Assembly: GCA_025056375.1 (NCBI GenBank)
Contig: JANWWH010000005.1
Coordinates: 1-46,112 of the forward strand
Direction: 5' to 3'
Origin: Aquificaceae bacterium
Lineage (GTDB): Bacteria; Aquificota; Aquificia; Aquificales; Aquificaceae
DNA length: 46,112 nt
This document shows positions 1 to 46,112 of the stretch, piece by piece; positions within the stretch are counted from its first letter, which is position 1; each line of letters begins with the position of its first letter. The position numbers and the translations under genes are program-made. The notes beneath the pieces are model-generated. The model had not been told where the DNA came from, did not search any database, and saw only the letters and a program-made list of their open reading frames with translations.

Positions 1-399
1 TACATGCCCAAGCCCTTTGGCTTTCTGAAGGATTTTTTCCCCTCCATAGAGGGTATAGACTACGTGCCAGGAGAAAGGCTTAGACCTTTAGAATATAAAA
101 ACATGAGGATAGCCACTGCTATATGCTTTGAGGTTGCTTATCACAACCTTGTTAAAAAACTATCTGAAAGGGCGAACCTTATAGCAGTGCTTACCAACGA
201 CGGATGGTTTAAAGATTCCGACTGCACCCATCAGCACTACCTTTGGGCAAGGGTCAGAGCTCTGGAAAACGGAAGATATCTTCTCTGGGTGAACAACTCG
301 GGAGATACGGGCGTCATAGACCCCTACGGAAGGGTTCTGAGCAGGATGCCTTACATGAAAAGGGGAATAATCTTTCATGAGGTCAGACTTATACCTTAA
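1..399 (+). CDS. lnt: Apolipoprotein N-acyltransferase, C-terminal fragment
   Basis: This is the last 132 codons of a protein entering from the left edge. It matches the end of the nitrilase-like periplasmic domain of Lnt, which adds the third acyl chain to the N-terminal Cys of lipoproteins in the inner membrane. The likely nucleophile is the Cys of the ATAICFE motif (bases 124-126), followed by the conserved NDGWF and a RALENGRY segment typical of the family. The usual final transmembrane helix of Lnt is short or absent here, since the frame stops soon after GVIDPYGRVL. The end overlaps pgsA by 23 bases, which suggests one phospholipid/lipoprotein operon. Confidence in family is high; a different carbon-nitrogen hydrolase is possible but less likely. 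Confidence 0.85.
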   Translation, partial: YMPKPFGFLKDFFPSIEGIDYVPGERLRPLEYKNMRIATAICFEVAYHNLVKKLSERANLIAVLTNDGWFKDSDCTHQHYLWARVRALENGRYLLWVNNSGDTGVIDPYGRVLSRMPYMKRGIIFHEVRLIP

Positions 400-913
400 A
401 ACGCCAAACCTCCTGTCCCTGTCAAGACTACTCCTTAGCCCAATGTTGCTCTTCTTGCAAGAGGAGCTCTTAGCCTTATTCTTTCTTACTCTTGCCCTTT
501 CGGACGCGTTCGATGGTTTTCTTGCGAGGAAGTTAAAGGCTCAAACGGAGCTGGGCAAGGTCCTTGACCCACTGGCGGATAAGGTCATGCTCCTCTGCGG
601 GCTTTTCCTATGCGTATACAAACTTAGGGGCTTGCCCGAATGGCTCTTCTACCTTTCTCTTTTGAGAGACCTATTCCTACTGTTTGGGGCTACGCTCCTT
701 ACCCTGAAGGGTAGGGGAGTTCCTTCTGCAAGGCTCGTAGGAAAGGCTCACACCTTCTTTCTCTCCCTTCTCCTTTTCCTGTGCATGCTCGGGCTTCCTG
801 TGGAGGGGCTTTCCTTTCTTGCCCTCATGCTCCTTATAGCTTCTTGGTTTGATTATCTCTCCGTGGGTTTGAAGAAGTTCAGAAATCAAACTTCTTCCTT
901 ATCCTTATCCTGA
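377..913 (+). CDS. pgsA: CDP-diacylglycerol-glycerol-3-phosphate 3-phosphatidyltransferase
   Basis: Integral membrane enzyme of 178 residues that makes phosphatidylglycerol phosphate from CDP-diacylglycerol and glycerol 3-phosphate. The CDP-alcohol phosphatidyltransferase signature is complete: D43, D46-G47, A50-R51, G60, D64 and D68. Hydrophobic helices surround it, and the length is typical of PgsA. It starts inside the end of lnt (23-base overlap), so it is probably translationally coupled. It converges on the tamB-like gene, sharing 35 bases of 3' coding sequence. The phosphatase for the next step (PgpA) is also in this window near 41 kb. Another CDP-alcohol transferase such as PssA cannot be excluded, but the length and N-terminus fit PgsA best. 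Confidence 0.88.
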   Translation: MRSDLYLKTPNLLSLSRLLLSPMLLFLQEELLALFFLTLALSDAFDGFLARKLKAQTELGKVLDPLADKVMLLCGLFLCVYKLRGLPEWLFYLSLLRDLFLLFGATLLTLKGRGVPSARLVGKAHTFFLSLLLFLCMLGLPVEGLSFLALMLLIASWFDYLSVGLKKFRNQTSSLSLS

Positions 914-3900
914 CCTCTTGTGTTTTATCGGAGTAAAGCTTTCCTCCTATGGAGGTGTTTGGTGTGAGCTTCGCTTCTCCTGCGGTGTAGGTTTCTTTTG
1001 GGTCTTTCAGCGTGCTCTGTCTGTGTTCCACCGAGAGCCTATCAGTTATCTCTTTGGATATGGAGGCACTTATGCCCACCTCGCCGGTCGTGGACATAGA
1101 AGGGTAAACCTGAACCTTTACATCAAGCCCCGTCACGCCCTTTGCACCTTTTATAAAACCGCTCAACTGAGGGACCTGGCTTATGAGGGCACCACCTATG
1201 GGTATCAACCCCTCTCCTTCTTCACTGCCTAACACAAGGGCGGTAAGAACCTCCCTGCTGTCTCTGGGTGGCTCTGACCTAACTATAACCTTTGGATACT
1301 GAGGGTGTCCCTTCAGGTCAAGGATTATAGTGTAGTCGGGCGTTGGCGTGGTCAGGCTAAGTTCCAGTTCGCTCTCCTTTCGGGTGAGGTTTACCTCACC
1401 CTTCCTTACGAAGAAGTCTCTCTCAAAGTAGCTCAGTTTTCCACCCTTGAGATACGCATTCACCCTATAGTCTGGCTCGTAGAGGGTGCCCTTTATGCTC
1501 GCAGAGAGGTCCGCATACAAGAAACCTTCAGGAAGGTTTATCCTTAGTGGTTCTGAAGAGTTAAAAGAAAGGTCAAGGCTAACCCTCTTGTATTCCTCTG
1601 GTGGAGGGCTCTTTTTCCTTGACCATCTCTGAAGGTTTACAAGCCCGGAGGTGTAGAAAGTTCCACCTATGTTCAGGCTCCCGTGGTTGTAGCTTACGCT
1701 CCCCTTACCGGATAGAAAAAGGCTTGTCCTTATGTCCTCTCCTCTGTAGAGCACAGGAAGCTGTGACATTTCAAAGCTAATCTTGGCGGAGTTTTCCTTG
1801 CCAGTTAGCTGAGCAAGGAGTGAAGCTCTCTGGTTACCCTGAAGCTGGAAGCGGCCCTGAAAGCCTTCTTCCTTGAGGTTCAGCTCAAGGTTTCCCTGAA
1901 GGGGCATAGCAAGATATCTGGACCTTAGGATGACCTTCTCTGACCTTGCCAGAAGGAGAAAGTCTTCACCTCCGTAAGAAAGGCGGTAAGAAACCTTACC
2001 CTCCGCATCCGCCAACAACCTACTCCTCAGGAGGGCGGAGAGCTTCCCCAGGTCCAGATATCCCTCCGAGGAAAAGTTCAAGCCCTTTAGATAGTGCACC
2101 ACCACAGGACCCTCCGCCACGCCTGAAAGCCTACCCTTTAGACCCAAGCTCCCGTCCTTGTAACTTCCTTTTTCAAAGTCCAGCCTTCCGAGCACCTCTT
2201 GACCGAGCATAAGAGACACGGGCTTCACCTCTATGCTCCCCTCTCCTCTACTTCCGTAGAGCCTCGCACCCTCCACCCTCAGGCTCCACAGCCCATCCTT
2301 AAGGGTAAAACCCTCAAGAGCACCCTCCATCCTGTCTCCCTTTGCTTCAAGATAGGCTCTAATGGGGAAGGAAAAACCCTTGTAACCGCCCGTCCCTGCC
2401 AGCGAAAGCCTGAAGCCTTCACCCATACCCCTTAGGCTGTAAGAGGAAGTAAGGCTAAAATCCCCTAAACTTTCCCTTAGAGAACCCTGAACTTGGTAGC
2501 TACCCTCTTTAAACCTATAGCCCCCTTCTCCCTTTAGGTGTTCTCCGAAGTTAAAGGAAGCATGCAGAGCTTCCTCGTCCAGCCTACCTTCAAAACGACC
2601 CTCTTTGTAAGAAAAACCCATAAACCCCGTCTCCCCAAGATTGCCCTCAAAGGAGCCTGACCATCCCCTTTCCCCTCTCAGAAGTTCGAAGCCTACGCCT
2701 ACCCTTGAGGAAAACCCCCTTCCTGAAAAAGAACAGTAAAGGCTTCCTGCGGTAGAAACCTTGTCCTTTTTTATGCTTAGACCCGCACTGCCATATAGAG
2801 AGTTTACCTCCACGCCCCTGTAGGAGAAGTTTATGCCCTCCAGCCTGAGCCCTCCGGAGAAGCTCTCCTCTCTTATGGAGCCTTGCCCCTCCAGAGAAAA
2901 ACCTTCACCCACCATCCTCAGCGCATAGACATCGCCCTCAAGGTTAAGGGTGTAGTCCGCAGAACCAAGGGACAGGTCTCTGTAGGTTATACCACCTAAC
3001 TTCCCTGCGCCCTTGAGGTAAAGGCGTCCTTCTCGAAGAGCAAGAAGCCCCTTGTAATAGAGCTGGAAGGCGGTATCTCCCCTCTTCACACTGTAGCCCA
3101 GCAGGGTTGCATCGCCAACGAGGTTGCTTCCTAAGAAACTCCCTCTGTAGTCAAGCTGGAAGGGTTGAAGGGAGGAAAACTCAAAGCTACCCCTTGGTAT
3201 GTCTCTGTAGTGAAGCCAAAGCCTTAGCTCCACTCCGCCGAGACTGTGTTGGTCAAATTCCATAAAGGGTGCATGAGCCCGAAGTTTGAGGAAGCCCTCC
3301 CTTACATCAACGCTGAGTTCACCGTTTACCATACCAAGAACCTTCCTCCTCAGAGAAAGGAGTTTCTCATCCACCAAAAAACGGGAAAAACGACCCCTAA
3401 GAAGCCCCTCCTTGAGAGAATAGTCAAGCTCCAGAAGGGCGGAGGAGTCTATTAGGCTGGCTTTTATCCGATTTTTTCCCCTCCACTCCCAGAGGTATTC
3501 ACCTTCCACCCGCAAAGCTCTGTAGCTCTTTCTCTCTTTCAGTTCAATGTCCGCACTCCCTTCAAAGGAAGCCCTTAGCTTTCTGTAGTTCAGGCTTCCC
3601 CTGAAACTTAAGGGCATATCTCCAAGACGAAAGTGTCTTCCTTCCAAAGGAAGGACCCTTCCCCAAGCTTCAAAGCTACCCTCCTTGCCCTTCCAAGAAG
3701 CCTTCAGCTGAAAATGGTAGAGCTTGCTCTTTACCTCCGCTCCCTTTACGAGAAGTTCACCACCAACCGCACGAACATCCTTCGGGAGGACCTCAAGATG
3801 GTGTAGGTTCTGTCCCCGCATCCAGTAAGCCTCCGTCCAACCCTCTGAGCGGACCCTACCAGCCCTCAGCTCCGTCTTTGGTATGAAGAGGGTAAGGCTT

Positions 3901-4274
3901 TCACTGTGAGGTATGTAGTTTAGGGATATGTAAAGTTTATCCACGCGGAGGTTGAGCCTCTCTGCAAGTCTTGTAAGGTTTGTAAAGTCGTAGTGAAAGG
4001 GTTTGTCAGAGGGCGGTGCCTTAGAGACCTCTATGAGGTTGAACTCCTCTACCTGAAAGCGCCAGGGTTGAAGGGAAACCCTTTTCAGAAAAAGGTGGAG
4101 GGTTATGTGTCCTATGGGGGCATGGAGGAAAAAGCTATCAAAGCCTATACCTTCCTTCAGGCTCACGCTGAGACCCTTTAGGTCCCACTCTACCCTGCGT
4201 GCAAGCAAGTAGGGCTTAAGTAGGAGGAAGTAAAAGGTCAGGAAGAGAAGGAGGATGTAGCCAACCGCACGCAT
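879..4274 (-). CDS. tamB: TamB/DUF490-type AsmA-like envelope protein
   Basis: A protein of 1131 residues: one N-terminal membrane anchor (residues about 4-25), then about 1000 residues of beta-strand-rich sequence heavy in Gly/Ser/Leu and alternating charge, and a C-terminal DUF490/TamB domain ending in an aromatic-terminated strand (last residue Phe). TamB-like proteins form long hydrophobic grooves across the periplasm and are linked to phospholipid transport to, or protein assembly in, the outer membrane. I chose ATG 4274 because the frame upstream (to 4361) crosses the divergent plsY start and has no hydrophobic anchor at its own N-terminus. A TATAAT on this strand (4292-4287) lies 12 bases before this ATG. 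No bamA/tamA homologue is visible nearby. Confidence 0.82.
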   Translation of the reverse strand: MRAVGYILLLFLTFYFLLLKPYLLARRVEWDLKGLSVSLKEGIGFDSFFLHAPIGHITLHLFLKRVSLQPWRFQVEEFNLIEVSKAPPSDKPFHYDFTNLTRLAERLNLRVDKLYISLNYIPHSESLTLFIPKTELRAGRVRSEGWTEAYWMRGQNLHHLEVLPKDVRAVGGELLVKGAEVKSKLYHFQLKASWKGKEGSFEAWGRVLPLEGRHFRLGDMPLSFRGSLNYRKLRASFEGSADIELKERKSYRALRVEGEYLWEWRGKNRIKASLIDSSALLELDYSLKEGLLRGRFSRFLVDEKLLSLRRKVLGMVNGELSVDVREGFLKLRAHAPFMEFDQHSLGGVELRLWLHYRDIPRGSFEFSSLQPFQLDYRGSFLGSNLVGDATLLGYSVKRGDTAFQLYYKGLLALREGRLYLKGAGKLGGITYRDLSLGSADYTLNLEGDVYALRMVGEGFSLEGQGSIREESFSGGLRLEGINFSYRGVEVNSLYGSAGLSIKKDKVSTAGSLYCSFSGRGFSSRVGVGFELLRGERGWSGSFEGNLGETGFMGFSYKEGRFEGRLDEEALHASFNFGEHLKGEGGYRFKEGSYQVQGSLRESLGDFSLTSSYSLRGMGEGFRLSLAGTGGYKGFSFPIRAYLEAKGDRMEGALEGFTLKDGLWSLRVEGARLYGSRGEGSIEVKPVSLMLGQEVLGRLDFEKGSYKDGSLGLKGRLSGVAEGPVVVHYLKGLNFSSEGYLDLGKLSALLRSRLLADAEGKVSYRLSYGGEDFLLLARSEKVILRSRYLAMPLQGNLELNLKEEGFQGRFQLQGNQRASLLAQLTGKENSAKISFEMSQLPVLYRGEDIRTSLFLSGKGSVSYNHGSLNIGGTFYTSGLVNLQRWSRKKSPPPEEYKRVSLDLSFNSSEPLRINLPEGFLYADLSASIKGTLYEPDYRVNAYLKGGKLSYFERDFFVRKGEVNLTRKESELELSLTTPTPDYTIILDLKGHPQYPKVIVRSEPPRDSREVLTALVLGSEEGEGLIPIGGALISQVPQLSGFIKGAKGVTGLDVKVQVYPSMSTTGEVGISASISKEITDRLSVEHRQSTLKDPKETYTAGEAKLTPNTSIGGKLYSDKTQEVRIRIRKKFDF

Positions 4275-4298
4275 GGCTTCTGAGTTATTATAATTGCC
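4275..4298. promoter_or_regulatory. Divergent tamB / plsY promoter region (24 bp)
   Basis: Only 24 bases separate the two divergent start codons, and they contain an AT core read as TATAAT on both strands (4289-4294 forward, 4292-4287 reverse). The forward hexamer ends 4 bases before the plsY ATG and the reverse one 12 bases before the tamB ATG. There is no room for a Shine-Dalgarno site on the plsY side, so plsY mRNA is predicted to be leaderless. Any -35 boxes must lie inside the opposite gene. Confidence 0.6.
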
Positions 4299-4883
4299 AT
4301 GGACAGCCTGCTGCTTATCCTCTTTGCATACCTTTACGGTTCTCTGCTTTTTGGAGAGCATGTGGCGAGGTGGAAGGGGGTGGACATAAGGTCTGTAGGG
4401 AGTGGAAATGTGGGTGCCACAAATGTAGGCAGGGTGCTGGGGAAAAAGTATGCCTTTGTAGTGTTTCTTCTGGACTTTTCAAAGGGTCTTGTTCCTATGC
4501 TTCTTGCGAGGCTTTACTTCGGGCTTGATAGCTGGACAACCTTCTTTGTGGGGCTTGCGAGCCTTTTAGGACACATGTATCCCTTCTTTCACGGCTTTAA
4601 GGGTGGTAAGGGTGTGGCTACCGCCTTTGGCACTCTCACCGCCCTCTCCCCTCTTACCGCCTTTCTTTCCATTACCCTATGGGGTTTCCTCTTCAGGTGG
4701 AAGGGTATAGTGTCTATCGCCTCTCTTGGTGCTTCAGCCTTTGCGGTAGTGTTCCTGCTCCTTTCTGGGTATCCCTTCAGGATGTTTCTTATGGGTATTT
4801 TCATGTTCCTCCTCATACTCTACAGGCACAGGGACAACATAAGGAGGCTTATGGAAGGAAGAGAGCTCACCTTTAGGGCATGA
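4299..4883 (+). CDS. plsY: Glycerol-3-phosphate acyltransferase PlsY
   Basis: Polytopic inner-membrane enzyme of 194 residues that uses acyl-phosphate to acylate position 1 of glycerol 3-phosphate, the first step of phospholipid synthesis. The three family motifs are visible: the SVGSGNVGATNVGR segment (residues about 32-45), the GHMYPFFHGFKGGKGVAT segment in the middle, and a C-terminal RHRDNIRRL region. Length is normal. A TATAAT 4 bases before the ATG suggests a leaderless message. It overlaps the next gene by ATGA, so the glycosyltransferase is probably co-translated. The assignment is secure. Confidence 0.96.
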   Translation: MDSLLLILFAYLYGSLLFGEHVARWKGVDIRSVGSGNVGATNVGRVLGKKYAFVVFLLDFSKGLVPMLLARLYFGLDSWTTFFVGLASLLGHMYPFFHGFKGGKGVATAFGTLTALSPLTAFLSITLWGFLFRWKGIVSIASLGASAFAVVFLLLSGYPFRMFLMGIFMFLLILYRHRDNIRRLMEGRELTFRA

Positions 4884-6298
4884 TTTACGTCCTCTCTTTC
4901 AACCTTTTACTTCTCTTTTTCAGGCTCTTATACTTGCTTCTTTACCCCCTTGACCTCACGCCAGAGGAAGCCCAGTATTGGGACTGGTCAAGACATCTGG
5001 ACCTAAGCTATTACTCAAAACCGCCTCTGGTCGCTTATACAAACTTCCTTACCGGAAAGCTTTTCGGCGTCTCCGAGATTGGGGTAAGGATAACGCCCAT
5101 ACTCCTCTCTTTCCTCCTTTCGATGCTCACCTACCTCTTTATGAGGCACCTCTTTGACCACCGCTCCGCCATGATAGCTTCCACGCTACCCCAGCTCACC
5201 GTAGGCTTTAGCATGAATTCCCTACTTATGACCACTGACGCCCTCTTAGTGTTCTTCTGGTCTCTGGCAGTTATGGTGCTTTTCTTCGCCTTTGAAAAGA
5301 ATTCTCTATACCTATGGCTCCTCGCTGGGTTTCTGGCAGGGCTTGCCTTCCTGAGCAAGTATCCTGCGGTTTTCTTACTACCCTGCGCACTGCTCTTTGC
5401 CCTTTTCTACCGTAGGGGTTTGCTGAAGAGCTACAAACCCTATCTCAGCCTTCTGCCCGCCCTACTTTTGAGCCTTCCCGTCCTTTACTGGAACTACAAA
5501 CGGGATTTTGTCTCCTTTAAGCACGTTTCCACCCTTGCCAGCAAGTCTTCAGAAGTTTTAAACCTTCAGAGCTTTCTCGAGTTTCTTGGAGGTCAGCTCC
5601 TTCTCCTTTCAGTGCTTCCCTTCCTTCTTTTACCCCTTGCTTGGTGGAGGGGTTTGGGGGCGTCTAAGACTGGCTTTTTCGTGCTCTTTTCTCTTCCAGT
5701 TTTTCTCTTCTTTGCCCTACTTTCCACTTTCAAGAGGGTGGAAGCCAACTGGCCAGGCTTTGGCTACTTCACCGCCTTCCTGCTCCTTAGCTTACAACTC
5801 TCAAAGAGCAAGCTACTCCTCCCCACTTACCTTCTTGCTCTTTTCCTGTTTCTCTTTCTACACTTTACGCCCCTCCTCGACCTTTTGGGTTTGGGTGGTC
5901 TTGTCCCGCCCAAGAGAGACCCTACAAAGGTAGGCGTTGGCTGGTCCCAGCTCGGTGTTGTAGTAAGCCAGATGAGGAAAGGTGAGGAAAAGATAATAAC
6001 ACCTCATTACCAGATAAGCGCGGAGCTTGCCTTCTACGTGAAGGGTAACCCAAGAACCTACTGCATAAACTTGGGTAGGCGGATGAACCAATACGACCTC
6101 TGGAAAAAAGACTATGAGGGAGACGCCCTCTTCGTAGACTACAGACCCATAGACCCTAAGGTGCTCTCTGCCAGTGATGGTATAATAGAAAGTAGGGAAT
6201 TCTCCGTTATATGGAGAGGGCAGGAAGTTAAGAGGTTTTACATATATAGGCTAAAAAATTTAAGAAAGGTGGAGGAGAAGATGCCTGAGAGTTATTAG
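4880..6298 (+). CDS. GT39/ArnT-like membrane glycosyltransferase
   Basis: A 472-residue polytopic protein of the PMT_2 / ArnT-like superfamily, which transfer sugars from polyprenyl-phosphate carriers to lipids or proteins on the outer face of the inner membrane. The N-terminal loop has the family acidic motif (DLTPEEAQYWDW, residues about 24-35) and a downstream YYSKPPLVAY segment, followed by about ten hydrophobic helices and a C-terminal soluble part of about 110 residues (from about residue 360). It starts in an ATGA overlap with plsY. The substrate cannot be read from sequence: lipid A, a glycolipid or a protein are all possible. The 3' end overlaps the next gene by 14 bases. Confidence 0.8.
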   Translation: MIYVLSFNLLLLFFRLLYLLLYPLDLTPEEAQYWDWSRHLDLSYYSKPPLVAYTNFLTGKLFGVSEIGVRITPILLSFLLSMLTYLFMRHLFDHRSAMIASTLPQLTVGFSMNSLLMTTDALLVFFWSLAVMVLFFAFEKNSLYLWLLAGFLAGLAFLSKYPAVFLLPCALLFALFYRRGLLKSYKPYLSLLPALLLSLPVLYWNYKRDFVSFKHVSTLASKSSEVLNLQSFLEFLGGQLLLLSVLPFLLLPLAWWRGLGASKTGFFVLFSLPVFLFFALLSTFKRVEANWPGFGYFTAFLLLSLQLSKSKLLLPTYLLALFLFLFLHFTPLLDLLGLGGLVPPKRDPTKVGVGWSQLGVVVSQMRKGEEKIITPHYQISAELAFYVKGNPRTYCINLGRRMNQYDLWKKDYEGDALFVDYRPIDPKVLSASDGIIESREFSVIWRGQEVKRFYIYRLKNLRKVEEKMPESY

Positions 6299-7094
6299 AC
6301 CCCTCCTGAGCCTATACCTTGCAGGTTTTTTCCTTTACCACTCTCTGCCTTTTGTATTTCTTGAACACATCCACTACTCTATACCTACCCCAGCCCCACT
6401 ACCCTTTCAGAAACAGTGTGCTTACGTCATTAACCCCAAAACGGTTTACAACAGCCCTCTGGGAAACCCCAAAAAACTAAAAAAGGAGCTGGATAGCAGA
6501 GGTCTTCTACTTTATGAGGGTTCGGAGGAGTCTCTTGGTTACAGAGACATAAGCCTGAGCCTTTGGCTCGCCTACTTCCTTTTTGAGTTTGTGCCCAAGA
6601 GCTTCCTTCTGAAAGAGCCGGAGGACCCCTACAGCCTCTTGCACAACCACCGCTGTCTGCCCCTTGCTTCGGACATGCCCATAGTCCTTTCTCTCTGGAA
6701 CTTTGACTTTCCAAGCTACCGCTTTATACTGGGCAAGAGGAAAAACCTTTTCTACGGTGAGAGTTGTGAAACTCCAGAGGCTTCCCAGTTCCTTCCCTTT
6801 CTTGGCTCTGGGAGGCTTCAGGTCTACGCATACTCGAACAGAGGTTTTCACTTCCCTGGTAATAGCCTTAGAGTTCCTGCGGTGTTATCGGTGGACCTCT
6901 TTGAAAAAAGGGTTTTGGTGTTCCTCTGGAAGGAGGACAGACCCTACAAGGTCTTTGACAGGAGAACCATAAGAGAGAGACTTACAGAAGCCGGAAGCTA
7001 TCGCCTTCAGGCTTACACTTACAGATACAAGCTTTGGAAGTTTTATTTCGGTCTTCGCTCTCTTTTCTGCTCGCCCCCTCTTCAAGCCATGTAA
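6285..7094 (+). CDS. Unknown membrane-anchored protein, probable CTG start
   Basis: I do not recognise this 269-residue protein. An open frame runs from a stop at 6261 to 7094 with coding-like codon use throughout. It begins with a signal-anchor-like stretch (RVIRPLLSLYLAGFFLYHS), then a proline-rich segment and several aromatic-rich strands. The first ATG/GTG/TTG in frame is GTG 6591, which would remove the anchor and 102 residues. A strong GGAGGAG (6271-6277) sits 7 bases before CTG 6285, so I place the start there. The ATG at 6281 is in the frame of the previous gene and reaches a stop after five codons. The C-terminus (GSYRLQAYTYRY, then SPPL) loosely resembles the end of some extracytoplasmic beta domains; that is inference only. 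It follows the glycosyltransferase and may act with it. Confidence 0.6.
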   Translation: MRVIRPLLSLYLAGFFLYHSLPFVFLEHIHYSIPTPAPLPFQKQCAYVINPKTVYNSPLGNPKKLKKELDSRGLLLYEGSEESLGYRDISLSLWLAYFLFEFVPKSFLLKEPEDPYSLLHNHRCLPLASDMPIVLSLWNFDFPSYRFILGKRKNLFYGESCETPEASQFLPFLGSGRLQVYAYSNRGFHFPGNSLRVPAVLSVDLFEKRVLVFLWKEDRPYKVFDRRTIRERLTEAGSYRLQAYTYRYKLWKFYFGLRSLFCSPPLQAM

Positions 7095-9454
7095 GAGAGG
7101 TCCATCCTCTTTTGGTAACGGCGGAGAAGAAGACTTTTTAGGTCCGTATACCTTTCAAGGTGGGGGTCCTCTTTCAGGAGCTCTACTGCGTCTTCTCTCG
7201 CCATCTGTAGAAAAGCCCTGTCCTGCGCCCTTGCCAGGTTTGCCACCCAAAAACCAAAGTAGCCTGACTGGGACTCACCCAACAGCTCCCCAGGACCTCT
7301 CAACCTCATGTCCTCCTCCGCTATCTCAAAGCCGTCGTTGGACCTCACCAGCACCTTGAGCCTTTTGAGAGCCTCCCTATCATTCTTTAACTCCTCAGGA
7401 ACCACAAGGTAGCAGTAGCTCTGCAGGTCTGACCTTCCTACCCTTCCCCTGAGCTGATGAAGCTGAGAGAGACCAAAGCGGTGGGCGGACTCCACCACCA
7501 TGAGGGTAGCATCGGGCACATCCACGCCCACTTCCACCACCGTGGTGGAGACCAGCACGTCCCCCTCCCTTTTAAATTTTTCCATTACCTCCCTCTTTTC
7601 TTCCTCCCTTAGCTTGCCGTGGAGCAGGAGCACCTTTCTTTCTGGTAGGAGCTTCGTCCAGCGAGCGTGTTCCTGCACTGCGGACTTGAGCTGAAGCTTC
7701 TCAGATTCCTCTATAAGGGGGTATATCACATAGACCTTGTTACCTTTAGACAGCTCCTCTTTAACCGCCTTCATAACTTTCTCAAACTCGGGCTCAAAAA
7801 CCAGCCTGGTTATCACCGGCTTCCTACCCTTTGGCATCTGGTCTATAACCGAAAGGTCAAGGTCGCCGTAAAGGGAGAGGGCGAGGGTTCTGGGTATGGG
7901 TGTGGCGCTCATAACAAGACAGTGAGGGTAGAAACCACCACCCTTTTCCAGAAGGAGCTTTCTCTGCAGGACGCCAAAGCGATGCTGTTCGTCGATGACT
8001 ACGAAGGCAAGCCTGTTGAACTCCACACCCTCTTGTATGAGGGCGTGGGTGCCGAGGAGAACCTGAAGGTTTCCCCGCCGTGCGTGAGAGAGAAGGCTCT
8101 TCCTGAGGCTACCCTTCACCGAGCCCGTCAAGAGACCAACCCTTATCCCGAGGGGTTCGAGAAACCTCTTGAAGCTTTCATAATGCTGTTGAGCTAATAT
8201 CTCAGTAGGCACCATCAGAGCGCTTTGATAACCTTCCTTTGCAAAGGCAAAGGCTACAGCCATAGCCACCACCGTCTTCCCGCTACCTACATCACCTTGT
8301 AAGAGTCTGCTCATGGGTGTGGAAGCCTTCACATCCTGAAGGACCTCCCCTATCACCCTCTCCTGGGCGGGCGTGAGCTGGAAGGGTAGGCTTTTCTTGA
8401 ACTCTTCCACCCAAACCTCTGGATTTTTGAGGCTCACCGCAGGTAAGTTTCTTATCTGTGACCTGATGACCTGCAGGACAAGCTGGAAGAGGAAAAGGTC
8501 TTCGTAAACGAGCCTCTTTTGAAAGGGTGTAGAAAAGCTGTTGAGAGCATCCTCATCCACGTCAAGGGGCTTGTGGACAAGATAGAGGCTTTCCCCTATG
8601 TTTGGTAGGTTTCTCTTTTTGAGAAGGCTCTCCGGCATGTATTCTGGCATGTATTTTGCAAGCTCGGAGAGCTTTGAAAGGGTTTCTCTCAAGAGCTCGT
8701 GTCTCTTTCTGGCGGACACGCTCCTGAGTTCGCCCTCCGTTCTTATGTAGTAGAAGGGTAGGATTTTACCAGCCTCTTCCTTCCTCAGGAATTCGGGATG
8801 AACCATGTACTTTTCTCCGCGGTATTCCCTCAACCTACCGTAGGCTATAACTTCCTGACCCTTCCTGAACCTATAAAGAGCTCTCTGGTCTTTATACTTG
8901 AACCTGAGGAAGAGTTTGCCTGTGCCGTCCTCACACTCCACCCAGGCAGGATACTTTTCCTTTGGGTCGAAGCCCGTCTGAAGAACCTTGAGCCTGAGGG
9001 CTAACTTCTGCCCACCCTTAGCGGTCTTTATGGCACCTAACAGTCTTCTGTCTTCGTACCTCTGGGGAACAAACCAGAGGGCGGAGTAAAGGTCTTCTAT
9101 GCCGAAAGACTTCAGGGCTTTCTTTTCCTTTTCTCCAAGAGACCTCAGCTCCTCCACAGGCTTAAAGAAGGCGCTCAAAGGTTTTTTCTCCACCTTAGAG
9201 AAGTCCACCACCACCCTTTGAACTGGTTCTGAGAGCCTCCTTTCCAACTCCTTAAGAACCGCCTTTCTTTTTTCAAAGGGTAGGTGGTCAAATTCCTTAA
9301 GAAGTTCAAGATAAGAAGGCTCAAGAGAGCCCTTTAGGAGGTTAAAAAGATACAAGCCCGCACCTATGCTCCTCTTGAGCTTAAGGCAGTCCTTATCCAA
9401 AAGCTCAAGTATAAACCTCCTTGCCTTTTCCAGCCGGTCTTCGCCTTCCACCAT
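7082..9454 (-). CDS. recG: ATP-dependent DNA helicase RecG
   Basis: Branch-migration helicase of 790 residues that remodels stalled forks and Holliday junctions. An OB-fold wedge domain lies at about residues 130-240, Walker A GDVGSGKT at about 387-394, a DEQH box (VIDEQHRFG), the SATPIPRT motif and a full C-terminal helicase lobe including the QLRGRVGR motif VI. It is about 100 residues longer than E. coli RecG because of an N-terminal helical extension (residues 1-100), a form known in Aquifex and Thermotoga. The 3' end converges on and overlaps the unknown gene at 6285-7094 by 13 bases. A GATAAT lies 13 bases upstream of the start. The assignment is secure. Confidence 0.96.
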   Translation of the reverse strand: MVEGEDRLEKARRFILELLDKDCLKLKRSIGAGLYLFNLLKGSLEPSYLELLKEFDHLPFEKRKAVLKELERRLSEPVQRVVVDFSKVEKKPLSAFFKPVEELRSLGEKEKKALKSFGIEDLYSALWFVPQRYEDRRLLGAIKTAKGGQKLALRLKVLQTGFDPKEKYPAWVECEDGTGKLFLRFKYKDQRALYRFRKGQEVIAYGRLREYRGEKYMVHPEFLRKEEAGKILPFYYIRTEGELRSVSARKRHELLRETLSKLSELAKYMPEYMPESLLKKRNLPNIGESLYLVHKPLDVDEDALNSFSTPFQKRLVYEDLFLFQLVLQVIRSQIRNLPAVSLKNPEVWVEEFKKSLPFQLTPAQERVIGEVLQDVKASTPMSRLLQGDVGSGKTVVAMAVAFAFAKEGYQSALMVPTEILAQQHYESFKRFLEPLGIRVGLLTGSVKGSLRKSLLSHARRGNLQVLLGTHALIQEGVEFNRLAFVVIDEQHRFGVLQRKLLLEKGGGFYPHCLVMSATPIPRTLALSLYGDLDLSVIDQMPKGRKPVITRLVFEPEFEKVMKAVKEELSKGNKVYVIYPLIEESEKLQLKSAVQEHARWTKLLPERKVLLLHGKLREEEKREVMEKFKREGDVLVSTTVVEVGVDVPDATLMVVESAHRFGLSQLHQLRGRVGRSDLQSYCYLVVPEELKNDREALKRLKVLVRSNDGFEIAEEDMRLRGPGELLGESQSGYFGFWVANLARAQDRAFLQMAREDAVELLKEDPHLERYTDLKSLLLRRYQKRMDLSYMA

Positions 9455-9508
9455 ACTTTAAAAAACTATTATCCCTCAGCTTTCTCCTCCGAGTGCTATA
9501 ATTTACCT

Positions 9509-10825
9509 ATGGTGTTAGATGTAAAAAGCTACGCAGAGAAAAAGGTAGAACTCGCCAGGTCTACCCTTAGGGGGCTGGTTTCTCTGAACACCAGCTTAAA
9601 AAACCGAGCCCTTTTGAGGGCGGCGGAGCTCCTTCAGGAGAGGCGAGACTTTATAAAGGAAGAAAACCAAAAAGACATAGAATACGCAAAGGCTCAAGGT
9701 CTCTCCTCCGCCCTCATAGACAGGCTTTTGCTTGACGATAAAAGGATAGAGGGTATGGCAAAGGTTCTAAGAGATGTGGCAAGCCTTCCAGACCCTGTGG
9801 GCGAGATTACCCGTATGTGGACCCTTCCTAACGGTCTTCAGGTGGGTAGGATGAGAGTTCCGCTGGGTCTCATATTCATCATCTACGAGGCAAGGCCCAA
9901 TGTTACGATAGAGGCCGCTTCTCTTTGCATGAAGTCTTCTAACGCAGTCCTTCTTAGAGGAGGTAAAGAAGCCATAAACTCCAACAAAGCCCTCGTAGAA
10001 ATCCTCCATCAGGCTTGTAGAGAAAGGGGCTTTCCGGAGGAGGCGGTGCAGTTCATAGACCGTCCAGAGAGAGAGATAGTCTGGGAAGTTCTCAAGATGG
10101 AAGGAAGGGTGGATGTGGCAATTCCAAGGGGTGGAGAGAGCCTCATAAGGGCTGTGGCGGAGAACTCAAAGGTGCCAGTTATAAAGCATTACAAAGGCGT
10201 GTGCAACATATACGTGGACGAGGAGGCTGACCTTACAAAGGCTTACCACATAGTATACAACGCAAAGGTGCAGAGACCCTCCGTTTGTAACGCGGTAGAA
10301 AACCTGATAATACACAGAAGCCTTCTGCAAAACTTCTGGCCAAGGATGGCGGACATATTAGGTAAGGCGGGAGTGGAGCTCAGGTGCGACCCAGACAGCC
10401 TGGAAGTAATAAAGTCAAGACCTGAGCTCTCTCATGTAAGGGCGGTGCCTGCCACAGAAGAGGACTACTACGAGGAGTTTTTGGAGCTTATCCTTGCGGT
10501 AAAGACGGTGGATAGTCTTGAAGAAGCCATGGAGTTCATAGAGAAGTACGGTTCCAGACACTCGGACGCCATAATAACGGAGAACTACACAAGAGCAATG
10601 AAGTTCATAAGAGAGGTGGACTCGGCTGCGGTTTACGTGAACGCCTCCACCCGCTTTACCGACGGTAACGAATTCGGGCTGGGTGCGGAGATGGGCATAT
10701 CCACCGACAAAATACACGCAAGGGGACCAATGGCTTTGGAGGAGCTCACCATCCAGAAGTTTGTGGTCTTCGGTAACGGTCATCTCAGAGATGGCGTAGG
10801 AGTTCCAGCCCAATGGATGCCATAG
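9509..10825 (+). CDS. proA: Gamma-glutamyl phosphate reductase
   Basis: NADPH-dependent enzyme of 438 residues that reduces gamma-glutamyl phosphate to glutamate semialdehyde in proline synthesis. The aldehyde-dehydrogenase fold is complete: the RVPLGLIFIIYEARPNVT segment (about residue 114), LLRGGKEA, the catalytic Cys in PSVCNAVE, and the C-terminal GAEMGISTDKIHARGPM block. Its partner proB is not in the window. A TATAAT at 9497-9502 lies 6 bases before the ATG with no Shine-Dalgarno site, so the transcript is predicted to start at or beside the ATG. It overlaps the following PIN-domain gene by 13 bases. Confidence 0.96.
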   Translation: MVLDVKSYAEKKVELARSTLRGLVSLNTSLKNRALLRAAELLQERRDFIKEENQKDIEYAKAQGLSSALIDRLLLDDKRIEGMAKVLRDVASLPDPVGEITRMWTLPNGLQVGRMRVPLGLIFIIYEARPNVTIEAASLCMKSSNAVLLRGGKEAINSNKALVEILHQACRERGFPEEAVQFIDRPEREIVWEVLKMEGRVDVAIPRGGESLIRAVAENSKVPVIKHYKGVCNIYVDEEADLTKAYHIVYNAKVQRPSVCNAVENLIIHRSLLQNFWPRMADILGKAGVELRCDPDSLEVIKSRPELSHVRAVPATEEDYYEEFLELILAVKTVDSLEEAMEFIEKYGSRHSDAIITENYTRAMKFIREVDSAAVYVNASTRFTDGNEFGLGAEMGISTDKIHARGPMALEELTIQKFVVFGNGHLRDGVGVPAQWMP

Positions 10826-11157
10826 ATACGCAGGAGCTCATTGAATTTCTCACCAGAGGAGAGAAGGCGGAGAGGCTTGAAAGATACTTCAGGGAGGTGG
10901 AGAGGAAAAAGGGGAAGGTCTTCCTCTCCAACTACACCCTTTTGGAGCTTGCCTACCTTCTCGAGTATGCTTTTGGTATAGATAGAAAGCTGGTAGCAAA
11001 GAGCCTGAGAACCCTTTTAGAAGACAGGCTATTCAAGGTTGAGGAAAAAACGGAGTTTGAAAAAGCCCTAACCCTTTACGCTCAGGGCATGGACATGCTC
11101 TCCGCCCTCAAGGAGGTGCAGTTTGAGAGGTTAGGGGTTAAGAGGTTGGATGTATGA
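10813..11157 (+). CDS. Stand-alone PIN-domain-like protein
   Basis: A protein of 114 residues that looks like a VapC-type PIN nuclease. It has an early acidic residue in IDTQELIEF (family usual: DTNVL), a conserved Glu in LLELAYLLEYAF, an Asp in GMDMLSALKE, and a last Asp in the final strand (RLDV). These four acidic positions usually bind the metal for RNA cleavage. No antitoxin gene is adjacent: it overlaps the end of proA by 13 bases and sulP by ATGA, so it is embedded in an operon. The Asn of the DTN motif is replaced by Gln, so activity is uncertain. It could be an orphan toxin, a domesticated RNase, or an inactive fold. Confidence 0.6.
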   Translation: MDAIDTQELIEFLTRGEKAERLERYFREVERKKGKVFLSNYTLLELAYLLEYAFGIDRKLVAKSLRTLLEDRLFKVEEKTEFEKALTLYAQGMDMLSALKEVQFERLGVKRLDV

Positions 11158-12932
11158 AGATAAACCTGACCTTTGACCTCGCCCCCTACCTTCCCTGGCT
11201 AAAGACCTACGAAAGAGATAAATTCCTTAGAGACTTGGTAGCTGGCCTTACCGTCTCCGCAGTTCTCGTGCCCCAGTCTATGGCTTATGCCCTCCTTGCA
11301 GGCATGCCACCTATATACGGTCTTTATGCCTCCTTCTTGCCCGTGGTGGTGGCCGCACTTTACGGGAGCTCTCGCTTTCTTGCCACGGGACCCGTTGCCA
11401 TGACCGCTCTGCTGACCAGCTCCGCCTTGTATGGGCTTGCGGAGCCGGGCACTGAGAAGTGGGTAGCTCTGGCGGCGGTGCTTGCCCTTATGGTGGGCTT
11501 CATAAGGCTCATGGTAGGACTTCTGAGGCTTGCTTTTGTGGTGGAGCTCATATCTACCAGCGTTATAGTGGGCTTTACCAGTGCGGGGGCTTTGGTTATA
11601 GCCCTCAGTCAGGTGGGTCACCTTCTGGGTTTTAAGATAACCCAAAGCACTCACATATACGAAGTGCTCATGGACATAGGCAACAAGATAGCCCAGACCA
11701 ACCCTTACACCCTTGCGGTGGGTCTCGTGGCTTATGCCATCCTGTGGGTTTCAAAGAAGATAAGCCCCCTCCTGCCCGGTGCTCTGCTGGCGGTAGTTGT
11801 TACCTCTTTAGCTTCTTATGCCCTCGGGCTTCAAAACTTTGGCGTCTCTCTTGTGGGCAGTGTGCCGAGTGGTCTTCCTTCTCTTGAGCTACCTTCGGTA
11901 GATTACAGAACCTTTTCTCAGCTCTGGTTGGGTGCTCTTGTCATATCCGCCTTTGGACTCATGGAGGCGGTAGCCATAGCCAAACAGCTTGCGGTAAAGA
12001 CGGGCGACCGGTGGGACCCCAATCAGGAACTGATAGGGCAGGGGCTTGCCAATGTAGTGGCAGGACTTTTCAAGGGCTTTCCTGTGGGTGGGTCTTTTTC
12101 AAGGTCCGCCTTGAACTTCCAGCTGGGTGCAAAAACGCCCTTGGCTAGCGTCATAACAGGTCTGGTGGTAGGTCTTACCCTGGTTTTCCTTGCACCCCTC
12201 TTTTACCATCTTCCTAAGGCAACCCTGTCCGCCATAGTGCTCTCCGCGGTCATAAACCTCATAAAGCCTCAGGAGATACTCAAGCTCTACAGGATAAACC
12301 CAACAGACGGAGTTGTGGCGGGCGTGACTTTTGCCACCGTCTTTTTCATGGACCTTTGGGTTGCCATAACTCTCGGCACCCTCATAGCCTTTGGTAGTTT
12401 TGTCTACAAGACCATGTATCCCCGCATTGTGGTCCTTACCAGAAACCCCAGCTCTTCCACCTTCGTGAACGCAGAGAGGGAAAGCCTACCCGAGTGTCCT
12501 CAAATACTCTACATAAGACCGAACATGTCCATATACTTCGGCAATGCGGAGTATGTCTATGAGTATGTGCTTCAAAAAGTGGAAGAGCGCAGAAAAAATC
12601 TTAAGTTCGTCCTACTTGACCTGGAGGCGGTCAACTACATAGATGCCTCCGGCAGTCTTATGCTCGCGAGACTTTTGGACAGGCTCAGAGCTGTGGGTGT
12701 GGAGCCCGCTTTAGCCAATATGGGGTGCACCCTCTACCCCCTTCTGGAAAAGGTGGAGATAGACCGTCACATGCAAGTGGACTACATATTTGACTCAAAG
12801 GGTCAGTCTATAGTGGAGCTTTTTAAGAAGCTTGACCAGGAATACTGTAGAAAGCGGTGCCCCTACGCAGTTTTCAAAGAATGCTGGAAGGTAAAGGAGG
12901 AAGGTTTTAAACCCGTGGAAAGGTTAACCTAA
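11154..12932 (+). CDS. SulP/SLC26-family anion transporter with STAS domain
   Basis: A 592-residue transporter. The N-terminal part has the SulP signature (VLVPQSMAYALLAGMPPIYGLYASF, cited in part; residues about 38-62) and about 12 hydrophobic segments up to residue 430. A cytoplasmic STAS domain follows (about 450-560) with the DASG loop. Relatives carry sulfate, bicarbonate or carboxylates; the substrate cannot be told here. The extreme C-terminus carries three Cys in CRKRCPYAVFKECW, an unusual tail that could be redox- or metal-sensitive (inference). It starts in an ATGA overlap with the PIN gene and converges on nadD with a 4-base overlap at a palindromic AGGTTAACCT. Confidence 0.92.
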   Translation: MKINLTFDLAPYLPWLKTYERDKFLRDLVAGLTVSAVLVPQSMAYALLAGMPPIYGLYASFLPVVVAALYGSSRFLATGPVAMTALLTSSALYGLAEPGTEKWVALAAVLALMVGFIRLMVGLLRLAFVVELISTSVIVGFTSAGALVIALSQVGHLLGFKITQSTHIYEVLMDIGNKIAQTNPYTLAVGLVAYAILWVSKKISPLLPGALLAVVVTSLASYALGLQNFGVSLVGSVPSGLPSLELPSVDYRTFSQLWLGALVISAFGLMEAVAIAKQLAVKTGDRWDPNQELIGQGLANVVAGLFKGFPVGGSFSRSALNFQLGAKTPLASVITGLVVGLTLVFLAPLFYHLPKATLSAIVLSAVINLIKPQEILKLYRINPTDGVVAGVTFATVFFMDLWVAITLGTLIAFGSFVYKTMYPRIVVLTRNPSSSTFVNAERESLPECPQILYIRPNMSIYFGNAEYVYEYVLQKVEERRKNLKFVLLDLEAVNYIDASGSLMLARLLDRLRAVGVEPALANMGCTLYPLLEKVEIDRHMQVDYIFDSKGQSIVELFKKLDQEYCRKRCPYAVFKECWKVKEEGFKPVERLT

Positions 12933-13522
12933 AGGTAGAGACCCCTATCTCTTATGTAATCCTCCACCCCCTCTGGCACCATCCACCTTATGCTTTTACC
13001 TCTCCTCACCCTTTCCCTTATCTCGGTAGAGGACAGGTCTATCCTTCTGACGGTAAGGATAAAAAGGTCCTTCCCTTCCTTCAGGTGGGGGAAGTTTTCC
13101 GCTAAATAGACTTTTAGTTTTTTCCACATGCCTTCTCTGTCCACCACCAAAAAGCGAGCAAGTTTGGTAAGTAACACCGGCTCTTTCCAAAGGTGGAGGT
13201 TCAGGAAGCTGTCCGCACCGAGGAGAAAGAAGGGTCTTTCTCCAAGGGTTCGGTGCAGTTCCTCTGCGGTGTCCACCGTGTAGGACACGCCGCCTCTTCT
13301 TATTTCTACTTCGCTTATCTCGTAATCCTCGAACCCTCTCAGAGAAAGCCTAAGCATCTGCAGTCTGTCTTCTGGAGTTGCCCCGTGGGGTTCTTTGAGG
13401 GGTGCCTGAAAGGCAGGAAGAAAGACCACCTTTTCAAAGCCCATATCCTCTTTTACATCCCTTGCCACGAGAAGATGACCCACGTGGACGGGGTCAAAAC
13501 TACCACCGAAGAAAAGCCTCAT
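12929..13522 (-). CDS. nadD: Nicotinate-nucleotide adenylyltransferase
   Basis: A 197-residue enzyme that joins nicotinate mononucleotide and ATP into deamido-NAD. The nucleotidyltransferase signature GGSFDPVHVGHL (residues about 6-17) with its HxGH and the C-terminal SSTEIRERV motif are both present, and the length is normal. The final NAD step, nadE, is also in the window near 28 kb. It is divergent from fabG with 18 bases between the starts; TAAAAT on this strand lies 10 bases before the ATG. Confidence 0.94.
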   Translation of the reverse strand: MRLFFGGSFDPVHVGHLLVARDVKEDMGFEKVVFLPAFQAPLKEPHGATPEDRLQMLRLSLRGFEDYEISEVEIRRGGVSYTVDTAEELHRTLGERPFFLLGADSFLNLHLWKEPVLLTKLARFLVVDREGMWKKLKVYLAENFPHLKEGKDLFILTVRRIDLSSTEIRERVRRGKSIRWMVPEGVEDYIRDRGLYL

Positions 13523-13540
13523 CTGTGTTAAGATTTTAAC

Positions 13541-14290
13541 ATGCTATGCTTAGATTTATCGGAGAAAAGGGCTCTAATAACGGGTTCCACGAGGGGCATA
13601 GGTAGGGCAGTGGCAGAGTTTCTGGCAAAATCTGGTGCAAAGGTGGTTATAACGGGAAGGGACGCCTCAAGGGCGGAGGAGGTGGCGGAGGAGATAGCTC
13701 GTAACTACCGCGTGGAGACCTTGGGTCTTGCTATGAACTTAGGAGAAGAGGGCTCTATAAGAGAAGCTTACTCAAAAGTAGAAGAGAAGTGGGGGGGCGT
13801 GGATGTGTTGGTAAACAACGCAGGCATCACCAGAGATAAACTCTTTTTAAGGATGTCTCCGGAGGACTGGGAGGAGGTTATAAGGATAAATCTTACGGGC
13901 ACCTTCCTTTTAACCTCCCTTGCTATAAAGGGTATGTTAAAGAACCGCTGGGGCAGGGTGGTAAACCTGTCCTCCGTGGTGGGTTTTACGGGTAATGTGG
14001 GGCAAGTAAACTACGCTTCAACCAAGTCCGCACTTATAGGCTTTACCAAAAGTCTTGCCAAGGAGCTTGCGGGTAGGAACATAACTGTCAACGCAGTGGC
14101 ACCGGGCTTTATAGAAACGGACATGACCGCAGGGTTAAAAGAAGAGCTCAAGCAGGAATATCTCAAGAACATTCCACTGGGTAGGTTTGGAAAGCCTGAG
14201 GATGTGGCAGGTGCGGTGCTCTTTCTGTGTTCGGACCTTGCAAGCTATATAACCGGTGAGGTTTTGCATGTAAACGGGGGTATGTATTAA
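13541..14290 (+). CDS. fabG: 3-oxoacyl-ACP reductase FabG
   Basis: Short-chain dehydrogenase of 249 residues that reduces 3-oxoacyl-ACP in fatty acid synthesis. It has the TGSTRGIGRAVA cofactor motif, NNAGITRD, the catalytic Ser in NLSSVVG, the YASTK Tyr/Lys pair, and the C-terminal ETDMT, ITGEVLHVNGGMY region typical of FabG. A TAAGAT at 13529-13534 is 6 bases before the ATG, consistent with a leaderless message. folK follows after 9 bases. Other SDR reductases share the fold, but the C-terminal signature supports FabG. Confidence 0.93.
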   Translation: MLCLDLSEKRALITGSTRGIGRAVAEFLAKSGAKVVITGRDASRAEEVAEEIARNYRVETLGLAMNLGEEGSIREAYSKVEEKWGGVDVLVNNAGITRDKLFLRMSPEDWEEVIRINLTGTFLLTSLAIKGMLKNRWGRVVNLSSVVGFTGNVGQVNYASTKSALIGFTKSLAKELAGRNITVNAVAPGFIETDMTAGLKEELKQEYLKNIPLGRFGKPEDVAGAVLFLCSDLASYITGEVLHVNGGMY

Positions 14291-14299
14291 CTTTTTCTT

Positions 14300-14788
14300 A
14301 TGCCCCTGTGCTACATAGCTTTCGGCAGTAATTTAGGAGACAAGATTGGCAGTATAGCGAGAGCTCTTGAGCTGATGAAAGAGCATGGCATCATAAAGAG
14401 GGTCTCTCAAATATACCTGAGCCAGCCCTGGGGCAAGGGCGACCAGCCAGAGTTTTTAAACGGAGTCCTTGAGTATGAGACGGGGCTGGACCCAATAAGG
14501 CTTTTGGAGATGCTCAAAAGAACAGAAAAGAGTTGTGGCAGAAAGCCAAGAGAGCGGTGGGGACCACGTGAGATAGACTTGGACATACTCCTTTATGAGA
14601 ACCATGTTGTGATGCTTAGCTTCCTGCATATACCCCACCTGCACCTTTTGGAGAGAGACTTCTTTCTCTTTCCCCTGTTAGAGATAAACCCAAGCCTGAG
14701 GCATCCCATCCACCATACCCCCCTGACCGAGTTTGCCCATAGGCTCGAAAACCGCCTTAAACCCTTTGCCTGCCTTTTACCACTTTAG
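14300..14788 (+). CDS. folK: 2-amino-4-hydroxy-6-hydroxymethyldihydropteridine pyrophosphokinase
   Basis: A 162-residue HPPK of the folate pathway. It opens with the family start (YIAFGSNLGDK) and carries the diagnostic RWGPREIDLDILLY motif (residues about 90-103) that binds magnesium and pterin, then PHLHLLERDFFLFPLLEI. It probably shares a transcript with fabG. The 3' end overlaps nrdB by 12 bases in convergent orientation. The assignment is secure. Confidence 0.95.
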   Translation: MPLCYIAFGSNLGDKIGSIARALELMKEHGIIKRVSQIYLSQPWGKGDQPEFLNGVLEYETGLDPIRLLEMLKRTEKSCGRKPRERWGPREIDLDILLYENHVVMLSFLHIPHLHLLERDFFLFPLLEINPSLRHPIHHTPLTEFAHRLENRLKPFACLLPL

Positions 14789-15805
14789 CTCGCTTCTCTT
14801 GGCGTAGGTTTGGGGCTTTGCCTGGAAGAAGTCCGTTTTCGTGTCGTTTATAGTTCTGAACTGGTCTATCCACTTCATGGGGTTGTCTGTTACCTCCGGA
14901 TAGAGGGGTTTATAGCCCAGCTGGGTGAGCCTAAGGTTGGAAAGATACTTTATGTATCGGTCTATGAGGTAGTCGTTAAGCCCAAGTATCTGGTTTTTGG
15001 TCACATACTTACCCCACTCTATCTCCTTCTCCGTAGCAAACTTAAAAAATTCGTAAACCCAGTGTTCTATCTGTGGAGTGAAGAGATGGGGCTGTTCTTC
15101 CTTGAGGGTAAGGATTATGTTCCTGAAAAGGGTCACGTGGGTGAGCTCGTCCCTGTTTATGTATTTTATCTGCTGGACCGTGTTCCTCATCTTGCCCTGC
15201 CTACCCAGGGTGTAGAAAAAGGCAAAACCCGAGTAAAAGTAGAGGCTCTCGAGCACATAGTTGCCAAAAACTGCCTTTATGAAGTTTTCTTCTGTAGGGT
15301 TTCTTATAAACTCGTTGTAGAGCTCCGCTATGACCTTGTTCCTTTCCATGAGCACAGGGTCCTGACGCCAGTAGTTGTATATCTCGTCCGCCACGCGAGG
15401 GTCTACCACGCTCTCAAGGACAAATTGGTAAGAGTAGCTGTGCAGGGCTTCCTGAAACTCCTGAGAAGTCAATGCCATCACCAGCTCGGGGGCAGTGATG
15501 TAGCGTGCAAATTCCTTGAGCATGTTCACCTGATAGGAGTCTAAAGCTATCAGAAAAGAGAGCACCATCTCGTAAGCCCTTCTCTCGTATTCGGAGAGCT
15601 CTTTCTCATACTGCTTTTTGTCTTCCTGCATGGGTATTTCTTCAGGAATCCAAAAGTTGGTAAAGCCCATGGTCTTGTAAAGGTCAAAAGCCCACTGGTA
15701 TTTGACATTGTTAAGTTCCATGATGTTTGTAGGATTACCAAACACTAACTTTCTCTTAGAGGGTTCTCTGTAACCCTCTGGGTTGAAAATGATAGTTCTT
15801 TCCAT
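14777..15805 (-). CDS. nrdB: Ribonucleotide reductase class I beta subunit
   Basis: R2 subunit of 342 residues that carries the diiron-tyrosyl radical cofactor. The metal ligands line up as D89, E119, H122, E186, E220 and H223, and a Tyr sits at 126, where E. coli has radical Tyr122 (EALHSYSY versus E-x2-H-x3-Y). The frame is uninterrupted, so there is no intein here, whereas I recall one in the Aquifex aeolicus R2 gene. AGGAGGT lies 6 bases before the ATG and overlaps the TAG stop of nrdA, so the pair is tightly coupled. Confidence 0.96.
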   Translation of the reverse strand: MERTIIFNPEGYREPSKRKLVFGNPTNIMELNNVKYQWAFDLYKTMGFTNFWIPEEIPMQEDKKQYEKELSEYERRAYEMVLSFLIALDSYQVNMLKEFARYITAPELVMALTSQEFQEALHSYSYQFVLESVVDPRVADEIYNYWRQDPVLMERNKVIAELYNEFIRNPTEENFIKAVFGNYVLESLYFYSGFAFFYTLGRQGKMRNTVQQIKYINRDELTHVTLFRNIILTLKEEQPHLFTPQIEHWVYEFFKFATEKEIEWGKYVTKNQILGLNDYLIDRYIKYLSNLRLTQLGYKPLYPEVTDNPMKWIDQFRTINDTKTDFFQAKPQTYAKRSELKW

Positions 15806-15815
15806 CTCTTACCTC

Positions 15816-18107
15816 CTATGTGGAACAGCTCTCACACTCTTCTATATCCGTTATGGACTTGCTCCTGGTATAGTACACCGTCTTGAGACCCAGCTCCCAG
15901 GCGAGCTCGTAGAGCCTTGAGAGCTTTGGACCGTCTATCTTCTCAGGGTCTATAAAGAGGTTCAAAGACTGAGCCTGGTCTATCCAGAGCTGTCTTGCGG
16001 CGGCGGAGCGGATGACCCACTCCTGGTCTATGTGATAGGCACTTTTGTAGTGCCAGAAGTATCTGTCTATTTCTGGGGGCACCTGCGGAAGGATGCCCGA
16101 CATGTTCTCCTCCTTATAGAACTTGGCAAAGATAGGGTCCACGGAGGGCGTGGCACCCACTATGAGAGAGGTAGAACCTGTGGGCATAACCGCCAGCAGG
16201 TAGGCGTTTCTCATGCCAAACTTTTTAACCTCCTCCGCCAGAGCTCTCCAGTCAAAACTGTTCCTTGAGAGCTCCTGGTTTTCCTCTGGGCTTCTGCCAA
16301 AGAACACACCCTTGCTCCAGTCAGAGCCCTCAAAGAGGGGGTATGCACCACGCTCCTTTGCCAGCTCCATAGAACCCTTTATGGCATAGTAAGCTATGCG
16401 TTCAAAGAGAGCTTCTGCAAACTCAAGGTGTTCCTGCGACTCCCAGTTTATACCTTCTTTTACCAGACGGTAGTGGTAGTTGCTTACCCCTATACCTATG
16501 GAGCGGTATCTGGCGTTTGTCCATTGGGCTTCTTTTATGGCGTAGAAGTTTATGCTTATGACATTGTCCAGCATCCTCACAAGAAGGGGCACCACTCTTT
16601 CCATCTCTTCCTTGGTGTAGACCCTTCCTAAGTTTATGGAGCCCAGGTTGCATACCACCACATCCCCAGCCTTCTTTCTGTGGACTATGCTTCCGTCTTC
16701 TAAAAGGACATCCTCTAAGTGGTAGCTGGGGGACATGTTTTGCACTATCTCGTGGCATAGGTTGGAGCTGTATACTATACCACAGTGCTTGTTAGGGTTG
16801 AGCCTGTTGGCGGTGTCTCTAAAGAAGATGTAAGGCTCCCCAGTTTCGAAAACCACCGTAAGGAGCCTCTTCCACAGCTCAAAGGCGTCCACCTCCTTCT
16901 TGGCGTAGGCTGGAAGTTCTCTCTCAAGCTTTTGGTATAGCTTTTCAAAGTCCTCTCCGTAAAAGTCCTCAAGGTTCTTGCCATCTTTTAAGTTTTTGCA
17001 GTAGTAGGGGTCAAGGAGGGTCCACTTGCCCCTCTCCTTGAGCCTCTTCATAAAGAGGTCCGGTATGGCTATGGCGGGGTGTATGTCGTGAGCTTTTTTA
17101 CGCTCGTCTCCCACATTGGTCTTTACTTCTAAAAAGTCCACCACGTCCTTGTGCCATATGTCAAGGGTGATGCTCGCGGAGCCCTTCCTCATACCAAGCT
17201 GGTCCACATAGACCATCACATCGTTGAGTATCTTAACTACTGGCAGGACGCCCGAGCTTGCACCCTTGAACTTCCTTATGGGTGCGCCCGTTGCCCTTAT
17301 CTTTCCAAGGTATATACCCAGACCGCCCGCAAACTTGGAAATCTGTCCAGCCTTTTGCACGTTGTCAAAGATGTCGTAAAGGTCGTCGTCTACCGTCAGC
17401 ACGAAGCAGGAGCTGAGCTGGGTGTGGGTCCTTCTAGCGTTCATAAGCGTAGGAGTTGCCACAGACACCTCCTGTTTGCTAATAAGGTCGTAGAAGAGCC
17501 TTGCGTAGTGCACCCTTTCTTCTCTCTTCTCTGGCAGGGCAAGGGTCATGGCTATGAGCATATACATTTCCTGAGGAAGTTCTATGATGTTTCCTTCTTC
17601 GTCTCTGACCAAATACCTGTCCGCCAACACCTTTATGCCCGTGTAATTAAAAAGCAGGTCTCTGTCCGGGTCTATAGCTTTGGAGAGCAGGTTAAAGTCT
17701 TCTTCTCTGTATTCTTTGAGGAGATAGTCTCCGTATATGCCCCTCTCCGCATAAGTCTTTACCAGTCGGTAGAAGCTCTCGGGGTTGTAAGGCTTGTATT
17801 TACCATTTATCTTGTCTTTTACCTTATAACCCCTGAGATGCCCCACATCCTTATAAAGGTCATAAAGCAGAAGCCTTGCAGCAACATACTGCCACTGGGG
17901 TGTTTGAGGCGAAACCTTCTCAGCTGCGGTCCTTATGAGAAGTTGTTGAATCTCCTTTGTGCTTATACAGTCCCGGAACTGTATCTGAGCGTCTAACTCC
18001 AGCTCCATGGGGTCTACATCAATGTCCTTGCAGGCAAAATCTATAACTATCCTTATCTTGGATATGTCAAGAGACTCCTTCTTTCCGCTCCTTTTGAGGA
18101 CATGCAT
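15816..18107 (-). CDS. nrdA: Ribonucleotide reductase class I alpha subunit
   Basis: Catalytic R1 subunit of 763 residues. An ATP-cone allosteric domain occupies residues about 1-90. The active-site Cys pair is seen in LSSCFVL and [10 protein letters not shown], the thiyl-radical Cys and its Glu in SNLCHEI, the YY pair in KTVYYTRS on the radical path, and a C-terminal redox CxxC (CESC) four residues from the end region. AAGGAGGA precedes the ATG by 6 bases. nrdB follows 10 bases later. A 136-base upstream region holds a recognisable promoter and possible operator. The assignment is secure. Confidence 0.97.
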
Positions 18108-18147
18108 CTCTTTTCCTCCTTATCTGTGATGTGTGGGCAAGTAGTTA

Positions 18148-18192
18148 AGTTTAATAACTAAGATAACCTCCGTCAAACCTCCAAAGCTTTGG
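18148..18192 (-). promoter_or_regulatory. nrdA promoter with palindrome and direct repeats
   Basis: Reading the minus strand, TTGACG (18176-18171) and TAAACT (18153-18148) are 17 bases apart, five and four matches to the sigma-70 consensus. A perfect 12-base palindrome CCAAAGCTTTGG (18181-18192) ends 4 bases upstream of the -35 box. Two GGAGGTT copies start 11 bases apart, one turn of the helix, with the -35 box between and partly inside them. These are good candidates for a regulator site. I do not see a clear NrdR box. The rest of 18108-18243 is leader and holds no gene. Confidence 0.55.
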
Positions 18193-18243
18193 TGGAAGGA
18201 AGAGTTCCCGTCCATAACTCAAGTGTGAGCTTTTCCAGACTTT

Positions 18244-19494
18244 TTATTCCAGTCTCAGCTGGGCTATTGTCTCTATGTGATAGGTGTTAGGGAAGTTATC
18301 CACGAGGCGAAGGCTTACCAACTTGTATCCGCCTTTTACGAGCACCTTAAGGTCTCTGGCGAGGGTGGTGGGCTCGCAAGACACATAAACGACAACCTTT
18401 GGCTTGTTCTTGAGTATGAGGCTGGCTTCACCCCCCGAGAGACCTGACCTTGGAGGATCAAGGAAAAGGAGGTCTATGACCTCCCCCGCATGTTTTTTCA
18501 GAGCTTCTGAGCTAATCCTGCACTCAAAGCTAACGTTACCCACAGCGTTTATCCTTGCGTTGTACTCCGCATCCCTGAGTGCGGGTCGGTTGTTGTCGTA
18601 TGCGGTAAGAAAGCCAGAGGTTCTGGCAAGGAACAGGCTAAAAAAGCCTATACCACAATGGAGCTCCAGCGTCCTTTCATACTTTCCTTCGGGCACTGCG
18701 CACTCTATAAACCTCTCCCAGAGCAGATAGTTTACCTGCAAAAAGGAATCCATGCTTACCCTGTATTTGTAAGGAGATATACTCAAGAAGGTAAAGTTTC
18801 TGCCAAGACTGTAGACCTTACCCTCTCTATAAAAGCCGACGCCCACAACCTTCTCCGGCAGAAGCCTCTCTATGAGCTTCCTCAACTTTTCCTTCCTTAT
18901 GTCTTCGTCGCAAAAGAGCTTCAGAAGAAACTCTCCTTCATGTGGAGAGTAGAGCACGTGCACCTCTCTAAGGTTTTTTATCCCCTTTGCAAGTTCTCTG
19001 AGAGAGGGTATGAGACGGTTAAGAGAGGGATGAAGGAGCAGGCACTCCTCCACATCCACAAGTTTATGGCTTCTTCTTTCAAAGAAGCCAAGCCTTCCTC
19101 CAAAGACCTTAAACTGAGCCTTTATCCTGTAGCCAAACTCATTTCCCTGAAGGGGGCTCTCAAGGTTTCTAACCTCCAATTTGCCTATTCTTTCCAGAGT
19201 TTCAAGAAGCATCTCTTCCTTAGCCTTGAGTTGAGCTCCGTATTCCATGTGCTGTAATTGGCAACCACCACAGGCACCGTAGTAGGGGCAAGGGGCTTCT
19301 CTTCTGGAGGATGAGGGCAGGAGGATGTTTGTGGCTTTTGCAAGGGAGTAATCTTTCTTTTCCCTGTAGACTTCCGCCTCAACCAGCTCTCCGGGTAAAG
19401 CGTAGTCCACCATGAGACTCTTACCTTCCAGCTGAGCAAAGCCGTAGCCACCGTAAAGGAGCTTCTTTATGTAGAGGTTTTTGAGCGATGTCAT
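18244..19494 (-). CDS. rlmD: RlmD/TrmA-type 23S rRNA (uracil-C5)-methyltransferase
   Basis: SAM-dependent RNA m5U methyltransferase of 416 residues. An N-terminal TRAM domain (about 1-60) is followed by the iron-sulfur motif in CPYYGACGGC (residues about 69-78) with a likely fourth Cys in VEECLLL, then a Rossmann methyltransferase domain with LELHCGIGFFSLFLA and FLDPPRSG, and the catalytic Cys in YVSCEPTTLARD. The iron-sulfur site puts it in the RumA/RlmCD group rather than TrmA. The exact uridine cannot be read from sequence. It starts in an ATGA overlap with nusA, so it shares the rimP-nusA operon. Confidence 0.85.
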   Translation of the reverse strand: MTSLKNLYIKKLLYGGYGFAQLEGKSLMVDYALPGELVEAEVYREKKDYSLAKATNILLPSSSRREAPCPYYGACGGCQLQHMEYGAQLKAKEEMLLETLERIGKLEVRNLESPLQGNEFGYRIKAQFKVFGGRLGFFERRSHKLVDVEECLLLHPSLNRLIPSLRELAKGIKNLREVHVLYSPHEGEFLLKLFCDEDIRKEKLRKLIERLLPEKVVGVGFYREGKVYSLGRNFTFLSISPYKYRVSMDSFLQVNYLLWERFIECAVPEGKYERTLELHCGIGFFSLFLARTSGFLTAYDNNRPALRDAEYNARINAVGNVSFECRISSEALKKHAGEVIDLLFLDPPRSGLSGGEASLILKNKPKVVVYVSCEPTTLARDLKVLVKGGYKLVSLRLVDNFPNTYHIETIAQLRLE

Positions 19495-20474
19495 TTTAGT
19501 TTGAGAAGGGTATCAAAGTCTTCTTCAGACATAACGTCTATCTGCCAGCCTGTAAGCTTGTTGGCAAGCTTTACATTTACTCCGTGTTTCCCTATTGCCA
19601 GAGACAGTTTTTCTCTGGGGACTGCTACCTCTGCCCTCTTGTTTTTCCTATCCACCCTTATCCTTGAGACGGGCGCTGGCGAAAGGCTTCTCCTTATGAG
19701 CTCCTCTTCGTCCGTAGACCATCTTATCACATCTATCCTCTCTCCAGCCAGCTCCTCCGAGACGGGATTTATCCTTGAGCCCTTAACGCCTACCACCACA
19801 CCAACTGGGTCTATCTTTGGGTCTTCCGTATCCACGAGAACCTTCGCCCTTTCCCCGGGCTCACGGACTATTGCTTTTAAAACCACCTCACCCCTGCTAA
19901 CCTCGGGCACTTCGTGTTCTATTAGCTTTTTGAGAAACTTGGGGTGGGTCCTGGAAAGGACTATCTCGTATTTGCCCCTTTTCCTCTTTACGCTCAGTAT
20001 TAGAGCCTTTAACCTCGTGCCAACCTTATATTCCTCTCTCCTTATCTGCTCCCTTTTTGGAAGAACGCCCATGACCTTTCCTAAGTCTACCAGCAGGTCG
20101 CCTTCCTCTGTTAACCTTCTTACTATACCAAAGACTACGTCCCCTTCCCGCTCAAGATACTCAAGATAGCCCCTTTCCTCCTCCGCCCTTTCCAACTCCT
20201 TCAAAAACTCCTCTTTTGCTGCGTGGGCCGCTATCCTGTTTACATCCTCGGTGGATATGTCCAGAGGAAACTTTGCCACCTCGCCGTTTTTTCTCCTTAC
20301 TATGCAAACCTTTATCCGGTCTTCCTCAAGGTGCACCTCCAGCTCTTCCCTTATCCTCCTGTCCCTCTTTATGGCTATGGCTATGGCGTTTTTTAGAGAC
20401 CTTTCAACTATCCACTCGGGGAGGTTTTTGTCCTTTGCCACCTGCTCTATTAGCTTTTTTAGGTTTTTTACCAT
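19491..20474 (-). CDS. nusA: Transcription factor NusA, short form
   Basis: A 327-residue NusA that modulates pausing, termination and antitermination by binding RNA polymerase and RNA. The order is N-terminal polymerase-binding domain (1-100), S1 domain (about 108-175), then two KH domains, with VVVGVKGSRINPVSEELAGERIDVI (cited from KH1, about 225) and EKLSLAIGKHGVNVKLA (KH2). It lacks the C-terminal acidic repeats of E. coli NusA (495 residues), as in many thermophiles. It overlaps rimP by 7 bases and rlmD by ATGA. Confidence 0.96.
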   Translation of the reverse strand: MVKNLKKLIEQVAKDKNLPEWIVERSLKNAIAIAIKRDRRIREELEVHLEEDRIKVCIVRRKNGEVAKFPLDISTEDVNRIAAHAAKEEFLKELERAEEERGYLEYLEREGDVVFGIVRRLTEEGDLLVDLGKVMGVLPKREQIRREEYKVGTRLKALILSVKRKRGKYEIVLSRTHPKFLKKLIEHEVPEVSRGEVVLKAIVREPGERAKVLVDTEDPKIDPVGVVVGVKGSRINPVSEELAGERIDVIRWSTDEEELIRRSLSPAPVSRIRVDRKNKRAEVAVPREKLSLAIGKHGVNVKLANKLTGWQIDVMSEEDFDTLLKLK

Positions 20475-20941
20475 TTCTCCGGCTCCAAATTAGCCCTGGC
20501 TATAAAGGAAAAGGGTATGTGGTATTCCTTCCCCGTATCCTTCTCTTTTAGATGCAGGATGTTTTCTCTAAACCCTTCTATGAAACCCTTTAGCTCTCTT
20601 TTACCCTCCAGAGCTTGCTTCAGCACGAGCCTTACGAGCCTTCCTTGAAAAAATTCAAAGTGAGAGGCTTTGGTAAGTTCTCTGGTAAGTCCGGGGGAAG
20701 AGACTTCCAGCATGTAAGATACGGGTATGATGTCCTCTACATCTAACAGGGCGCTTATCCTTTTGCTAACCTCTTCGCAGTCGCCTATGGTTATGCCACC
20801 TTCCTTGTCTAATATCACCCTCAAAACCCATCCCCTTTCTGGTCTGAACTCCACATCAAATAGCCTGTATCCCATACTTTTTATAACAGGTTCCACAAGC
20901 TCCTTTACCTTCTCCGCAATTAGTTTTTCCTGTAAGTGCAT
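20468..20941 (-). CDS. rimP: Ribosome maturation factor RimP
   Basis: A 157-residue protein needed for 30S assembly. The N-terminal domain has GYRLFDVEF and LRVILDKEGGITIGDCE, and the centre has YMLEVSSPGLTREL, the hallmark of the family. A TATAAT on this strand (20956-20951) ends 9 bases before the ATG and no Shine-Dalgarno site is present, so a leader of a base or two at most is expected. It heads the rimP-nusA-rlmD operon. Confidence 0.95.
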   Translation of the reverse strand: MHLQEKLIAEKVKELVEPVIKSMGYRLFDVEFRPERGWVLRVILDKEGGITIGDCEEVSKRISALLDVEDIIPVSYMLEVSSPGLTRELTKASHFEFFQGRLVRLVLKQALEGKRELKGFIEGFRENILHLKEKDTGKEYHIPFSFIARANLEPEKW

Positions 20942-20977
20942 GGTCTTACAATTATAGCACTGGTATAATCTTTCGTC
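20942..20977. promoter_or_regulatory. Divergent rimP / moxR promoter region (36 bp)
   Basis: Two back-to-back TATAAT hexamers lie in the gap: 20956-20951 for rimP (9 bases from its ATG) and 20964-20969 for moxR (8 bases from its ATG). Both would start transcription at or next to the start codon. Neither side has a Shine-Dalgarno match. The two -10 boxes are only 7 bases apart, so polymerases at the two promoters should compete. Confidence 0.65.
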
Positions 20978-21889
20978 ATGGATTTGGAAGCTGTGAAATC
21001 AGAGATAGGAAGGGTGTTAAGAGGGAAGGAGGAAGTTGTTAATTATTCTCTTGTATGTCTTCTTTCTGGGGGTCACCTTCTTCTTGAGGATGTGCCCGGC
21101 GTGGGGAAGACCACCTTAGCCCTTGCAACTGCAAGGGTCCTCGGTCTTTCCTTTGCGAGGGTTCAGTTTACAAGCGACCTTCTGCCTTCGGACATACTGG
21201 GTGTTAGCGTCTACGACCAGTCAAAAAAAGCCTTTGTTTTTAAAAAGGGTCCCGTATTCAACAATCTGGTGCTGGCGGACGAAATAAACAGGACAACCCC
21301 AAAGACCCAAAGTGCCTTACTGGAAGCTATGGCGGAAGGCAAAGTTTCTATGGATGGCGTGACCTACGAGCTACCACAACCCTTTTTTGTTATAGCCACA
21401 CAGAACCCAGTAGAACAACAGGGAACCTACCCCCTACCCGAGTCACAGCTTGACCGTTTTAGCATGAGGCTAAGTCTTGGCTATCCTGATATGGAGACGG
21501 AAGCCCAGATACTAAGAGGAGAAAACCCTTTGGAAAAGGTAGAAAAGCTAAAGCCTTTGCTTAAGCCTCAGGAACTCCTCTCCGCCATGGACAGCATAAA
21601 GAGGTTTTATGTCTCTCCTGAAGTTGCCCATCTGGCGGTAAGCATAGCTCAGGCTACAAGGCAGCACCCTAGGGTTATTCTTGGGGTTTCTACGAGGGGT
21701 CTCATGCATCTGGTTAGCTGTGCCAGAGCCATGGCCTACACAAAGGAGAGAGACTTTGTAGTGCCTGAGGACCTTTTAGAACTTGCACCCCTCTGCCTAC
21801 CCCACAGGATTATTGTAAGAGAAGGTGAGTCCGCAAACTCAATAATAGAGGAGTTGGTAAGGAGCTTAAGGTCGCGCCTTAGGATTTAG
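20978..21889 (+). CDS. MoxR-family AAA+ ATPase
   Basis: A 303-residue AAA+ chaperone-like ATPase. Walker A is GVPGVGKTT-like (DVPGVGKTT, residues about 39-47), Walker B is LADEINR, and it has the MoxR signature ATQNPVEQQGTYPLPESQLDRF. Relatives insert cofactors into, or mature, partner complexes together with DUF58 and von Willebrand A proteins. Here no such partner follows: the next gene, 6 bases away, is convergent DUF2231. A TATAAT 8 bases before the ATG suggests a leaderless message. Confidence 0.92.
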   Translation: MDLEAVKSEIGRVLRGKEEVVNYSLVCLLSGGHLLLEDVPGVGKTTLALATARVLGLSFARVQFTSDLLPSDILGVSVYDQSKKAFVFKKGPVFNNLVLADEINRTTPKTQSALLEAMAEGKVSMDGVTYELPQPFFVIATQNPVEQQGTYPLPESQLDRFSMRLSLGYPDMETEAQILRGENPLEKVEKLKPLLKPQELLSAMDSIKRFYVSPEVAHLAVSIAQATRQHPRVILGVSTRGLMHLVSCARAMAYTKERDFVVPEDLLELAPLCLPHRIIVREGESANSIIEELVRSLRSRLRI

Positions 21890-21895
21890 TAGCCT

Positions 21896-22333
21896 TCAAA
21901 AAGGTTGCTCAATCCAGGGTCTTACCATGTGGTCGTAAACCACCGAACCTCCAAGGCTTCCCTGAATAAGGAGTAAGAGCACGCCAACAAACAGCAGGAA
22001 AGAGAATAAGTTTCTCAAAAGCCTGTATCTGGACATCCCCAGCCTGACACTAAGAAGAAGGGCAAAGTATAAACCCATGAAGAGCCCCATATATTTGTGT
22101 GTCTTAAAAGCTTCAATCCTATAAAGTTTTTCTTCTATAGGTTCGTAAGCTATCATACCGCTCAAAGTTGCACCTATTACAGAAAGGCTCGCAAGCAGGC
22201 TAAAAATGAGGTGTAAACCGTCTGGCTCTTTTCTCTTTAACCTGTAGTAAAGCTCAAGCACCAGAAGTCCAAAGGGTAAAGCCAATCCGAAGTGAACCAA
22301 TGGAGGGTGAAGCTTTATTAGGTCAATAGCCAT
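21896..22333 (-). CDS. DUF2231 membrane protein
   Basis: A 145-residue membrane protein with four hydrophobic helices. It carries the DUF2231 features: an N-terminal HPPLVHFGLALPFG motif with two His, a mid-chain His (AFKTHKYMG), and a C-terminal GSLGGSVVYDHM segment. Conserved His residues in paired helices have led to the idea that this family binds haem or moves electrons, which is unproven. It is convergent with moxR. An imperfect hairpin (AGCCTT/AAGGTTGCT, near 21890-21908) spans the junction and may stop transcription from both sides. Confidence 0.8.
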   Translation of the reverse strand: MAIDLIKLHPPLVHFGLALPFGLLVLELYYRLKRKEPDGLHLIFSLLASLSVIGATLSGMIAYEPIEEKLYRIEAFKTHKYMGLFMGLYFALLLSVRLGMSRYRLLRNLFSFLLFVGVLLLLIQGSLGGSVVYDHMVRPWIEQPF

Positions 22334-22377
22334 GGCTTCAAAATATAATCCGGCTTATGCTCTTTACAAGCTTTTTA

Positions 22378-22397
22378 GGAGAGAGTGTTTGAAAATC
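22378..22397 (+). repeat. Left terminal inverted repeat of IS remnant
   Basis: Twenty bases matching the reverse complement of 22907-22927 except for a one-base length difference in the A run. It lies 44 bases beyond the DUF2231 start codon. Confidence 0.8.
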
Positions 22398-22498
22398 ATC
22401 CGATAAGCATATGACAACAATTCTATAGTAAACATAGGAAAACACAGAAAAACTCAGCTTCAGGAGCACCATCAAGTTCCACAGAATAAACCTCACCA

Positions 22499-22837
22499 TC
22501 ACAATTGGTATTTCTTTATGTTGAAAACCTTCTCACAAATCTCTGCGGTTTTTGAGATGACAAAGGAGAGGAGCTCAGGGTCTATCTTTTTGAACCTATA
22601 GAAGATGGTAGAGAAGTTGGGTGAGTGTCCGAGTTTGTCTTTGAGCATGAGTTCAAGGGTTCTGTAAGATACATTGAAGTGAAGTTTAAGAACAGCGGCT
22701 AGCAAGATGATTTCTATGGGGTAAGCTGGGGGTCTGCCTGGTCTTTTTGCTGATGGGTTTTGGTTGTAGAACTGTGTGGCTAACTTTCTGATTAGCTCTA
22801 AGAGGAAGGATACATCTTTGTTGCTGATATATTTCAT
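22499..22837 (-). pseudogene. Transposase N-terminal fragment
   Basis: A 112-residue fragment that looks like the N-terminal domain of an IS4/IS5-type DDE transposase: a basic GRPPAYP segment, then helices typical of the DNA-binding part (NVSYRTLELMLKDK, HSPNFSTIFYRFKKI). It ends before any catalytic Asp. I start it at ATG 22837 because AAGGAG sits 8 bases before that codon; the frame could also start at 22858. It cannot encode an active enzyme. The fragment may still bind the repeats, which would be regulatory, but that is speculation. Confidence 0.7.
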
Positions 22838-22906
22838 GTTTACCACTCCTTGAGACATGGCTTTTTCTAAGGTGCATATTATAAACCTTGTTTTTCTTGC
22901 TTTGGA

Positions 22907-22927
22907 GATTTTTCAAACACTCTCTCC
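22907..22927 (-). repeat. Right terminal inverted repeat of IS remnant
   Basis: Twenty-one bases, the partner of 22378-22397. Its outer edge is 7 bases from the TTGACA of the hsp20 promoter, so the element was inserted directly upstream of that promoter. Confidence 0.8.
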
Positions 22928-22934
22928 AGAAAGG

Positions 22935-22990
22935 TTGACAATCTACAGTATCTGACTTAAATTATATGACATGAAAACTATCAAGGAGGT
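22935..22990 (+). promoter_or_regulatory. hsp20 promoter and Shine-Dalgarno site
   Basis: A consensus TTGACA (22935-22940) is followed after 17 bases by TAAATT (22958-22963), four of six matches. The predicted start near 22970 gives a leader of about 28 bases with AAGGAGGT (22983-22990) 7 bases before ATG 22998. No CIRCE inverted repeat is visible, so heat control by HrcA is not suggested. This differs from the many leaderless starts in the window. Confidence 0.6.
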
Positions 22991-22997
22991 AGGTGCC

Positions 22998-23429
22998 ATG
23001 AGAAGAGGACTTACTCTTTGGAGCCCCTTTGGGGAGATTGAGCGCATCAGAAGAGAGTTTGACAAGCTCCTTGAGGAGCTTGTGCCCAGAGAAGAAGGAG
23101 AGAAGTTCTTTGCCCCTGCAGTGGATGTATACGAGACAGACCAGGAGCTCGTGGTGAAGGCAGAGTTACCGGGCGTCAAGAAGGAAAACGTGGAGGTCTC
23201 TATAAGGGATAACGCTCTCTGCATAAAGGGTGAGAAAAAGGAGGAGAAGGAAGAGAAAAGGGATACTTACCATAGGGTGGAAAGGGTCTATGGGAAGTTT
23301 GAGAGAGTGATACCTCTACCTGTGGAGGCAAAAGTGGAGTCCGCAAGGGCGGAGTTTAAGGATGGTGTTCTGGAGATAAGGATACCCAAAGCGGAAGGAG
23401 CAAAGGAAAGGAAGATAGAAATAACTTAA
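22998..23429 (+). CDS. hsp20: Small heat shock protein, Hsp20/alpha-crystallin family
   Basis: ATP-independent holdase of 143 residues that keeps unfolding proteins soluble. After an N-terminal arm (RRGLTLWSPFGEIERIRREFD, about residues 2-22) comes the alpha-crystallin domain (about 40-130) with the VKAELPGVKKENVEVSIRD strands and the A-x-x-x-n-G-V-L end motif (FKDGVLEIRIPK). The C-terminus lacks a clear I-x-I/V tail motif apart from KIEIT. I chose ATG 22998 for its strong Shine-Dalgarno; the ATG at 22971 would put that site inside the gene. It converges on murA with a 4-base overlap. Confidence 0.93.
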   Translation: MRRGLTLWSPFGEIERIRREFDKLLEELVPREEGEKFFAPAVDVYETDQELVVKAELPGVKKENVEVSIRDNALCIKGEKKEEKEEKRDTYHRVERVYGKFERVIPLPVEAKVESARAEFKDGVLEIRIPKAEGAKERKIEIT

Positions 23430-24712
23430 ACATCCTTTTGGGGCAACCTCTCTATGGTTGCCCCAAGCTCTCTTAACTTTTCCTCCAACCTCTCGTATCC
23501 CCTGTCCAGATGGTATATGTCCTTAACCAAAGTTATGCCCTCCGCCACAAGTCCTGCGAGGACAAGGCTGGCAGAGGCTCGTAGGTCTGTAGAGTAAACT
23601 TCAGCACCGGAGAGTTTTTCCACACCTCTCACGATAGCCAACCTATCTCTTACATGGATGTCCGCACCCATCCGCTGTAGCTCTGCCGCGTGCTGGAAGC
23701 GGTTTTCAAAGATATTTTCTCTTATTTCAGACACACCCTTGGCAATGGAACAAAGAACCATAAACTGTGCTTGCATGTCTGTGGGAAAGCCGGGATACTC
23801 TGCGGTAGATATGCTAAGGGGCTCTATGTTTCCACCACCCTTTACCCTAAGGCTGTTCAGGCTCAAGATGTCCACCAGAGCACCCGCCTCTCTGAGCTTT
23901 TCTATGATGTTTCCCAGATGTTCTACCCTCACGTCCTCAAGCACCACCTCACCTCCCGTCAAAAAGCCTGCCACCATAAGGGTCCCCGCCTCTATCCTGT
24001 CTGGTATAACCCTATGGCTAAATCCCCTGAGTTCTCCACTCCCCTTTATAATAGCGGTCCTGTCCTCTATTTCTATCTCCACACCCATTTTTCTAAGAAC
24101 ATCAACCAGGTCAATGACCTCAGGCTCAAGGGCTATGTTTCTAAGGATGCTCCGCCTTTCGCACCCGCTTAAAAACATCAGGGCGTTCTCGGTGCCAGTG
24201 ACGGTTATGACCTCAAAGGTGTGCTCTACAGGTCTTATCCTTTCCACTTCAAGGTTTATGTAGCCGTGCTTTATCTTTATGCGAGCACCCGCCTTCTCAA
24301 AAACCTTAAGGTGCTGGTCTATGGACCGCACACCTATTGAACAGCCACCGGGCATGGAAACCACTGCCCTTCCAAACCTTGCAAGCAGTGGACCCATAAC
24401 AAGCACGGAGGCTCTCATGCGTCTTACTACTTCCTTAGGAGCTTTCTGGTTGTTTACAGAAGCTGGGTTTATAAGCACTCTTTCTCCATCAGGCTCTACA
24501 CGCGCTCCCAGGCTCTCAAGGAGTTCAAAGGCGGTTTGGGTGTCGAGGAGGTGTGGCACTCCCTCCACGGAGCAAACCTCTCTGGTTAGTAAGCTCGCCA
24601 TGAGTATGGGCAGAGAGGCGTTCTTTGAACCCGAAACCCTTATCGCACCCCTTAGGGTTCTACCACCCTCAATAATAAAGGCTTCAGAAGTATATGATGT
24701 GGTATTTCTCAT
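23426..24712 (-). CDS. murA: UDP-N-acetylglucosamine 1-carboxyvinyltransferase
   Basis: First committed enzyme of peptidoglycan synthesis, 428 residues, which adds enolpyruvate to UDP-GlcNAc. The N-terminus has VSGSKNASLPILMASLL with the substrate-binding KN pair. The active-site loop reads PGGCSIGVRSIDQH, so Cys is at the fosfomycin-target position. The C-terminus has DLRASASLVLAGL. The first 29 bases overlap the end of the small upstream gene, and no alternative start fits the fold, so the overlap looks real. It closes the hemA-AsnC-murA run. Confidence 0.96.
   Translation of the reverse strand: MRNTTSYTSEAFIIEGGRTLRGAIRVSGSKNASLPILMASLLTREVCSVEGVPHLLDTQTAFELLESLGARVEPDGERVLINPASVNNQKAPKEVVRRMRASVLVMGPLLARFGRAVVSMPGGCSIGVRSIDQHLKVFEKAGARIKIKHGYINLEVERIRPVEHTFEVITVTGTENALMFLSGCERRSILRNIALEPEVIDLVDVLRKMGVEIEIEDRTAIIKGSGELRGFSHRVIPDRIEAGTLMVAGFLTGGEVVLEDVRVEHLGNIIEKLREAGALVDILSLNSLRVKGGGNIEPLSISTAEYPGFPTDMQAQFMVLCSIAKGVSEIRENIFENRFQHAAELQRMGADIHVRDRLAIVRGVEKLSGAEVYSTDLRASASLVLAGLVAEGITLVKDIYHLDRGYERLEEKLRELGATIERLPQKDV
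23438..23466. terminator. Strong hairpin at hsp20/murA convergent junction
   Basis: A perfect 11-base stem, TTGGGGCAACC (23438-23448) with GGTTGCCCCAA (23456-23466), and a 7-base loop. It begins 8 bases after the hsp20 stop and lies within the last codons of murA. There is no U-tract on the hsp20 side, so it is not a textbook intrinsic terminator. It may block 3' exonucleases or act as an RNA-end structure. Confidence 0.5.
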
Positions 24713-24860
24713 CCTTTTTTATGATTATCTTAACCACCTCACCCTTTCGGGAGTAGAATATCTCCACTCCGTCGTCTTCTTCTCTATGGGTTGAAGGTTC
24801 ATTGGAGTATATAACCACTATCCTCTCCTCCTCCTCCAGCACAAGGGGGAACTCTGTCAT
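24684..24860 (-). CDS. Small DUF2283-like protein
   Basis: A 58-residue ORF that is easy to miss because both ends overlap neighbours: ATGA with the AsnC-like gene, and 29 bases with murA. Its pattern (EEERIVVIYSNEP, acidic linker, DGVEIFYSRKGEVVKIIIKK) resembles DUF2283, a small beta fold whose members typically read as D-x-L-Y-I ... G-V-I-x-D-Y-x-x-x-G-x-x-V-G-I-E-I. Function of that family is unknown. The coupling on both sides argues that it is translated. Family assignment is by eye and moderate. Confidence 0.6.
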   Translation of the reverse strand: MTEFPLVLEEEERIVVIYSNEPSTHREEDDGVEIFYSRKGEVVKIIIKKDEKYHIIYF

Positions 24861-25129
24861 ATTCTCACTACCACGCAGGTAAGGGCTTCCCTTACGCCCT
24901 CCAAAGAATGTATCTTGTTTATTACCAGCCTTCCTAACTCATCCTGGTTCTTTAGCTCCGCAAACACTATGATGTCGTAGGGACCGGTTACCACATCCGC
25001 AGTTTTTATACCCTCAAAGGTTGACAGGGCAAGCATTATGGAAGGAATCTCGCGGGGGTCTGCCTTTATCAGCACATAGGCTTTTATGGAGTATTCGCTC
25101 TCAAGTTCCATCAGCTCTGTGATAGACAT
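24857..25129 (-). CDS. Lrp/AsnC ligand-binding (RAM) domain protein without HTH
   Basis: A 90-residue protein made of only the effector-binding domain of Lrp/AsnC regulators: KAYVLIKADP, ALSTFEGIKTADVVTGPYDIIVFAELKN, and VREALTCVVV. No helix-turn-helix precedes it. Stand-alone versions of this alpha-beta sandwich probably sense amino acids and may act through protein partners. I use ATG 25129, which has AAGGAGAAGG 7 bases upstream; it overlaps the end of hemA by 29 bases. Starts at 25159 or 25111 are possible. Confidence 0.8.
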   Translation of the reverse strand: MSITELMELESEYSIKAYVLIKADPREIPSIMLALSTFEGIKTADVVTGPYDIIVFAELKNQDELGRLVINKIHSLEGVREALTCVVVRI

Positions 25130-26330
25130 AGGATAGCCTTCTCCTTGTGTCTGCATCATCCACCTCCTGCAGGAATATTTTAATCAACTTATCCGCAAGG
25201 TTTGGCTCTTTCCTTATCTCCTCCGCCAGAACGTGTATAAGCCTCCTTACCCTTGGCTCTCTCTCTTCTACCTCCTTCCAATCCCTCTTAACCTTCACTA
25301 TAAGGTCCTCCACCCTCAGCAGTGCCACCCACTTCATAAACTTACCTACCTCATCCCATACTATTATCTCACCTCTTTCCTTTTCTCTGAGCCTTTCCTT
25401 GAGGTTCTTGTCCGCCACCTCCTGAAGGTCGTCGATGTCGTAAAGGAAGACCTGGTCCAGCTCACCCACAGAGGGCTCTACATTCCTCGGAACGGATATG
25501 TCTATGAAGAACATAGGTTTGTAGCCCCTCTTTCTTATGGCTTTGCTTACCATCGGACGGTCTACGAGGTATCTTTTACTGCCCGTGGATACTATGACTA
25601 TGTCAAAGTCCTGAAGGTGCTCCGAAAGCTCCTCAAACCTTAGCACGTGCCCACCCAGCTCTTTGGAGAGCTCCACAGCTCTCTCGTAGGTTCTATTGGT
25701 TATAAAAAGATGTGCTTGAAGTTTCTTCAGATACTTGGCGGATAACTCCGCCATCTCGCCCGCACCCACAAGAAGCACCCTTACTCGTGCCAAGTTTCCG
25801 AATATCCTCTTGGCAAGCTCCACCGCCACATAGCTGACGGAGACTGCGTTCTTGCTTATACCCGTCTCCGTCCTTACCCTCTTTGCGGTTCTTAGAGCTT
25901 TTTCGTAGAGCCTGTTTAAGACTTTCCCCGCACAGCCCAGCTCTCTTGCTATTCTGTAGGCTTCTTTCAGCTGGTTTACTATTTGGGTCTCCCCTATCAC
26001 CATGGACTCCAGCCCGCTCGCCACCCTGAACACATGGGCAACCGCCCTCTCCCCCTCCAGAAAGAAGGAGCTTTTCCTCAAGCGCGCATCCGCACCCTTC
26101 AACCCTAAAAGCTCGAGCACCAGCCTGTTGATAGCTTCGTAGTCCTCCGCCACGCCGTATACCTCCACCCTGTTACAGGTTGATAGAAGCATGAGCTCTC
26201 TTAAGCCACTTATGGTTTTTAAGGGTGGTAGCAGGTAATAGGCATCCTCTCTACTACAGGCGAGAAGCTCCCTCTGCTCCACTGGGGCGGTTTTGAAGTT
26301 AACGCCCCATACAAATATGCGATACATCAT
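25101..26330 (-). CDS. hemA: Glutamyl-tRNA reductase
   Basis: NADPH-dependent enzyme of 409 residues that makes glutamate-1-semialdehyde for haem synthesis by the C5 route. The N-terminus has WGVNFKTAPVEQRE, the catalytic Cys52 is in LLSTCNRVEVY, the GETQIVNQLKEAY segment is conserved, and a Rossmann domain (LLVGAGEMAELSAKYL) and a C-terminal helical dimerisation domain follow. I start at ATG 26330 (MMYRIF); 26327 is equally possible, and a GTG at 26345 is in frame. The gap to argD is 11 bases or less, so it is in the same operon. Confidence 0.95.
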   Translation of the reverse strand: MMYRIFVWGVNFKTAPVEQRELLACSREDAYYLLPPLKTISGLRELMLLSTCNRVEVYGVAEDYEAINRLVLELLGLKGADARLRKSSFFLEGERAVAHVFRVASGLESMVIGETQIVNQLKEAYRIARELGCAGKVLNRLYEKALRTAKRVRTETGISKNAVSVSYVAVELAKRIFGNLARVRVLLVGAGEMAELSAKYLKKLQAHLFITNRTYERAVELSKELGGHVLRFEELSEHLQDFDIVIVSTGSKRYLVDRPMVSKAIRKRGYKPMFFIDISVPRNVEPSVGELDQVFLYDIDDLQEVADKNLKERLREKERGEIIVWDEVGKFMKWVALLRVEDLIVKVKRDWKEVEEREPRVRRLIHVLAEEIRKEPNLADKLIKIFLQEVDDADTRRRLSYVYHRADGT

Positions 26331-26341
26331 GTATAAATATA

Positions 26342-27481
26342 TCACACCACACCCAGAAGGGTTTCTCTGAGCTTACTTAGGGCTTCTTCTACGTGGACCT
26401 CCTCCAGTATGAGGGGTGGGAGGAACCTTAGAACCTTCTGGGCTGTGCAGTTTATCACTATACCCTTCTCAAGAGCTCTCAAAGGGAGTTCGGTGCAGTC
26501 CTTTTCCAACTCAAGCCCCAGCATGAGACCCCTTCCCCTTACTTCTCCTACTTCAAGTTTTTTCAAACCCTCCTTGAAATACTTACCTACCCTTTCTATC
26601 TGGGGAAGGAGCTTTTTCACCTCTTCAACCACCACACGAGCTCCTGCACAGGCGAGGGGATTGCCCCCAAAGGTAGAACCGTGAGAGCCTGGTCCGAACG
26701 CCTTCGCTACCTCTTCTCTTGCCAGAAGGGCACCTATGGGCACACCACCACCCAAACCCTTGGCAAGGGTTAGGATGTCAGGCTCAAGCCCGTAGTGTTC
26801 GTAGGCGTAAAACCTTCCCGTCCTCCCTACGCCCGTCTGCACCTCATCCACCAGTAGCAGTAAACCCTCCGCCCTGCAAAGTTCCTGGATTTCTCTAAGA
26901 AAGTCCTCTCGAGCTTCTCTTATGCCACCCTCACCCTGTATGACCTCCAGTAGGATGCCTGCAGTGTCCTTTCTTACAGCTCTTAGGACTGAGTGGATGT
27001 CGTTCAGCTCTGCGTAGTCAAAGCCCTCCAGTAGTGGTTCAAAGCCTCTCTGAACCTTTTCCTGAGCGGTGGCGGACATGGCACCGAAGGTCCTGCCGTG
27101 GAAGGAGTTACGGAGGGTTATAATCCTGTATCTTTCTTCTCCCCTTTCCCGGAAATACTTCCTTGCCAGTTTTATTGCACCCTCGTTTGCCTCCGCACCG
27201 CTATTGCAAAAGAAGACCCGCCCCCTGGTCCAGAAAAGATTTACCAATTCCCTTGCCAACTCCTCCTGCCAAGGGTTTTCAAAGAGGTTGGAAAGGTGCA
27301 GGAGTTTCCCCGCCTGCTCGCATAGGCTCCTCGTGAGCTCCTGGTGGGCGTAACCAAGAGCGTTCACTGCCACACCAGCCACCAAGTCCAGATATCTGTT
27401 CCCCTTTTCGTCGTAGAGGTAGACCCCTTCACCTCTAACAAAGGAAACAGGAAGCCTTCTGTAGGTCTCCATTAGGTGCAT
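26342..27481 (-). CDS. argD: Acetylornithine aminotransferase
   Basis: PLP enzyme of 379 residues in arginine synthesis. It has the family opening (TYRRLPVSFVRGEGVYLYD), GAEANEGAIKLARK, the DEVQTGVGRTG loop, and the PLP lysine in LAKGLGGGVPIGAL. GGAGGT is 9 bases before ATG 27481 and lies in the last codons of nadE. An internal ATG (27472) aligns with other ArgD starts but has poor spacing. Members can also use succinyl-diaminopimelate. argC, the preceding step, is elsewhere in the window with ribosomal genes. Confidence 0.94.
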   Translation of the reverse strand: MHLMETYRRLPVSFVRGEGVYLYDEKGNRYLDLVAGVAVNALGYAHQELTRSLCEQAGKLLHLSNLFENPWQEELARELVNLFWTRGRVFFCNSGAEANEGAIKLARKYFRERGEERYRIITLRNSFHGRTFGAMSATAQEKVQRGFEPLLEGFDYAELNDIHSVLRAVRKDTAGILLEVIQGEGGIREAREDFLREIQELCRAEGLLLLVDEVQTGVGRTGRFYAYEHYGLEPDILTLAKGLGGGVPIGALLAREEVAKAFGPGSHGSTFGGNPLACAGARVVVEEVKKLLPQIERVGKYFKEGLKKLEVGEVRGRGLMLGLELEKDCTELPLRALEKGIVINCTAQKVLRFLPPLILEEVHVEEALSKLRETLLGVV

Positions 27482-27483
27482 GC

Positions 27484-29184
27484 CTATGTAACCTCCAGAA
27501 ATCCGTTGCTTATTGGCATTCTCCAGTCTTTGCCGAAGGCTCTCTTCGTAAGTTTTGGACCGGGTGGTGCTTGTTTTCTCTTGTACTCCGCCCTTTTGAC
27601 CATCTCTATCACTTTTTTCACCACTTCTTCCTCGAAGCCTTTTTCCACAAGCCCCTCAAAACCTAACCCCTCCTCCAAATAGAGCTCAAGAAGCAGGTCA
27701 AGTATATCGTAGGGCGGTAGGGTATCCTGGTCTTTCTGCCCGGGTCTTAGCTCCGCACTGGGTGGTCTAAGGAGAACTCTTTCAGGTATGTCTCTTTTAA
27801 GGTCGTTCCTGTATTTGGCAAGCCTGTAGACCTGCGTTTTGTAAAGGTCTTTTATGGGTGCAAAGCCACCAGCCATGTCTCCGTAGATGGTGGTGTAGCC
27901 TACTGCAGACTCGCTTTTGTTAGAAGTGGAAAGCACCAGCCAGCCATACCTATTGGAAAGGTAAAAAAGTATGTTTGCCCTTATGCGCGCCTGCAGGTTT
28001 TCCTCTGCCACACCAAGCCCATCGGAGGAAAGGGTCTCAAGAAAAGTCCTGTAGACCCCAATTATGGGATACTCAAGCAGTTCTATCCGCAAGTTTTTCA
28101 CAAGTAGGTAAACATCTTCTCTGCTCTCTTCTGAGGTAAACTCGGAGGGCATAAAGACGCCTACCACCCTTTCATTACCCAGAGCGTCCACTGCAAGGCA
28201 GGCAACCAGAGAGGAATCTACGCCGCCCGAGAGACCAAGCACCACCTTCTCAAAACCGTTCTTTCTCGCATAATCCTCTAAGGAAAGAGTTATAGCCCTG
28301 TGTAATTCCTCTTCCCCCTCCAAAACCCTTTCCAGTCTCGCTTCTGTAGGAGAACATTTCTGAAGGCAGGGCAAGTAGACCCTTTTTACCTCCTGAGCCC
28401 TTCTTTCTCTGAGCCTGAGGTCAAGAAGCCTCCTCCTCCTTATAGCCTCCACATCCAGACTGACGCTGAGTATGTCCTCTTCAAAAGCCTTCGCCCTTGC
28501 CAAAACCTTGCCCTCCGGACTTATAACCAAACTGCGACCGTCAAAGACCAGCTCGTCCTGTCCACCCACCAGGTTCACATAGACAAGATAGACTATGTTG
28601 TCCTCCGCACGAGCCTTAAGGAAGTTTTCTTTGAACTCGTATTTGTCTCTATGGTAAGGTGAGGCGTTTATGTTTATGAGCACCTCACAGCCCCCAAGGG
28701 CGTAGTTTCTTTCCCAGCCATCGGGATGCCATATATCCTCGCAAAGGGAGAAGCCAAACTTTACGCCGCACAACTCCGCCACCAAAGGCTCTTCGCCCGC
28801 CCTGAAGTATCTCTTTTCGTCAAAGACCGAATAATTGGGTAGGAAGGTCTTTTTGTATAGCGCCCTTACCCTTCCGCTACCTATCACCAAAAGGGCATTG
28901 TAGAGGTCCCCCTCATAGTAAGGCATGCCTAAGACCGCAGTTGAACGCATCCTCAGGGAAAAGTCCAGAAGTTCCTCAAGGGCTTTATGACATGCTTTTA
29001 TAAAGTCAAGTCTGAGGAGAAGGTCTTCTGGTGGGTATCCAGAGAGGGCAAGCTCAGGGAAAATCACCATTTGAGATGTCTCCTCCGCAAGGCTCCAGCT
29101 TTCCTTTATCCTTTTTAAGTTGTATCTTAGGTTTCCTACATGAGGGTTTATCTGGGCAAGGGTCAGGTTAACAGAACTCCGCAT
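27484..29184 (-). CDS. nadE: Glutamine-dependent NAD+ synthetase
   Basis: A two-domain enzyme of 566 residues. The N-terminal nitrilase-type glutaminase (about 1-260) has its Glu in FPELALSGYPPEDLL, Lys in KTFLPNYSVFDEKRYF, and Cys in FSLCEDIWHPDGW. The C-terminal N-type ATP pyrophosphatase has LGLSGGVDSSLVA and the STSNKSE motif. It amidates deamido-NAD with ammonia channelled from glutamine. TAAAAT (29198-29193) ends 8 bases before the ATG, pointing to its own leaderless promoter just after lptB. Confidence 0.96.
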   Translation of the reverse strand: MRSSVNLTLAQINPHVGNLRYNLKRIKESWSLAEETSQMVIFPELALSGYPPEDLLLRLDFIKACHKALEELLDFSLRMRSTAVLGMPYYEGDLYNALLVIGSGRVRALYKKTFLPNYSVFDEKRYFRAGEEPLVAELCGVKFGFSLCEDIWHPDGWERNYALGGCEVLININASPYHRDKYEFKENFLKARAEDNIVYLVYVNLVGGQDELVFDGRSLVISPEGKVLARAKAFEEDILSVSLDVEAIRRRRLLDLRLRERRAQEVKRVYLPCLQKCSPTEARLERVLEGEEELHRAITLSLEDYARKNGFEKVVLGLSGGVDSSLVACLAVDALGNERVVGVFMPSEFTSEESREDVYLLVKNLRIELLEYPIIGVYRTFLETLSSDGLGVAEENLQARIRANILFYLSNRYGWLVLSTSNKSESAVGYTTIYGDMAGGFAPIKDLYKTQVYRLAKYRNDLKRDIPERVLLRPPSAELRPGQKDQDTLPPYDILDLLLELYLEEGLGFEGLVEKGFEEEVVKKVIEMVKRAEYKRKQAPPGPKLTKRAFGKDWRMPISNGFLEVT

Positions 29185-29217
29185 GCTACACTATTTTAAG
29201 TTAAGGGCTTTTCCTAC

Positions 29218-29934
29218 CTACCACCTAAAATCTTTCCCCAGATAAATTTCCTTTACATCTTCTCTGGAACTTACCTCCTGAGGGTTGCCCTCCGCAAGTA
29301 TCCTACCATCGCTGATGATGTATACCCTGTCCACCATCCTTATGGTTTCTCTCACATTGTGGTCTGTTACCAAAATGCCCAAGTTCTGGAGCTTTAGGCT
29401 CAGTATGATAGACCTTATTTCAGAGAGCATTATAGGGTCTATGCCGGTGAAGGGCTCATCAAAGAAAATGTATCTTGGTTTTGGTATAAGAGCTCTTGCC
29501 ACCTCAAGTCTTCTTTTTTGCCCCCCCGAGAGCCTGCCTGCCTTTTGCTCTTTCAGCTCAAGAAGACCAAAGTCCCCCAAGAGCTCCTCCGCCCTTGCCC
29601 TTTGAGATTCTTTACCCTCTTCAAAAAACTCAAGGAACAGGAGGAGGTTCTCAATAACCCTAAGGTCTTCAAAAAGGGTATGCTCTTGCGGCAGAAAGGA
29701 TATACCCTTCCTCGCCCTTTTGTGGGCTGGTAAGTGGGTTATGTCTTCACCTTCGAGCTCTATCCTCCCACCATCCACGGGCAGAAAACCTACGAGGCAG
29801 TTAAAAAGAGTAGTCTTGCCCGCGCCGTTAGGACCAAGAAGCCCCACTATCTCCCCCTGTCTAAGTTCTATGTTCACACCCTTTAGGACTTCTCTGTTTT
29901 TGTATCGCTTCCTTATATCACTTGCAACAAGCAC
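29218..29934 (-). CDS. lptB: LPS export ATP-binding protein LptB
   Basis: Cytoplasmic ABC ATPase of 238 residues that powers LptB2FGC, which moves lipopolysaccharide to the outer membrane. Walker A is GPNGAGKTT, signature LSGGQKRRLEVARAL, Walker B IFFDEPFTGIDP, switch VTDHNVRET. The DHNVRET and FEDLRVIENL sequences are typical of LptB rather than amino-acid transporters. The start is GTG 29934, with TAAAAT 7 bases upstream and no Shine-Dalgarno site. It is divergent from the rhomboid gene with 23 bases between. Confidence 0.92.
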   Translation of the reverse strand: MLVASDIRKRYKNREVLKGVNIELRQGEIVGLLGPNGAGKTTLFNCLVGFLPVDGGRIELEGEDITHLPAHKRARKGISFLPQEHTLFEDLRVIENLLLFLEFFEEGKESQRARAEELLGDFGLLELKEQKAGRLSGGQKRRLEVARALIPKPRYIFFDEPFTGIDPIMLSEIRSIILSLKLQNLGILVTDHNVRETIRMVDRVYIISDGRILAEGNPQEVSSREDVKEIYLGKDFRW

Positions 29935-29957
29935 TTTAATGATTTTAAACTATTCGC

Positions 29958-30614
29958 ATGATACCCATAAGAGATGTAAACCCTCATAGGAGCTTTCCTG
30001 TTGTAAATTTTACTATAATAGTCCTCTGCTCTCTCACGTGGCTCTACGAAGTAAGCCTCTCGGAGGAGGAGCTTGAGGACTTTATGCAACACTACGGTCT
30101 CGTTCCTGTTAAGCTTTTGGATAGACCTATGTCTCTATTTACCCATATGTTTCTTCATGGCGGGTGGCTTCACATAATAGGAAACCTCTGGTTTCTATGG
30201 GTTTTCGGGGACAATGTGGAGGACAAGTTGGGTAGGGTTAAATACCTTCTCTTTTACATACTCTCCGGGCTCGGTGCGGGTATTATCCAAACCTTTGTAA
30301 GCCTCATCTTTGGGGGTGGGGACATACCCATGGTGGGTGCAAGCGGTGCCATAAGTGGCGTCCTCGGCGCTTACCTTTGGCTCTTCCCATCCGCCAGAAT
30401 ACTTGCCCTCGTGCCCATATTTATATTCCTCACCCTTATGGAAGTGCCTGCGGTCTTCTTTATAGGTCTCTGGGTTCTCATACAGGTTATAAACGGGCTT
30501 GTTACACTACCCCTTGCAGGTATGGGAGGAGTGGCTTGGTTTGCCCACATAGGGGGTTTTATCGTGGGTTACTTTTTGGTAAGGAAGTTTTACAGAAGAG
30601 GGCTTTATCTGTAA
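29958..30614 (+). CDS. Rhomboid family intramembrane serine protease
   Basis: A 218-residue polytopic protease. The catalytic Ser129 is in GASGAISG and the His197 in WFAHIGGFIVG; the oxyanion-hole His72 and Asn76 are in HGGWLHIIGNLWF. Six hydrophobic segments are visible. It starts with MIPIRDVNPHRS, a form common in bacterial rhomboids with a cytoplasmic N-terminal cap. Substrates are unknown. TAAACT (29946-29951) is 6 bases before the ATG. It lies 64 bases before the cytochrome gene and may or may not be co-transcribed. Confidence 0.94.
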   Translation: MIPIRDVNPHRSFPVVNFTIIVLCSLTWLYEVSLSEEELEDFMQHYGLVPVKLLDRPMSLFTHMFLHGGWLHIIGNLWFLWVFGDNVEDKLGRVKYLLFYILSGLGAGIIQTFVSLIFGGGDIPMVGASGAISGVLGAYLWLFPSARILALVPIFIFLTLMEVPAVFFIGLWVLIQVINGLVTLPLAGMGGVAWFAHIGGFIVGYFLVRKFYRRGLYL

Positions 30615-30678
30615 TTAGGTTACAGACAAAGGGGCTGACCCGCGCCATAATGTAGAGAAAACCAGTGGAGGTGCGGTC

Positions 30679-31152
30679 ATGAATAAAACTTTAATGCTTG
30701 CTCTTCTGGCAGGTTTTAGCATTACCCTTGCAGAAGCTTTTAGGGTAGCCCCAGAAAAGTACAGAGGATGGAACCACGTAAAAAGCATGGTCATATTTGA
30801 CCAACAACATCCACTTTTTAACCCCTTCAGCGGTGTGCACCATGTTTATGTGAACCACAAGGGGCTTGAGGCTATAAAAAAGGAAGGTAAGAGAACTTTC
30901 CCTGACGGCACGGTCATAGCCATAGTTTTTTACGAGCATGTGCTCGATAAGGGTGCTTATGTAGAGGGTGCTAAGAGGATAGAAGCCTTTATGGTGAAGG
31001 ATAGGAAAAAATATAGTTCTACCGATGGATGGGGCTACTTTGGCTACGATGGAAAGGGTAAAAATCTTGTGAAAGATATGGCAAAGGACTGCCATTCCTG
31101 TCATGCCCAGGTAAAGGACAGGGATTTTGTCTTCTCTGTATGGACCAAATAA
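30679..31152 (+). CDS. Cytochrome P460-family periplasmic c-type haem protein
   Basis: A 157-residue exported protein with a signal peptide (about residues 1-20, cleaved after an Ala) and one haem c motif, C138-H-S-C141-H142, near the C-terminus. The body fits the cytochrome P460 domain: WNHVKSMVIFDQQHPLF, VHHVYVN, FPDGTVIAIVFYE. Relatives oxidise hydroxylamine or detoxify NO through a Lys- or Met-crosslinked haem, or simply carry electrons. Whether a crosslinking Lys exists here cannot be judged from sequence. GGAGGTG lies 7-8 bases before the ATG. The convergent Crp/Fnr gene ends 3 bases away. Confidence 0.82.
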   Translation: MNKTLMLALLAGFSITLAEAFRVAPEKYRGWNHVKSMVIFDQQHPLFNPFSGVHHVYVNHKGLEAIKKEGKRTFPDGTVIAIVFYEHVLDKGAYVEGAKRIEAFMVKDRKKYSSTDGWGYFGYDGKGKNLVKDMAKDCHSCHAQVKDRDFVFSVWTK

Positions 31153-31155
31153 GCC

Positions 31156-31785
31156 TCAAGGGTGGGCATTGCCCGCCCGCTTTCTAAGAGCTTCCTGGTT
31201 TTTTATAACGAGCCTACCTCTGCAGATGTCCACAAGACCCTCTCTCTCAAACTCCTTAAGGACCCTGCTAACTACTACTCTGACACTTCCTACATCCTTG
31301 GCTATATCCTCGTGGGTTTTTTCAACGAGACCCCTTTCGTCCGCCTGTGAAAGCAAGTAGCAAGCAAGCCTTTTTTCTACCCTCTCCGACACCATGGTGT
31401 TAACCATACTTAGAAGGGAAAGTAGGTTCTCAGAGAGCACCTTCATAAAAAGATAACGCCATTGGGGTTGCTCCTCAAACCATCTTAGGGCAACTTCTGA
31501 GGGAACCATGTAAACAGAAGAGTCCTTTTCCACCCTAGTATATGCTGGATATTCCTTCCCCGAGTAGGCAGTCAGCATGGCTAATATGCACATCTGCCCA
31601 GGCAGAACTCTATAAAGGGTAAGCTCCCTCCCCGTTTCCGACAGGAGGTATACCTTAAGCTCACCCTCTCTCAGGAAGGGAACCGCAGAGCAAGGTCCGC
31701 CCTCATGAAATAGCAATGAACCTCTTTCTACCCTCTCCAGCGTAAACCTACTTTCCACAAGATTTCTTATTTCCAGGACCCCCAT
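31156..31785 (-). CDS. Crp/Fnr family transcriptional regulator
   Basis: A 209-residue regulator. The N-terminal cyclic-nucleotide-type sensor (about 20-125) has LLFHEGGPCSAVPFLREGELKVYL, and the C-terminal winged helix (about 140-205) has THEDIAKDVGSVRVVVSRVLKEFEREGLV. It lacks the N-terminal Cys cluster of Fnr but keeps two Cys in the sensor (CSAVPF and MCILAML), which could serve redox or haem sensing. TATATT lies 7 bases before the ATG. A truncated transposase abuts its upstream region. The adjacent P460 cytochrome is a plausible but unproven target. Confidence 0.9.
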   Translation of the reverse strand: MGVLEIRNLVESRFTLERVERGSLLFHEGGPCSAVPFLREGELKVYLLSETGRELTLYRVLPGQMCILAMLTAYSGKEYPAYTRVEKDSSVYMVPSEVALRWFEEQPQWRYLFMKVLSENLLSLLSMVNTMVSERVEKRLACYLLSQADERGLVEKTHEDIAKDVGSVRVVVSRVLKEFEREGLVDICRGRLVIKNQEALRKRAGNAHP

Positions 31786-31839
31786 GTTTTAAAATATAGC
31801 ATAGAGTTAGTTGATTACTGGCTATATACCCTTTTGTAT

Positions 31840-32316
31840 TTATGTTATCCTTATGCCCGTTACTTTTTTATCCTTTATGTCCAGTGTTATGTTCACTTTT
31901 ATCCAGCTTTTCTCTCTATGTCTGCCGTGTTTTTCGCTTAACCACTCTTCTTTGTTTGTAAGCTTTATGCCAGTGGAATCAAGAACCAAGAGGAAGTCCT
32001 CTGGCAGGTCTTCTGGGTTTTGTGGGTGCTCAAGCTGGAAGTCCTGCGTCGTTTGTCTGTAGTGGAGCGTTCTGAAGTTGGGTATACTGGTGGATAGTCC
32101 TGCGCTCTGTAGGAGCTGTTTTATCAAACCTTCCGTCTGTCTGTAGGGTAGTTTGAGGGTGTTTTTAATAAAGAGCATAAAAAGTATAAGGACTTTCGAA
32201 TACTTGTAAGGTCTGCCTAGCTTTTTGGTGTCTTGTGCCTGTGGCTTGAGTATTTCCGGGTCAAGCAATATCTGTCCCTTTTTTACTAACTCCGTGTGAC
32301 TCTGCTTCAACTCCAT
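31840..32316 (-). pseudogene. Truncated IS5-type transposase
   Basis: A 158-residue N-terminal part of an IS5-family DDE transposase. It has GRPYKYSKVLILFMLF, a helical PYRQTEGLIKQLL segment, and the first catalytic Asp in FLLVLDSTGIKL. It stops (TAA) just before the second Asp would be expected, after KKVTGIRIT. The rest of the gene is absent and the crp promoter begins about 40 bases further on. I could not find terminal inverted repeats. A TATAAT (about 32348-32343) precedes it at the comF end. It is not closely similar to the other transposase fragment in this window. Confidence 0.75.
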
Positions 32317-32352
32317 GGTGTGACACTATCTCGCAGAGTATATTATAAACCC

Positions 32353-32994
32353 TTAGGCTTTTGCCACAAAATAGGCATGAACTTCCTCCGCACCCACCGA
32401 GAGGAGGAGATAGGCGAGCCTTTTTATAGTAGAGCCCGTGGTAAGGAGGTCGTCCACCACGAGAACTCTCTTACCTTCAAGAAAATCCACAAACCCCTCC
32501 TTGAGTTTATGTCCAGAGACTGCTATCTCTCTATCTTTGCCCCTTAGCCGGGCAAGGGGCGGTTTCAGGTCAACCCTTTTAAAAACCTTAAGATAGGGCA
32601 ATTCCGCACCCTGTAGCATACACTCCACATGATTAAACCCCCTTCCCCAGAACCTTCTCAAGTTGAGAGAGGGAAAGGTAACTATATCTGGGTGGACTTC
32701 CTCTATGTATTCCCAGAGGTGTCCTTTTATAATCTGACCGAGCCTAAAGGCAAGGCTTTTAACTCCGTTAAACTTTATGCTATGTATAACCTCTCTGAGA
32801 GCTCCCTCATATAGTCCGTAGACCCTATAAGAGGATACGTAATCAAGACTTGTGGAGTAATCCAGAGGGTGGTAGGGGCGGAGGTTCTGGAGACAGCTCT
32901 CGCAGATGAAACCCTGTTCTCTCCCTCTGAATGTTGAGCCACAAGATAGGCAGTCACACTCCGCAAGTCCAAGGAACTGGAGAAGGGCTATCAA
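32353..32994 (-). CDS. comF: ComF family phosphoribosyltransferase-like protein
   Basis: A 213-residue protein linked to DNA uptake. The N-terminal zinc-binding Cys set is C15/C18 and C31/C34 (CLSC, CESC). The C-terminal phosphoribosyltransferase-type domain has VLVVDDLLTTGSTIKR. In competence systems ComF is thought to act at the inner face of the uptake channel with ComFA; no comFA or comEC is seen here. It overlaps radC by ATGA, so it is co-expressed with a DNA-metabolism gene. Confidence 0.9.
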   Translation of the reverse strand: MIALLQFLGLAECDCLSCGSTFRGREQGFICESCLQNLRPYHPLDYSTSLDYVSSYRVYGLYEGALREVIHSIKFNGVKSLAFRLGQIIKGHLWEYIEEVHPDIVTFPSLNLRRFWGRGFNHVECMLQGAELPYLKVFKRVDLKPPLARLRGKDREIAVSGHKLKEGFVDFLEGKRVLVVDDLLTTGSTIKRLAYLLLSVGAEEVHAYFVAKA

Positions 32995-33668
32995 AGGTAG
33001 CCCTCCTTTTTCATAGAAAGGTAGCCCTTAAGGTTTATTATCAGATGGTCAAGAAGTTCAAAGCCCATAAGTTTACAGGCTTCTCTTACCCTTTTGGTAA
33101 ATTCCAGGTCCTCTCTGGAGGGCTTGAGCTGTCCCTTGGGGTGGTTGTGAGCTATTAAGATGCCGTAGCAGGCAGAGTTTATAGCGTGGTAAAGTATCTC
33201 TTTGGGCTCCGCATGAAGGGCGTTCATCCTGCCTATGGCTATCACCTCGTAGGAGAGAAGCCTGTTAGTGGGGCTGAGGTATAGGGCGAGGAGGTGTTCT
33301 TTTCTGTCGTCCACCTTCTCCTTTAAAAACTTGTAGGCATCCTCAGGTCCGTTTATAAACACACCTTCGTAGGGGTCGTTTATCCTCCTGGCAAGCTCCA
33401 CTATAGCCTTTATCTGACAGGCTCTTGCCTCTCCTATACCCTTGAAACCTTCCATCAGCTCCTGAGGTGTAAGCTCATGAAGTTTTTGCCACCCCGTCCT
33501 CAGTATGGCTCTGGACAAAGAAAGAACATCCATATCTTTTGTGCCAGAACCAAGAACAATAGCCAAGAGCTCTTCCTCCGTTAGCTTTTCCACGCCAAGA
33601 CGGAGTAACTTCTCTCTTGGCTTGAGGTCTTGGGGCATCTCTCTTATGCTCTTACTCCTGTGATACAT
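32991..33668 (-). CDS. radC: RadC/YsnA family JAB-domain protein
   Basis: A 225-residue protein with an N-terminal helix-hairpin-helix part (FKGIGEARACQIKAIVELARR) and a C-terminal JAMM metal-binding domain, HNHPKG ... ED (LIAHNHPKGQLKPSREDLEFT). Once called a DNA repair protein, its biochemical role is still unsettled. It starts inside the 3' end of corC (17-base overlap) and runs into comF by ATGA. Family assignment is secure. Confidence 0.94.
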   Translation of the reverse strand: MYHRSKSIREMPQDLKPREKLLRLGVEKLTEEELLAIVLGSGTKDMDVLSLSRAILRTGWQKLHELTPQELMEGFKGIGEARACQIKAIVELARRINDPYEGVFINGPEDAYKFLKEKVDDRKEHLLALYLSPTNRLLSYEVIAIGRMNALHAEPKEILYHAINSACYGILIAHNHPKGQLKPSREDLEFTKRVREACKLMGFELLDHLIINLKGYLSMKKEGYL

Positions 33669-34884
33669 CCTTTTCCACCATGACCTTTATAACCCTTCTC
33701 TCCTCTTTCTGCACCACCTTGAAGCGATAACCTCCGTATCTTACCACTTGACCCTTTTCAGGAATACCCTTTGTATAGAAGCACAGAAAACCACCCAGCG
33801 TGGTGTAGGGACCCTCGGGAAATTCAAGGTTCAGCATCCTCTCCACTTTCTCTCTTTCAATGCTACCTTCCACAATCCACCTCTCCTTTTCTATTTGGAG
33901 GAGCTCTTCCTCCTCGCTTTTGTCACCCTCCGGGAAGCCCCCAATTATATAGCTCTGAAGGTCATCCCAAGTGACTACGCCCAGAAGGTTTCCCCTTTCG
34001 TCCACCACAACGCCCATCTGCTCCTTACTCCTTTTTAAGACCTCAAAGGCTCTCTCCAAAGTAGTGAACTCGGAGAAATAGTGTATGGGTCTTATGTGTT
34101 CTCTTATGGACTTTGCGTGCCTGCCCTGTATGAGGTCAAAGAAGTCCACGTAGCCCACTATCTGGTCCACCCTTTTTCTGTATACGGGTAGCCTTCTGTA
34201 TCCGCTCTCCTTCATTAGTTCCATAACCTGCTCCATGCCTGCGTTTTCTTCCACCATAACCACCTCCTGAATAGGCTTTATCTCCTCAGTTATAAAAAGG
34301 TCTTTGAGGGTCAGTATGTGCATGGCAATACGAAGGCTTTCCTCGCTGCCCACCGCTTGCTCCATCAACCTTATAAGGTCCTCTCTCTTTAGCTTTTCAT
34401 GATATCTCTTTCTTAAAAGGTTCGTCAGTGACCTGCTTACGACCCTTGAGGTGGTGAGAAGGGGCTTGGTAAAGCTCTTTAGCTTGCTCAGAAGCCATAG
34501 GGAGGGGAAAAGGAGCCTCTCCGCATGCCTTTGGAAAAGGCTCTTAGGCACAAGCTCACCAAGAAGAAGGGTAAAAACAACCAGCGTGGCGGACAAGGCT
34601 ACTTCAAAACCCCTCAGTATAGGCAAGTATTCTGAAAGTGTCATGACCGCCAAAGTGTAAAAGGTAGAGGCAAAAACGATGCTTACCGTGTAGCCAAGCA
34701 TGGTAAGGGTTATGTATTCTTCGGGGTTTTCGTAAAAATCCTTCAAAAACTCCTGTTTAGTCCTCTCGTAAAGACTAAGCACCCTCCCCTTCTCCACGCT
34801 CACTAAAGCTATCTCCGAGCCTGCAAAGAAGGCTTCTAACAGAATAAAGAAGAAGGTGCCGAGAAAAAAACCTAATATCTCCAT
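33652..34884 (-). CDS. HlyC/CorC family membrane protein with CBS pair
   Basis: A 410-residue protein with an N-terminal DUF21/CNNM transmembrane domain (about 1-180; FFAGSEIALVSV), a CBS-domain pair (about 200-320; MKESGYRRLPVYRKRVDQIVGYV, cited in part, and MGVVVDERGNLLGVVTWDDL), and a C-terminal CorC_HlyC domain (YTTLGGFLCFYTKGIPEKGQ). This family is associated with magnesium or cobalt efflux and resistance. The start overlaps prmC by 13 bases. The exact ion is not readable. Confidence 0.9.
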   Translation of the reverse strand: MEILGFFLGTFFFILLEAFFAGSEIALVSVEKGRVLSLYERTKQEFLKDFYENPEEYITLTMLGYTVSIVFASTFYTLAVMTLSEYLPILRGFEVALSATLVVFTLLLGELVPKSLFQRHAERLLFPSLWLLSKLKSFTKPLLTTSRVVSRSLTNLLRKRYHEKLKREDLIRLMEQAVGSEESLRIAMHILTLKDLFITEEIKPIQEVVMVEENAGMEQVMELMKESGYRRLPVYRKRVDQIVGYVDFFDLIQGRHAKSIREHIRPIHYFSEFTTLERAFEVLKRSKEQMGVVVDERGNLLGVVTWDDLQSYIIGGFPEGDKSEEEELLQIEKERWIVEGSIEREKVERMLNLEFPEGPYTTLGGFLCFYTKGIPEKGQVVRYGGYRFKVVQKEERRVIKVMVEKDVSQE

Positions 34885-35687
34885 CCTACCACCACCCTAT
34901 CCTGACCCTGCAGGTCTTTTAAGACTTCGGAGCTGTAACCCAAACCTTCAAAGATACCTTTCACCCTCTCCCCCTGGTCGTGCCCTATCTCAAAGACAAA
35001 AAAGCCCCCCTCCTTCAGATAATTTCTCAGCTCAAGGCTTATCCTCTCGTAAAACTCCCAGCCCTTCATCCCCGCTATGAGAGAATTATAACCCTCAAGC
35101 CTTAGACCCTCTGGAAGGCTATTCCACAAGTCCTGCGGTATGTAGGGAGGGTTGGAGATTATAAAGTCAAAGCCTTTTGGCTTCAGGGGCTGGAAAAGGT
35201 CGCCACAAAACAGAAAAAACCTATCGTAAACCCTATGTTTCTTTGCGTTCCTCTTCGCCAGCCGGAGAGCCTTAAGGCTTATGTCGCCTGCCACCATACG
35301 GAGGTTTTTTCTGTGAAGGAGAAGACTTATACTAATACAGCCAGTTCCTACGCCCAGCTCAAGCCCAAGGAGCTTACCTCTCTCTGGAAGCCTTTTCAGA
35401 GCCTCCTCCACTAAGAGCTCCGTCTCGGGTCTTGGTATGAGCACCCCTTCCTCTACCTGAAAGGAACGTCCGTAAAAATCCCACTCGCCCAGCACATATT
35501 GAAGGGGATAACCCTCCTCCACCCTCTTTAGCTCTTTCAGGTAAGACTCCTCTACCTGAGGGGGCACCTCCAGGTCTTCCATAAGGTAGAGCTCTTTATG
35601 GTTTACCCTGAGCAGGTGAGCCAGCAGGCATGTTCTGTCCCTGAGGGATACCTTGCTGGGTCTGAATAGGAGTTCCTTGACCTTCAT
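34872..35687 (-). CDS. prmC: Peptide chain release factor N5-glutamine methyltransferase
   Basis: A 271-residue SAM-dependent enzyme that methylates the GGQ glutamine of release factors. It has the small N-terminal helical domain (LRDRTCLLAHLLRVNHKELY), the linking IPRPETELLVEEAL motif, motif I LGLELGVGTGCISISLLL, and catalytic NPPY in FIISNPPYIP. The N-terminal helical domain is needed for the fold, so the start at 35687 is credible even though its first 92 bases overlap the end of secG in another frame. A start at 35582 would remove most of that domain. Confidence 0.93.
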   Translation of the reverse strand: MKVKELLFRPSKVSLRDRTCLLAHLLRVNHKELYLMEDLEVPPQVEESYLKELKRVEEGYPLQYVLGEWDFYGRSFQVEEGVLIPRPETELLVEEALKRLPERGKLLGLELGVGTGCISISLLLHRKNLRMVAGDISLKALRLAKRNAKKHRVYDRFFLFCGDLFQPLKPKGFDFIISNPPYIPQDLWNSLPEGLRLEGYNSLIAGMKGWEFYERISLELRNYLKEGGFFVFEIGHDQGERVKGIFEGLGYSSEVLKDLQGQDRVVVGWRY

Positions 35688-35931
35688 CCTTTATGAGAGA
35701 GCCCCTTTTTGAAGGATGGGTCAGGGCAAGAAGCACCGCAAGGGTCATAAGGCTGAAGGCAAGCCAGTAAGTTACTTTTGTGAGTATGGTATCCACGCCA
35801 CCGGGACCAAATACTCCCTGCCCCATACCGCCAAAGGCACTTCCCACATCCCCCCTACTCCTCTGCATGAGCACCACCACCACGAGAAGAAGGGCAACTA
35901 TTATAAAGAGCGTAAGCAGGAGGTAATACAT
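35596..35931 (-). CDS. secG: Preprotein translocase subunit SecG
   Basis: A 111-residue SecYEG accessory subunit. It has two transmembrane helices (about 2-24 and 50-70) around the conserved QRSRGDVGSAFGGMGQGVFG loop, then a low-complexity Gln/Gly/Pro tail (from about residue 85) whose codons overlap prmC. I start at ATG 35931: a TATAAT (35944-35939) ends 7 bases upstream, and the earlier ATG at 35940 overlaps that hexamer. The tail is longer than in E. coli SecG (110 residues total there, with a different tail). Confidence 0.93.
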   Translation of the reverse strand: MYYLLLTLFIIVALLLVVVVLMQRSRGDVGSAFGGMGQGVFGPGGVDTILTKVTYWLAFSLMTLAVLLALTHPSKRGSLIKDEGQGTPIQTQQGIPQGQNMPAGSPAQGKP

Positions 35932-35977
35932 GCTTAACATTATAACCCATGTCCCTTCTGCTGTATACTATAGAGCC
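35932..35977. promoter_or_regulatory. Divergent secG / unknown-gene promoter region (46 bp)
   Basis: TATAAT at 35944-35939 (minus) ends 7 bases from the secG ATG, and TATACT at 35964-35969 (plus) ends 8 bases from the ATG at 35978. Neither start has a Shine-Dalgarno site, so both transcripts are predicted leaderless. Confidence 0.6.
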
Positions 35978-36400
35978 ATGGAAGGTTTCAAAGAGGAGTT
36001 GAGAGAGATTTTTCAGATTTCAAAGGTGGAAAGGGGCAGGTTTATTGAGGAGGAGAACCTTACCCTTGAGAGAGAGGGTAAGAGGTTGATGTTTTTGAAA
36101 GCCTTCTATGGCAGGAAGCCTTACTGGAAAGAGTGGGTAGAGCTCTTTCACATAGAGCCCCAGTTTTTCCGCTCCCCCTCGGAGGAGGAGCTTTACAGAA
36201 TAATCCGCAGACACTTTAGAAGGGTCTTCGTAGAATACTACGAGGACAAGCAGACCCTTGAAGAGCTAAAGAGGGGCATACCACCGGAGAACACCAGACT
36301 TGGTTCAAAATTCAAGCTCCTCGGATACCGCTTCTTCCGAGACTGGTATTATCCTGAGGGCTGGATGGAGGGGGGATACAAGTTGCAGGCGGAGAGATGA
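35978..36400 (+). CDS. Conserved-looking hypothetical protein, DUF1122-like
   Basis: A 140-residue soluble protein rich in aromatic and charged residues. The second half (FVEYYEDKQTLEELKRG, then PPENTRLG, KLLGYRFFRDWYYPEGWMEGG) resembles DUF1122, a small archaeal/thermophile family of unknown function with an acyltransferase-like look. That link is from memory of the pattern and is moderate at best. I use ATG 35978, 8 bases after TATACT; an upstream in-frame ATG at 35930 overlaps the secG start region. It stands 49 bases before rplM. Confidence 0.65.
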   Translation: MEGFKEELREIFQISKVERGRFIEEENLTLEREGKRLMFLKAFYGRKPYWKEWVELFHIEPQFFRSPSEEELYRIIRRHFRRVFVEYYEDKQTLEELKRGIPPENTRLGSKFKLLGYRFFRDWYYPEGWMEGGYKLQAER

Positions 36401-36407
36401 GTTGTGT

Positions 36408-36443
36408 TATAATAAACCCTTCTTATGAAAAACCTTTTAGGAG
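36408..36443 (+). promoter_or_regulatory. rplM promoter and Shine-Dalgarno site
   Basis: TATAAT (36408-36413) lies 36 bases before the rplM ATG, giving a leader of about 30 bases with AGGAG (36439-36443) 6 bases from the start. A weak TTGCAG (36383-36388) is 19 bases upstream. The leader could carry a short autoregulatory site for L13, but I see no clear structure. Confidence 0.55.
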
Positions 36444-36449
36444 ACGAAG

Positions 36450-36884
36450 ATGAAGACATACCACGTTAGAAAGGAGGATGTGGTTAGAAATTGGTGGATA
36501 GTAGATGCGGAGGGCAAGGTTCTCGGAAGGCTTGCCTCTCAGATAGCAAAGGTCCTCATGGGAAAACATAAACCTTACTACCAGCCAGATGTGGACTGTG
36601 GCGACTTTGTCGTAGTGGTGAACGCGGACAAATTGGTAGCCACTGGCAAAAAGTTAGAACAGAAAAGGTATCACTTCCACACTAACTACCCCGGCGGTCT
36701 CAAGGAGAGGGAGCTCGCCTGGATGCTTCAGCACAAGCCAGAAGAGGTAATAAGGCTTGCGGTAAAGAGGATGTTGCCAAAAAATAGACTGGGGCATAGG
36801 ATGTTGAAGAGGCTAAAGGTATACAGGGGTAGCTCAAACCCTCACACAGCACAGCAACCCAAAAACCTGGAGGTTGAGGCATGA
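36450..36884 (+). CDS. rplM: 50S ribosomal protein L13
   Basis: A 144-residue large-subunit protein. Its family core is clear: [48 protein letters not shown] (cited in part), [15 protein letters not shown], and [21 protein letters not shown]13 is an early assembly protein. It overlaps rpsI by ATGA, the usual pairing in bacteria. Confidence 0.98.
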
Positions 36885-37321
36885 GCCTAAAGCTTAAAGA
36901 CTTTAAGATAGGGTTTGACAACGCCTTTTATGGCACGGGCAGAAGAAAGGAGAGCGTGGCAAGGGTGTGGCTCATAAGGGGTTCTGACAAGCAGATAGTC
37001 AAGGTAAAGGAGAGCGGAAAAGAGTATGACCTAAGGCACTACCTACAAAGGGAAACCCTTTATCATAAGGTCCTGCACCCACTAAGGCTCACTGGTCTGG
37101 AGGGCAGGTTTGGCATATACGCCACTCTTAGCGGAGGGGGTATAAGTGGTCAGGCGGAGGCTTTGATGTATGGTATAGCAAAAGCCCTTCTCAAGCACAA
37201 TCCGGACCTAAGGATAAGTCTCAAAAGGGCTGGTCTTCTAAGAAGAGACGCAAGGGAGAAGGAAAGGAAGAAATACGGACTTATGAAGGCAAGAAAAGCC
37301 TACAGATGGAGCAAGAGATAA
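36881..37321 (+). CDS. rpsI: 30S ribosomal protein S9
   Basis: A 146-residue small-subunit protein. It has [16 protein letters not shown], the [20 protein letters not shown] block, and the C-terminal basic tail ([19 protein letters not shown]-like), which reaches P-site tRNA. The chain ends in SKR, as expected for the family. It overlaps argC by 16 bases, so argC depends on ribosomal-protein expression or has an internal promoter. Confidence 0.98.
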
Positions 37322-38328
37322 GAGTATGTATCTATGGCGCCACAGGATACACGGGCGCCGAGCTCCTAAGACTTCTTCACAACCACCCCAGGGCAAGGCT
37401 TGTTTCACTGACCTCCCAGTCCTACGCAGGTAAAAGGCTTTCTCAAGTGTTTCCCCACTTTAAAGCCACCCCATTTGGTGAAATACCGCTATCAGAAGAG
37501 CCAGAGGAAGACTTTGACCTTGCCTTCCTGTGTCTTCCTCACGAAGCCTCTTTGGAGCTCGTGCCCGAACTTCTCAAAAAGAACAAGAAGGTCATAGACC
37601 TTTCTGGTGCCTACAGGATAAAAAACCCTACCGTTTATAGCCAATACTACGGGTTTGAACACACTCACCCTGAGCTTTTAGAAAGGGCTGTCTATGGGCT
37701 TCCCGAGCTTTTCAGAGAAGAGCTCAGAAAGGCGGAGCTCGTGGCGAACCCCGGTTGTTATCCTACCGCAACCCTTCTTGCCCTTTATCCTCTGCTTAAG
37801 CACTCTATACCCTTTGAATGGGTAGTGGTGGATGCTCTTTCAGGCGTCTCGGGAGCTGGTAGAAAGACCGCCCAGAGGTTCCACTATCCAGAGATGGAGG
37901 GTGATGCTTTTGCCTACTCGGTGGAAAGGCATAGACATGTTCCTGAGATGGAAGATACCATAAGAAGGGTGTGGGGCAGAGATGTGAGGCTCAGGTTCAC
38001 GCCCCAAGTTATCCCTATGGTAAGGGGTATGATGGTAAAGGCTTATGTGAGGTGTGAAGAAGAAGGCTACGAAGAACTCTACAGAGAAACTTACAAAGAG
38101 GAGCCCTTTGTGCTAACCCTCTCGGAACCGCCGCACATAAAACACGTAGTGGGGACAAACTACGCCTTTATTTACTGCTATTATGATAAGGAGACATCCC
38201 TCCTCGAAGTCATAAGCCTTATAGACAATTTAGGTAAGGGTGCCTCCTCTCAGGCTTTGCAAAACTTTAACCTTATGTTCAGTTTTGAGGAAACTGAAGG
38301 TCTTCTGCAGAGCTCTCTCTACCCCTGA
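37306..38328 (+). CDS. argC: N-acetyl-gamma-glutamyl-phosphate reductase
   Basis: A 340-residue enzyme of arginine synthesis that reduces N-acetylglutamyl phosphate. It has the NADP motif YGATGYTGAELLRLL, the catalytic Cys in NPGCYPTATLLAL, and the C-terminal GASSQALQN segment. Length is standard. It follows rpsI with a 16-base overlap, which is unusual for an amino-acid gene. The end converges on the GTPase gene with a 10-base overlap and a terminator-like hairpin. Confidence 0.96.
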   Translation: MEQEIRVCIYGATGYTGAELLRLLHNHPRARLVSLTSQSYAGKRLSQVFPHFKATPFGEIPLSEEPEEDFDLAFLCLPHEASLELVPELLKKNKKVIDLSGAYRIKNPTVYSQYYGFEHTHPELLERAVYGLPELFREELRKAELVANPGCYPTATLLALYPLLKHSIPFEWVVVDALSGVSGAGRKTAQRFHYPEMEGDAFAYSVERHRHVPEMEDTIRRVWGRDVRLRFTPQVIPMVRGMMVKAYVRCEEEGYEELYRETYKEEPFVLTLSEPPHIKHVVGTNYAFIYCYYDKETSLLEVISLIDNLGKGASSQALQNFNLMFSFEETEGLLQSSLYP

Positions 38329-38346
38329 GAGGTGAGCTCTTCTTTT
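38309..38346 (+). terminator. Putative terminator after argC
   Basis: An AGAGCTC (38309-38315) pairs with GAGCTCT (38334-38340), with extra CTCT/AGAG pairing inside, followed by TCTTTTATT. It spans the argC stop and the 3' end of the convergent GTPase gene. The stem has small bulges and the U-tract is broken, so strength is uncertain. Confidence 0.45.
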
Positions 38347-38873
38347 ATTATGTTCAGAAGCTTGAGGAGCACCACTTTGACGCTCTCCTTGTCAATGGCG
38401 GAGACGGGAAGCACGGGTATGCCCTCGTCCTCGCTTATGTCCAGAGCGGTTGCCACATCCTCCGCAGACCAGGCGTTTGGCATGTCTTGTTTGTTTGCAC
38501 CCACCACCGTGGGGACAGGAAAGCGAGACTGGAAGAAGTTTATAATCCTCCTTGCTTCGTGAAAGGTGGAGGGGTCGGTGCTATCCACGAGGATTATTAT
38601 CCCCAAAGCACCCTCGCCTAAGATTTCCCACATAAAGTCAAACCTTGACTGCCCGGGTGTCCCGAATAGATAAAGCTCGTGCTCTTCGTCAATCCTTATT
38701 TTGCCAAAGTCCATGGCAACGGTTGTATATTCCTTTACGCCCTTTTCCTCCACGCTTTGAGTTTTTCGTTCGGTCTTTACCGTTTTTATCTCGCTTACCG
38801 TGTTTATAAACTGGGTTTTTCCAGCGGCAAAGGGTCCAGCCACCACTATCTTTATCTTCTTTATTACCTTCAT
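38319..38873 (-). CDS. MglA/CvnD-like small Ras-type GTPase
   Basis: A 184-residue GTPase. G1 is GPFAAGKT (residues 13-20), the switch I Thr lies in YTTVAMDFG, G3 is reduced to FGTPGQSRFDFM (residues 70-81), and G4 is NKQD (127-130). This matches bacterial Ras-like GTPases that pair with Roadblock proteins acting as GAPs (MglA/MglB in motility, CvnD/CvnB in Streptomyces conservons). It shares one base with the DUF4388 gene stop and sits third in the three-gene module, so joint expression is likely. The cell role is unknown. Confidence 0.88.
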   Translation of the reverse strand: MKVIKKIKIVVAGPFAAGKTQFINTVSEIKTVKTERKTQSVEEKGVKEYTTVAMDFGKIRIDEEHELYLFGTPGQSRFDFMWEILGEGALGIIILVDSTDPSTFHEARRIINFFQSRFPVPTVVGANKQDMPNAWSAEDVATALDISEDEGIPVLPVSAIDKESVKVVLLKLLNIIKEELTSQG

Positions 38874-39568
38874 TACAGCTCCTTAATCCTTTCTATTATT
38901 TTCATGAGAAGGTCAAGTGCTATGGAAGGACTTTGTTTTCTCTCCTTCTTTTTCCTTCTTATGACACCTATGGCAAGGAAGCCATAAAGGGCTCTGTCAA
39001 CGGTGAGGTTGCTAAGACCTGATTCTTTCCTTATATCGAAAACGCTCCTCTCTCCGTTCACAAGGCTTAGCACTCTTTTCTCCTCTGGAGTAGGCTCAGA
39101 TACCTTTATCACCTCTTGCACGCCCTCCGCAGGTTCAAAGACAAGGAGCTCGTCGGATATCTTCCTCTCCACCTCCTCCTGAGTAAGACTACGGGAAGCC
39201 ATCATTATTATCTTTTCTATAGGATACAGAACTCTGTAGTTGTTAGAGCCAAACTTTACAAAACCTGCAGTGAAGGAGAAAACACCCTCCTTCAGGTTTA
39301 ACCTCTCTATTAAAAACCTCTCCACAGTCCTGAAAAGGTTTTCTCTTGATATACGGAGCTTCTCTATCAAGAGGTCAAAGTCTCTCTCTGCGTAGACCCT
39401 AAAAACCCTGTCCACAGGACGGGCAAATATAACCTGCCCATCCTTCACATAATAGGCAATGGTTATATCCTTCCATTCCACTAAAAGGATTCCACTTTTT
39501 CTGTCCTTGGCGATGACCTGCAAGATGTCCACAAAGTTGAAAGTTTTGAGGTCCCCTGTAAGAGCCAT
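38873..39568 (-). CDS. DUF4388 (PATAN-type) protein with C-terminal winged-helix-like region
   Basis: A 231-residue protein. The N-terminal DUF4388/PATAN domain (about 1-115) has GDLKTFNFVDILQVIAKDRKSG and the DGQVIFARP strand. The C-terminal region (about 150-210; LSLVNGERSVFDIRKESGLS, then TVDRALYGFLAIGVIRRKK) looks like the winged helix found in DUF742/CvnC-type proteins. PATAN domains are partners in small-GTPase and response-regulator signalling. It lies 6 bases after the Roadblock gene and overlaps the GTPase gene by one base. It probably links the two physically (inference). Confidence 0.82.
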   Translation of the reverse strand: MALTGDLKTFNFVDILQVIAKDRKSGILLVEWKDITIAYYVKDGQVIFARPVDRVFRVYAERDFDLLIEKLRISRENLFRTVERFLIERLNLKEGVFSFTAGFVKFGSNNYRVLYPIEKIIMMASRSLTQEEVERKISDELLVFEPAEGVQEVIKVSEPTPEEKRVLSLVNGERSVFDIRKESGLSNLTVDRALYGFLAIGVIRRKKKERKQSPSIALDLLMKIIERIKEL

Positions 39569-39574
39569 ATCCTC

Positions 39575-39928
39575 TTATATCATTCCCTTTAGCTTGTCCT
39601 GAGACTTCCTTATCTCCATGAGTAGAAGGCCAAGCTTTGCGTTGTTGTCCGCAAGCACCACCATAACTGCATCCTTTCCCACCCCTGTAAGTATAACATA
39701 GCCATCGTGCCCCTTAATGGTTATCTGCTCAAGGTCTCCCTTTGCCAATTCCTCCGAGACCCTCTCACCCAGAGAGAGTATAGCTGCGCTCATGGCTGCT
39801 ATCCTGTCCTCTTCCATACCGGGCTTGAGGACGGAGGCTATGGGCAGTCCGTCGGCGGATACAAGAGAAGCACCCTCAAGACCTGTGTTTCTTATAAGCT
39901 CCTGCAAAACTTGTGTATACCTGTCCAT
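39575..39928 (-). CDS. Roadblock/LC7 domain protein (MglB/CvnB-like)
   Basis: A 117-residue single Roadblock domain: LQELIRNTGLEGASLVSADGLPIAS, ILSLGERVSEEL, ITIKGHDGYVILTGVGKDAVMVVLADN (cited in part). Such proteins dimerise and act as GTPase-activating or scaffold partners for MglA-like GTPases. I start at ATG 39928 because GGAGGG is 5 bases upstream. The ATG at 39943 is only 3 bases after a TATAAT (39952-39947) and would lie at the transcription start itself. It heads the three-gene module. Confidence 0.88.
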   Translation of the reverse strand: MDRYTQVLQELIRNTGLEGASLVSADGLPIASVLKPGMEEDRIAAMSAAILSLGERVSEELAKGDLEQITIKGHDGYVILTGVGKDAVMVVLADNNAKLGLLLMEIRKSQDKLKGMI

Positions 39929-39952
39929 TTTTCCCTCCTGCATAGAATTATA

Positions 39953-40816
39953 CTAAAACTTCCAAAGGAAAGCATCGTAAAAAATGCCCATAACTATAGA
40001 AAAGAGAACCCAGAAAAGCACGTAAGCTAAAACCATAGCCTTTGGCAAGAACTTGAGCGTAGCCAGTATGGTGGGCATGCATATACCCGTGCCACCAAGC
40101 ATAAAGGTAAGGGCACCTCCTTTGCTGAAGCCCACATCTCTAAGGGCTTTCGCTATGGGCACCTCCTCACCTGAGCAAACATAGACGGGAACGGAGAAGA
40201 TAGAAAGGAGGGGGTAAGAAAGCAAACTTCCCGCCATGGGTCTTATGAAAGAGGGAGGAAGAAGAGCCTTTATGAGCGAGGCTATAAATATGCCCAGAAG
40301 CAGATACTTGCCTATGCCTATCAAGTTTTCTCTTAGATAGCCTACGGTCCTTTTCCAGCCCCTGTCACCCGCACCACCACCTACGGCGAGGGGTATGCCC
40401 CTGGGCTTTTTAAAGAAAAAACTCACCGTGTAGGCAAAGAGCAGGGCAAAAAACAGGGTTCCAAAGAGCCGTAATAATGTCATAGGTAGACCAAAGTACC
40501 CGTAAGTGAGCAGGAGGGTCACAGGAGAGATAACTGGTGCAACCACGAGGAAGGAAAGCACCGGTGCGTAATTCCTTGACATGCCGTTTATGAGGTTCGC
40601 CACGGGGAGCATGGAACAGGAGCATAGAGGTAAAAGACCCCCAAGAATGCCCGTGTATATAGGGGCGGTTTTTTCTTCCTTAAGAAACCTCTTGAGCCAG
40701 CTCAGTTTGGTATAGCCCTGAATGAAAGAGGTTATAACAACTGCGAGCAAAAAATAGGGGGCTATGTCTACCGAGTAGTCGTAGAAAGCCCTGAAAAAGT
40801 CCCTTAGTGGTTCCAT
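39953..40816 (-). CDS. ArsP/DUF318-type permease
   Basis: A 287-residue polytopic permease with about eight hydrophobic segments. It has the family Cys motif GLLPLCSCSMLPVANL (residues about 59-74) and a second YVCSGEEVPIAKAL motif, plus a repeated two-half layout. Relatives include ArsP, which exports organic trivalent arsenicals through Cys residues, and others of unknown substrate. No ars genes or redox partner is adjacent. It ends just before the TATAAT of the Roadblock gene and starts 20 bases after pgpA. Confidence 0.85.
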   Translation of the reverse strand: MEPLRDFFRAFYDYSVDIAPYFLLAVVITSFIQGYTKLSWLKRFLKEEKTAPIYTGILGGLLPLCSCSMLPVANLINGMSRNYAPVLSFLVVAPVISPVTLLLTYGYFGLPMTLLRLFGTLFFALLFAYTVSFFFKKPRGIPLAVGGGAGDRGWKRTVGYLRENLIGIGKYLLLGIFIASLIKALLPPSFIRPMAGSLLSYPLLSIFSVPVYVCSGEEVPIAKALRDVGFSKGGALTFMLGGTGICMPTILATLKFLPKAMVLAYVLFWVLFSIVMGIFYDAFLWKF

Positions 40817-40836
40817 ACCACGGGATAAAATCTAAG

Positions 40837-41268
40837 TCAGCCCAGAAGGAAATACAACAGCAAGGCGTTTATCAACCCAGCCACCGCATCGTCCGCCACC
40901 ACTCCGTGACCGCCCGGCAGTCTTTCAAAAAGCCTCACGGGATAGGGCTTTACTATGTCAATGACCCTGAAGGTAAAAAAACCTACGAGCATAGCCTTAA
41001 GGGTAGGCTCTACGAAGAGAAAGGAAAGGAAGTAACCTACCACCTCGTCTACTACCACCTCCTCCGGGTCCTTTTCTCCTGTTAGCTCCACCATGTAGCT
41101 TGCAGACCAAACCGCAAGCCAGTAGAGAAAGAGCCCGACTGTAACCGTAAGCCACCACTTATGGACGAGCACATAGACCAGCGGAACACCCAGCAGAGTT
41201 CCTATTGTGCCCGGCGCATATCTGAACCTTCCCAGATAAAAACCGGTGGCTATTAGCTCGCGCCACAT
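40837..41268 (-). CDS. pgpA: Phosphatidylglycerophosphatase A
   Basis: A 143-residue membrane phosphatase that makes phosphatidylglycerol from PgsA's product. It shows RYAPGTIGTLLGVPLV, the acidic DPEEVVVDEVVGYF, FRVIDIVKPYP, and LPGGHGVVADDAVAGL, all conserved in PgpA. The start codon shares one base with the stop of the fumarase beta gene (TGATG). Its partner pgsA is 40 kb away in this window. Confidence 0.95.
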   Translation of the reverse strand: MWRELIATGFYLGRFRYAPGTIGTLLGVPLVYVLVHKWWLTVTVGLFLYWLAVWSASYMVELTGEKDPEEVVVDEVVGYFLSFLFVEPTLKAMLVGFFTFRVIDIVKPYPVRLFERLPGGHGVVADDAVAGLINALLLYFLLG

Positions 41269-41825
41269 CAGATTTCAATCCTTGAAAACTTCCTTCTACC
41301 TTCCTCGAAAAGGTCTCCGCCGTATATGTCGTTTGCCACTATAACGGGGAAATCTTCCACATAAAGCCTTCTTATGGCCTCCGTCCCAAGGTCCTCGTAG
41401 GCAACCACTTCCGAGGACTTTATGCACTTAGAAAGGAGCACCGCAACGCCACCCACTGCGGCAAAGTAGACCGCCTTGTATTTCTTCAGAAGCTCTTTGA
41501 CCTGAGGGGACCTGTAACCCTTTCCTATCATACCTTTAAGCCCAAGCTTAAGAAGGTCTTCCACATACTTGTCCATCCTGATGGCGGTGGTTGGTCCCGC
41601 AGAACCTATCACCTGTCCCGGTCTTGGGGGTGTGGGTCCTACGTAGTAGATAATCTGACCTTTCACGTCTATAGGAAGACCTTCTCCTCTATGCAAGGCT
41701 TCCACCATCCTCTTGTGGGCTGCGTCTCTGGCGGTATATATGTAACCGCTTATCAGAACCTTGTCGCCCGCCCTTAGGGCTTCTACGGTCTCTTCTGTAA
41801 GGGGGGTGGTAATCCTCTTTTCCAT
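41268..41825 (-). CDS. fumB: Class I fumarate hydratase, beta (C-terminal) subunit
   Basis: A 185-residue subunit corresponding to the C-terminal domain of iron-sulfur fumarases. It has LISGYIYTARDAAHKRM, VGPTPPRPGQVIGSAGPTTAIRMD, LGLKGMIGKGYRS, and VYFAAVGGVAVLL. The alpha subunit with the iron-sulfur site is not adjacent. Fumarase works in the reductive TCA cycle of Aquificales. The frame is open for 75 codons upstream, but TATAAT (41837-41832) ends 6 bases before ATG 41825 and the upstream part overlaps the next gene, so I start here. A tartrate dehydratase beta is the main alternative. Confidence 0.9.
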   Translation of the reverse strand: MEKRITTPLTEETVEALRAGDKVLISGYIYTARDAAHKRMVEALHRGEGLPIDVKGQIIYYVGPTPPRPGQVIGSAGPTTAIRMDKYVEDLLKLGLKGMIGKGYRSPQVKELLKKYKAVYFAAVGGVAVLLSKCIKSSEVVAYEDLGTEAIRRLYVEDFPVIVANDIYGGDLFEEGRRKFSRIEI

Positions 41826-41832
41826 GTAAAGA

Positions 41833-42684
41833 TTATAACCTTCCTCTGCTAAGGAGCAGGGCGGAAGGGATGCCCCAAAAGAAAGAAGAGAGCAATAAAA
41901 AGCTGTGAAAGGTAAAACCCATCTTGAGCCAATCCTTAAGGCTTTCACCCAGAAACCTGAGGGGGAGGCTAAAGGCAAACTCATAAGTGCCAAAGCCCAT
42001 AAAACTGTGAAGGGGTAAGGAGGAGCTGAGCTCCCCCCCAAGAAAGGCAATGAAAACCCTATGTAAAGCTACTCCCCACATGTCCAGAAGCAAGAGCAGG
42101 CTTATAAACTTGGAAAGGCTTGAGAAAGAGGACAGGAGAAAAAGACCCGCACACAGTCTAAAAGAGGCTTCTCTTCTAACGAAGTTCTTCAACAAGCTTA
42201 ACCTTCCTGAGCTCGGGAGAAGAAGGTAAAGTCTGTAGAAAAAAAGGCTGAAAAACAGGAGGAAAAGTGCCAGAAATAGAAGGGGTTTGTAGAGGGGTGA
42301 AAGGCTGAGGAGCAGTAGGAAGGAGAGAGAGAGGAGGTCGTATAGCCTGCCCAGAAAAAAGGACCAGAGAGAATAACTGAGGTTAACACCCAGCCTCTTT
42401 GCGTAGTAAAACCAGCTGAGCTCGCCCGTTCTTGCGGGTAGGAGGTTGTTAAACATTATGTTTGCAGAGTTTATGGCAAAGGATTGAAGGAAGGTAAAGT
42501 CCTTCAAAAGGAGCTTCCAACGCAGAGACCTAAAGATTTGACTGAGGCTATAAAAAAGGAAGGCAAGGAAAACATCTGAGGGGTTTAGTCTCCGGAAGGT
42601 CTCCTTCAGTTCCTTAAAGGGGACAAAGTAAAGAAGGAAGGCAAGGAATACAAGGGTGAGGAGGAGTGGTATGAACTTTTTCAA
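41833..42684 (-). CDS. LPTM/UPF0104-type integral membrane protein
   Basis: A 283-residue polytopic protein of the lysylphosphatidylglycerol synthase transmembrane superfamily, without the catalytic domain. It shows RSLRWKLLL, MFNNLLPARTGELSWFYYAKRLG, and about eight hydrophobic helices. Members are proposed lipid flippases or glycolipid transporters. The start is TTG 42684 in a TTGA overlap with the FAD-protein stop, with GGAAGAG just upstream; this gives a clean signal-anchor N-terminus (KKFIPLLLTLVFLAFLLYF). An upstream ATG in frame (42774) lies deep in the previous gene. Confidence 0.82.
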   Translation of the reverse strand: MKKFIPLLLTLVFLAFLLYFVPFKELKETFRRLNPSDVFLAFLFYSLSQIFRSLRWKLLLKDFTFLQSFAINSANIMFNNLLPARTGELSWFYYAKRLGVNLSYSLWSFFLGRLYDLLSLSFLLLLSLSPLYKPLLFLALFLLFFSLFFYRLYLLLPSSGRLSLLKNFVRREASFRLCAGLFLLSSFSSLSKFISLLLLLDMWGVALHRVFIAFLGGELSSSLPLHSFMGFGTYEFAFSLPLRFLGESLKDWLKMGFTFHSFLLLSSFFWGIPSALLLSRGRL

Positions 42685-43283
42685 GTCTCTTCCGGAACGT
42701 CGTGTATAACAATTCTCTTGCCCGCAAACCTTGACAGTATCTCTATTGCCACCTCTACGCCTGAGCCCGCACAAGAGGTGAAGTGTGAAGAAAGCCCCGC
42801 AAGGGTGCCTGCCACAAAAAGGTTCCTTTCTACCTCGTAATCTTTGTGCTTTATCATGACCCTTCCAGGCTTAGGAGACCTGGGGTTTTCCACAAGTTCC
42901 ACCCGCAAACCTTCTATTTTAAAGCTGTGAAAACCGCTCGCAAGCACCACAAATTCACCCAGAAACTCCTTACCAGAGGTGCTCTGAACCTGATACAACT
43001 CTCCCTTTTTTTCTACCCTGACCACTTCCTCCTGCAAAAGTTCCATCCCGCCCCACTCTTCAAGCTGTCTTCTCATCCTCTGAAGCAGTTCCTTGCCCGT
43101 CATAGGAGAAAGCCCAGGCACATTTTTTAAAAAGGCTCTGTTTAGGTCTGAGCGGTCCGTGTCAAAAAGTAGGTATTTCCTGTTGTCCGCCCAGTCCCAT
43201 CCCCTACCCCTTGAAGAAAGAAGAGTAAGAGCACAGGACAGACCGCTGGCACCACCACCCAGGATGATAACATCATATTTCAT
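42681..43283 (-). CDS. Minimal FAD-dependent oxidoreductase, thioredoxin-reductase-like
   Basis: A 200-residue flavoprotein. It has the N-terminal ADP-binding motif DVIILGGGASGLSCALTLL and a C-terminal FAD motif NLFVAGTLAGLSSHFTSCAGSGVEVAIE. The NAD(P) domain and redox CxxC of true thioredoxin reductases are absent, so reduction of a disulfide by that route is excluded. It may be an oxidoreductase that takes electrons from a partner. TATAAT (43297-43292) ends 8 bases before the ATG, within the last codons of galE. It is coupled by TTGA to the LPTM gene. Confidence 0.8.
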   Translation of the reverse strand: MKYDVIILGGGASGLSCALTLLSSRGRGWDWADNRKYLLFDTDRSDLNRAFLKNVPGLSPMTGKELLQRMRRQLEEWGGMELLQEEVVRVEKKGELYQVQSTSGKEFLGEFVVLASGFHSFKIEGLRVELVENPRSPKPGRVMIKHKDYEVERNLFVAGTLAGLSSHFTSCAGSGVEVAIEILSRFAGKRIVIHDVPEET

Positions 43284-44278
43284 TAAACTATATTATAACA
43301 GGAAACTTTAGAGCTCTGTATTTCCCAGTTAAGGGCGGTCTTAACGATAAACCCAAGGTCGTCATATTTAGGCTCCCATTTCAAAACCTTCACCGCTTTA
43401 CCGCTGTCAGCCACCAGAGCGGGTGGGTCGCCCTCCCTTCTGGGTGCGTATCTTACCTCAAAGTCTTTCCCGGATACCTCTTTGACCTTTTGTATAACCT
43501 CAAGCACCGAATAGCCCCTACCGTAGCCCACGTTAAAAACATCGCTCTTTCCACCTTCCCTGAGGTAATCTAAAGCCTTCAGATGGGCTTCGCACAGGTC
43601 TACAACATGCACGTAGTCTCTAACGCCAGTGCCGTCGTGAGTAGGGTAGTCCTTGCCAAAGACTTCCATGTAGGGTATCTGACCCGTTGCCACCTTTACC
43701 GCCCTGAGTATAAGATGGGTTGGTTCTTTGCTCACCTGACCTATCTTGCCCTCAGGGTCTGCACCCGCTACATTAAAGTATCTTAGTATGACATACTTAA
43801 GACCGCTGGCGTAGGAAAAGTCTTTTATGACCCTCTCCGCAAAGAGCTTGCTCCAACCATAAGGGTTTATGGGGTTTGTGGGGTCTTCCTCTTTTACGGG
43901 TATGTTCTCAGGAATGCCATATACCGCAGCAGTTGAAGAGAAGACAAGATAACGCGTCCCTGACCTCTGCATGGCATGAAGCAGGTTAACCGTCCCCAAA
44001 AGGTTGTTTTCGTAGTATAAAAGGGGTTTTTTTACGCTTTCTGGAACTTTCACCTTTGCGGCAAAGTGTATAACTGCGTCAGGCTTGAATTCCAAAAAAA
44101 CTTCCTCCAGAGCCTTGTAGTTAAGTAGGTCCACCACCCTCAACTCTCCATGTAGAACAGCCCAGGGGTTTCCTTCTGACAGGTTATCCACAGTAAGGGT
44201 TTCATAAGCCTTATCCCCCAACAGCTTGACCATATGAGAGCCTATGTATCCCGCCCCACCAGTTACCAGCAGACGCAT
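43283..44278 (-). CDS. galE: UDP-glucose 4-epimerase
   Basis: A 331-residue extended SDR that interconverts UDP-glucose and UDP-galactose. It has the NAD motif VTGGAGYIGSHMV, catalytic Ser/Thr in VFSSTAAVYG, YGWSK for the Tyr/Lys pair, NVAGAD, and the RRxGD-type end (APRREGDPPALVAD). Sugar-nucleotide supply would feed LPS or glycolipid synthesis. TAAAAT (44290-44285) lies 6 bases before the ATG and overlaps the stop of the upstream gene. Related epimerases on other sugars are possible. Confidence 0.93.
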   Translation of the reverse strand: MRLLVTGGAGYIGSHMVKLLGDKAYETLTVDNLSEGNPWAVLHGELRVVDLLNYKALEEVFLEFKPDAVIHFAAKVKVPESVKKPLLYYENNLLGTVNLLHAMQRSGTRYLVFSSTAAVYGIPENIPVKEEDPTNPINPYGWSKLFAERVIKDFSYASGLKYVILRYFNVAGADPEGKIGQVSKEPTHLILRAVKVATGQIPYMEVFGKDYPTHDGTGVRDYVHVVDLCEAHLKALDYLREGGKSDVFNVGYGRGYSVLEVIQKVKEVSGKDFEVRYAPRREGDPPALVADSGKAVKVLKWEPKYDDLGFIVKTALNWEIQSSKVSCYNIV

Positions 44279-44287
44279 GTGAGTATT

Positions 44288-45478
44288 TTAAACTAAGTTC
44301 TCCGCAAGATAGTCCGCCAGATGCATCACTTCCTGACCCGTCTTGTGCTTCTTTGTGCCATCCCTAAGGTTGAGCACACATCCGGGACAGGTGGTAAGGA
44401 CTATGTCCGCTTGAGTGTTTTTGAGGTCTTCTATCTTTTCCTTTTGTATTTGGTCCGACATCTTAGGGTTAGTTATAGAGAAAAGACCGGCAAAACCGCA
44501 ACAGGACCTATCCTTCTCCGCCTTCTTTACCCAGTCCTCCTCTATCCTACCCATGAGCCCGTAAAAGACTTCATCTTTCACCTTCATGGCACTGTAAGAG
44601 TGGCAGGGCACATGGAAGGTGAGCTTTTTACCCTTTCCTCTGAACTTCAGAGGGCTTTTGAAGACTATCTCTGCAAAATCATACACGGGCTTTTCCAGTC
44701 CATAATCCTCCTGCAGAGCACCTCCACACGTAGGACAGGCGACTACCACCCCATCAAACTCATACTTTTCCATCTCCTTGAGGTTATGCTCCTTTAACTT
44801 TTTAAAGGCAGGAAGGTTTCCTGAATAGTAGTGGGGTGCACCACAGCACTTTATGTCTTCGGGAACCACTACCGTGTAGCCTGCATTGTTCATAAGCTTT
44901 ATTACGTTCTCCCCCGTCTCTCCGTAAAAGGCATCTATCATACAGCCAGTAAAGAAGAGAAGCTTCCCCTTTTCTTGTCCCGCCCTGAAGACCTTACCCC
45001 TTAAACCGAAGGCTTTTGACGTGGGTTTGGGCATGAACTTTACTGCTCCTGTGGGGAAGGGCGTTTTTATATCTTCGAGGGGTAGGAGCTCCATCACCTT
45101 TCCCGTAAACCTGACCACCTGCCTTCCTGCCTTGCTTTGAAGAAGCTCCAAAGCTTTTAAGCCCATACCTTTGACCACACCCTGACCCAAACTTTCCCTC
45201 TGCTTATCTCTTGCAACCGCTATAACCTCTTTGTATTCCACTTTGTTAGGGCATATCCACTCACAGCGCCTGCACATGGCACACATGTCCCATTGCTTTG
45301 CCACCTCTCCTGTAAGGGGCAACTCTCCTTTAACCACCATCTCTGCAAGGGCAAGCCTGCCTCTGGCAAAACCTGCCTCTTCCTCTATGTAGGGGTATGT
45401 GGGGCATACGGATTTACAAAGCCCGCACTTTACACACTTTTGGGCAAGGTCAAGGGGTATTTCCAAAAACTTCTCCAT
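44288..45478 (-). CDS. GlcF/HdrB-like (4Fe-4S) and CCG-domain protein
   Basis: A 396-residue iron-sulfur protein. Two 4Fe-4S sets are clear: C15-x2-C18-x2-C21-x3-C25 and C66-x2-C69-x2-C72-x3-C76. Two CCG domains follow (CCGAPHYYSGN and CCGFAGLF, with CPTCGG and CPGC). This matches glycolate oxidase GlcF, GlpC and heterodisulfide-reductase HdrB-type subunits. In Hydrogenobacter, such subunits are known in fumarate reductase, which is one candidate. No flavoprotein partner is next to it. I use ATG 45478; TATATT lies 10 bases upstream and the longer frame to 45562 lacks a family N-terminus. Confidence 0.82.
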   Translation of the reverse strand: MEKFLEIPLDLAQKCVKCGLCKSVCPTYPYIEEEAGFARGRLALAEMVVKGELPLTGEVAKQWDMCAMCRRCEWICPNKVEYKEVIAVARDKQRESLGQGVVKGMGLKALELLQSKAGRQVVRFTGKVMELLPLEDIKTPFPTGAVKFMPKPTSKAFGLRGKVFRAGQEKGKLLFFTGCMIDAFYGETGENVIKLMNNAGYTVVVPEDIKCCGAPHYYSGNLPAFKKLKEHNLKEMEKYEFDGVVVACPTCGGALQEDYGLEKPVYDFAEIVFKSPLKFRGKGKKLTFHVPCHSYSAMKVKDEVFYGLMGRIEEDWVKKAEKDRSCCGFAGLFSITNPKMSDQIQKEKIEDLKNTQADIVLTTCPGCVLNLRDGTKKHKTGQEVMHLADYLAENLV

Positions 45479-45562
45479 AGTCGGGGTAAATATAGGGCTT
45501 TCTAAGTGGTCTGAGATGATGAAAAGCAGGTTGAAGCTGCCGTTTTTGGAGTGGTTGAACAA

Positions 45563-45658
45563 TTAGGCATCAGAGAGTATTTTTGGACACAGCAGAGGTC
45601 TGTCCCTGTCTATCACACGACTTTCTACGAAGGTGCCACCTTCTATAGCTATCTTCAT
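45563..45658 (-). CDS. Possible 31-residue ORF or displaced C-terminus
   Basis: An ATG one base after the stop of the 97-residue ORF opens a 31-codon frame with coding-like codons (KIAIEGGTFVESRV, PLLCPKILSDA). The same frame is open further back to GTG 45679, giving 38 residues. It could be a separate small protein, or the true C-terminus of the upstream gene displaced by a frameshift. I see no Shine-Dalgarno. I do not recognise it. Confidence 0.35.
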   Translation of the reverse strand: MKIAIEGGTFVESRVIDRDRPLLCPKILSDA

Positions 45659-45659
45659 T

Positions 45660-45953
45660 TCAACAGCAAATGACTGCACTATTGCGCTGTCTGTAGAAGA
45701 TTAACCTCCGCAGGTAAGCCCCGTCGTGATGCTCCATGATTTCCGTGTAGACCACTTCCATGTAGTTATTTTCTTCAACGCACTCCTTCCATAAGTCTGA
45801 AAGCTCCTCCGCCCTCAGCTCCATCTTTAGTCCAAACTCAAGGTCTTCTTCGTCTGTATCCTCCAGAAGTTCTTCCACTCTTGGCTTCAAAAGCTCTCCA
45901 AACTCTCTCACTTTGGAAAGGGCGGTCGCCCTGTAGGTTTCTTCTATGGGCAT
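45660..45953 (-). CDS. Hypothetical acidic helical protein
   Basis: A 97-residue protein I do not recognise. It is strongly acidic in the middle (VEELLEDTDEEDLEFGLKMELRAEEL) and mostly helical, ending in a Cys pair (SAVICC). TATAAT (45965-45960) ends 6 bases before the ATG and its bases include the stop codon of the upstream CTERM-like gene. The short frame starting one base after its stop may be a continuation in another frame. Confidence 0.5.
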   Translation of the reverse strand: MPIEETYRATALSKVREFGELLKPRVEELLEDTDEEDLEFGLKMELRAEELSDLWKECVEENNYMEVVYTEIMEHHDGAYLRRLIFYRQRNSAVICC

Positions 45954-45960
45954 GGAGAAA

Positions 45961-46112
45961 TTATAGCAGGCTTTTAGAGGTTTTTAACCTCCTTGCCAGC
46001 ACCAATAGGGCTACGAGCACCCACGGAAGCAGGTTGGTCGAAGCTCCACCACCCATGGCACAGCCTCCGCTCTTTCTGTATTCCTCTGGTATTACCGCAT
46101 AGACAAAGTCCT
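45961..46112 (-). CDS. Partial surface protein C-terminus with CTERM-like sorting tail
   Basis: The last 49 codons of a gene entering from the right edge; the part in the window has no start. The tail reads ...EEYRKSGGCAMGGG, then a hydrophobic stretch NLLPWVLVALLVLARR, then a short basic end. A Gly-Gly-Cys motif, a single transmembrane helix and an Arg-Arg/Lys end is the layout of bacterial CTERM sorting signals such as the Synerg/MYXO types. That would mean the protein is exported and then cut and lipid-modified or anchored at the Cys. This is pattern-based; the N-terminal domain is unseen. Confidence 0.6.
   Translation of the reverse strand, partial: DFVYAVIPEEYRKSGGCAMGGGASTNLLPWVLVALLVLARRLKTSKSLL

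Follow-up and report, generated by a model that had tools for sequence, protein, structure and literature searches.

A conserved overlapping gene pair of the Aquificaceae whose second gene has lost its in-frame ATG: a candidate for reinitiation at an ATTAG stop-start overlap

In termination-reinitiation pairs, co-directed genes overlap at the stop codon of the first gene (ATGA, TGATG), and the Shine-Dalgarno (SD) sequence lies inside the upstream gene. According to PMC10666635, canonical starts seemingly do not allow an overlap of 5 nt, whereas ATT would permit one, the combination ATTAG being named there; the same paper quotes an efficiency for AUU of ~0.3% of that of AUG in Escherichia coli. 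A related arrangement is the SD-directed start-stop correction of E. coli at AUGUGA and GUGUGA sites. In PMC9841429, an SD-directed start, immediate termination and reinitiation at the overlapping start are shown for AUGUGA. PMC12548453 and PMC4833913 discuss short ORFs that supply a downstream gene with ribosomes, and PMC13009471 and PMC13398362 report conserved AUU starts in bacteria. Initiation factor IF3 selects against non-canonical starts, and PMC2268962 discusses a role for it in E. coli reinitiation as well, so that a low efficiency of AUU is to be expected. Programmed +1 frameshifting, as in prfB and yeast Ty3, offers a further means of reaching a second frame; the Ty3 site, GCG_AGU_U, is described in PMC5009743.

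The locus considered here shares features with each of these systems. Like termination-reinitiation pairs, its two genes are co-directed and overlap at a stop codon, with the SD inside the upstream gene, but the overlap would be the 5-nt ATTAG, which canonical starts cannot make, and the SD, 18 nt away from the putative reinitiation codon, would act on an out-of-frame ATG. As in start-stop correction, initiation in the wrong frame would be followed by early termination and by reinitiation in the right frame; in the E. coli case (PMC9841429), the second start is a canonical GUG, whereas the one candidate shared by all species of the present clade is an AUU that follows 3-5 codons later. With the AUU and AUA starts of E. 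coli infC and pcnB, Borrelia pncA and Staphylococcus aureus cvfC1 and ccpN, the locus has in common a conserved AUU, which here would replace a canonical start, yet the S. aureus examples have a close, extended SD, while here the SD is too far away for direct use and the AUU overlaps the upstream stop. The +1 relation between the frames recalls programmed frameshifting, as do, in the genus of the analysed genome, the rare codon at the A site and the stop soon after it, but there is no shift site conserved across genera and the SD spacing differs from that of prfB. The literature searched, to which most subscription papers do not belong, gave no description of this locus or of a conserved ATTAG gene pair.

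The window, i.e. the whole stretch of 46,112 nucleotides that was analysed, carries the pair on its plus strand. The upstream gene (4880-6298, 472 aa) codes for a PMT_2-type glycosyltransferase, for which Pfam family PF13231 gives an E-value of 2.6e-32 and 112.7 bits against a curated cut-off of 26.1, and it ends in ...VEEKMPESY followed by TAG (6296-6298). Compared with the glycosyltransferase frame, the downstream frame is shifted by +1; it is open from 6264 to 7094, the final in-frame stop ahead of it being TAA at 6261-6263. Within the end of the upstream gene lie the SD, GGAGG (6271-6275; GGAGGAG at 6271-6277), and, 5 nt after GGAGG, the ATG at 6281. This ATG is the fifth codon from the end of the glycosyltransferase frame and opens a mini-ORF, ATG CCT GAG AGT TAT TAG (MPESY, 6281-6298). 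A CTG at 6285-6287, 7 bases 3' of GGAGGAG, had been proposed as the start of the downstream gene in an initial annotation. At 6294-6296 an ATT in the downstream frame overlaps the stop (ATTAG, 6294-6298); it is the candidate reinitiation codon and is counted here as codon 0 of the downstream frame. From it the downstream gene would run to 7094 (6294-7094, ~266 aa), and the earliest standard start codon of its frame is the GTG at 6591-6593. The statements of the initial annotation that no ATG, GTG or TTG precedes this GTG in the frame open back to the TAA, that a strong SD stands before the CTG, and that the ATG at 6281 is out of frame and soon terminated are all borne out by the sequence. Among the neighbouring genes, a long minus-strand ORF (879-4361), TamB-like as judged by eye alone, and a plsY-like ORF on the plus strand (4299-4883) share 63 nt in a head-to-head overlap (4299-4361), and a recG-like minus-strand ORF (7082-9454) has 13 nt (7082-7094) in common with the 3' end of the downstream gene, tail to tail.

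The pattern of conservation indicates that the downstream frame is a genuine gene from its first codons. Across the 13 genomes of the window's own genus (g1), the mean identity over residues 0-99, counted from the ATT, is 37-75% per 20-residue block, and third codon positions are the most variable in every such block before the GTG at 6591. Since conserved coding blocks cover residues 0-99, a start at this GTG (residue 99) is disfavoured and the codon is judged to be internal; the start thus lies far upstream, as first annotated, and the N-terminal membrane anchor described at that time is seen as one hydrophobic N-terminal segment, predicted to form a single membrane helix. The protein belongs to no known family: the window protein is without a match in Pfam, where 30 relatives gave only one-member matches at chance level, and the downstream protein found none in NCBIfam or among PDB sequences. 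Its alignment was built from 30 of the 49 genomes in which a match was found. A single-sequence structure model was poor (mean pLDDT 36), with confidence confined to the first ~20 residues, which form a helix. Distant relatives at two loci (L029 and L030), which belong to a different family of the order, match only the C-terminal third of the protein, and the upstream part carries a PHP-like motif, HxHTQFSFDSLG, read by eye; the ancestor of the window protein may have been of PHP type, its metal site having since been lost.

For comparison, 64 genomes of the same family were examined, and all 49 with a match to the downstream protein were tabulated. Four of these rows (L023, L045, L052 and L053) have no upstream glycosyltransferase match, which leaves 45 junctions with the glycosyltransferase directly upstream: 25 from three genera without the start (g1 with 13 rows, g7 and g10), one from a single genome of genus g2, and 19 from two outgroup genera (g6 and g4). 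The 26 rows of g1, g7, g10 and g2 are split from the rest with 100/100 support. A search of the genome contigs for related loci found no relative.

The second gene of this overlapping pair has lost its in-frame ATG in the clade of g1, g7 and g10. An ATG at codon -6 is present in 18 of the 19 outgroup junctions and absent from the 25 junctions of the three genera, 18 of which are entirely devoid of ATG, GTG and TTG from the previous in-frame stop to codon 0; the other seven have a TTG, at -3 in six and at -11 in one. As 18 of the 25 species share this condition, the missing start is neither chance nor a one-off, and the comparison of orthologous starts in close relatives that had been suggested for the window returns the same start-less junction in 25 genomes. 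The g2 genome (n=1) has neither the SD nor the out-of-frame ATG, and has in-frame TTG and GTG codons. Its placement inside as against outside the start-less group was compared on one tree of 34 of the 45 junctions (the 26 derived rows, 4 of 7 from g4 and 4 of 12 from g6), with an AU p of 0.111, so that its reading as a clean reversal within the clade is uncertain. Among the genomes that do not belong to the start-less clade, one of g6 (G069, locus L040) has AAG at codon -6 and its next in-frame ATG at -25, a possible independent loss of the start.

The same recurrence bears on the suggestion that one base of the window is wrong and that removing it would join the ATG at 6281 to the downstream frame. 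A start-less junction common to 25 genomes of three genera, several of them in a single contig, excludes a one-base sequencing error; no support for a sequencing or assembly error was found, and we regard its probability as negligible. The proposed removal would moreover not supply the downstream gene with a start of its own. Because the ATG at 6281 belongs to the glycosyltransferase frame, joining it to the downstream frame would fuse the two ORFs.

What the three genera have in place of the in-frame start is strongly conserved. GGAGG stands exactly 18 nt before the ATT in 25/25 junctions of g1, g7 and g10, and is absent from 19/19 of g6 and g4 and from g2. In the upstream frame, the third base of codon -9 is G in all 25, whichever of V, L, K, R, M or E is encoded there, so that the SD is selected as RNA. 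A pattern search found the complementary anti-SD, CACCTCC, at the 16S 3' end in three of four genomes and missed it in the window's own draft genome. After GGAGG, among the five codons that close the upstream frame, there is an ATG in 24/25 junctions and a GTG in the remaining one, against no ATG and one GTG among the 19 of the outgroup, and from this codon the glycosyltransferase stop is reached within 3-5 codons in all 25. GGAGG and ATG are 5 nt apart in g1 and g10, and 11 nt apart in g7, whose ATG occupies codon -3 and not codon -5; in L019, two GGAGG motifs overlap. The GTG of L009, where one start codon has been changed to another, lies on a terminal branch of length 0.005. The pattern GGAGG-N5-ATG-N9-TATTAGR occurs at most once per genome, in 12 of 37 genomes and always at this locus. 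The in-frame start, on the one hand, and the SD with the out-of-frame start, on the other, thus replace each other. Counted by descent, this replacement may have happened no more than once or twice; the pattern draws its strength from having been retained in 25 species and from the selection on the bases of the SD.

These observations also weigh on plain coupling, whereby only ribosomes terminating on the glycosyltransferase would reinitiate, at the AUU or nearby, with the SD as a tether and the ATG at 6281 as a mere methionine codon, perhaps one simply tolerated in the upstream gene. Such coupling would suit the group, as PMC6728339 gives the Aquificae ~30% of overlapping co-directed gene pairs, the highest of any group. 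It does not, however, account for an out-of-frame ATG or GTG that occurs only where the in-frame ATG is gone (25/25 versus one GTG in 19), that takes another C-terminal position in g7, and that in L009 is exchanged for GTG. We consider plain coupling quite improbable.

The CTG at 6285 fares differently in different species. Codon -3 is CTG in seven and TTG in six of the 25 junctions, all of them 9 nt after the conserved SD, which speaks against the AUU, and CUG or UUG starts are possible in these 13 of the 25 species. In the other 12, however, it is CAG (4), CCA (3) or one each of CCG, CGG, CAA, CGA and TTC, with a further CCG in g2. These 12 are spread over all three genera, and the junction is otherwise the same, so that neither CTG nor an equivalent is conserved among the orthologues. 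In 12 of the 13 g1 rows, codon -3 takes in the wobble base of a proline codon of the upstream frame, which reads CCT in six, CCA in four, and CCC and CCG in one each. With a CCT usage of 0.28 in g1, six or more out of 12 are expected with P = 0.09, no better than proline usage predicts. The CTG thus follows from codon choice in the overlapping gene and is not maintained as a start. As a general start, the initially proposed CTG therefore falls, while in the species that have it, it could still work. Direct initiation at codon -3, by CTG in the window and UUG in some relatives and with other solutions elsewhere, is accordingly an unlikely explanation.

The ATT presents a more uniform picture. 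In a table read by eye, it is the only AUG-like codon found in all 26 derived junctions, that of g2 included; the AGG at -7 is universal too and differs from AUG at its middle base. If the ATT is the start, start and stop overlap in 26/26, as in termination-reinitiation pairs, by ATTAG in all except L002, which has ATTAA, and in the 18 of the 25 junctions without a canonical codon an AUU start would take its place. The ATT is nevertheless also found in 17 of the 19 outgroup genomes as an internal isoleucine codon, and in g6, an outgroup genus with the in-frame ATG, TAT is used in 12/12 (usage 27%), which counts against AUU. A codon conserved where an in-frame ATG exists is not by its conservation alone the mark of a start, and the conservation of ATT was dropped as proof of an AUU start. 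A positive control from the same genomes failed as well. The gene infC is known for its AUU start in E. coli; in these genomes it reads TTG, ATG or GTG (18 of 21 loci, among L073-L097, gave a row).

The 18 nt between GGAGG and ATT are too far for direct SD-led initiation. The sequence GGAGG-N5-ATG would naturally be read as a signal to initiate at the ATG, so that a peptide of only 3 to 5 residues is made before the ribosome terminates at the stop codon of the glycosyltransferase. A possible route to the downstream gene may thus be outlined as follows. Ribosomes completing the glycosyltransferase would terminate at the UAG (6296-6298); GGAGG would recruit further ribosomes to the ATG at 6281, whose five-codon mini-ORF ends at the same UAG; and the terminated ribosomes would reinitiate at the overlapping AUU (6294-6296, AUUAG), giving a protein which would begin M-R-P-L-L-S-L-Y. 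We put forward this reinitiation at AUU, fed by the mini-ORF, as the preferred explanation, although tentatively and with less than even confidence. It leaves unexplained the fixed wobble bases which precede the ATT in g1.

These bases are what makes a +1 frameshift a serious rival, if an unlikely one. Ribosomes that had started at the ATG at 6281, or had translated the whole glycosyltransferase, would shift just before codon -1 (in g1, at GGG AGU U), and the product would be M-P-E/G-V-I-R... or a fusion to the glycosyltransferase. No in-frame start would be needed. At this position in g1, glycine is encoded by GGG in 12/12 (usage 0.14) and serine by AGT in 11/11 (0.26 of AGY), with no such constraint on the proline codon before them; GGG.A permits re-pairing on GGA, and GGG AGU U resembles the site of yeast Ty3. 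The site is not a shared one, however: GGG_AGT is present in 10 of the 13 g1 rows (not in L001, L003 and L011), and the window itself has GAG, g10 has GAA or CAG and g7 has ATG. A dedicated tRNA-Gly(CCC) is present in genome G013, unlike the tRNA shortage behind Ty3, and a frameshift caused by a missing tRNA for GGG is thus unsupported. The differing codons and this cognate tRNA together leave a shared programmed site without support. In prfB, the SD is placed a short distance from the frameshift site; here GGAGG is 11 nt from the GGG. No natural in-frame fusion occurs in the 49 matching genomes, whose open frames reach at most 352 aa.

Whether by reinitiation at AUU or by a shift, the second gene of the clade seems to be reached via the first gene's frame, in which the ribosomes concerned would either initiate or terminate. 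In its fuller form, this reading holds that a conserved gene without a usable start in its own frame would, in three genera or more, be entered through the mini-ORF or the end of the upstream gene, followed by reinitiation at AUU (AUUAG) or by an immediate +1 shift, a wrong-frame start having replaced the right-frame one; we give it nearly, although not quite, an even chance.

The present work thus adds a conserved candidate for a 5-nt stop-start overlap formed with ATT. Gene callers restricted to ATG, GTG and TTG would truncate the downstream protein to the GTG at 6591, yielding 167 aa instead of ~266. The sister genera which keep the ATG, set against the clade that lost it, provide a natural comparison, and the locus would show how a gene survives the loss of its start codon.
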